DNA of 36,724 nt. It comes from Bacteroidota bacterium (GTDB taxonomy: Bacteria > Bacteroidota > Bacteroidia > Chitinophagales > UBA10324). Below the pieces are notes generated by a model that saw nothing but the letters and a program-made list of their open reading frames with translations, was not told the DNA's origin and made no database searches. How positions within the stretch are numbered: the first letter of the stretch is position 1; the number at the start of each line of letters is the position of its first letter. Made by a program: the position numbers and the translations under genes. The DNA is taken from NCBI GenBank assembly GCA_014190575.1, contig BJGQ01000032.1, positions 1 to 36,724 on the forward strand, written 5' to 3'. Shown here piece after piece: positions 1 through 36,724 of the stretch.

Positions 1-2
1 GA

Positions 3-311
3 ACGGAAGCGATTGAAAGATTAACGCGCGCCATTGATGAATATAAAATTTCAGGAGTCGCTACTACCCTTTCGTTTGGTAAGTGGGTAATCAATCATCC
101 TGATTTTGTGAGTGGAAAATTTGATACTTCTTTCATTGCAAAAAATTTCACCGCCGATATTGAGTTGGATGAAATGAACAAGGATGAAAAAATAATTGCG
201 GCTTTAGTTGCTGCTTTGTTTGGAAATAAAAAAACTGCTCCTGAAAAATCTTCGTTGCAACAACGCGCTTCAAATAATTTTTCGAACTGGAAGAAGAACA
301 GAAGCGAGTAA
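3..311 (+). CDS. accC: Biotin carboxylase subunit of acetyl-/propionyl-CoA carboxylase, C-terminal end (5' truncated)
   Basis: Only the last 102 residues are present; the reading frame is open from base 3 to the TAA at 309-311. The segment AIDEYKISGVATTLSFGKW followed by SGKFDTSF is the typical C-terminal signature of biotin carboxylase, where the enzyme closes its ATP-grasp domain. In the family this enzyme uses ATP and bicarbonate to carboxylate biotin on the carrier subunit, the first step of fatty acid synthesis or of propionyl-CoA metabolism. The tail after KNF is charged and ends in NWKKNRSE, as I recall for Bacteroidota homologues. The part seen cannot separate the acetyl-CoA from the propionyl-CoA enzyme. 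The start lies upstream of the window. A GTG at 108 is internal to the gene and is not the start. Confidence 0.88.
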   Translation, partial: TEAIERLTRAIDEYKISGVATTLSFGKWVINHPDFVSGKFDTSFIAKNFTADIELDEMNKDEKIIAALVAALFGNKKTAPEKSSLQQRASNNFSNWKKNRSE

Positions 312-467
312 ATCATTTTAGATTTTTGAGTTAAGCTTTTTGATTTTTTTGCTTTTATAAATTTCGCACGAAGCAATACAGTATATAATTTCACGGAGAA
401 GCACAGAGAATTTTTACAAAGAACATTTTAACTCATCTATAAAATATTTTTCAAAAATTAAACTCTC

Positions 468-2036
468 ATGAAAAAAACAATATCCATTCTCTTTTTTTCA
501 ATGCTGATTATTTTTTCAATCAGCAATTCATCTTTTGCTCAACTTTCTGCTCAGACAATTGATAGTCTTGTTCAGAATGCAATGAAAAAATTTGAAGTGA
601 CTGGTGTTGCAGTAGGAATTGTTAAAGACGGAAAAATAATTTACGAAAAAGGATTTGGTGTGAAATCAATTGAAACAAAACAACCTGTTGATGTAAACAC
701 AGATTTTGCAATCGCTTCGAACAGTAAAGCATTTACATGTGCCGCACTTTCAATTCTGGTTGAAGAAGGTAAATTGAAGTGGACGGATAAGGTGAGAGAT
801 TACATTCCTGAATTTAAAATGTATAACGATTATGTAACTGAAAATTTCACCATTCAGGATTTGCTGACTCATCGCAGCGGACTTGGTTTAGGTGTAGGAG
901 ATTTAATGCTGTTTCCGGATGGCTCTGATTTTACTATAAACGATGTTGTTAAAAATTTTCAATTCTTTAAACCGGTTTCAGCATTCAGAACCCAATTTGA
1001 TTATGATAACCAATTGTACTTAGTAGCTGGCGAAGTGATAGCAAGAATTAGTAAAATGAGTTATGCAGATTTTATTCAAGCAAAAATTTTAATGCCACTG
1101 CAGATGGAAAACTCCTACAGTTCTTTAAGCAGAATGGAGGACAAAACCAATCTCGCCATTCCTCATTCAACAACTTCTGGCACAATCAAAAGCATGAATT
1201 CTTTTGGCGACCAAATCAACAGCGCGGCAGGTGGCATTTATTCCAATGTTCACGATATGTCGAAGTGGATGTTGCTTCAATTAAATCATGGGAAATATGG
1301 TAGCGATTTAAACTCTCAGCTCTTCACCGAAGAAAGTCAGCAGGAAATGTGGAAGATACATACAGTTGAAGATGCCTATCCGAATCCGAGATACAATTTT
1401 CATTTCAGGGGTTATGGATTGGGTTGGGAATTAGCAGATGTAAAAGGAAATCTTAGTGTATCGCATACAGGAGGATTACCGGGAATGCTATCTATCGTTA
1501 CAATGATTCCGGATTTAAATCTTGGCGTTGTGATTTTAACAAATACAGAAAATGGTGGCGCAGGTGTTTTCTCTGCTGTAAGTCAAACCATACTTGATAG
1601 TTATCTCGGGCTTTCTGATTTTGGTTGGACTGATAAATATTTTTCCTACTTCCAATCAATAAAAAGTGAAGGTGATAGCACCACCAAAGCGGTTTGGGAA
1701 AAAGTAAACAAGAACAAAAATGTTATTGAAAACAAAAATGATTTCATTGGAATTTATCAGGATAATTGGTTTGGAAAAATGGAAGTGTTTGAAAAAGAAA
1801 ATCAACTTTGGATTAAATCTTATCGCTCTCCTAAACTTACAGGACAATTATTCTTTTATAACGCAAATACTTTTGCCATTAAATGGAATTATCAGGATAT
1901 GAATTGCGATGCGTTTGCCCTGTTTTCATTAGATGAAAACGGAAAGGCACAAAGCATAAAAATGAAAGGCATTTCACCTGACATAGATTTCAGTTTTGAT
2001 TTTCAGGATTTAGATTTTCAGCGAGTGAAGGAATAA
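468..2036 (+). CDS. Secreted serine hydrolase of the beta-lactamase/penicillin-binding fold
   Basis: The 522-residue protein starts with a clear signal peptide (about residues 1-24, ending SSFAQ). It then shows the three active-site motifs of the class C beta-lactamase family (PF00144): SNSK at 84-87 (SxxK, nucleophile Ser84 and Lys87), YDN at 179-181 (YxN) and HTG at 333-335. About 120 residues follow that resemble the C-terminal lipocalin-like domain (DUF3471 type) often attached to such hydrolases. Members cleave esters, beta-lactams or small peptides in the periplasm or outside the cell; the substrate cannot be read from sequence. The gene stands alone: it follows accC by 156 bases of AT-rich DNA and ends at a hairpin shared with the convergent cca gene. 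An esterase or D-amino-acid peptidase role is more likely than true antibiotic resistance. Confidence 0.9.
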   Translation: MKKTISILFFSMLIIFSISNSSFAQLSAQTIDSLVQNAMKKFEVTGVAVGIVKDGKIIYEKGFGVKSIETKQPVDVNTDFAIASNSKAFTCAALSILVEEGKLKWTDKVRDYIPEFKMYNDYVTENFTIQDLLTHRSGLGLGVGDLMLFPDGSDFTINDVVKNFQFFKPVSAFRTQFDYDNQLYLVAGEVIARISKMSYADFIQAKILMPLQMENSYSSLSRMEDKTNLAIPHSTTSGTIKSMNSFGDQINSAAGGIYSNVHDMSKWMLLQLNHGKYGSDLNSQLFTEESQQEMWKIHTVEDAYPNPRYNFHFRGYGLGWELADVKGNLSVSHTGGLPGMLSIVTMIPDLNLGVVILTNTENGGAGVFSAVSQTILDSYLGLSDFGWTDKYFSYFQSIKSEGDSTTKAVWEKVNKNKNVIENKNDFIGIYQDNWFGKMEVFEKENQLWIKSYRSPKLTGQLFFYNANTFAIKWNYQDMNCDAFALFSLDENGKAQSIKMKGISPDIDFSFDFQDLDFQRVKE

Positions 2037-2066
2037 AATGCAAACTATTGTTGCATTATTTTTTCT
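2037..2066 (+). terminator. Rho-independent terminator after the serine hydrolase
   Basis: A 7-bp perfect stem, AATGCAA (2037-2043) with TTGCATT (2051-2057), has a 7-base loop and is followed by a T-rich run. It begins directly after the TAA stop and overlaps the end of the convergent cca gene, so it could slow transcription from both sides. Confidence 0.6.
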
Positions 2067-3504
2067 TTAAAAAAATTCCTCGTCGTCCCGCTTCTTCCAG
2101 CATAAACTGATATGCTTCTTCATAATTATTATTGAGTTTACCATCGAGTATAGCTTCGCGAATCGCATCTTTTATTTCGCCCACTTCTCTTCCAGGTTTT
2201 AAATCGAATGTTTCCATAATGATTGCGCCGTCTATCGGTGGTTGAAAATTGCGGAGGTTGTCTTTCTCTTCCACTTCCTTCATTAAAATCTGCACCAGTT
2301 CAAAGTTGCGCAGAAAGCGGATTACCTTTTTTTCATTCTTGCTGGTGATATCTGCTTTGCATAGTTTCATTAAGTCATCCACATCTTCTCCGGCTTCAAA
2401 CATCAATCTGCGAATGGCGGCATCTGTCACTTGCTCTTTTGATAAACTGATTGGGCGCAGATGTAACAGTACCAGTTTCTCCACATACTTCATCTTCTCG
2501 TTCAATGGCAATTTAAAACGACGGAATATTTTAGAAACCATCCTCGCTCCTACTGCATCGTGTCCGTGAAAAGTCCAGCCGGTGCCGGGTTCAAATCTTT
2601 TGGTAACAGGTTTTGCGATGTCGTGTAACACTGCTGCCCATCGCAGCCAGAGATTATCGCTCTTCAAACAAACATTATCAATCACCTGCAGGGTGTGATA
2701 AAAATTATCCTTGTGTCCCTTGCCTTCCTTCATCTCGGTTCCGGCGAGTGCCACGAACTCCGGAAAAATTAATTGCATGATTCCGGTTTTATACAACAGG
2801 TCTAAACCAACAGATGGTTTTTGCGACAACAGAATTTTATTGAACTCATCCGTAATTCTTTCAGCACTTATAATTTTTATGCGCGCACAATTATCACTGA
2901 TTGCCTGTAAAGTCTTTTCTTCAATCTGAAATTGTAATTGCGATGCAAACCGTATTGCGCGCATCATGCGCAACGGATCATCACTGAAAGTTATGTTCGG
3001 GTCGAGCGGAGTTTTTATTATTCCGGCTGCTAAATCTTTCAATCCCGAAAACCGATCAATCAATATTCCTTCTTCTTCATTCAGCAATTCAAACGCAAGT
3101 GTGTTGATGGTAAAATCTCTGCGGCACAAATCATCTTCCAGTGTGCCCGTTTCCACAGAGGGGTTCCGCGAGTTTTCTGAATACGATTCTTTGCGTGCGC
3201 CAACAAATTCAACATCCAGATCGTGATACCGGAATTGCGCAGTGCCGAAGTGTTTGAAAATATTTACGGTTGGTTTTGGTTTAAACTGTTTTGCTGTTTG
3301 TTCGGCAAATTCAATTCCGTTTCCCACACACATAAAATCCATATCCTTGCACGGACGATTCAAAATTTTATCGCGCACATATCCGCCAATTAAAAACGCA
3401 GACACTTTTAATTCCTTTGCTGCTCGAGAAGTTTTTACAATGATTTCATTTTCTTCATTGGAAAAACTGATTTCGGGTAATTCTTTAATACTGAAAATTT
3501 TCAT
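2056..3504 (-). CDS. cca: CCA-adding tRNA nucleotidyltransferase with HD domain
   Basis: The 482-residue protein adds or repairs the 3' CCA end of tRNA, using CTP and ATP. The class II head domain is complete: GGYVRD at 40-45, the metal-binding pair Asp54 and Asp56 in CKDMDF, RRDFTIN at 128-134 for ribose and base recognition, and the DDPLRMMRAIRFA helix at 175-187. An HD phosphohydrolase domain follows, with the His-Asp pair at 294-295 (VLHDIAKP). This HD-containing architecture and the length are usual for Bacteroidota, where one enzyme generally does the whole CCA addition. It is convergent with the serine hydrolase and has no operon partner. No signal peptide is present, so it is cytoplasmic. 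A pure poly(A) polymerase is the only serious alternative and fits the phylum less well. Confidence 0.93.
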   Translation of the reverse strand: MKIFSIKELPEISFSNEENEIIVKTSRAAKELKVSAFLIGGYVRDKILNRPCKDMDFMCVGNGIEFAEQTAKQFKPKPTVNIFKHFGTAQFRYHDLDVEFVGARKESYSENSRNPSVETGTLEDDLCRRDFTINTLAFELLNEEEGILIDRFSGLKDLAAGIIKTPLDPNITFSDDPLRMMRAIRFASQLQFQIEEKTLQAISDNCARIKIISAERITDEFNKILLSQKPSVGLDLLYKTGIMQLIFPEFVALAGTEMKEGKGHKDNFYHTLQVIDNVCLKSDNLWLRWAAVLHDIAKPVTKRFEPGTGWTFHGHDAVGARMVSKIFRRFKLPLNEKMKYVEKLVLLHLRPISLSKEQVTDAAIRRLMFEAGEDVDDLMKLCKADITSKNEKKVIRFLRNFELVQILMKEVEEKDNLRNFQPPIDGAIIMETFDLKPGREVGEIKDAIREAILDGKLNNNYEEAYQFMLEEAGRRGIFLKKK

Positions 3505-3647
3505 TCGTGCGGCGAAGATAGAACGACCAAGCGAAGCAAAAAGAAAATGTGATTTACATTCCGCTTTGATTTCACATTCACTTGGTAAAAAACAGCAGTT
3601 GGTTCGACCACTAACATTTACATTTACGCAACAATAAATCTTTTCAA

Positions 3648-4368
3648 ATGAAAAATTTTTTTTCTTCCTCTTTTAATATCATTCTGCATTGTTGATGATT
3701 CAACAGCGCAATCGTTCAGCTTTGTTGAATCCAATGTTCAATACTTAACTCCTGCCTGCGGTGGTTACAATGATTACTATGTGCACATGCGCAATGAAAA
3801 AAATGACAGCTTGCTTATGCAGTGGAAAGCAATTGTAAATCCAATGGACAGTTGCTGGTTGTTTCAATATTCCATGTGCGATAATTATACTTGTTATCAA
3901 GGAATTCCATCCACTCCAATGACCATGACAACTGTTGGCCCCGGTGATACCACTGATTTGAAATTCAGCAGCAATGCCTTTACTCATTTTTCCGGAACTC
4001 CTGTTGTGAAAGTTTTGGTTTGGGATATGGATATTCCTTCATCTGTTGATACCATAACTTATTACATTACCATTTGTCCCGATTCGGTTGCCTGTGAATA
4101 TTATTCATCAGGAACAAAACCGTTGTTAAATAAAATTGAGGTGAAAGTTTTTCCTGTTCCTGCAAATGATAAAATAAATTTAAAGTATCCGATTTTATTC
4201 AATGGAAAAATTTCGATTACTGATTTGAGTGGCATAGAAATTATTTCCATTCCTGCAAAAGGAAATTCTACTTCGATAAATATTGAATGGATGACTAAAG
4301 GAATTTATTTTATCAGAATTTCAGAAAACAATAAAATAGAATTCACACAAAAATTTATCAAACTTTAA
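3648..4368 (+). CDS. Small secreted protein with T9SS sorting domain, signal peptide split off by a single-base frameshift
   Basis: The intact part reads in frame from about 3652 to the TAA ending at 4368 and finishes with a T9SS type A sorting domain (VFPVPANDK through KGIYFIRISENN). An ATG at 3648 lies one base out of frame, just before a run of five A and eight T (3651-3663). Removing one base from that run gives a 239-residue protein whose start reads MKNFFLPLLISFCIV and then DDSTAQ, a textbook Bacteroidota signal peptide. As written, the ATG frame stops at 3693-3695. A GTG at 3781 would give a 195-residue protein with no signal peptide, so it is a poor choice. The mature region (CGGYNDYY, repeated Asp/Thr-rich strands, several Cys) resembles no family I recognise. 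It is followed by a terminator. Confidence 0.72.
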
Positions 4369-4392
4369 AGAATAATTGACAATTAATTATAG

Positions 4393-4420
4393 AAAAGGCA
4401 TTTGAAAAACGCCTTTTTTT
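4393..4420 (+). terminator. Rho-independent terminator after the small T9SS protein
   Basis: AAAAGGC (4393-4399) pairs with GCCTTTT (4411-4417) around an 11-base loop and is followed by more T. It separates the small T9SS gene from the cytochrome gene, so the latter probably has its own promoter. Confidence 0.7.
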
Positions 4421-4467
4421 ATTTCATGAAATTGCACAAAAAAATTATTATAAATTATATTTCCAAT

Positions 4468-4475
4468 TACATTTG
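4468..4475 (+). promoter_or_regulatory. Candidate Bacteroidota -7 promoter element before the cytochrome gene
   Basis: TACATTTG matches the TAnnTTTG consensus of the Bacteroidota housekeeping sigma factor exactly, 16 bases before the ATG at 4492. No convincing TTG-type -33 element sits at the usual distance, so this is a motif match only. Confidence 0.35.
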
Positions 4476-4491
4476 AAGAGTACTTTTCATT

Positions 4492-6414
4492 ATGATAAAA
4501 TCAAAATCGGTAATTGCAATTTTCATTTCATTTATTATGATTGTAGCATTCTCCTACCTGAATGCCAATCAGAATTCAACCTATGAAGCATTAAAACACA
4601 GCCAGCACAGAAACCCAATTGATTCGGGTGAATATTTTCTTAGCTCTACTATTTGCAATGACTGTCATGGTTTTGATACATCTCATCTTGCTAATCTGGA
4701 TTTAAACGGAAATGATGTGAATGTTTACGATGACTGGCGAACATCTATGATGGCGCTTTCAGCTAAAGACCCCTTTTTTTTCGCAAAAGTCAGTCATGAA
4801 ATAACAGTTGATCCGGGGCATGCAAACATGTTGCAGACTAAATGTTTAGACTGCCATGCACCAATGGGTGCTTTTACAGCACTCTTTCACGGAGCGTCAT
4901 CTTATACATTGAATGATTTAGCCTATGACACTTTGGGGCTTGAAGGAGTTTCATGTACATCATGTCACACAATAGGTACTGATGGATTGGGTTCAAGATT
5001 TTCAGGAAATATTCCATATGATACTACAAGAAAAATATTCGGTCCCTTTTTAAATCCTTTAATGGGTCCAATGCAATTATATACTGGATTTACTCCAACA
5101 TTCAGCGGGCACATGAGTACTTCTGCTGTTTGTTCTCCTTGTCACACATTGCAAACTCACACTACAGATTTAAGCGGTAACTTAACCGGTGGAACTTTTG
5201 TGGAGCAAGCAACCTATCACGAATACTTAAACTCAGCTTTTCCTTCGCAACAAATTTATTGTCAAAGCTGCCACATGCCACAGTTGGAAGAACAGGTTGT
5301 AATTGCAAATCACATACTTTCATTGCAGGGGCGTTCACCTTTTAACCTTCATCAGTTTGCAGGGGCAAATCAATTTATGCTCAATTTAATAAAGAATAAT
5401 AAATCAACATTGGGTATTGATATTCCAGATGCATATTTCGATTCAACAATACTTTACACGACAAAAAATCTGATGCAAAATTCTGTTTCCATTTTTTTAA
5501 ATCAAGATAGCCTTGATGCTGATACTTCTTATTTCAGCTTAACACTAACAAACAAAACGGGGCATAAATTTCCATCGGGTTATCCATCTCGAAGAGCAGT
5601 GGTTCAGTTTGTAGTTTTAAAATCAAATGGAGATACGCTTTTTAAATCAGGAATTTTCGGAAGCACTTATGAAGTAAATAATATCTCAGCACCATATGAA
5701 AAACACCACGATATTATAAAAATGCAAACTCAATCCCAGATATATGAAATGATAATGGGTGATGTAAATGATAATAGAACAACAGTGCTTGAGCGCGCAG
5801 CATCTACTTTAAAAGATAACAGATTGGTGCCAAACGGATTTACAACAAATCATTATACTTATGATACTGTTAAAATCGACAATGATGCTTTAGCGGATGC
5901 AGACTTCAATAAAAACTCAACAGGTGTTCAAGGGAATGGAAAAGATATTGTTCATTTTCACATTCCTTCAAATGGTTATGATGGCGTAGTGAATGTATAT
6001 GCTAAAGTTTTTTATCAATCAGTTCCTCCCGGTTGGTTGCAGGAAATGTTTTCGTATTCAACAGCTTTGATTGATACTTTTAAAAGCATGTATCAAAATG
6101 CTGATAAAACTCCGGTGCTTTGTGCGAGCAGTGAATTGTTGAACATTCAATTGCCCTCAGGAATAGGAAATAATTTTTCAGTTAATGGTGTTTATGTTTA
6201 TCCGTCTCCAACAACTGATGGACTGCTAACTATAAGAGGTGCTGGTATAACTTCTTATGAACTGTTTTCTTCTGACGGAAAATTAATTTCTAAAACGAGT
6301 GGAAAAAATTCCAATCTGATTTCAGGAATTCAATTGCCTGATCAAACAGGAATTTATTTTATCAAAGTTGTTAGTTTAAGTGGAACTCATATTTTTAAAA
6401 TTTTTCGCTCATGA
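4492..6414 (+). CDS. Secreted pentaheme cytochrome c with T9SS sorting domain
   Basis: The 640-residue protein has an N-terminal hydrophobic signal (about 1-25) and five CxxCH heme-attachment motifs: CNDCH (55-59), CLDCH (118-122), CTSCH (155-159), CSPCH (214-218) and CQSCH (257-261). Further histidines (for example 110, 133, 207, 243) could be distal ligands. The WRTSMMALSAKDPFF stretch (82-96) and GHKFPSGYPSRR (357-368) are seen in multiheme cytochromes of the c554/c-prime-like group. The C-terminal third is beta-rich and ends in a T9SS type A sorting domain (VYPSPTTDG to TGIYFIKVV). Heme is attached in the periplasm; the sorting domain then implies passage across the outer membrane, giving a surface-bound or released electron carrier. 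The propeller gene follows by 81 bases and may share its transcript. No partner oxidoreductase or heme maturation gene is in view, so the redox partner is unknown. Confidence 0.88.
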   Translation: MIKSKSVIAIFISFIMIVAFSYLNANQNSTYEALKHSQHRNPIDSGEYFLSSTICNDCHGFDTSHLANLDLNGNDVNVYDDWRTSMMALSAKDPFFFAKVSHEITVDPGHANMLQTKCLDCHAPMGAFTALFHGASSYTLNDLAYDTLGLEGVSCTSCHTIGTDGLGSRFSGNIPYDTTRKIFGPFLNPLMGPMQLYTGFTPTFSGHMSTSAVCSPCHTLQTHTTDLSGNLTGGTFVEQATYHEYLNSAFPSQQIYCQSCHMPQLEEQVVIANHILSLQGRSPFNLHQFAGANQFMLNLIKNNKSTLGIDIPDAYFDSTILYTTKNLMQNSVSIFLNQDSLDADTSYFSLTLTNKTGHKFPSGYPSRRAVVQFVVLKSNGDTLFKSGIFGSTYEVNNISAPYEKHHDIIKMQTQSQIYEMIMGDVNDNRTTVLERAASTLKDNRLVPNGFTTNHYTYDTVKIDNDALADADFNKNSTGVQGNGKDIVHFHIPSNGYDGVVNVYAKVFYQSVPPGWLQEMFSYSTALIDTFKSMYQNADKTPVLCASSELLNIQLPSGIGNNFSVNGVYVYPSPTTDGLLTIRGAGITSYELFSSDGKLISKTSGKNSNLISGIQLPDQTGIYFIKVVSLSGTHIFKIFRS

Positions 6415-6495
6415 AAAATATTTTTTCAGTTGTAGATAATTTATTTACTTTTCCATCCAATTCAAAAACCAAATCAACCCCAAAATAATCTTTAC

Positions 6496-9400
6496 ATGCA
6501 AAACACCATCTCAAAAATTGCATTTTCATTTGTACTAATGATTTTGCCTGCGATATCATTCGCCCAATTCAGCTTCACGGGTTCAAACAGTAATGTGATG
6601 TCCAATTCGAATTATCACAGTGGATGCACAGTTACCGTAGCCGACTGGAATTCAGACGGACTTGATGATATTATTGTGCTTGATCAGGCACATAATTGTT
6701 ATATAGAAAAACAAAATGCTGATGGTAAATTCTCCACTATACATATAGGAGATTTTACAGGAATTGGTTCCGCATGGGGAATGGCTGCAGGTGATTTTGA
6801 CAAAAATGGTTTTTTAGATATTGTTGCCGGAAATGGGTCGGTAAAAGTTTTTATGACTGATGCAAATGGCGCAATAGGCGCTGCAATAAGTTTACCTCTA
6901 ACAAGTATTTTTTTACAGAATGTAACACTTGGTGATTTTAACAACGATGGCTGGTTAGATATTTACGGCTGTCATGATGTAGGTGAATCTAAAATTTGGT
7001 TAAATGATGGTACTGGAAATTTTCCTGCTCCGATTGAATTTACAGGTAGTATTTCTGGTAACACACTAACTGTTACAGCTATGGTAAGTGGAACAATTCC
7101 TTTAGGGTTTTATTTATCCGGAACAGGTGTTTATTCAAATACAAAAATTGCTGCTTTTGGTACAGGAACAGGTGGTGTTGGAACTTATACTCTTAGCAAT
7201 TTATCTACAGTTGCTTCTACTAATATGATAGCAAAAATATTCAATACAAATGTTTCAGGTACAGGTGCAAATGTTAACGCTACCGGAAATGATGATTCTG
7301 GAAATTATGGAACAACTTGGTCTGATTATGATTTGGATGGCGATCTAGATTTTTATGTTTCAAAATGCCGTCAGGTTACAGCAGTTGATATGAGAAGACA
7401 TGATGTATTACATGTTAATGATGGCACTTATCATTTTAATGCTGATTTCGACGACATTAATATTAACGATCAGGATTCTGTTATTCTGGATTTAATTTGT
7501 CCTGATCATAATGCAGAAACATGGACCACAAATTTCGGAGATTTTGACAACGATGGTGATTTTGATTTATTAAGAACAAGTTATACTGAAATTTCTGAAT
7601 TGTGGGAAAATGATGGTACCGGTCACTTCACAGATATTACCACATCTTCCAACTTTGATATTGGTACTTTATTTCAAATTGAATCACAAATTGAAGACTT
7701 TGACAATGATGGATTTCAGGATATTATTTTGACAGGCGATCGTGAAATATTTTTTCGCAACAATGGAAATATGACTTTTACTCAGTATGATAATACTGTT
7801 CTTCCCGGCGATTTAGGCTCATTTGCCACAGGGGATCTCAATCATGATGGATTCATTGATATTTATGCCTGTTACAATTCTATTTATGTAAATCCAGGTT
7901 CAACCGACGATGAGATTTTTCTTAATAATGGAAACACAAATCATTGGATAACTTTTAACCTATTAGGAACTGTAAGTAATAACGGAGCAATTGGTGCGAA
8001 CATTAAAATATATACAGCTCTGGGAACTCAGGTTCGCGAAGTTCGCGCCGGTGAAAGTTACGGAACTGAAAACGCATTTAACCTGCACTTTGGTTTAGGA
8101 GTTAACACTACTGTAGATTCAGCAATTATCCGTTACCCTTCAGGAATTACCAATAAACTTTACAATTTAGCTGCTGATCAATTTGTTTCAAATGTTGAAA
8201 CTGGAGGGTGTACAATTCAATCAGGAAATATTTCATACACTGGTTCAACTACAATTTGTCCAGGGCAACATTTAACACTTACAGCCCCTGCAGGTTACAC
8301 TTACCTTTGGGTTGATGGATCCACTAACCAAACTTATGATGCAACAAATTCAGGAAGCTATTCGGTACAAATCTCCAATGGTTCTTGTTCTGTAAATTGC
8401 CCAAGCATTCAAATTTTTAATGATTCACAAAATGCTCCTGTAATTTCTACCTCTGATCCTTTAAAAGTTTGTTTAGGTACACCTGTTATTTTAACTTCAT
8501 CTTCTGCTGCTTCTTATAACTGGTCAAATGGTGAAACCACTCAAAGTATTACAGTAACTCAAGCCGGTTCATACAATGTTTCAGTTCCCGGAACAGGTGC
8601 CTGCCCATTCTTAGGTTCTAATGATATTGTTGTAAATGAGATAGATGTAACTGAACCAACTGGTACTGATGATTATATTCCATCTGGTTCAACAGCAACA
8701 TTAAACGCATCCGGAACTGATGTTCATTGGTTTGATTTAGCTACTGCAGGTACTGAGCTAGGTGCGGGAAACACATATACTACTGCACCGCTTAATTCAA
8801 CAACAATTTTCTATGCTGAAAACAGAATTTCCTGGGGTGGTGGAAGCGGTGCAGTTGGCGATCTTTATCATTCTGGCACTCAACTTTTCAGTTCTGGTAA
8901 CACTACTAATGCTTCCATTAATTTTGATGCAGACTCTGCTGTGATTCTTAATACTGTAAAAGTTATTACTGATGCAGCCGCTACAAGAAGATTTGTATTG
9001 CTGGATAATATTGGAAATATTGTTGACAGCTTAAGCGTATACATTCCTCTTGATTCAACTGTAGTATCATTAAACTTTAATGTTCCAGCTGGCACAGGTT
9101 ACTCGCTCACTACTGATGCAACTATCAATAATGCAAACTTAGGTTACAATGCTCCCCGCTTTGAGCGCAGTAATACTCCAGGAACCGGAAACTATCCTTA
9201 TGTTTTAGCAGGTTTTGTAACTCTTACCGGAAACAATCAGAACAATGGTTATTACTACTATTTCTATGATATGCATTTTGAAAAACCAATGTACACCTGT
9301 ATTAGTAATCGCGTTGCAGTTACTGCTTTTATAACCACAGGAATTTCCACTGTTGATGCAAGCATTGGAGTAAACATTTTCCCTAATCCTTCTGATGGGT

Positions 9401-9588
9401 TGTTTACCATTCAATCAAATTTCAATTACAATAAAGTTGAAGTTCTTGATTTGCTAGGCAGAAAAATTTTAGCTAATAATTTTCACATCAATCAATTGAA
9501 CCTGGAGGGCTTTAGCAAAGGAACTTATATTCTTCAGTTAACCAACGCAAACAATCAAACTATTCGCCGCCAATTAGTAGTTGAATAA
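6496..9588 (+). CDS. Secreted FG-GAP/VCBS beta-propeller protein with ASPIC/UnbV domain, Ig-like region and T9SS sorting domain
   Basis: The 1030-residue protein has a signal peptide (1-23, ending SFAQ). Seven calcium-binding propeller loops of the DxDxDG type start near residues 50, 100, 147, 278, 349, 401 and 447. An ASPIC/UnbV domain lies at about 488-555 (NGAIGANIKIYT, HFGLGVNTTVDSAIIRYPSG). Ig-like/PKD-like strands follow (SYNWSNGETTQSITV near 675), then a beta-sandwich region, and a T9SS sorting domain at about 960-1030 (IFPNPSDG, KGTYILQL). A foreign-looking Gly/Thr-rich module at about 183-249 interrupts the propeller. Such proteins are typically surface-exposed binding or adhesion factors; no catalytic motif is visible. 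The gene lies 81 bases after the cytochrome on the same strand and ends at a strong hairpin, so the two may be co-transcribed. Confidence 0.87.
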   Translation: MQNTISKIAFSFVLMILPAISFAQFSFTGSNSNVMSNSNYHSGCTVTVADWNSDGLDDIIVLDQAHNCYIEKQNADGKFSTIHIGDFTGIGSAWGMAAGDFDKNGFLDIVAGNGSVKVFMTDANGAIGAAISLPLTSIFLQNVTLGDFNNDGWLDIYGCHDVGESKIWLNDGTGNFPAPIEFTGSISGNTLTVTAMVSGTIPLGFYLSGTGVYSNTKIAAFGTGTGGVGTYTLSNLSTVASTNMIAKIFNTNVSGTGANVNATGNDDSGNYGTTWSDYDLDGDLDFYVSKCRQVTAVDMRRHDVLHVNDGTYHFNADFDDININDQDSVILDLICPDHNAETWTTNFGDFDNDGDFDLLRTSYTEISELWENDGTGHFTDITTSSNFDIGTLFQIESQIEDFDNDGFQDIILTGDREIFFRNNGNMTFTQYDNTVLPGDLGSFATGDLNHDGFIDIYACYNSIYVNPGSTDDEIFLNNGNTNHWITFNLLGTVSNNGAIGANIKIYTALGTQVREVRAGESYGTENAFNLHFGLGVNTTVDSAIIRYPSGITNKLYNLAADQFVSNVETGGCTIQSGNISYTGSTTICPGQHLTLTAPAGYTYLWVDGSTNQTYDATNSGSYSVQISNGSCSVNCPSIQIFNDSQNAPVISTSDPLKVCLGTPVILTSSSAASYNWSNGETTQSITVTQAGSYNVSVPGTGACPFLGSNDIVVNEIDVTEPTGTDDYIPSGSTATLNASGTDVHWFDLATAGTELGAGNTYTTAPLNSTTIFYAENRISWGGGSGAVGDLYHSGTQLFSSGNTTNASINFDADSAVILNTVKVITDAAATRRFVLLDNIGNIVDSLSVYIPLDSTVVSLNFNVPAGTGYSLTTDATINNANLGYNAPRFERSNTPGTGNYPYVLAGFVTLTGNNQNNGYYYYFYDMHFEKPMYTCISNRVAVTAFITTGISTVDASIGVNIFPNPSDGLFTIQSNFNYNKVEVLDLLGRKILANNFHINQLNLEGFSKGTYILQLTNANNQTIRRQLVVE

Positions 9589-9613
9589 ATCTTATTAATT
9601 AAAACACTCAATG

Positions 9614-9642
9614 AGAGGTCGCACTTGTGCGGCCTCTTGTTG
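9614..9642 (+). terminator. Rho-independent terminator after the propeller protein gene
   Basis: AGAGGTCGCA (9614-9623) pairs with TGCGGCCTCT (9628-9637) over 10 bp with one T-G pair and a CTTG tetraloop, followed by a T-rich stretch. Confidence 0.8.
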
Positions 9643-9774
9643 TTTTATATCGGAATCAACTTATTGAATTCAAGAATAGTTGAAGACCAATGTTAATTTT
9701 TTGTGAAACTGACTTTAAAATTAACAAAGCCATTAATCGACTGTTAAATTCGCATGAATATTAAAATCTGATTT

Positions 9775-11817
9775 GTGAAATACTTGAATCGAGAATTAAG
9801 CTGGCTTTCGTTTAACGAAAGAGTGTTGCAGGAAGCTATGGATGAAAATGTTCCGTTGATTGAGCGCTTGCGTTTCCTTGGAATATTCAGCAGCAACCTT
9901 GATGAATTTTTTCGTGTGCGGGTTGCCACCTTGAGCAGAATGGAATTGCTTGGAAAAAAAGCGAAAAAGATTTTAGGAGAAACTCCACGAAAAATTATTG
10001 ATGATGTGTATGCAAAAGTTATTAAGCAGCAATCAAAGTTTGAAGCCACTTATAAAAAAATACTTGGCGAATTAGAAAGCGAAAATATTTTCATCATTAA
10101 CGAAAAACAGTTGAAGGATGAGCAAGCAGAATTTGTAAAAAATTATTTCCGCTCGGAAGTGCGCGGTGCATTGGTGCCGATAATGATTGACGCCATTCCT
10201 GAATTTCCTTATTTAAAAGACCGCTCCATTTATTTAGCTGTGCTCCTCTCCGACTCTACCAAAAAATCAAAATCGCGATACGCGCTTATTGAAGTTCCGA
10301 GCGATGGCCTTTCACGCTATTTAGTTTTGCCTGAAAAAGAAGGAAAGAAATTTATAATTCTGTTAGATGATATAATCCGGTTTGGGTTGAAAGAAATTTT
10401 CAGCATACTTCCATATGATACATTTTCAGCATTCACTATTAAAATAACCCGTGATGCCGAAATAGCCATTGAAGAAAACATCAGCGAGAGTTTGATGGAA
10501 AAAATTTCGAAAGGAATTAAACAACGAAAAAAAGGGAAGCCCGTTCGCTTTAGTTTCGATCAGGATATTGACATTGAACTGTTGCATTATTTATTGCGCC
10601 GTGTACATTTGAAGATAGGTGATGATAATATTATTCCAGGGCAACGGTATCACAACTTCAAAGATTTTATGCAGTTTCCTGTGTTGGGGAAATCGCATTT
10701 GATTTATAAGAGCGAACCACCAATGTTGCATACCGATTTTGAATTCGGAAAAAGTCTTTTCTCCGTAATCAAACAAAAAGATATTCTTGTTCATTATCCT
10801 TATCACAGCTTCGAACATTTTATTGATATGCTTCGCGAAGCCGCCATTGACCCCAAAGTTTCTTCCATTAAAATAACCATGTATCGGTTAGCTTCTAAAT
10901 CGAAAGTGGTGAATGCATTAATTAATGCCGTGAAGAACGGAAAAGATGTAACCGTAGTGATGGAATTGCAAGCACGATTTGATGAAGAAGCAAACATAAA
11001 ATGGAGTGATAGATTAAGAGAAGAAGGCGCACATGTAATTCTTGGAGTGCAGGGCTTAAAAGTTCACAGCAAAATGTGTTTGATAACACGAAGCGAAAAA
11101 GGAAAGAAAGTTTTGTATGCAAACATCAGTACCGGAAACTACAACGAAAACACATCGCGCATATATGCAGACCATGCTTTGTTCACCGCCGATAAAAATA
11201 TTACTGCTGAAGTTGAAGGACTTTTTTCGTTTTTAGAAAATAATTATAAAGCCACACACTACAATCATTCCCTGGTGGCTCCCATGCAAATGCGCAAGCG
11301 GTTTGTTAAATTAATTGAAACTGAAATTGAGAATGCTAAGCGTGGAATAGAAGCCGGCATTTGCATTAAGCTAAACAACCTGGCTGATAAAGACATGGTT
11401 GACCTGTTGCAGCGCGCAGCCAAAGCAGGAGTGAAAATTAAAATGATGATTCGCAGCACTTGCGCTTTGTTGCCTGATAATCCTGAACTGAAAGGCAACA
11501 TTGAAATAAGAAGTATTGTGGATCGCTATCTGGAACACACCCGGTTTATGATTTTTAACAACGGAGGCACACCCGTTTATTATTTGAGCTCCGCCGATTG
11601 GATGGTGCGCAATCTTGATTTACGAATTGAACTTGCCATACCATTGCTCGATAAAAACATTCAGGAGCAGATAAAACATTATTTTGATTTGCAGTGGAAC
11701 GACAACCTGAAAGCCCGCATACTCAATAACTCACAAGACAATAAATATTACCGCAACGATTTAAAACCTGCACGAAGCCAGGAAGCTATTTTAAAATATT
11801 TGAAGAAGGTGAATTGA
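9775..11817 (+). CDS. ppk1: Polyphosphate kinase 1
   Basis: The 680-residue enzyme reversibly moves the terminal phosphate of ATP onto inorganic polyphosphate. The N-terminal signature YLNRELSWLSFNERVLQEA (3-21) and NLDEFFRVRVATL (41-53) are classic PPK1. The two phospholipase-D-like catalytic domains carry the key histidines: His431 in VHSKM (the autophosphorylated His, with Lys433) and His588 in YLEHTRF. ISTGNYNENTSRIYADHALF lies between them. Length is normal for the family (about 690). GTG at 9775 is the only reasonable start, because an in-frame TGA lies two codons upstream at 9769. It begins 187 bases after the previous gene, with the terminator in between, and is convergent with the YetF-like gene. 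It is cytoplasmic or membrane-associated and would supply polyphosphate for phosphate and energy storage or stress responses. Confidence 0.96.
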   Translation: MKYLNRELSWLSFNERVLQEAMDENVPLIERLRFLGIFSSNLDEFFRVRVATLSRMELLGKKAKKILGETPRKIIDDVYAKVIKQQSKFEATYKKILGELESENIFIINEKQLKDEQAEFVKNYFRSEVRGALVPIMIDAIPEFPYLKDRSIYLAVLLSDSTKKSKSRYALIEVPSDGLSRYLVLPEKEGKKFIILLDDIIRFGLKEIFSILPYDTFSAFTIKITRDAEIAIEENISESLMEKISKGIKQRKKGKPVRFSFDQDIDIELLHYLLRRVHLKIGDDNIIPGQRYHNFKDFMQFPVLGKSHLIYKSEPPMLHTDFEFGKSLFSVIKQKDILVHYPYHSFEHFIDMLREAAIDPKVSSIKITMYRLASKSKVVNALINAVKNGKDVTVVMELQARFDEEANIKWSDRLREEGAHVILGVQGLKVHSKMCLITRSEKGKKVLYANISTGNYNENTSRIYADHALFTADKNITAEVEGLFSFLENNYKATHYNHSLVAPMQMRKRFVKLIETEIENAKRGIEAGICIKLNNLADKDMVDLLQRAAKAGVKIKMMIRSTCALLPDNPELKGNIEIRSIVDRYLEHTRFMIFNNGGTPVYYLSSADWMVRNLDLRIELAIPLLDKNIQEQIKHYFDLQWNDNLKARILNNSQDNKYYRNDLKPARSQEAILKYLKKVN

Positions 11818-11840
11818 GAAATTATTTTAATAAAATTTTC

Positions 11841-12347
11841 TCACTGATTCAATACCGGTTTTACTTTCCGGCGGTGGTGTATGGTGTGCCTGCCATGCTC
11901 GTATGATATTACACTGATGTTGCCATCAGGTTCCAATATGGCAAACTTTACTTCACCAATTGCATTCACACCATGTTCACGAATGGAACTCATAATTTCA
12001 TCGGTCGTAATTTTCTGGTGCTGCATATTTGCTTCCACAAATTCGCCATGATTAATTAATAGCACCGGACTGCCTTCCATAATTTTTTGAAGCGCCTTAT
12101 TTTTAAACAAAAAACTTTTGAAAGTAAAATTCAACAGAAATAAAACCAATGCCGATACCAAGCCACCATCCAAACTTGTTGATGGTCCAACCATTGCATT
12201 TTGTACAGAGTTTGATAAAAGCAAAATAAAAATCAGATCAATAACTGAAAGTTGGGACAGTTCTTTTTTTCCAAATAATAAAATACACCCAAGCAGAAAA
12301 ACATAAACAGCCGCAGTGCGCCCTGCAATTTCAAGTAACACTTCCAT
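11841..12347 (-). CDS. DUF421/YetF-family membrane protein
   Basis: The 168-residue protein has three predicted transmembrane helices in its first about 85 residues (AAVYVFLLGCILLFG, LIFILLLSNSVQNAM, LVSALVLFLLNFTF). A soluble alpha/beta domain follows, with GSPVLLINHGEF and a second half reading FAILEPDGNISVIS. This layout, including ELSQLSVIDLIFILLLSN, is the hallmark of the DUF421 (YetF/YdfS) family. Its biochemical role is not settled; some members are linked to spore or stress physiology in Bacillus. The gene is monocistronic and convergent with ppk1, with 23 bases between the two stops and no strong terminator there. Its promoter must lie in the 153 bases up to the next gene. Confidence 0.85.
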   Translation of the reverse strand: MEVLLEIAGRTAAVYVFLLGCILLFGKKELSQLSVIDLIFILLLSNSVQNAMVGPSTSLDGGLVSALVLFLLNFTFKSFLFKNKALQKIMEGSPVLLINHGEFVEANMQHQKITTDEIMSSIREHGVNAIGEVKFAILEPDGNISVISYEHGRHTIHHRRKVKPVLNQ

Positions 12348-12434
12348 TTATAATTATTTTTTCTCGAAAGTAAATTGTAACAGGTAAGATGCAATGAAAT
12401 TTAAAACACATCATTTCATTAATTGTATAAAAAA

Positions 12435-12464
12435 GATCCCTTCAGCATTTCTGCGGAAGGGATT
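12435..12464 (-). terminator. Terminator hairpin downstream of the CAP-like/OmpA-like gene
   Basis: ATCCCTTC (12436-12443) pairs with GAAGGGAT (12456-12463); three further inner pairs close on a TTTC loop. On the minus strand the stem is followed by CTTTTTTAT, so it fits as terminator of the gene ending at 12501. Confidence 0.78.
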
Positions 12465-12500
12465 TTAATTTATTCTGTACTAAAAAGTTACTGCGACTAC

Positions 12501-14879
12501 TTATTGATTACAAGTTTCGCAATATTGTTTTTTAATTAAAGGGTTATCCATTATCTGGAAACTGAGTTTTGGATTTCCAAATAACTCACAATACCTGACT
12601 TTATTTTTTGTTGATGCTTTCGCCATAGCCAATCGGAAGTTGCGCGAAAAAACCTGATCAGGAAAATGTGCTGCAACACTGATGTAGGTAAACAATAATT
12701 GTTCATCCGGATTTTCATCAGTTACATAAGGCGACAATAATTTCATTGAGTAAGCAAGGTCGTTGTGTTTTATAAAAATGTATGCAAGTTTCAATGAGTT
12801 ATCCCAGTTTGACGCTTCGAGATTGAAAATCTTTTTTATGCGATCCATACTTGACTGCAATGTTGGGTTTAGAACGCCGGGGTCAAGAGTATCTACTTTT
12901 TCAATTATCTTAAATTGCCATTCAAGGTTTAATGCATCGTTCATTTTTTGTGGAATCACTCCATTGTACAAACCATTAACTGTTGCTTGTGTAGTTGTGA
13001 TTTCTTTGTTCTGAACAATGGCTCCGGTTTTAACAAACGCCATAGTCTTATTCCATGCCACATAATCATTACCCGACATTGTTTTGTACATCTCATCCAA
13101 TTTATTTACCAACGCAGGATAAATAGAATCTTCATGATTCACTCTTGCATCAATATACATTTTGTTGATGTTCAAATTGGCATACGGAGGATCTTGTTTC
13201 AAATCAATGGCAAGAAAAGGTTCAGCATCATATTTCTTTGCTACTATCTGTTCAACTATGTAACGCGAAATTCTTTTTGCCTGTTCAACATCTTTTTTAT
13301 CCAACGCTTTTTTGTAACTGTTGTAAACATATTTCTGCTCGTTTTTACCTTTCAAATCAAAAGTTACTTTCATTATAATTTTTGCAAATCGTTCTTTTGA
13401 AAGATAAGGTTCCAACTTAGTCAGCATCTCCCCTTTCAACAATCCTTTCACTTCTTCCTTATTCATGTCAGCTAAGTTTTTGAATTCAGATTTCCGTACT
13501 GAATCTTTAAACATATCCCACGAATCGCTGGTGGTGATTACATAGGTCACTTCTTTTTTCTGATATTTTCCTAATGCATCAACAATACTTTTTGCGCGTG
13601 ACTGTTGCAATTTTGCATTCATTAATGAATCTCCTTCCAATGAAGAGTGTGCATCAATAATAATATCACTGACAATAAAATCAGGTTGGTTCAACGCTTT
13701 TAAAAATCCTTCAATGTCTTTTGTATCATAAGTAGCTTTGCCTTGTTCAAAATATATGGTAAACTCCAACTCTTGATTTTCACTCTTAGGCATGTATCTT
13801 TTCGGATCATTCATAGTTAATGTATCTGGATAAACAGTAAGTGGAATTAAACTTTCCGCTCCACCATCTTCAAGATAACTGCGCTTAATAGTTTTACAGG
13901 CTACCTTATCAACTATGTATATTAAATTGATTTCGTACTTAAGGGTGTTCAGCGTATTAACATACTTCGATGGAATTTTTGCAATCACTCCTTTATATGT
14001 ATTGTTTTTAGGGTCAAGCTTTACATTCTCGTTTACCTTCAATAATTTCTTCTGATATATTGGTTTCAGCATGTATCCTTTCGATGAAAGATTATTATCC
14101 ATTATGTTTTCATTGGAACATGGATAAGCATCTTTTAAAACCAGGTCAACAGCCAAACCATCTTTTAACCCCCGGAAATATTTTTTTAATTTTTTCAAAT
14201 TAGGATACTCCAGATAAACCAATCCGTTTTCAATTTTTACAGAACTCAATAGTTCATCAATGTCAGGAAACTTATCGCATTGTTTGCATGTCTTCTGATC
14301 AAAAACATATAATCCTCTGCGACTTTTGCTGTAAGGAATTGGTAAAGTCTTTCGAAATTTCACTCCGTTATTAAAAGCATCAACACCGCCAAAAACAACA
14401 GTGATGTAAACTTTTTTATTCTCTTCATTAAAAAAACTTCCGATTCCGCAGTAGTAATACTTTGGATTTTTCAAAATGTCTTCAAACTTTTTTCCGGTTG
14501 CCATTTTGTTTACCGCATCACTTGCCACCTGTGTATAAGTGTACATGGTTTTTGCTTTTCCACCCGGAATGTCAACTGAAACTTCCTGCACTTTGGTTGT
14601 TCCTTTGTATTTTTTATTTAAATCACCTGCAAAACCTTCTTCAATAGTTATTTTTTTTGCTGTAGAATATCGCTCAGCCAAATCCATTGCGGCCTTGGTT
14701 AAAATTTCGTTGGTGATCATACTGTCAACACCGGCTTTCCAGCGCACAGCATTCATACCACCCAGTAGTTGCTCAACAATAGCATCGTTACTGTAACTCA
14801 TCGGGTCAATTTCCTGTGCTTTCATTTGGAAAGAAATGCTTGCAAAAGCAAGAATCAGAATAACTCTTTTCAGAGACAT
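12501..14879 (-). CDS. Periplasmic protein with degenerate CAP-like N-terminal region and OmpA-like region
   Basis: The 792-residue protein has a cleavable signal peptide (1-22, FQMKAQ) and no lipobox. Residues 30-168 look like a CAP/SCP domain (LLGGMNAVRWKAG, then KFEDILKNPKYYYCGIGSFF, and VYITVVFGG), but the histidines of active CAP proteins are absent. A pair of cysteines in TCKQCDKF lies at 198-201. Residues 370-440 resemble an OmpA C-terminal peptidoglycan-binding domain (LEFTIYFEQGKATYDTKDIE, then IIIDAHSSLEGD and QSRAKSIVDAL). The last 300 residues are helical, without repeats I can name, and end in CETCNQ. The overall shape suggests an envelope-anchored structural protein facing peptidoglycan. 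The exact function is unknown. It is monocistronic: 185 bases separate it from the divergent permease gene and a terminator follows it. Confidence 0.6.
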   Translation of the reverse strand: MSLKRVILILAFASISFQMKAQEIDPMSYSNDAIVEQLLGGMNAVRWKAGVDSMITNEILTKAAMDLAERYSTAKKITIEEGFAGDLNKKYKGTTKVQEVSVDIPGGKAKTMYTYTQVASDAVNKMATGKKFEDILKNPKYYYCGIGSFFNEENKKVYITVVFGGVDAFNNGVKFRKTLPIPYSKSRRGLYVFDQKTCKQCDKFPDIDELLSSVKIENGLVYLEYPNLKKLKKYFRGLKDGLAVDLVLKDAYPCSNENIMDNNLSSKGYMLKPIYQKKLLKVNENVKLDPKNNTYKGVIAKIPSKYVNTLNTLKYEINLIYIVDKVACKTIKRSYLEDGGAESLIPLTVYPDTLTMNDPKRYMPKSENQELEFTIYFEQGKATYDTKDIEGFLKALNQPDFIVSDIIIDAHSSLEGDSLMNAKLQQSRAKSIVDALGKYQKKEVTYVITTSDSWDMFKDSVRKSEFKNLADMNKEEVKGLLKGEMLTKLEPYLSKERFAKIIMKVTFDLKGKNEQKYVYNSYKKALDKKDVEQAKRISRYIVEQIVAKKYDAEPFLAIDLKQDPPYANLNINKMYIDARVNHEDSIYPALVNKLDEMYKTMSGNDYVAWNKTMAFVKTGAIVQNKEITTTQATVNGLYNGVIPQKMNDALNLEWQFKIIEKVDTLDPGVLNPTLQSSMDRIKKIFNLEASNWDNSLKLAYIFIKHNDLAYSMKLLSPYVTDENPDEQLLFTYISVAAHFPDQVFSRNFRLAMAKASTKNKVRYCELFGNPKLSFQIMDNPLIKKQYCETCNQ

Positions 14880-15065
14880 GTGTGTTTATTTATTTTGTTT
14901 GAAAAATTCAGCCACGATTTTAGAAAAACTATTCTATATAAATGCGAAAGTTTGTCATTTGTTAACAAATATTTTGTTTTAGGCATTCGAATTGATTTTT
15001 TAAACTTTCAATATCAATACAGCACATTCAATATCTTAAAAATCAATGTGCATATTTGAGCGCTC

Positions 15066-15938
15066 ATGATTAACCTTTTATTATCCATATTATTCACCAC
15101 TTCACTTGGTGTATTTCTGAAATTATTTGAGCGCAACAAACTTGATTTATTTCAGGCAATAGTTTTCAATTACTTATCGTGTGTGATTACCGGAATAGTT
15201 GTTCAGCAATCAATTCCTGATTACACATCATATTCAAATGAAAGTTGGTTCGTTTATGCAGTAATTCTTGGCTGCAGCTTTATTTTTTTTTTCAATGTTA
15301 TGGGATACATCGTAAAGGAAATGGGCATTACGGTCATGTTTGTTGCAAATAAACTTTCGTTGGTAATTCCGGTGAGTGCGGCATTTTTTATTTTTCATGA
15401 AGAAGCAACTGTATTAAAAATTACAGGGATAATTATCGCATTACTAGCGGTGGTATTTACTTCATTGAAGGAAGAAGAAAACAAACACACCTTTAACATA
15501 AAACAAATGTTTTGGCCCATTCTTCTTTTTGCGGGAAGCGGAATGAATGATACACTTGTTAAATACTCGCAGACTTTTCACATGCGTGACATTGATAATG
15601 CCCCTTTCAATATTACAATTTTTTCAGCAGCATCATTGGCTGGTTTTGTCATTTTTGTTTTTTTATTGCTGAAGAAAAAGTCAACCTTAAATATTAAAAG
15701 CATCATAGGTGGCTTATTGCTTGGAGTCCCTAATTATTTCAGTATGCACTTTTTAATCAAAGCACTTTCCATTCAGGGTTATGGCGGTTCAATAATTTTT
15801 CCGCTAAATAATATCGGAGTGGTCGCGGCTTCTTCAATAATTGCATTTATCATTTTTCATGAAAAATTATCGAAACTGAATGTTGCAGGAATTGGCCTTG
15901 CTGTTTTATCAATCATCATTATTGCTTATGCAGCATGA
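15066..15938 (+). CDS. DMT/EamA-family inner-membrane transporter
   Basis: The 290-residue protein is made of about ten hydrophobic helices in two halves, each about 140 residues, as in EamA-type drug/metabolite transporters. Typical helix endings are seen in each half (AAFFIFHEEATVLKITGIIIALLAV in the first, AFIIFHEKLSKLNVAGIGLAVLSI in the second), which reflects the internal duplication of the family. The substrate cannot be predicted. The gene's last codons overlap the next gene by four bases (ATGA, 15935-15938), so the two are translationally coupled. The upstream neighbour is divergent, so the promoter lies within the 186 bases before 15066. Confidence 0.85.
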   Translation: MINLLLSILFTTSLGVFLKLFERNKLDLFQAIVFNYLSCVITGIVVQQSIPDYTSYSNESWFVYAVILGCSFIFFFNVMGYIVKEMGITVMFVANKLSLVIPVSAAFFIFHEEATVLKITGIIIALLAVVFTSLKEEENKHTFNIKQMFWPILLFAGSGMNDTLVKYSQTFHMRDIDNAPFNITIFSAASLAGFVIFVFLLLKKKSTLNIKSIIGGLLLGVPNYFSMHFLIKALSIQGYGGSIIFPLNNIGVVAASSIIAFIIFHEKLSKLNVAGIGLAVLSIIIIAYAA

Positions 15939-16528
15939 GTGAAGATTATAAAACTATTGCCGATTCAACCATTGGAGAATTTAAAGACAGAGGAAGCAAA
16001 TTCATTGCCTATTGTTTTCATATAAACTCAGTTGATGAAGCACCAACTAAAATTTCCATTGTAAAAAAAGAACATCTGAAAGCACGACATCATTGTTATG
16101 CTTATCGATTGGGAATCGATAAAAATATTTATCGTGCGAATGATGATGGTGAACCATCAGGTACAGCGGGCAAACCAATTCTTGGCCAGATAGATTCATT
16201 CGGTTTAACCAATATAATTGTAATTGTGGTGAGGTATTTTGGCGGAGTATTATTAGGTACCGGAGGGTTAATAAATGCTTATCGTGAAGCTGCAAAGGAC
16301 ACTTTAAGTAAAGCAACAATTGTTGAACAAAAATTAATGTATGCAGCAACAGTAACTTGCGAATTCACAATGCTCCCCGAGTTGATGAATCAGATAAAGC
16401 GTTTGGAAATAAAAATAATTGACACCGATTTTACAGAAGGGTGCATTGTAAATATTATAGCTGATAAAGTGCGGTTAGAAAAACTAAGCACCTTAAGAGG
16501 TTTATCAATTGAAGTTTCAAGAAAATAA
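15935..16528 (+). CDS. yigZ: IMPACT/YigZ family (UPF0029) protein
   Basis: The 197-residue cytoplasmic protein carries the full family signature: KARHHCYAYRLG (49-60), then NDDGEPSGTAGKPILGQI (69-86) and IIVIVVRYFGGVLLGTGGLI (94-113). In E. coli YigZ and eukaryotic IMPACT this fold is linked to control of translation and ribosome-associated factors, though the biochemical role in bacteria is not firmly set. A C-terminal ferredoxin-like domain (about 135-197, CEFTMLPELMNQIKRL) completes the usual two-domain structure. It overlaps the permease stop by four bases, which suggests a shared transcript. The stop lies only six bases from the end of the convergent sulfatase gene and no terminator is visible between them. 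Confidence 0.92.
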   Translation: MSEDYKTIADSTIGEFKDRGSKFIAYCFHINSVDEAPTKISIVKKEHLKARHHCYAYRLGIDKNIYRANDDGEPSGTAGKPILGQIDSFGLTNIIVIVVRYFGGVLLGTGGLINAYREAAKDTLSKATIVEQKLMYAATVTCEFTMLPELMNQIKRLEIKIIDTDFTEGCIVNIIADKVRLEKLSTLRGLSIEVSRK

Positions 16529-16534
16529 TAAATC

Positions 16535-18715
16535 TTATTTTACAACAGAAAATGTTTTTATAAAATTATTATATCCATTCTCAACTCTGATGAAATAAAT
16601 TCCAGCAGAAAGATTATTAAGATCGATTTTATTTTTTGATTTATCACCGAAAAATATTTTCGTTTTGCCTAAAATAATTCCATAACAATTGTACCATTCA
16701 ACTATACTTTCTCCTTTTATAATGGATGAAGAAATTGAAATTTGATTAGTAGCCGGATTGGGATACACGATTATTTCCTTACTACTATTTTGATTTTCAA
16801 AAAATAAATTCGACAGTAATATACCAGTTGATTCATATGAATTAGTATCCGGATCAAGTATTTCTATTGAACTAATAATAGTGCTGAGAATAGAAACACA
16901 TCCGATGTTATTTGTAACTGTAACAGAGTAAACACCAGCCAGTATATCATGTAAATCCTGCGTGCTTTCGCCATTACTCCACATATATTGAAAAGGCTGG
17001 AAATAACCAGTCGAACTTAAATCGATGCTTCCATCAGCATTATTGAAAGTTGCATTTGTATGTGATTCAGAAAGCAGTGGGCCACTTAAATTATTAATAC
17101 TAACATTCAACACTGCACTGCTTCCATTTAAATCAGTTACTGTAAGATGATAAGCACCCGATGAAATATTGATCAGGTCTTCAGATGTTGCACCGGTATT
17201 CCAATTGAAAAAATATGGAGGTACTCCGTTAATGACAGTTACATTAACGCTTCCGTTATTTAAACCACATGAATCATTATTGTGAGTTGCCGTTATAACC
17301 GGTAATTCAAAAAAGTATGTTGGATTTACCAAATAACAATTATTTGAAATTAACTGAACAGTATCAATCAAAGCCAACCTGATACTATCTAACTTCAAAC
17401 GATAAAGAGCTAATGTATCCTGATACAAATAATGATGAACCAGATTTATTTGTTGATATGGATCGGTAATCATATCAAACAACTCTTCAGTTGTATCATC
17501 ACAATAATATCGGTTGTATTGGAAATAATTATCTCTTAAAGTTCTGACCGGAGAAGTGCTGTCAATAGCTTCAGGAGTTTGCTCATACAAAAATTCAGTT
17601 CTCTTAAATTGATTAGTCAGGTTGGAATGAATCGAAGTTCCGTCCATATTGAAAGTATCAGGAATACCAATTGCTTCAAGAATTGTAGGAGCAATATCAA
17701 TATTGAGCGCAATGCTGCTATCAATGGTAGTTCCTGGTTGAAACCAAGAAGGATATCTGATAAAAAGTGGCATTCGCATACATTCGTTATAAGGCATGTA
17801 TTTTCCACGAAGATGGTGCTCACCAAATAAATATCCATTGTCGGTTGTAAAAATCACCATGGTATTTTCTAGTAACCCATTTGATTGCAGACTATCAAGA
17901 ATTCTACCTGTTGCCTTTTCTACCCCATACATTAATTCATAATACTCTTTCAATTGACTTTGAAAAGCTTGCTGGTTATAAATTGTATTGGAACCTCCAT
18001 ATAAAAATGATGGAAAATTTTCAGTAAAGGATGGCCAATTAGGAGGCAAACTAAAAACAGAACTATCATATAAATTTTCGTACTGCAACTGCGGAATAAA
18101 TGGATAATGAGGTGCATTATAATTTAACATCATAAAAAATGGAGTGTCAATTCTTCCAATTAATTGCAATGCGCTATCAGTTAAAAAATCGGTCATGTGT
18201 ACAGTAACATTAACAACAGAGTTAAAATATTTTGCTGAATCATTATAATAGGATGTTGCATTTGGAGTCCACAACCAATAATCGAATTCAGGTTTTGGAT
18301 CAGAAGAACCAATCATCCATTTTCCTAACATTGCAGTATAGTATCCATTTGAATGCAAAATTTTAGGGATGGTAGGTAATGACTGCGAAGGATAATTTCC
18401 GTTGTTCATTGCACCGGTCTTGTGTCCGTAATTTCCTGTAAGCAATGAAGTTCTTCCGGGAATACACAAAGAATTAGTTGAATAATATTTCAACTCAGCA
18501 CCTTCATTTTTTATTCTATCAATGTTAGGTGTGTGAATGAATGTATCGTTGCTATAGATGTCAAGCATTTTATAACTCATATCATCAGTAAGAATAACTA
18601 AAATATTAGGGCGCGATGATGTTTGTGCCTGAGCAATAAAACAGTTCATTTCAAAGAAAATAAAAAATAATAGAATACCAACTGGTAACGGTACTTTTTT
18701 CATATAACTTTTCAC
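16535..18715 (-). CDS. Secreted sulfatase with two SprB repeats and T9SS sorting domain
   Basis: The 726-residue protein has a signal peptide (about 1-31, IAQAQ). The sulfatase domain (34-460) contains the metal ligands Asp44-Asp45 (ILTDDM), the modification motif CIPGR (84-88) whose Cys84 becomes formylglycine, GKWMIG (131-136) and FTTDNGYLFGEH (289-300). The C-x-P-x-R form means Cys-type maturation by a formylglycine-generating enzyme, which is not in this window. Two SprB-type repeats follow, at about 474-530 and 553-608 (NGSVNVTVINGVPPYFFNW and GYFQPFQYMWSNGESTQ), then a T9SS sorting domain (648-726). It should strip sulfate from extracellular sulfated glycans. It lies 38 bases downstream of a paralogue on the same strand and is likely co-transcribed. 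Confidence 0.9.
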   Translation of the reverse strand: MKSYMKKVPLPVGILLFFIFFEMNCFIAQAQTSSRPNILVILTDDMSYKMLDIYSNDTFIHTPNIDRIKNEGAELKYYSTNSLCIPGRTSLLTGNYGHKTGAMNNGNYPSQSLPTIPKILHSNGYYTAMLGKWMIGSSDPKPEFDYWLWTPNATSYYNDSAKYFNSVVNVTVHMTDFLTDSALQLIGRIDTPFFMMLNYNAPHYPFIPQLQYENLYDSSVFSLPPNWPSFTENFPSFLYGGSNTIYNQQAFQSQLKEYYELMYGVEKATGRILDSLQSNGLLENTMVIFTTDNGYLFGEHHLRGKYMPYNECMRMPLFIRYPSWFQPGTTIDSSIALNIDIAPTILEAIGIPDTFNMDGTSIHSNLTNQFKRTEFLYEQTPEAIDSTSPVRTLRDNYFQYNRYYCDDTTEELFDMITDPYQQINLVHHYLYQDTLALYRLKLDSIRLALIDTVQLISNNCYLVNPTYFFELPVITATHNNDSCGLNNGSVNVTVINGVPPYFFNWNTGATSEDLINISSGAYHLTVTDLNGSSAVLNVSINNLSGPLLSESHTNATFNNADGSIDLSSTGYFQPFQYMWSNGESTQDLHDILAGVYSVTVTNNIGCVSILSTIISSIEILDPDTNSYESTGILLSNLFFENQNSSKEIIVYPNPATNQISISSSIIKGESIVEWYNCYGIILGKTKIFFGDKSKNKIDLNNLSAGIYFIRVENGYNNFIKTFSVVK

Positions 18716-18753
18716 TCGAAAATATTTACACAGTTATTTTAAAAACTTTCATT

Positions 18754-20418
18754 TTACATTTTTACAAACTTTAAAAAATATGTTTCTTCAGAACAAGTTA
18801 ATTTTAAAAAATAGATTCCCCTTAAAAGATCTGCAACTTCAATTTTTTCTTGCGAAAATGAGGTTAAATCAAAATTAATTTCTTTAATTTTTTGACCCAT
18901 TTCATTATAAAATTCAGCCTTCCCTTTTTTTGGAATTTTTGAAAGAAGAACTATATAATTAAATGAAGGGTTGGGATAAATTAAAAAAACAGAATCAATA
19001 TTTCCTCCGGAATTTGAATCAATATTCTGAGTAAAAAACGGGAACTTCAAGTAGCAATTACAGTTTACAATTGTTGCGGTGTCGTTTAAAACTTGTCTTA
19101 AACTATCCAGATTATTGCGATAGTGAATTAATATTGATTTATGACTTGAATCATTAACTAGATTTATTTTTTGCAGCGGATCATTTATCATATCAAATAA
19201 TTCTTCAGTAGTGTCAAGGCAAAAATATTTATTGTACTGAAAATAATTATCGCGGAAAGTCCGCAGTTGTGGTATGGTGTCAGGATATTTTGATTTTTGT
19301 TCATAGAGAAATTCATTTCTTTCTCGTTGACCTGAAACATAATCCTGTATAGGAATTCCTTCCATTTGAAAAGTATCATCAATACCAATTAATGAAAGAA
19401 TAGTTGGAGCAATATCTATATTCAAAACGAAATTATTATTCAATACCGTATTTGGTTGAAACATTGGGGGATACCTGATTAACAAAGGCATCCGCATACA
19501 TTCTTCATAGGGCCAACGCTTGCCATCCAAACCATGTTCGCCAATTAAATAACTATTATCCGTTGTGTAGATTATCATGGTATTATCCATTAACCCATTT
19601 TGTTCTAATGCATTTTCTACTTCACCCACACTTTCCTCAATGCCGGCCATCATTTCATAATAGCTGCGAAGAAGTAATTCTTCTTGATTTACATTTTTAA
19701 CCAAACTATTATTTCCATCATATAAAAACGAAGGATAATTTACAGTGTATTTTGAAAAATTTAAAGGAACATCAAAATCAGAAGTATCAAACATTCCATC
19801 ATATTGTGTTTGTGGAATCCACCATTTATGCGGAGCATTGTGGCTTAGTAAAAGAAAAAAAGGTGTGTCAATTCGATTTATTAATTGAACAGCGCTGTCA
19901 GTTAAAAAATCAGTCATGTGTTCAGTATTTACAAGTACTGAATCAAAATAATAACACGAGTCGTTGTAATAAGAAACTATATCATGCGTGTATAACCAAT
20001 AATCAAAATATTGCTTGTGAGGTAAAGGATAAGACAGCATCCATTTTCCGCATTGTGCTGTATAGTAACCGTTGTCGTGTAGAATTTCGGGGAGCAACTT
20101 AACTGAATTCGAAATATAATTATTATTCATGGCATCAGTTGTATGACCATACTTTCCACTCAGCAACGAAGCACGACCAGGGATACAGAGCGCATTTGTT
20201 GAGTAATATTTAATTGTTGCACCTTCAGTACCAATGCGATTAATATTCGGAGTAGGCAAAATATTATTTGAATTCAACAGGCTTATCGAATTCCATTTCA
20301 TATCATCGACAAGTATAATTACAATGTTAGGGCGGGCGTTTGCAGTTTGAGCATCCGCTTTTTGAAAAAAAGTAAGACAGAAAATCAATAAATAAATTTT
20401 CAGAAGATATTTTTTCAA
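18754..20418 (-). CDS. Secreted sulfatase with T9SS sorting domain
   Basis: The 554-residue protein is a close paralogue of the next gene downstream: the same ARPNIVIILVDDM opening after a signal peptide ending ADAQ, and CIPGR at 78-82 within NALCIPGRASLLSGKYGH. Also shared are GKWMLS, MIIYTTDNSYLIGEHG and ECMRMPLLIRYPP. It lacks the SprB repeats and goes straight to a T9SS sorting domain (about 477-554, YPNPSFNYI, RGIYFLKL). Cys78 would be oxidised to formylglycine. The pair probably arose by tandem duplication and is likely one operon. No SusC/SusD pair, glycoside hydrolase or sulfatase-maturing enzyme is adjacent, so this is not a classical polysaccharide utilisation locus as far as the window shows. 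Confidence 0.9.
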   Translation of the reverse strand: MKKYLLKIYLLIFCLTFFQKADAQTANARPNIVIILVDDMKWNSISLLNSNNILPTPNINRIGTEGATIKYYSTNALCIPGRASLLSGKYGHTTDAMNNNYISNSVKLLPEILHDNGYYTAQCGKWMLSYPLPHKQYFDYWLYTHDIVSYYNDSCYYFDSVLVNTEHMTDFLTDSAVQLINRIDTPFFLLLSHNAPHKWWIPQTQYDGMFDTSDFDVPLNFSKYTVNYPSFLYDGNNSLVKNVNQEELLLRSYYEMMAGIEESVGEVENALEQNGLMDNTMIIYTTDNSYLIGEHGLDGKRWPYEECMRMPLLIRYPPMFQPNTVLNNNFVLNIDIAPTILSLIGIDDTFQMEGIPIQDYVSGQRERNEFLYEQKSKYPDTIPQLRTFRDNYFQYNKYFCLDTTEELFDMINDPLQKINLVNDSSHKSILIHYRNNLDSLRQVLNDTATIVNCNCYLKFPFFTQNIDSNSGGNIDSVFLIYPNPSFNYIVLLSKIPKKGKAEFYNEMGQKIKEINFDLTSFSQEKIEVADLLRGIYFLKLTCSEETYFLKFVKM

Positions 20419-20462
20419 TTGAATTTAATTTTGATGCCCATTTATATTTCTACTAAATATAC

Positions 20463-20801
20463 CTATGAAATTTCCTTAACCGGAATAAACATCTCGACAA
20501 ACTTCATCATAGAACCTATGTTGCTGACTTTTATTTTCCCGAACATCACTGCCATCTGCACATTTATTCTTCCCCATTCGGCATCGGCATAGTTTTCATC
20601 GGTGCTTTCTATCACACACTTTGGTTCGCCTGACAAACCCGATGCAACTTCGCACTTGCCATCTTTAACTGTTACAGTAAAGTCGCCGCCATTTGCTCCG
20701 CTTATTTTAAAGTGATAAAGAATATCAACTCCTGCTCCGGAACCTTCCTTCAATCGCATCGGAAGTGATTGAATTATTTCTTTTGCTGTTTCGTATGCCA
20801 T
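20463..20801 (-). CDS. SCP2 sterol-carrier-like domain protein
   Basis: The 112-residue protein consists of a single SCP2-like fold: an N-terminal helix (AKEIIQSLPMRLKEG), strands with DILYHFKISG, GDFTVTVKDGKCEVA, then CVIESTDENYADAEWGRINVQMAVMFGKIKVSNIG and a C-terminal helix. Members bind acyl-CoA or other hydrophobic ligands, or serve as a lipid-binding module; no ligand can be named here. It has no signal peptide, so it is cytoplasmic. It lies 44 bases upstream of the sulfatase operon on the same strand and 67 bases after the barrel protein gene, with a hairpin in that gap. It may therefore have its own promoter or read through into the sulfatases. Confidence 0.86.
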   Translation of the reverse strand: MAYETAKEIIQSLPMRLKEGSGAGVDILYHFKISGANGGDFTVTVKDGKCEVASGLSGEPKCVIESTDENYADAEWGRINVQMAVMFGKIKVSNIGSMMKFVEMFIPVKEIS

Positions 20802-20833
20802 AGCTAATAATTTTCATCAATGATAAGCAGACC

Positions 20834-20856
20834 GACGCGGTTTTAAAAACCGCATC
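20834..20856 (-). terminator. Possible terminator after the barrel protein gene
   Basis: GACGCGG (20834-20840) pairs with CCGCATC (20850-20856); on the minus strand the one irregular pair is a G-U. The hairpin lies just after the gene ending at 20869, but no clean T tail follows, so support is modest. Confidence 0.4.
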
Positions 20857-20868
20857 AGCTTCTGTAAA

Positions 20869-22164
20869 TTAAAATCTATAAAGCACTCCGGCATTCAAAC
20901 CAAAATTAAAATCGCGTTGGTGAATCGAACTTGATTTATTATATCGGTCGGTTAATGAATAGCTTGAACTAAATCCGGATTGAATTGCAAGATGTCTTGA
21001 AAGCGAATAGCGGATGGAAGTGTTTAATATACCTTTTAAGTAAATTCGGTTCTGTTCATTTGATGAAATGCTTTCCAGATAATTTATACCAAGGTTAGCA
21101 AAATTGTTTGGGATGACTCCTCCACTGGTTGAGGTATACTTTATTAAATATTCTGTTCTGATTCCGGTTGAAATATTCCAACTGAAATTCCGACTGGCAA
21201 TAATCGGGATTCCGATTCCGAAATCAACAAAAGCATTTCGGGAAAACTCGCTGCCAGTTGAATAATCTGTGTACTTATCGGTACTAATCAGCGGATTTCC
21301 TGATGTTGTATCAAAAACAGAAACGGTTTGTTCCTTTCTAGTATTATAATTCTGATTCAACTCGTAAAATCCTAAACCGAAACTCAGCTCCAGATTTCGC
21401 GCCTTCGGAAACTGATGTATCAAATGCAAACTGCCATCATAATAATTTGCGTTTTGTTTTTCAAAAGTCTGATTTGTATCGTTTGATTTTAAAACTGAAT
21501 GTTGTTTCATGTATGAAACAGAAGCAAGCAACATCCATCGTGAATCTTTTTTTCCGGAATGTTTATTAAGAATTATATCGGGAGGTAAGGTTCGCCACTC
21601 ACTTTCTTTAAAATTCAAGCCACAGAAAACAAAAGGGTTTATCGGTTCGATAATATTCAGTTCATTACTTTCTGTAATTATTAAATCAGGTTTTTCTTCC
21701 AGTTCATTATTCTTTACTACTGTTTTTAATTCAATTATTTCTGATTGTTTTTTTGAAGGAATAACTTTTCGCTCCTGAGTATTTAAAGGAGAATTTTCTG
21801 TAGTTGATTTTATTGCTGCAACCTGTTCTGACTTTTGTTCTGTAACAGTTGGAACAGATTTTACAACTTCTGATGAATTATTATTTGCAACAACAGTTTC
21901 AATTTTTGAATTTTCTGCTTGTTTGTTAAGCCCTTGGTATTGGTCGCCTGTATTTAAAAGATAAAGTGTAACACCTCCACACACCACACCAGCAACTCCA
22001 ATAAAACTGAATAACCAGAAGAAAATTCCTCTGCGGTTTTTCTTTGGCTTCAACGCAGCTTCCACATTCAACCAAACCGAATCATCAGGTTTTGGCTGAA
22101 AGGCATCAGCAAGTTGCCGGGCTTTCAATTCCCAGTTATCTTTATCAAACTCTTTCATATTCAT
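20869..22164 (-). CDS. ECF-sigma-linked transmembrane protein with C-terminal barrel-like domain (putative anti-sigma/envelope sensor)
   Basis: The 431-residue protein has about 45 charged cytoplasmic residues including DDSVWLNVEAAL (28-39), one transmembrane helix (46-70, IFFWLFSFIGVAGVVCGG), a low-complexity Lys/Glu/Ser/Thr linker (71-205), and a beta-strand-rich domain (206-431). That domain ends in NAGVLYRF, the terminal aromatic signature of outer-membrane barrels. It follows an ECF sigma gene with a 20-base overlap, so an anti-sigma role is the natural inference; no zinc-binding anti-sigma motif is seen. Proteins of this layout recur beside ECF sigma genes in Bacteroidota, but their mechanism is not established to my knowledge. 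Met3 is an alternative start. Confidence 0.7.
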   Translation of the reverse strand: MNMKEFDKDNWELKARQLADAFQPKPDDSVWLNVEAALKPKKNRRGIFFWLFSFIGVAGVVCGGVTLYLLNTGDQYQGLNKQAENSKIETVVANNNSSEVVKSVPTVTEQKSEQVAAIKSTTENSPLNTQERKVIPSKKQSEIIELKTVVKNNELEEKPDLIITESNELNIIEPINPFVFCGLNFKESEWRTLPPDIILNKHSGKKDSRWMLLASVSYMKQHSVLKSNDTNQTFEKQNANYYDGSLHLIHQFPKARNLELSFGLGFYELNQNYNTRKEQTVSVFDTTSGNPLISTDKYTDYSTGSEFSRNAFVDFGIGIPIIASRNFSWNISTGIRTEYLIKYTSTSGGVIPNNFANLGINYLESISSNEQNRIYLKGILNTSIRYSLSRHLAIQSGFSSSYSLTDRYNKSSSIHQRDFNFGLNAGVLYRF

Positions 22165-22702
22165 TCACTTTAAATCGTTGCTGAATTATTTGTTCAAGCT
22201 TTGTTCGTGCGCGGGTGTATTGCGAGCGGCTGGTGCTTTCGGTTATGCCAAGCATTTCTCCTACTTCTTTGTGTGAGAAACCTTCAATTGCATATAAGTT
22301 GAATACGGCTTTAAATCCTTCCGGTAATTTCGAAATGCAATTCACTAAATCTTCTGATTGCAGTTTGTTCATTACTTCAGGGTTGGTTGCATGATTCTTC
22401 ACATCAATTTTTTCTTCGTCTTCAAACAGGTTTTTGCTTCTTGCTTTTATAAAATCGAGCGCGGTGTTCACCATTATCCTTCTTATCCATGCTTCGAGTG
22501 GTCCTTCGCCTTTGAATGATTTTAATCTGGTAAATACTTTAATGAATCCTTCCTGCAAAATATCACGGGCATCTTCGCCATTCCGGGCATAGCGATAACA
22601 CACACCGTTCATTTTCGATGCAAACAATTCATACAATCTTTTCTGAGCCAATGCATTCTCTTTTAAACACAATTGCACCAACTCATTGTCCGATTCAGTC
22701 AT
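22145..22702 (-). CDS. ECF-type RNA polymerase sigma factor
   Basis: The 185-residue protein has sigma region 2 at about 18-88 (LYELFASKMNGVCYRYARN, DARDILQEGFIKVF for core binding and -10 melting, then GPLEAWIRRIMVNTALDFIK). Region 4 is at about 118-175 (CISKLPEGFKAVFNLYAIEGFSHKEV, then a helix-turn-helix GITESTSRSQYTRARTKL). This is the standard extracytoplasmic-function layout, with no extra domains. It is the first gene of a two-gene unit and overlaps the membrane protein downstream by 20 bases, consistent with coupled expression of a sigma factor and its regulator. The target promoter set is unknown. A divergent prolyl oligopeptidase gene starts 180 bases away. Confidence 0.94.
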   Translation of the reverse strand: MTESDNELVQLCLKENALAQKRLYELFASKMNGVCYRYARNGEDARDILQEGFIKVFTRLKSFKGEGPLEAWIRRIMVNTALDFIKARSKNLFEDEEKIDVKNHATNPEVMNKLQSEDLVNCISKLPEGFKAVFNLYAIEGFSHKEVGEMLGITESTSRSQYTRARTKLEQIIQQRFKVNEYERV

Positions 22703-22882
22703 TCATTTTGTTCGTGGTGTAAAGCTATTCTTTGATTTTTAATTTCAGTTTGATACAATGACTGAATGTGGAATGGAAATGCTGCATTAGTTTGTGAAAT
22801 ATTTTCAAATTATTTTAATTCCACTAAAATCATTTCCATTTCAAATTTGATTTTACATTCGTTGCATTCAATAAAAAAATTC

Positions 22883-24991
22883 ATGACTAAAAAAGTTCTG
22901 TTCACCACTCTCCTCCTCTCTTTTATTTCTGTTACACTTTTTGCGCAACTCAGTTATCCGCAAACTAAAAAGTGTGATACTGTGACCAATTATTTCGGAA
23001 CAAAAATAGCCGACCCGTATCGCTGGCTCGAAGACGATAACAGCGACGAAACAAAAGCGTGGGTGGTGGCTGAAAACAAAGTGACTTTTGATTACCTGGC
23101 TAAAATTCCGTATCGCGATAAAGTAAAAAAGCGCATAACTGATTTATATAATTTTCCGCGCATCAGTGCGCCATCCCGTTCAGGCGAATACTATTATTAT
23201 TCGAAGAACAGCGGCTTGCAAAATCAATCCATCAACTATTACAAAAAAGGGATTAATGGAACTGAAGAAATTTTTCTGGACCCAAATACTTTTTCTGCAG
23301 CAGGAACTGCTTCGGTTGGTTTCGCGGGTTTTTCGCAGGACCGGAAAAAACTGGCTTACACGGTAGCAAATGCCGGCAGTGACTGGCAAACCATTTATGT
23401 AATTGATGTTGCCACGAAAGAAAAACTGACTGACCAACTTGATTGGGTGAAATTCAGCGGTGCTGCGTGGAAGGATAATGGTTTTTATTATTCGCATTAT
23501 GATATTCCTGAAAAAGGTAAAGAGCTTTCGAACGCGAACAAGAATCACAATGTGTATTACCATAAACTGGGTGATGCACAGGATAAGGACTTGTTGATTT
23601 ATTCGGATGCTGCTCATCCGCTTCGGTATCACGGCGCAGAAGTGACTGATGACGGGCGTTTTCTTTTCATTAATATTTCGGAAGGTACGAGCGGGAATGA
23701 AATTATTGGTCGCGACTTAACTAATGGTTCTTCGGATTTTAAATTGTTGTGTCCGGGGTTCGATTATGATTATTCTGTGCTTGATAACACGGGTTCGTAT
23801 ATAATTATGCAAACAAATTTTAATGCGCCGAATCAAAAGGTGGTACTGATTGATTTTAATAATCCGGATACTGCTAACTGGAAGGATATTATTCCGGAGA
23901 AAAAAGAATTGCTGCAATCTGTTTCAGTTGCCGGCGGAAAATTATTTTGTACTTATTTGAAGGATGCATCGAGTCATGTGTATCAGTATTCGCGCAGCGG
24001 ACAACTGGAGCGTGAAATTGCATTGCCTGGAATTGGTACAGCATCAGGATTCAGTGGTGAGAAGGACGATAAAATTTTGTATTTCTCATTTACCTCTTTC
24101 ACTAATCCTTCTTCGGTTTACAGTTATACTATTGAAAGCGGTGAAGTGAAATTGTATATGAAACCTGAACTTGCTTTTAATCCGGACGATTTCGAAACCA
24201 AGCAGGTTTGGTACACAAGCAAGGATGGAACAAAGGTGCCGATGTTTATTGTGAGCAAGATGGGAATTAAGCTGGATGGAAATAACCCTACAATGCTATA
24301 TGGTTACGGCGGATTTAATATTCCGCTCACTCCAACCTTTAATGCTGCAAGAATGGTGTTGCTGGAAAATGGCGGCATTTATGTAATGGCAAATTTGCGT
24401 GGTGGTAGTGAGTATGGAGAGGCTTGGCACAAGGCCGGTATGCTTGACAACAAGCAAAATGTGTTTGATGATTTTATTGCTGCGGCCGAATACCTGATCA
24501 GCGAAAAATATACAAGTTCAGCCAAGCTCGCTATAAGTGGTAGATCTAATGGTGGTTTGTTGGTTGGTGCTTGTATGACTCAGCGACCTGATTTATATAA
24601 AGTTTGTTTTCCGGGTGTTGGTGTGCTGGATATGTTGCGCTATCATAAATTTACTGTAGGATGGGGATGGGCAGTTGAATACGGCAGCAGCGATAACGAA
24701 CATGATTTTAAAAACCTGATAAAATTTTCGCCGCTGCATAATGTGAAGTCAACCAATTATCCGGCTACTATGATTACTACTGCTGATCACGATGACCGGG
24801 TGGTGCCTGCTCACTCTTTTAAATTTGCCGCAACTCTTCAGGCCAATCAAAAGGGAAGTGCTCCTACTCTCATTCGCATTGATGTTAACGCAGGACACGG
24901 TGGCGGAAGACCTCTTTCAAAAACCATTGACGAGGACACCGATATTTATTCGTTTATGTTTTATAACATGGGTGTAACACCGAAGTATTAA
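22883..24991 (+). CDS. Secreted prolyl oligopeptidase (S9A family)
   Basis: The 702-residue enzyme cleaves short peptides after proline. ATG at 22883 is chosen because it begins a perfect signal peptide (MTKKVLFTTLLLSFISVTLFAQ); an in-frame ATG at 22766 would add 39 residues and bury the signal. The N-terminal seven-bladed propeller opens with DPYRWLEDD (44-52). The catalytic domain carries Ser555 in GRSNGG (553-558), the Asp in DHDDRV (635-640) and His672 in NAGHGGG (669-675), plus NLRGGSEYGEAWHKAG (504-519). The length is typical. With a signal peptide and no T9SS domain it is periplasmic. It ends at a perfect terminator and is monocistronic, divergent from the ECF sigma gene. Confidence 0.95.
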   Translation: MTKKVLFTTLLLSFISVTLFAQLSYPQTKKCDTVTNYFGTKIADPYRWLEDDNSDETKAWVVAENKVTFDYLAKIPYRDKVKKRITDLYNFPRISAPSRSGEYYYYSKNSGLQNQSINYYKKGINGTEEIFLDPNTFSAAGTASVGFAGFSQDRKKLAYTVANAGSDWQTIYVIDVATKEKLTDQLDWVKFSGAAWKDNGFYYSHYDIPEKGKELSNANKNHNVYYHKLGDAQDKDLLIYSDAAHPLRYHGAEVTDDGRFLFINISEGTSGNEIIGRDLTNGSSDFKLLCPGFDYDYSVLDNTGSYIIMQTNFNAPNQKVVLIDFNNPDTANWKDIIPEKKELLQSVSVAGGKLFCTYLKDASSHVYQYSRSGQLEREIALPGIGTASGFSGEKDDKILYFSFTSFTNPSSVYSYTIESGEVKLYMKPELAFNPDDFETKQVWYTSKDGTKVPMFIVSKMGIKLDGNNPTMLYGYGGFNIPLTPTFNAARMVLLENGGIYVMANLRGGSEYGEAWHKAGMLDNKQNVFDDFIAAAEYLISEKYTSSAKLAISGRSNGGLLVGACMTQRPDLYKVCFPGVGVLDMLRYHKFTVGWGWAVEYGSSDNEHDFKNLIKFSPLHNVKSTNYPATMITTADHDDRVVPAHSFKFAATLQANQKGSAPTLIRIDVNAGHGGGRPLSKTIDEDTDIYSFMFYNMGVTPKY

Positions 24992-25031
24992 TAAGAAATT
25001 TAGTTTTTCAATAGTAATTCGTTAAAAAAAC

Positions 25032-25067
25032 AAAAGCCGTAATCGAGAGCGATTACGGCTTTTTTTT
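25032..25067 (+). terminator. Perfect 14-bp bidirectional terminator
   Basis: AAAAGCCGTAATCG (25032-25045) and CGATTACGGCTTTT (25050-25063) form a 14-bp perfect stem with an AGAG loop, followed by T on the plus strand and, on the minus strand, by GTTTTTTT. It sits between convergent genes and can serve both. Confidence 0.93.
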
Positions 25068-25127
25068 CTTCGCTCTTACTTTAAATAACCGTCAACTTAT
25101 TTTAGGACGACTCACTTGAAATAAAAT

Positions 25128-25487
25128 TTATTCATGGCCATCTTTCTTACAACACTTTGGAAGATTATTATATGCTTCGCCATTTGCTTTTACTTCATCC
25201 GCATCATAACCTACGGCACTTATTGCCGTTTTAATTTGCGCTAGTGAAATCAAGGTAGGGTTAAAGACCACAGTTAACTTTTTATTATCCAGGTTCAGGT
25301 CAACAGATTTAATTCCATCTAATATTTTTACAGCTCCTTCAATTTTCTCCTGACATTCTCCGCACATTGCTGATGTTTGAATTACTGCCTTTTCCTTCCC
25401 TCCTATTACTGAAGCAAAAGATTTGTTTGTAAATGCGCTTGTAAATCCTGAAAATAAAAGAGCGATGATGATGATTTTGTTTTTCAT
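25128..25487 (-). CDS. Exported heavy-metal-associated (HMA) domain protein
   Basis: The 119-residue protein has a signal peptide (about 1-26, ending SFAS). One HMA ferredoxin-like domain follows (about 34-100): the metal-binding CxxC is Cys42 and Cys45 in MCGECQEKIEGA, with GIKSVDLNLDNKKLTVVF and a YDAD end. The tail holds a second pair, Cys112-Cys113, with His118 near the C-terminus. Proteins of this type bind Cu(I), Zn or other soft metals; the family usually acts as chaperone or donor in the cytoplasm, so an exported one points to periplasmic metal capture. It is the last gene of a three-gene unit with a TonB receptor and a cysteine-rich protein, 45 bases after the receptor. The metal is inferred, not shown. 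Confidence 0.87.
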   Translation of the reverse strand: MKNKIIIIALLFSGFTSAFTNKSFASVIGGKEKAVIQTSAMCGECQEKIEGAVKILDGIKSVDLNLDNKKLTVVFNPTLISLAQIKTAISAVGYDADEVKANGEAYNNLPKCCKKDGHE

Positions 25488-25532
25488 TTTATTTAGTTGT
25501 TGTTTTTTATTTTGAAATTAAAATTATTGTTT

Positions 25533-27770
25533 TCACTTCAATGTAAACCGGATTCCTGCGTAAAAAGTTCTTCCAGTTAAAGGCCCCCACACCAATGAAG
25601 AATCAAAATAAGGGCCAAAAGGTTCGCTGGCACTGATAATGGCATCTTTTTGCTGGAAGTCGTTGAGGTTTTCGCCACCAATGTAAAATTCCCATTGGTG
25701 TTTAATGTAGGTAACTTGTCCTAACACTCGAAAGTAAGAAGGTGATTTTTCAGGAATTCTGAATTCTTCAGGATTGCCAACTGTTGAAGGAATTCGTTGA
25801 CTGCCTACCCATTGCACAGTGCCATCAAATTTCCAATGAAGCAATTTTGAATATGCCGCATTAAACAAAGCGCGGTGCAATGGCGAAAAAGCCTTTTGCA
25901 TTAATTGGTCATGCAAAGTTTGCTGAACATCATTGTATTTGTATGCCAATCTGATTTCAAATTTTTCTATCAGAAAAAAGTTGAATGATGCCTGAAAACT
26001 ATTAGCGAATGATTGACCATGTAAATTGTTTACATAAATAAATTGTGGCGACTGATCATAGTCAAGCACTACCTGATTATCAAATTGTGTTCTGTAAAAA
26101 TCAAAACTCAAACTCGCTTCTCTGTTGTTGATGTAAAAATTCTGAGTTGCATTTATCCCGGCGTTCCAGGCGCTTTCTTCTTTTAATTTTTCTGTCACTA
26201 CAATTTTTCTTGATGTTGCCATTATTGCAGGATTTTCGGCAAACAAATTTGTAAACCTGAAACCTCGCCCGCCAGACATGCGCAGTGTTGTGTTTTTAAA
26301 AATTTTATATCGCACATGCAATCGTGGTGTGAGTTGAAATTTTTCATTTACATAATCTGTTCTCAATCCGAGCACCAATGAAAAGTTTTTCAAATCATCG
26401 AAAGTGTATTCATAAAACGCACCGGGAATATTGTTTTTATATCCAGCATAAATCGTATCAAAAACTTCAGTTGAATGATCAGCTAAAAATGTTGCACCTA
26501 GCCTGTACTTCTGTTTTGTGTTACCGATTATTGATTGCCATATAAGATTAGTGTATAAAGTCTGCTCTTTTCCAGAATAATTTTTCAATCCAAAAAAACC
26601 TTTTTGGTCATGATTTACACCTGACAGTTGCAATCCCAAACTCTGGTATTCTTTTGTTGGATTGTAACTGCTTTTATAAAATACTTCTTGCCGGTTTACT
26701 TCCATTTGTGTTTGATATAATTTGCCGCCATTAACTGCACTGCCGGATTGTTGACCGCCATTTCGTAAATCATAAATCCATTTAACACCAAACATCCCTT
26801 CTATGTGTTTTCCTAATGCATATTTCCATCTGTTCATCAACTGAGTCTGTTTGAAATCAGGTTGATCTTTAAAAGTGTCGCCGTTTTTATCTTGTGCATT
26901 TTGCATTCCGCTTCCGCTTGCAAGTAAAAGCGTACTCAGTTTTTTATTAAATCTATGTGCAAATTGCAAATTCAATTCACCTCGTCCATCTGAGTTTCCA
27001 TACATATTTATGAAAAGCCGTTCGGCTGTTTCAGGTTTTTTCAATTCCACATTTATTTGACCGGTGATCGATTCAAAACCATTTGCCACGCTACCAGTTC
27101 CTTTATTTAATTGAATGGATTCAACCCATGGACCGGGAATCCAATTCATTCCATTGTTAATGGCGAGGCCACGAATGGTTGGTAAAACATCAGTCATTGT
27201 TTGAACATAAATACCTGACAAACCAAGCATCTGAATTTTTTTTGCACCAGTTACTGCATCAGTAAACGATACATCCACAGTAGGATTCGATTCAAAACTC
27301 TCAGCCAGATTGCAACAAGCATTTTTTCTTAACTCGGTTGTAGTAAGTACTTCAGTTTTTAGTGGGTTCATGGTACTGATGTATGAATCAGCCTTTTGTC
27401 CCTGCACGATTACTTCTTTTAATGTAACTGTCTTTTTCAGTATCACTTTAATTGAGGTTCCAACAGCCGATACAGTATCGTTAACATATCCGATGTATGA
27501 GATAATAATTTTTTTTGCTGAAGTATCAGGTGGATGAATGTGAAACATTCCTAATGCGTCGGTCGCCGTTCCAACACTTGTTCCTGGAAAAAAAACATTT
27601 GCCCCTATAATTGGAATTTCTTTGCCATCATTGTCGGACTCAACTACGATTCCCATTACATGCTGTGCATGGGAACTGGTAAAAGCACTGACGACTATAA
27701 AAAGTGTTATGATTGTATTTTTCACTATTGAAATTTTGAAATGAATAAATTGTTTTACCCTAACAGGCAT
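25533..27770 (-). CDS. TonB-dependent outer-membrane receptor (putative metal/metallophore transport)
   Basis: The 745-residue protein has a signal peptide ending SSHAQ (about 36). A carboxypeptidase-regulatory-like domain (38-112, PIIGANVFFPGTSVGTATDALG) is followed by a plug domain (about 115-245, LPTIRGLAINNGMNW, VANGFESITGQINVELKKP) and a barrel ending in RTFYAGIRFTLK. Its only two cysteines are adjacent, at 152-153 in KNACCNLAESFE within the plug. Such receptors pull a substrate across the outer membrane with TonB-ExbBD energy. Flanked by a cysteine-rich protein and an HMA protein, a role in copper or related metal handling is the best guess. The start at 27770 is accepted, although a GTG fifteen codons in (VKNTIITLF) would give a tidier signal peptide. 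Confidence 0.88.
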   Translation of the reverse strand: MPVRVKQFIHFKISIVKNTIITLFIVVSAFTSSHAQHVMGIVVESDNDGKEIPIIGANVFFPGTSVGTATDALGMFHIHPPDTSAKKIIISYIGYVNDTVSAVGTSIKVILKKTVTLKEVIVQGQKADSYISTMNPLKTEVLTTTELRKNACCNLAESFESNPTVDVSFTDAVTGAKKIQMLGLSGIYVQTMTDVLPTIRGLAINNGMNWIPGPWVESIQLNKGTGSVANGFESITGQINVELKKPETAERLFINMYGNSDGRGELNLQFAHRFNKKLSTLLLASGSGMQNAQDKNGDTFKDQPDFKQTQLMNRWKYALGKHIEGMFGVKWIYDLRNGGQQSGSAVNGGKLYQTQMEVNRQEVFYKSSYNPTKEYQSLGLQLSGVNHDQKGFFGLKNYSGKEQTLYTNLIWQSIIGNTKQKYRLGATFLADHSTEVFDTIYAGYKNNIPGAFYEYTFDDLKNFSLVLGLRTDYVNEKFQLTPRLHVRYKIFKNTTLRMSGGRGFRFTNLFAENPAIMATSRKIVVTEKLKEESAWNAGINATQNFYINNREASLSFDFYRTQFDNQVVLDYDQSPQFIYVNNLHGQSFANSFQASFNFFLIEKFEIRLAYKYNDVQQTLHDQLMQKAFSPLHRALFNAAYSKLLHWKFDGTVQWVGSQRIPSTVGNPEEFRIPEKSPSYFRVLGQVTYIKHQWEFYIGGENLNDFQQKDAIISASEPFGPYFDSSLVWGPLTGRTFYAGIRFTLK

Positions 27771-27807
27771 TAAAATAATTTGCCTGGATTAACTCATTTA
27801 TTCAAAT

Positions 27808-28161
27808 TCAAATTCGGTAAACCTGCAAAAAAGAAATATAATTTGAAGATAACGGTGGCGATGAATCAGACGATAATTCATTTAACAAACCAATATCATA
27901 CTTGCTTATAAAATGATTCGAATTCAGTAGCGAAATAACAATGCTTGAGACTTCTGCTTTTTGAATAAGCGATTGTGTATAATCGTTCGTAAGTCGATTA
28001 TAAATAAAAATGGTTTTACAGCATTTACAATCCCGTTTTCCGCTGCACTCGCTATGCCCATCGCACTTATTACTTTTGCAACCATGCAAAGTAAGACTGA
28101 CACCCGTTGTGGCAACAGAAAAAACAAGTAGAAAAAAAATTGTTAAAACTCTTTTAATCAC
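27808..28161 (-). CDS. Cysteine-rich exported small protein, HYC_CC_PP-like
   Basis: The 117-residue protein starts with GTG (28161) and a signal/hydrophobic segment (MIKRVLTIFFLLVFSVATTG). Six cysteines then cluster at 28, 33, 39, 45, 47 and 48, including LHGCKSNKC and KCCKT. A Pro-Pro at 102-103 (SDSSPPLSSNY) sits before the C-terminal segment. An H-x-C, CC and PP pattern is what defines the HYC_CC_PP family of small Bacteroidota proteins; here the first motif is HGC rather than HYC. It is the first gene of a unit with the TonB receptor (37 bases downstream) and the HMA protein. The Cys cluster and context suggest metal binding in the periplasm. A TAnnTTTG-like motif (TAATTTTG, minus strand, 28166-28173) lies directly upstream, close enough to raise the possibility of a later start. 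Confidence 0.68.
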   Translation of the reverse strand: MIKRVLTIFFLLVFSVATTGVSLTLHGCKSNKCDGHSECSGKRDCKCCKTIFIYNRLTNDYTQSLIQKAEVSSIVISLLNSNHFISKYDIGLLNELSSDSSPPLSSNYISFLQVYRI

Positions 28162-28192
28162 AAAACAAAATTAGGTTAATCTTGCTAATGAA

Positions 28193-29169
28193 CTAATGAA
28201 GGAACAAAACCTTTTCATCATAAAATATTTTATAATTGGAAACACCAGACACAAACAACAACGACTCATTGTTGCCGGTTAATTTTTCGATAGCTTCTTT
28301 GTTAATTTTATTTGCTATTCCATCAAGTAATTGGGGCATGGTTCTTCTGTAAGCTTTTTCTAAATCAGTGGTTGGCTTTTTAACCTGACTAGAAGAAACT
28401 GAAGATGAATAACGACTTACATATTTATATGGGAACAAAGCAGATTTAAATTTTTCAACTTTTGCTTCATTGTGGTTTGAAGCATCAGACCAATACTCAT
28501 TATAAAAAGAATTTGATATAGAATCATTAAAATCAATTTTAAATAGATAAGCAGTATACGAGGCCTGATATCCTTCATTCAATCTTTCAACCGGAGCAGC
28601 ATTAGGATCTGTTTGCTTTGCCTTTGCATCTTGTTCATCATAAACCTGCTTCATGTTTTTTACATTAATGTCATAGATGATTGCATAAGTTTTATTTATT
28701 AATTTCTCTCCTGCATCTTTAACAACATTGTCACCTAATTGTGAACCACCAGCTACTACCATACTATTATCGGTAGCATTATTTAATCCTTTTTGCTGAA
28801 TTAATTCCATATTAAAATCACCAGTAGCTGACCGATTAAACCATTTTGCAATAACATCTTTTGAAACTTCCGATAAAGAATTTTTAATAATGAAATATTT
28901 TCTGATTCACTATTATCGTTTCTGTGATTCAATTTAATTTTAAATAATGAAATGTCAATATTATGGCTATCAAACTTATTTGAAATAGGAAGGTTCTTCA
29001 TCCGATTGACAGTTTTTTCTGATATACTATCTAAAGGTTCAATAAAAAAAGTTGAAATAGAAAGTCGATCATAAGATGTGCTTACACCACCTTGATCATC
29101 AGTTTGAGCGAATAAATTAGCTCCAATGAATAAACTGATAATTAATAAAATTGTAATTTTAATTTTCAT
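28193..29169 (-). CDS. Unknown secreted protein split by a single-base frameshift
   Basis: Two overlapping open frames, 28801-29169 (signal peptide MKIKITILLIISLFIGANLFAQ) and 28193-28810, belong to one gene. The first frame runs well to ENISLLK and then turns into an unnatural end (RKFQKMLLQNG). The second frame, read upstream of its ATG, gives NSLSEVSKDVIAKWFNRSA and then TGDFNMELIQQKG, which continues the sequence smoothly. Adding one A to the A5 run (plus strand 28881-28885) joins them into 325 residues. The mature region has NTYAIIYDINVKNMKQVYDEQ-like strands and a Tyr/Ser/Asp-rich end; I recognise no family. It lies 31 bases upstream of the metal operon on the same strand. A TAGTTTTG motif (29210-29217, minus strand) may be its -7 element. 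Confidence 0.65.
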
Positions 29170-29209
29170 AATAAGATCTTTAAGTAAAGTTTTATTAACA
29201 ATTAGGCGC

Positions 29210-29217
29210 CAAAACTA
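29210..29217 (-). promoter_or_regulatory. Candidate -7 promoter element upstream of the frameshifted secreted protein gene
   Basis: On the minus strand TAGTTTTG matches TAnnTTTG exactly, 40 bases before the ATG at 29169. No -33 element is evident. Confidence 0.3.
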
Positions 29218-29360
29218 ATTTTATTTTATAAAGATTCTAATCGGAATACTTCCAATAAAAAACTATGAATTATAAGAAAATAAATCAAAAAAAAATTATT
29301 TCATTCACGATGATTGTATTGACAAAAAATCAAATTATATATCAAGTGAATTAAAAAAGA

Positions 29361-29392
29361 AAACCCCGCCAACAATTAAGTCAGCAGGGTTT
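29361..29392 (-). terminator. Rho-independent terminator after the large T9SS surface protein gene
   Basis: On the minus strand AAACCCTGCTGAC pairs with GTTGGCGGGGTTT over 13 bp (three G-U pairs) around a TTAATT loop, followed by TCTTTTTT. It starts 23 bases after the stop of the gene ending at 29416. Confidence 0.85.
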
Positions 29393-29415
29393 CTTTTAAC
29401 CAAACCAATTAATAA

Positions 29416-32400
29416 CTATTGTACAATCAGTTTCTGAACTGATAGTATTTCGTTGTTGCTTATGATACTTATGAAATAAATTCCCTTCGGGAAAGATTTC
29501 AGGTTTAAGATTTTAGAATTTTGATTTATTGCGTCCACCATTAATTTTTGTCCGAGTGTATTTGCAATTTCTATTCTGCAATTTTCACATGGTTGTGTAA
29601 GTTCAACAGTAATGCTTTCGCTTGTTGGGTTCGGATAAATGTGAACTTCATTAGCACCGAACAGCGGAGTAATGCCTAAATTATAATCAATGGTATTCAG
29701 CGTAGTTCCGGTGCGAACAGGTGCATTCATATCAAAATAAATATCAGCGAAATTGTTTATCACAGCTCCGTCGGCAATGGTTGATTTTGGTGAAATGGTG
29801 TACTTCACAAAACCCATGCTTCCAATGTAATCAGCACCGCTATCTGGCAACATGATGTTGTTGTAGAAGAATGTAATGATGCCGGTAACAGTATCCAACT
29901 CACTCACCATCGGGTGGCTATAAGAAAGAATGTTAATGCTTGTCCAATCCAATTCGCTGCTCAGTGTATCAATCAACACCACATTCATGGCAGGTGCATT
30001 ACCTGTGTTCTGGAAATGGATCGTGTAATCTAACCGCTGGTCAGCTTGTATGAATCCGGGAGCACCAACACCTGATGGAGAAACCTGCTTGTCATTCGGA
30101 TCCCAGCTTGAAGTAGCTATCTGATGTAGTGTATCAATGTTGTTTGATGGAACTGCATCGCCTGCAATCGGATTTACAAATACTGCATTGAAAGCAGCAT
30201 CGCCTGCAACAACAGTGCAACTGGTTGTGAAATCAACCCATATCCATCCTGAAACGCCGGGTTGAACGATACCAACATTCCAAGTAATGATGTGAGCAAC
30301 AGTATCAATTGTAGTGTAAGGCGGTGATGAATAATCAAAATACAATTGCGGATCGTAATTCATAGATACAGTTGCATTAACTGGAACACTTCCGGCATTG
30401 TAATAAGAGATATTGTACCACGCAGGGAAGCATGGAGTAACTGTAGTGCAGGTTGAAAGAGAGATAACCATGTTCTGTACACCGGGAGGATAATTTAATC
30501 CGAAATCATTTCCGCCATAAATCTGTCCGACGGCGGCAGCATTAACTGTATAGTTTCCGGCTGCAGGAACTGTTAATGTTGCGCTTGCAGGTATTATCCA
30601 TAATTCAACATTGTAAGTTCCGACCGGAACTGTTACTACATAAACTCCATTGACATCGGTCATTGCCCAGTACCAACCAATCTCAACCCAGATATTTGCT
30701 ATTCCATTTTCACCCGCTTCCTGCATACCATTGCTGTTTGTATCGTTGAATACAACACCTGTAATGGTAGTTTGATTTGATTGCAATCCGAAATTCAGAT
30801 TTGAAAGTATGGTTCCTCCTGCCACAGTTACAGTATATGATGTTGGACTAACCGGGAAAGTTTGTGTCCATGTTGAAGTTACATACACTTCAACATTCCA
30901 TGTTCCATCAGCTACATAAATTCCATAAAGACCATTTGGGTCAGTCAAAATCCACTGCCCTGCCACATTCACATAAATGTTCGGAAGTCCGAGTTCACCT
31001 GCATCCTGAATTCCATTGCCATTGGCATCATTGAACACAATTCCTGAAAGAAAATTATTGGTAATGAAATTTGCCGGAACCTGAAACCATGCACTGTCAT
31101 AACATCCGGTTGCACTATCAGTTGCCCAGAATGTATAATAATACACTCCTGATGTTGCGAGTGTATCTTCAACATTTAGTGAGGTAGTATTCATTCCTGA
31201 TGAAAGATACCAACCGAATGAAGTATAGTTGCCGGTGATGGTTCCTTGTAATGAAACAATGTTTCCGTTTAAAGTATAAGTTGCGGAGGCGCTTAAGCCG
31301 CATGCATAAATGCTTTGACAAAGTGTATCGTAACAATTATTTGCAATATCACTTATGTAAAGGCAAATGGTATAATTACCCGCAACGGCATAATGATGTC
31401 CGAAATAACTTTGCATGGTATTGTTTGTTGCATTGGTTCCATCGCCAAAATCCCAGTAGTATGTAGCATTAATTCCAGCTTGTGAATTGTTATAGATGTA
31501 AATTGAATCATTGTATGAATAAAGATAAAAATTAGCCATGCACGATAAAGGCTGAACCACCATTGTAAAACAATTAGTAGATACACAACCATTGGCATCG
31601 GTAATGGTGCAGCAGGCTATGTAAGTTCCAGCTTGTGAATAGGAAGCGCAAGCAACTGACTGATTGTATCCACAAGTAGAAATTCCTCCATTAATGTTCC
31701 ATGAATAAGAATATGGAGCTGTTCCGCCAACGGCTGCTGCGTATAAATTCCAAGTGTTGTTTGAAGTCTGGCTTCCGGTTACAGCAGTACTAAAACCAGT
31801 ACAATTAAATGAACCACCGCCAAGGCTGAAAGTATAGCAAAGAGAATCGTAACAATTCCATCCGGAATCATATACAGTTAGGCAAACAGTATTAGTGCTT
31901 GGATAAGGATATTGAACTGTGGTAATGGAAGTATTAGAAGAATTTGGATTTCCACTGGGTATGTACCAGTAATAATTATATGGAGCATTGCCTCCGGTAG
32001 CATTGCCATATAGCACAACAATTCCACTTGAGGCATTTGTGGTATCAATTGTTATAGCAGCCTGAACGCCACCAATATTCTGAACAACAAAAGTGCTCCA
32101 TGCAGTACAACCTCCAGCATCGGTAACGATTACATTGTAAGTACCATTACATAAATTACTAATGGATTGTGTGTTTCCTCCATTGGTCCATTGATAAGTG
32201 TATGGAGGTGCTCCGCCGGTTACAAAGGCAGTTATTGCACCATCGCACATTCCACAGTTGCTTCCGGTTACATTACCGGTAATAGCGATGTTGCATCCTA
32301 CGGCATTTGTTACAACTACATAATCATAAATTGTATCGGTACAACCGTTAGAATTATACACGGTGAGCATAACCCCATAAGTATTGTTGTTTGCATAAGT

Positions 32401-32898
32401 ATGAGTTGGGTTTTGCAAATTTGAAGTTGTCCCATCGCCGAAGGACCATGACCAGTAAGTGATGGTTCCACCACCATTATCAATAGTGGCATCGGTGAAC
32501 ATTACATTTCCATTTCCCATATTCATAAAAGTGAATTGAGGTGTGATATCGCAAATGGTTGCGCTTACATTGATGTTTTGGCAAGTTTGATTGATGCAAC
32601 CGGAACCAGAATCGCTCGCGTAAACACAACAATTGTAAGCCCCGACGAATGAATAGGTATGAGTTACAGTCGGGTTCATGGTGTATAACTGATTACCATC
32701 GCCGAAATCGAACCAGTACCAAACATTTCCGGTGGCAGGTGTAAGTGTTCCGGTAAATACATAAATGCCTGATTGCGGATTAGTGTAGGATAAGCCAGCA
32801 GTGCACTGTGCATTTACTTTTCCGGAAGTGATAAATAAAAAGCAGAATACAAAGAAGACTGTTAAGCTTTTGCTGATAGATTTAATTTTTGATCCCAT
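29416..32898 (-). CDS. Large secreted PKD/SprB/SdrD-like repeat protein with T9SS sorting domain
   Basis: ATG at 32898 is chosen because it gives MGSKIKSISKSLTVFFVFCF, a normal signal peptide; an in-frame ATG at 32967 would put 23 extra residues in front. The 1160-residue protein then holds PKD domains near 37-115, 120-197 and 455-530 (WFDFGDGNQ, WSFGDGTTS, YWDFGDGTN) and a SprB repeat near 205-265 (GGAPPYTYQWTNGGNTQSI). Two SdrD B-like repeats lie at about 616-705 and 712-802 (VFNDANGNGIQDAGELG, VFNDTNSNGMQEAGENG). A conserved domain of the DUF7619 type follows (about 930-1070, SSWDPNDKQVSPSG), then a T9SS domain (IYPNPTSES, KGIYFISI). It is rich in Cys, Tyr, Trp and Asn. It is probably a cell-surface adhesin or gliding/matrix protein; no enzyme motif is seen. 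Confidence 0.88.
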   Translation of the reverse strand: MGSKIKSISKSLTVFFVFCFLFITSGKVNAQCTAGLSYTNPQSGIYVFTGTLTPATGNVWYWFDFGDGNQLYTMNPTVTHTYSFVGAYNCCVYASDSGSGCINQTCQNINVSATICDITPQFTFMNMGNGNVMFTDATIDNGGGTITYWSWSFGDGTTSNLQNPTHTYANNNTYGVMLTVYNSNGCTDTIYDYVVVTNAVGCNIAITGNVTGSNCGMCDGAITAFVTGGAPPYTYQWTNGGNTQSISNLCNGTYNVIVTDAGGCTAWSTFVVQNIGGVQAAITIDTTNASSGIVVLYGNATGGNAPYNYYWYIPSGNPNSSNTSITTVQYPYPSTNTVCLTVYDSGWNCYDSLCYTFSLGGGSFNCTGFSTAVTGSQTSNNTWNLYAAAVGGTAPYSYSWNINGGISTCGYNQSVACASYSQAGTYIACCTITDANGCVSTNCFTMVVQPLSCMANFYLYSYNDSIYIYNNSQAGINATYYWDFGDGTNATNNTMQSYFGHHYAVAGNYTICLYISDIANNCYDTLCQSIYACGLSASATYTLNGNIVSLQGTITGNYTSFGWYLSSGMNTTSLNVEDTLATSGVYYYTFWATDSATGCYDSAWFQVPANFITNNFLSGIVFNDANGNGIQDAGELGLPNIYVNVAGQWILTDPNGLYGIYVADGTWNVEVYVTSTWTQTFPVSPTSYTVTVAGGTILSNLNFGLQSNQTTITGVVFNDTNSNGMQEAGENGIANIWVEIGWYWAMTDVNGVYVVTVPVGTYNVELWIIPASATLTVPAAGNYTVNAAAVGQIYGGNDFGLNYPPGVQNMVISLSTCTTVTPCFPAWYNISYYNAGSVPVNATVSMNYDPQLYFDYSSPPYTTIDTVAHIITWNVGIVQPGVSGWIWVDFTTSCTVVAGDAAFNAVFVNPIAGDAVPSNNIDTLHQIATSSWDPNDKQVSPSGVGAPGFIQADQRLDYTIHFQNTGNAPAMNVVLIDTLSSELDWTSINILSYSHPMVSELDTVTGIITFFYNNIMLPDSGADYIGSMGFVKYTISPKSTIADGAVINNFADIYFDMNAPVRTGTTLNTIDYNLGITPLFGANEVHIYPNPTSESITVELTQPCENCRIEIANTLGQKLMVDAINQNSKILNLKSFPKGIYFISIISNNEILSVQKLIVQ

Positions 32899-32935
32899 GT
32901 TTTTATGTTTTGTGGGGTGAGGATTTATTTCGAGG

Positions 32936-32968
32936 TAAATATAACACCACACATTTTCGAAACGCAAA
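32936..32968 (-). promoter_or_regulatory. Candidate promoter of the large T9SS surface protein gene
   Basis: On the minus strand TTTG (32965-32968) and TATATTTA (32936-32943, one mismatch to TAnnTTTG) are 21 bases apart, near the usual Bacteroidota -33/-7 spacing, 37 bases before the chosen ATG. The position supports the start at 32898 rather than 32967. Confidence 0.38.
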
Positions 32969-33278
32969 TCCGAATGGTCAAATTCTTACATAGTCATATC
33001 AATAAACAAATTAATTTTTCTTAACAAATACACCCAACTATTTTGATTAATTATTTCGTATAATTTTAATTTCTATAATAGTGCCTTTAAAAAACAACTT
33101 GGATTATTCAACTATCTTTTTTAATAAAATAATTTGGATGCGTGAAAATTATTACTTCATCAAATTAAATCTATTATAGATTTCAAAAAAATTATTCTGA
33201 ATTCACTATTACCTTATTAAATGCTGATTTATAAAAATTCAATGGATATAATGTTTTGTTTCAAAATAAAAATAAAAT

Positions 33279-33304
33279 AGCCATCCAGTTTTCACCGGAT
33301 GGCT
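33279..33304 (-). terminator. Rho-independent terminator after the DEAD-box helicase gene
   Basis: AGCCATCC (33279-33286) pairs perfectly with GGATGGCT (33297-33304) around a 10-base loop; on the minus strand it is followed by ATTTTATTTTTATTTTG. It lies 46 bases after the helicase stop. Confidence 0.8.
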
Positions 33305-33350
33305 TTCCATTTTCAATTATCAATTTTTCAAAATCAATTAGTAGAAAAAT

Positions 33351-34733
33351 CTACCACCGCTTTCTTCCGCTGCTGCTGTGATTACTTCCACTGCTCGTGC
33401 TGCTTCCGCTGCGACCTTCACCACTTGTGTGACTGTGACCGCTTCCGCTTCTTTCACCACTGCGTGTTCCGCTTCCACTGCTTCTGCCACCTGAAGAATT
33501 ACTTCTTCCTCTACTTGCCCCCGAACGAAATCCTGAATTCGAATTTCTTCGTTGCGCCGATGGCTTCCGAACAAAATTCAAAGGCATGTCATCAACCGAA
33601 ATTGCATACGGATGGTCAGTAATAACCGGAATCGGTTTACCAATCAATTTGTTTATGTCTTTCAATTCTCCCAACTCCTCCGAGTCGCAAAACGATAAAG
33701 CAACTCCGCTCAATCCTGCTCTGCCTGTTCTGCCAATGCGGTGAACATAAGTTTCAGCCACATTCGGCATATCGAAATTTATTACATGCGATAATTCATC
33801 CACATCAATTCCACGCGCTGCTATATCAGTAGCAATCAAGACCTTTATTTTTCCTGTTTTAAAATTGGTTAATGCACGCTGCCGGTTGTTCTGTGATTTA
33901 TTTCCATGTATTGCTTCAGCATGAATGTGCACACGAATTAATTCTTTCACAATCTTATCCGCTCCGTGCTTGGTGCGGGTAAATACCAAAGCTGATTTTA
34001 TGGTTTCATCTTTCAGTATATGAATCAACAGATTTTTTTTCTGCTCGCGCTCCACATAATAAAGTCCTTGTGTGATTGCTTCCACCGTTGTTGACTGCGG
34101 AGTCACTTCCACTTTTTCTGGCTTCACTAAAATAGTATCTGCTAACTTTTGAATTTCAGGTGGCATGGTAGCAGAGAAAAACAAAGTCTGCCGCTTATGT
34201 GGCAACTTCGCAATCACCCGTTTCACATCCTGCAAAAATCCCATATCAAGCATACGGTCAGCTTCATCCAGCACAAAAAATTCAATATGCTGCAGGTTCA
34301 CATGCCGTTGCTGCATTAAATCAAGCAAGCGGCCGGGCGTGGCAATTAAAATATCAATACCGTTTCGCAGCGCAATCACCTGCGAGTGTTGCGATACTCC
34401 ACCGAATATTACCAAGTTCCGGCTGTCAACAAATTTTCCGTAAGTCGAAAAACTTTCCTGAATCTGAATCGCCAGTTCCCGTGTTGGAGTCAGCACAAGC
34501 GCCTTAATGTTGCGGTGCCCTTTATCGTTGTGCATACCGCTGTTCAGCAATTGTAAAATCGGAATGGCGAATGCTGCAGTTTTTCCTGTTCCTGTTTGTG
34601 CGCAACCCAGCAAATCTTTATGTTTTAATATAATCGGAATCGCTTGTTCCTGAATGGGGGTTGGTGTAGTGTACCCTGTTGTTTTTAAAGCCCTCAGGAT
34701 AGGCTCAATTAAATGTAAGTTCTCGAATGACAT
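33351..34733 (-). CDS. rhlE: DEAD-box ATP-dependent RNA helicase, RhlE-like, with Ser/Gly/Arg-rich tail
   Basis: The 460-residue cytoplasmic protein unwinds RNA duplexes using ATP, in ribosome assembly or mRNA decay and often under cold stress. The motifs are complete: Q motif GYTTPTPIQ (20-28), motif I AQTGTGKT (45-52), Ia TPTRELA (82-88), DEAD (156-159), SAT (187-189), ATDIAARGID and HRIGRTGRAG. The core ends near residue 395. The last 65 residues are a low-complexity tail of Ser, Gly, Arg and His (RGRSNSSGGRSSG, GRKRW at the end), which in related helicases aids RNA binding or clustering. RhlE is the closest named group by motif style and tail; CsdA/DeaD types carry a longer folded C-terminus that is absent here. 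The gene is monocistronic. Confidence 0.93.
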   Translation of the reverse strand: MSFENLHLIEPILRALKTTGYTTPTPIQEQAIPIILKHKDLLGCAQTGTGKTAAFAIPILQLLNSGMHNDKGHRNIKALVLTPTRELAIQIQESFSTYGKFVDSRNLVIFGGVSQHSQVIALRNGIDILIATPGRLLDLMQQRHVNLQHIEFFVLDEADRMLDMGFLQDVKRVIAKLPHKRQTLFFSATMPPEIQKLADTILVKPEKVEVTPQSTTVEAITQGLYYVEREQKKNLLIHILKDETIKSALVFTRTKHGADKIVKELIRVHIHAEAIHGNKSQNNRQRALTNFKTGKIKVLIATDIAARGIDVDELSHVINFDMPNVAETYVHRIGRTGRAGLSGVALSFCDSEELGELKDINKLIGKPIPVITDHPYAISVDDMPLNFVRKPSAQRRNSNSGFRSGASRGRSNSSGGRSSGSGTRSGERSGSGHSHTSGEGRSGSSTSSGSNHSSSGRKRW

Positions 34734-34910
34734 TGTGTTGTTCTTGTAAATTAAATTGTTTTGTGATTATTAAAATGATGGTAAACCGTTTTTGATTGAA
34801 TATAATATAGAGACGGCTCTTAATAAGATTTCAATCTATTGTGTTGTGCCGCCAAAAGTAGGCTATAAAAAATGAAACCAGTTTTTTCAGGGCAAGTCAC
34901 CATTTTTTTT

Positions 34911-34930
34911 GTCATCCTGAGTTTATCGAA
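34911..34930 (+). repeat. GTCATCCTGAG-type dispersed element (single copy)
   Basis: The 20-base core starts GTCATCCTGAG and ends TATCGAA. It resembles a dispersed sequence (GTCATCCTGAGC...TCGAAGGA) that I recall from intergenic regions of many Bacteroidota and other genomes. Only one copy is present here, so this rests on recollection. Confidence 0.4.
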
Positions 34931-35181
34931 AGACAAAAAAATGCTGTCAGGCTTTCCCTTCCAATCTTTTTATTGATTACAATAAAAAGTATTTCCAGTT
35001 CAATCCTTCTTGCGGCATACGCACTCATATGCAGCTATATTTTTTAGCCTTTGTTGGTGAGTTAACAAACCGAAAGTTTCGGCGAGTCGATACAACCATC
35101 GCTGTGCAAATTCATCTAGTAGATTGAAATTATTTTACAAGAATGTTTTTTTACTGCCTGAAGATATTCCGCAACAATTAT

Positions 35182-35193
35182 ATTACCGGTAAT
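35182..35193. repeat. Perfect 12-bp palindrome
   Basis: ATTACCGGTAAT reads the same on both strands and sits 19 bases before the tandem repeat. Its half-site GGTAAT recurs inside repeat units 1 and 2. It could bind a dimeric regulator, or just be a decayed part of the repeat. Confidence 0.4.
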
Positions 35194-35212
35194 TTTACTA
35201 TTGTAACATTCC

Positions 35213-35401
35213 ACAGCATTCATATTCCCTGCTACCAATTTGCTTTATTAGGTAATATCCCCGTGGTAATCAGTTACAGCATTTATATTACATGCTACCA
35301 ATTTGCTGTAACATGTAATATTCTACTGGTAATAAGTTATGGCATCTATATTCCTTGCTACCAATTTGCTGTAACATGAAATATTCCTGCTGTAACATGT
35401 C
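35213..35401. repeat. 63-bp tandem repeat, three copies
   Basis: Units at 35213-35275, 35276-35338 and 35339-35401 each have the order AYRGCATYYATATTMCWTGC, then TACCAATTTGCT, then a GTAATATTC-like block. The core GCTACCAATTTGCT is identical in all three; the last third varies more, and unit 3 ends in a second copy of TGCTGTAACATG. A partial fourth start (ACCGCATT, 35402-35409) follows. Copies are contiguous with no spacers, so this is not a CRISPR. Units 2 and 3 share the TGCTGTAACATG block that unit 1 has lost. Confidence 0.82.
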
Positions 35402-35462
35402 ACCGCATTAAAATTTCATGTTATTTTTTTGAGTTGGAAAATAATTTCTTCAAAATTTTAAG

Positions 35463-35486
35463 AAAAAAAGGGCTTTGTTAAACCCT
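35463..35486 (-). terminator. Rho-independent terminator after the small barrel protein gene
   Basis: On the minus strand AGGGTTT pairs with AAGCCCT-type sequence over 7 bp (one G-U) with an AACA loop, followed directly by seven T. It lies 43 bases after the stop at 35529. Confidence 0.7.
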
Positions 35487-35528
35487 ACATAAAAATTTTC
35501 AAATACGAAGGTTTCATAGCATTTCTTT

Positions 35529-36152
35529 TCAGAAATTATAATTGATACCTAAACTTAAAACTTTAGGTACTTGAAACCAACCGTTGTTTGAAAATAAATA
35601 GCCACCATCCGTTTTATATAGCGGATACTTTATTCCATAAGTCATCGCCATCAGACTTGCATCCACTGAAATTCTTTTACAAGGGTAGAATTCGAAATTC
35701 AAATCCGCTCCTACAGAATATTTTTTACTGTTCTCAAATACAATGAATGGGGAGGATTTTCCTTCCACTTTCGTATGTGAGAAATAAAAATCAAGTGAAG
35801 GTGTAAAAAAAAATCTTGGAAATATTTTCAATTTATAATCTACTCCTGCTGATAAAAGCATATTCAATGGACTTGATTTGAATAATTGGTTATTAGAATT
35901 TGCCGTTTCGAAATAATTATAAACATATCCGGCATTCAGGTAAAGTTTTTTGCAAAGAGCATGCTCGTAAGAGATTTGAATTTGAGGTGTTGAAAAAAAT
36001 CCGTTGGTTAATGATTGCACCTCATTACCAAAATAAATCATTTCTAATCCCAGCGAATTCTTCTTCAACAACGAATCTGTTTTTGCTTGCTGTGCATTTG
36101 CAGAAAAGCAAAAAACACAAATAATTAAAAATGAAAGTCGGAATTTTTTCAC
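35529..36152 (-). CDS. Small outer-membrane beta-barrel protein
   Basis: GTG at 36152 is preferred because it begins [21 protein letters not shown], a clean signal peptide; an in-frame ATG at 36257 would add 35 residues, bury the signal and overlap the divergent gene. The 207-residue protein then shows alternating strands such as [34 protein letters not shown] and [18 protein letters not shown]. It ends in LSLGINYNF, the aromatic C-terminal signature used by the BAM machinery. It is an 8- to 10-stranded barrel of unknown role, possibly an OmpW/OmpA-like structural or pore protein. It shares an 82-base divergent promoter region with the BNR protein gene, and a terminator follows it. Confidence 0.72.
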
Positions 36153-36234
36153 TGTGATAAAAATATTTAAATATTCGAAAACTGAATTGTTTTTTTCTTC
36201 CATCTTTGAACCAACCACAATTTCAAATTCTTCA

Positions 36235-36724
36235 ATGAATAAGATTCTCTTAATCACTCTGCTCTCCTTTACTGTTACATTTTGTTATTCACAGAAATCC
36301 CTTTCCACCCGTCCTTCTCCTTCGTCCCTAAAAACCAAGACGCAAACTTTTTCTCTCGAGCAAGATGATTACTCACTCTTAACACAAAGTTTGCGCTGGC
36401 GCTGCATCGGTCCGTTTCGTGGCGGAAGAAGTTTAGCGGTGTGCGGTGTGCGCGGCAACAATCAGATATACTATTTCGGAGCAGTGGGTGGTGGTATTTG
36501 GAAAACCACCAATGGCGGCACTGATTGGTCTTGCATCAGCGACACTACATTTAAAAGCAGCAGCGTGGGAGCCATAACCGTTGCACCGAGTGATGCGAAT
36601 ATTATTTATGTCGGCATGGGCGAAGTGGAAATGAGAAATAATATTTCGTTCGGTGATGGAATGTACAAGTCAACTGATGCGGGTAAAACATGGAAGCACA
36701 TTGGTCTTGAAAAAACTTATGCCA
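36235..36724 (+). CDS. Secreted BNR/sortilin (VPS10)-like repeat protein, 3' truncated by window end
   Basis: Reading starts at ATG 36235 with a signal peptide ([20 protein letters not shown]) and stays open to the last base, giving the first 163 residues. [13 protein letters not shown] (53-65) is the conserved opening of a large family of secreted propeller proteins, often annotated as glycosyl hydrolase or sialidase-like. BNR/Asp-box repeats follow: [11 protein letters not shown] (88-98) and [11 protein letters not shown] (143-153). Proteins with this opening usually run to about 1000 residues; most of this one is missing. Enzyme activity cannot be claimed, since many family members are annotated only by the fold. 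It is divergent from the small barrel gene. Confidence 0.85.

Follow-up and report, generated by a model that had tools for sequence, protein, structure and literature searches.

A family of Bacteroidota TonB-dependent receptors with an invariant vicinal cysteine pair in the plug, a probable entry path for copper or a related metal

A pair of adjacent cysteines in the plug domain, as the constant feature of a family of Bacteroidota TonB-dependent receptors (clade A), was present in 149 of 149 homologues reaching the site, and the motif occurred in 0 of 49 more distant receptors. A preliminary description of one such receptor, encoded in a window of 36,724 nucleotides (the whole stretch of DNA that was analysed), had named the pair as a feature of related Bacteroidota receptors, and these counts bear it out; that the pair (CC) is a family feature, unlikely to have arisen by chance, is strongly supported by the sequence comparison. 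The family is widespread in Bacteroidota, distinct from OprC and CrtA, and apparently undescribed. Its hosts probably use it to take up copper or a similar metal: the link to a soft metal comes from the gene neighbourhood, and the pair itself may bind the metal.

Table 1. Features of the three-gene unit and its surroundings (positions in the window)
Feature	Position	Strand	Evidence
Cys-rich small protein, 117 aa, signal-like N terminus (by eye), distant HYC_CC_PP relative	27808..28161	-	32 bits, profile built without its genus
Small protein, invariant CC codons, Cys47-Cys48	28018..28023	-	Alignment and DNA
TonB-dependent receptor, 745 aa	25533..27770	-	PF00593 69.1 bits (cut-off 27); PF13715 45.9 (cut-off 32.2)
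Receptor, CarboxypepD_reg-like N-terminal domain, residues 50-122	27405..27623	-	Pfam match
Receptor, codons of Cys152-Cys153, vicinal plug pair	27312..27317	-	Coordinates from reading frame
Receptor, plug domain, residues 136-237	27060..27365	-	PF07715 Plug 23.4 against cut-off 23.9, slightly under; AF2 model
Receptor, beta-barrel, residues 270-702 (Pfam match)	25665..26963	-	Pfam and AF2 model
HMA (metallochaperone-like) protein, 119 aa, signal-like N terminus (by eye)	25128..25487	-	PF00403 49.3 bits (cut-off 24.8), E 6e-13
HMA protein, CxxC metal-site codons, Cys42 and Cys45	25353..25364	-	Sequence
HMA protein, tail CC codons, Cys112-Cys113	25149..25154	-	Sequence
Terminator-like hairpin, 14 pairs, T run on both strands	25032..25063	.	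3' of the three-gene unit and of the convergent gene

The window receptor is encoded in the middle of a three-gene unit lying entirely on the minus strand (Table 1), separated by 37 nt from the gene for the Cys-rich small protein and by 45 nt from the HMA gene. These are the neighbours that had been described as forming an operon with it, export of both small proteins being judged by eye from their N termini; promoter-like sites were not above those in shuffled sequence. The PF00593 match above the cut-off and the AF2 model (mean pLDDT 92.7), which has the predicted fold of a TonB-dependent transporter, identify the protein as a member of that class. In a structure search the model resembled Cir, BtuB and OprC, and a VIA-align search gave nothing closer than general TonB receptors among the relatives listed. 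The family consensus contains a LxEVxV motif ahead of the plug, a candidate TonB box. The translation of 745 aa contains exactly two cysteines, residues 152 and 153 within KNACCNLAESFE, as had been noted. The statement that the pair stands alone in an otherwise Cys-free receptor holds for this protein but extends to only 51 of 110 unfused relatives, in which additional cysteines are scattered. The genome of the window carries a single copy of the receptor, and its remaining matches are distant (next E 2e-11). Elsewhere in the window, positions 29416-32967 (minus strand) encode a protein of 1183 aa that contains PKD-like repeats and ends in a sorting-like tail, by eye probably a secreted surface protein.

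The homologues were collected with the whole receptor as query against 60 relatives and 395 phylum genomes, and loci were fetched by score and not by motif. Every fetched receptor that reaches the site and scores about 250 bits or higher in blastp carries CC; the fragments L272 and L164 score lower but carry it too. The 149 comprise a 122-row alignment, 26 added rows, of which L272 is one, and L013. The sequence of L013 starts at residue 152, exactly at the pair; it was left out of the 122 and added later. Also outside the 122 rows are L037 (same locus as L099) and L164, a fragment with CC that was not counted. The fetched set does not include another copy from the same genus (G003:C45) or the match in G019, which is a C-terminal fragment. 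The 49 outgroup receptors consist of 33 clade-B members, L285, L286, 12 others, and L004 and L166, the last two being counted solely there. Searching for ACC[NSD]L[SA]E[SC]F gave at least 591 matches, and all matches listed encode relatives; 80 named loci were found by this pattern alone and are thus usable for neighbours only, not for CC conservation. At E <= 1e-70 the receptor family was found in about 105 of the 395 sampled phylum genomes, the window's own genome included. In L272 (G011:C4) the receptor gene is apparently broken into separate pieces with an in-frame stop, and an HMA gene is still nearby.

Median pairwise identity within clade A, computed from a sample of half the rows, is 36%. 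In the 122 rows 18 positions are invariant, and two of these are Cys152 and Cys153. Apart from this pair, no conserved Cys column occurs in these rows. In a FastTree tree of 192 rows, built with the pair masked, the pair changed state once. The Met-containing stretch beside the pair, to which the preliminary description had also drawn attention, proved not to be a family feature: Met is found at position 181 in 75 of 122 members, at 192 in 17 and at 208 in 18. Histidines are common in the barrel at positions 285, 387, 420, 474, 485 and 632, each in 79-108 of the 122 members, although in the window receptor those at 285, 420 and 474 are replaced by other residues. With a fully conserved pair, no further Cys column, partly conserved Met and barrel His that could form a substrate site, the pair might serve plug packing or assembly, while an organic or metal-chelate substrate would be recognised by the barrel and apical loops only. 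We consider such a structural or folding role quite unlikely, since no such motif was seen in the 49 other receptors read and the repeated linkage or fusion to an HMA protein with its own CC tail (below) points to thiol-metal chemistry.

By AF2 secondary structure, the pair is predicted to lie in the loop 148-153, ahead of the plug helix 155-161. The family profile aligns it with KPVQNL of Cir, a weak match (domain E 0.0055), and we take it to correspond to about Ser39-Thr40 of BtuB. In excerpts of a study of BtuB, the plug half formed by residues 23-73 is described as mechanically weak, unfolding under the pull of TonB, and plug disulfides are described as altering this unfolding (PMC5413942). 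By analogy, the pair would belong to the weak, TonB-unfolded half of the plug. A third cysteine occurs at position 158 in 6 of 122 members. This variant, in which the third Cys lies in the helix (CCDLxGCF in most), was seen in L114, L116, L120, L121, L122 and L161, and also in L251 and L253; its partners are YHS-like proteins (L116, L121) or a degenerate one-Cys HMA (L114, L120).

The sister clade B (L130-L159, L162, L163, L165) has no plug CC and carries instead cysteines at columns 171 and 174 in 33 of 33 members, a CxxC about 20 residues past the CC site, in the loop after the next strand; the one exception with CC, L135, has it in an N-terminal signal-like stretch. The neighbours differ as well. 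A DtxR-type regulator (one member scanned, best match the MntR model) lies beside 15 group-B loci and 1 group-A locus, a thioredoxin-like cluster (one member scanned) was found at 17 of 36 group-B against 7 of 124 group-A loci, and a ZIP-like transporter, recognised by eye, lies beside 4 group-B loci. Two related clades have thus each fixed a plug pair of their own, mostly in different company, and clade B is possibly a manganese or iron receptor. It was also considered that the CC pair acts as a redox switch, in which a vicinal disulfide locks or frees the weak part of the plug, so that import follows the redox state of the envelope and no metal is bound at CC. The invariant adjacent cysteines directly before the plug helix, the invariant CxxC and thioredoxin-like neighbours of clade B, and the effect of plug disulfides in BtuB are consistent with such a switch. 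It is nevertheless somewhat unlikely, because the CC clade is usually accompanied by HMA and HYC-type proteins and rarely by thioredoxin-like ones, and because the third Cys at 158 would be superfluous for a simple vicinal disulfide. Among the distant receptors, L166 (G059:C1) is Cys-free; close to it, the opposite strand encodes a heavy-metal-binding (HMBD) protein and a P-type ATPase bearing a CPH motif.

An HMA gene was adjacent (within 1.5 kb, same strand) or fused at 101 of the 149 CC loci, namely 85 of the 122 clade-A members, 15 of the 26 added rows and L013, against 0 of the 49 others, which include 0 of 33 clade-B and 0 of 14 distant receptors. The comparison of 85/122 with 0/33 gave a Fisher p of 1.8e-14 with kinship ignored; as CC traces to a single change, the CC-HMA association rests on few independent events. 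The preliminary description had proposed scoring the pair against HMA co-occurrence in aligned homologues, and the association it anticipated was thus recovered; the contrary case it named, a receptor beside an HMA gene without CC, was sought and not found among the loci read. An HMA gene was also adjacent or fused in 69 of the 80 named loci. In fusions, one or two HMA domains stand N-terminal to the receptor (12 of 122 members, 24 of 80 named loci); two domains fused ahead of the receptor were seen in L098, L100, L101, L104, L106, L112 and L266 (family f24). Among 224 clade-A rows, HMA within 700 nt was downstream in 77, upstream in 45, fused in 38, on both sides in 4 and absent in 60, this last class including some loci cut by contig ends. 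On the tree of these rows the arrangement changed at least 34 times and the fusion state at least 5 times.

The HMA protein of the window has the PF00403 domain, above the cut-off, and its CxxC. It is like the CopZ/MerP HMA proteins, but differs from them by its conserved CC tail and by an N terminus resembling a signal sequence. Of 127 stand-alone HMA neighbours (one per locus), 119 have a CC beyond residue 60, and in 38 of 38 fusions CC lies in or near the HMA part. The C-terminal tail often reads AYxxLPxCC and is outside the HMA domain. In 37 genomes the CC receptor stands without an HMA gene next to it; a good HMA homologue was found elsewhere in 24 of them (E <= 1e-18), only weak matches in 5 and none at 1e-6 in 8. 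At 5 of the 37 clade-A loci that lack adjacent HMA, the flank is under 700 nt. In G026 the good homologue lies beside its other CC receptor, and such a homologue is also present in 2 of 3 control genomes lacking the receptor. Since CC is kept where no HMA partner was found at 1e-6, as in G006 and G013 (99% complete), the pair does not depend on the HMA protein. Loci without adjacent HMA may have a YHS metal protein (L061, L116) or a degenerate HMA (L114).

The upstream small protein gave no match at 1e-3 to the NCBIfam model HYC_CC_PP (NF047658), and its counterparts L041, L042 and L018 pass the cut-off of that model (28 bits). It clusters with HYC_CC_PP proteins, in which Cys28, Cys47 and Cys48 are invariant (67 rows). 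An HYC-type protein is encoded within 1.5 kb at 66 of 80 named loci. At the 37 loci without adjacent HMA, it is present in 25, and either it or another Cys-rich neighbour in 32; neither was found at L092, L036, L091, L107 and L161. HYC_CC_PP proteins also occur in receptor-less genomes and elsewhere in the window's genome, and are therefore no exclusive partner. One of them, above the family cut-off, is encoded at G000:C5:361-738 in the window's genome, away from the receptor. The structure prediction for the small protein (pLDDT 69.9) was too low for a fold search, and the name HYC_CC_PP was not found in the open-licence papers searched.

The identity of the metal was approached through the neighbouring genes. 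The P-type ATPases near L191, L175, L095 and L076 score 577-615 bits with the Cu subfamily model (cut-off 397) and less, 389-414 bits, with the Cd model (cut-off 313.5). Such neighbours are few, at 4 of 80 named loci and 2 in another count of clade-A loci, and the non-CC receptor L166 has an ATPase close by as well. L192 is accompanied by a multicopper oxidase (PF07732, PF07731 and PF00394, all above cut-off), a DUF3347 protein and an HMA-MauE protein. AraC-type regulators adjoin L050 and L214, and the regulator at L050 shows, over its N-terminal 61 residues, a weak match to the copper-chaperone CopZ model (E 3.9e-5). Copper is thus favoured on the basis of ATPase and multicopper oxidase neighbours, which occur in a minority of loci, and, as far as gene context can tell, a soft-metal role for the family with copper as the favoured ion is likely. 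The preliminary description had suggested a soft-metal gate or sensor; the soft-metal part agrees with the gene neighbourhood, but the Met residues invoked with it are not conserved. Another soft metal, e.g., zinc, cadmium, mercury or silver, might be carried instead, as HMA domains are used for several metals, the HMA protein of the window has sub-cut-off matches to the metal-binding models MerTP and UxxU, and the neighbouring ATPases are above the Cd-family cut-off too. With the higher Cu scores of all four scanned ATPases and the multicopper oxidase at L192, this seems improbable. Three receptor genomes (G291, G400, G404) gave no COX1 match, so the family is unlikely to serve oxidase copper supply alone; co-occurrence with COX1 was uninformative as a clue, 372 of the 395 genomes having COX1.

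Taken as a whole, the explanation that we put forward is a Bacteroidota soft-metal receptor, probably for copper ion or a labile chelate, whose plug thiols help to pass the metal to a chaperone; its chances appear evenly balanced, and about the same may be said of the proposal that CC is a direct metal ligand. In this mechanism, the pull of TonB would draw the N-terminal half of the plug, together with CC, toward the periplasm, the CC thiolates would hold or receive the metal in transit, and the metal would be handed from CC to the HMA domain, so that copper would never be free in the periplasm. The hand-off to HMA by plug extraction is a tentative element. Equally tentative is its extension to a relay of vicinal-Cys thiols that would move Cu(I) inward from the plug CC to the CxxC and tail CC of the HMA protein, with HYC_CC_PP as a further station; the plug CC would enter the periplasm as TonB unfolds the weak half, and the fused receptors would have a tethered chaperone. 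If the relay is true, an outer-membrane importer would pass an ion directly to a chaperone with no release. Outer-membrane copper import has been described for few receptors, and the two-residue hallmark, together with the occasionally fused chaperone, offers a clean test of direct hand-off of an ionic metal by TonB receptors. A function would also be suggested for the HYC_CC_PP proteins, whose family name is merely descriptive.

Among the titles and abstract openings of open-licence literature, no paper evidently on the CC receptor family was found, and the family was compared with several known types. SusC/RagA receptors of Bacteroidota have the same CarboxypepD_reg-like N-terminal domain before plug and barrel but are a separate family, for which we know of no CC motif or HMA partner. 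The FCYXU type (NF049945), listed among predicted selenoproteins in the excerpts available (PMC13188914, PMC12013277), likewise has a thiol/selenol pair in a TonB receptor, but as CxxU rather than CC. Its model did not match the window receptor and matched 1 of 48 clade-A members (E 4e-4); the match of the clade-B receptor L141 (E 5.8e-16) is far below the cut-off. CrtA (BfrG) of Proteobacteria is a copper-linked TonB-dependent receptor, as is proposed for the CC family. Its orthologues, in the part of the source available, have no conserved Cys or Met, possess an invariant His and import chelated copper (PMC12914433); the CC family, with two invariant Cys, lies outside CrtA in this respect.

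OprC/NosA (TIGR01778) is likewise TonB-dependent, OprC being a copper receptor with a plug Cys ligand, and its structure 6z8q matches the fold of the window receptor model (Z 30.0, rmsd 3.0, 539 aligned). The OprC site, as given in the excerpt available, combines a plug CxxxM with a barrel HxM (PMC8610252); no such CxxxM/HxM site occurs in the CC family. TIGR01778 gave no match to the window receptor at 1e-3, matched 1 of 48 clade-A members (E 1.8e-4) and found nothing in the window's genome at 1e-40. In a survey of Bizionia argentinensis, as far as its excerpt goes, copper uptake was assigned to an OprC-like receptor, and other TonB proteins were without the motif (PMC11213822). Separate OprC-like receptors were also identified here in Bacteroidota (L291-L296), none of which reaches the family cut-off; searched by pattern, 5 of the 6 have CxxxM and all 6 an HxM. 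They occur in 5 of 60 genomes with the CC receptor against 9 of 37 others (order plus class; p 0.039, kinship ignored), and within family f25 in 4 of 30 receptor genomes against 4 of 10 others (p 0.089, kinship ignored), which is only suggestive of mutual exclusion between the two receptor types.
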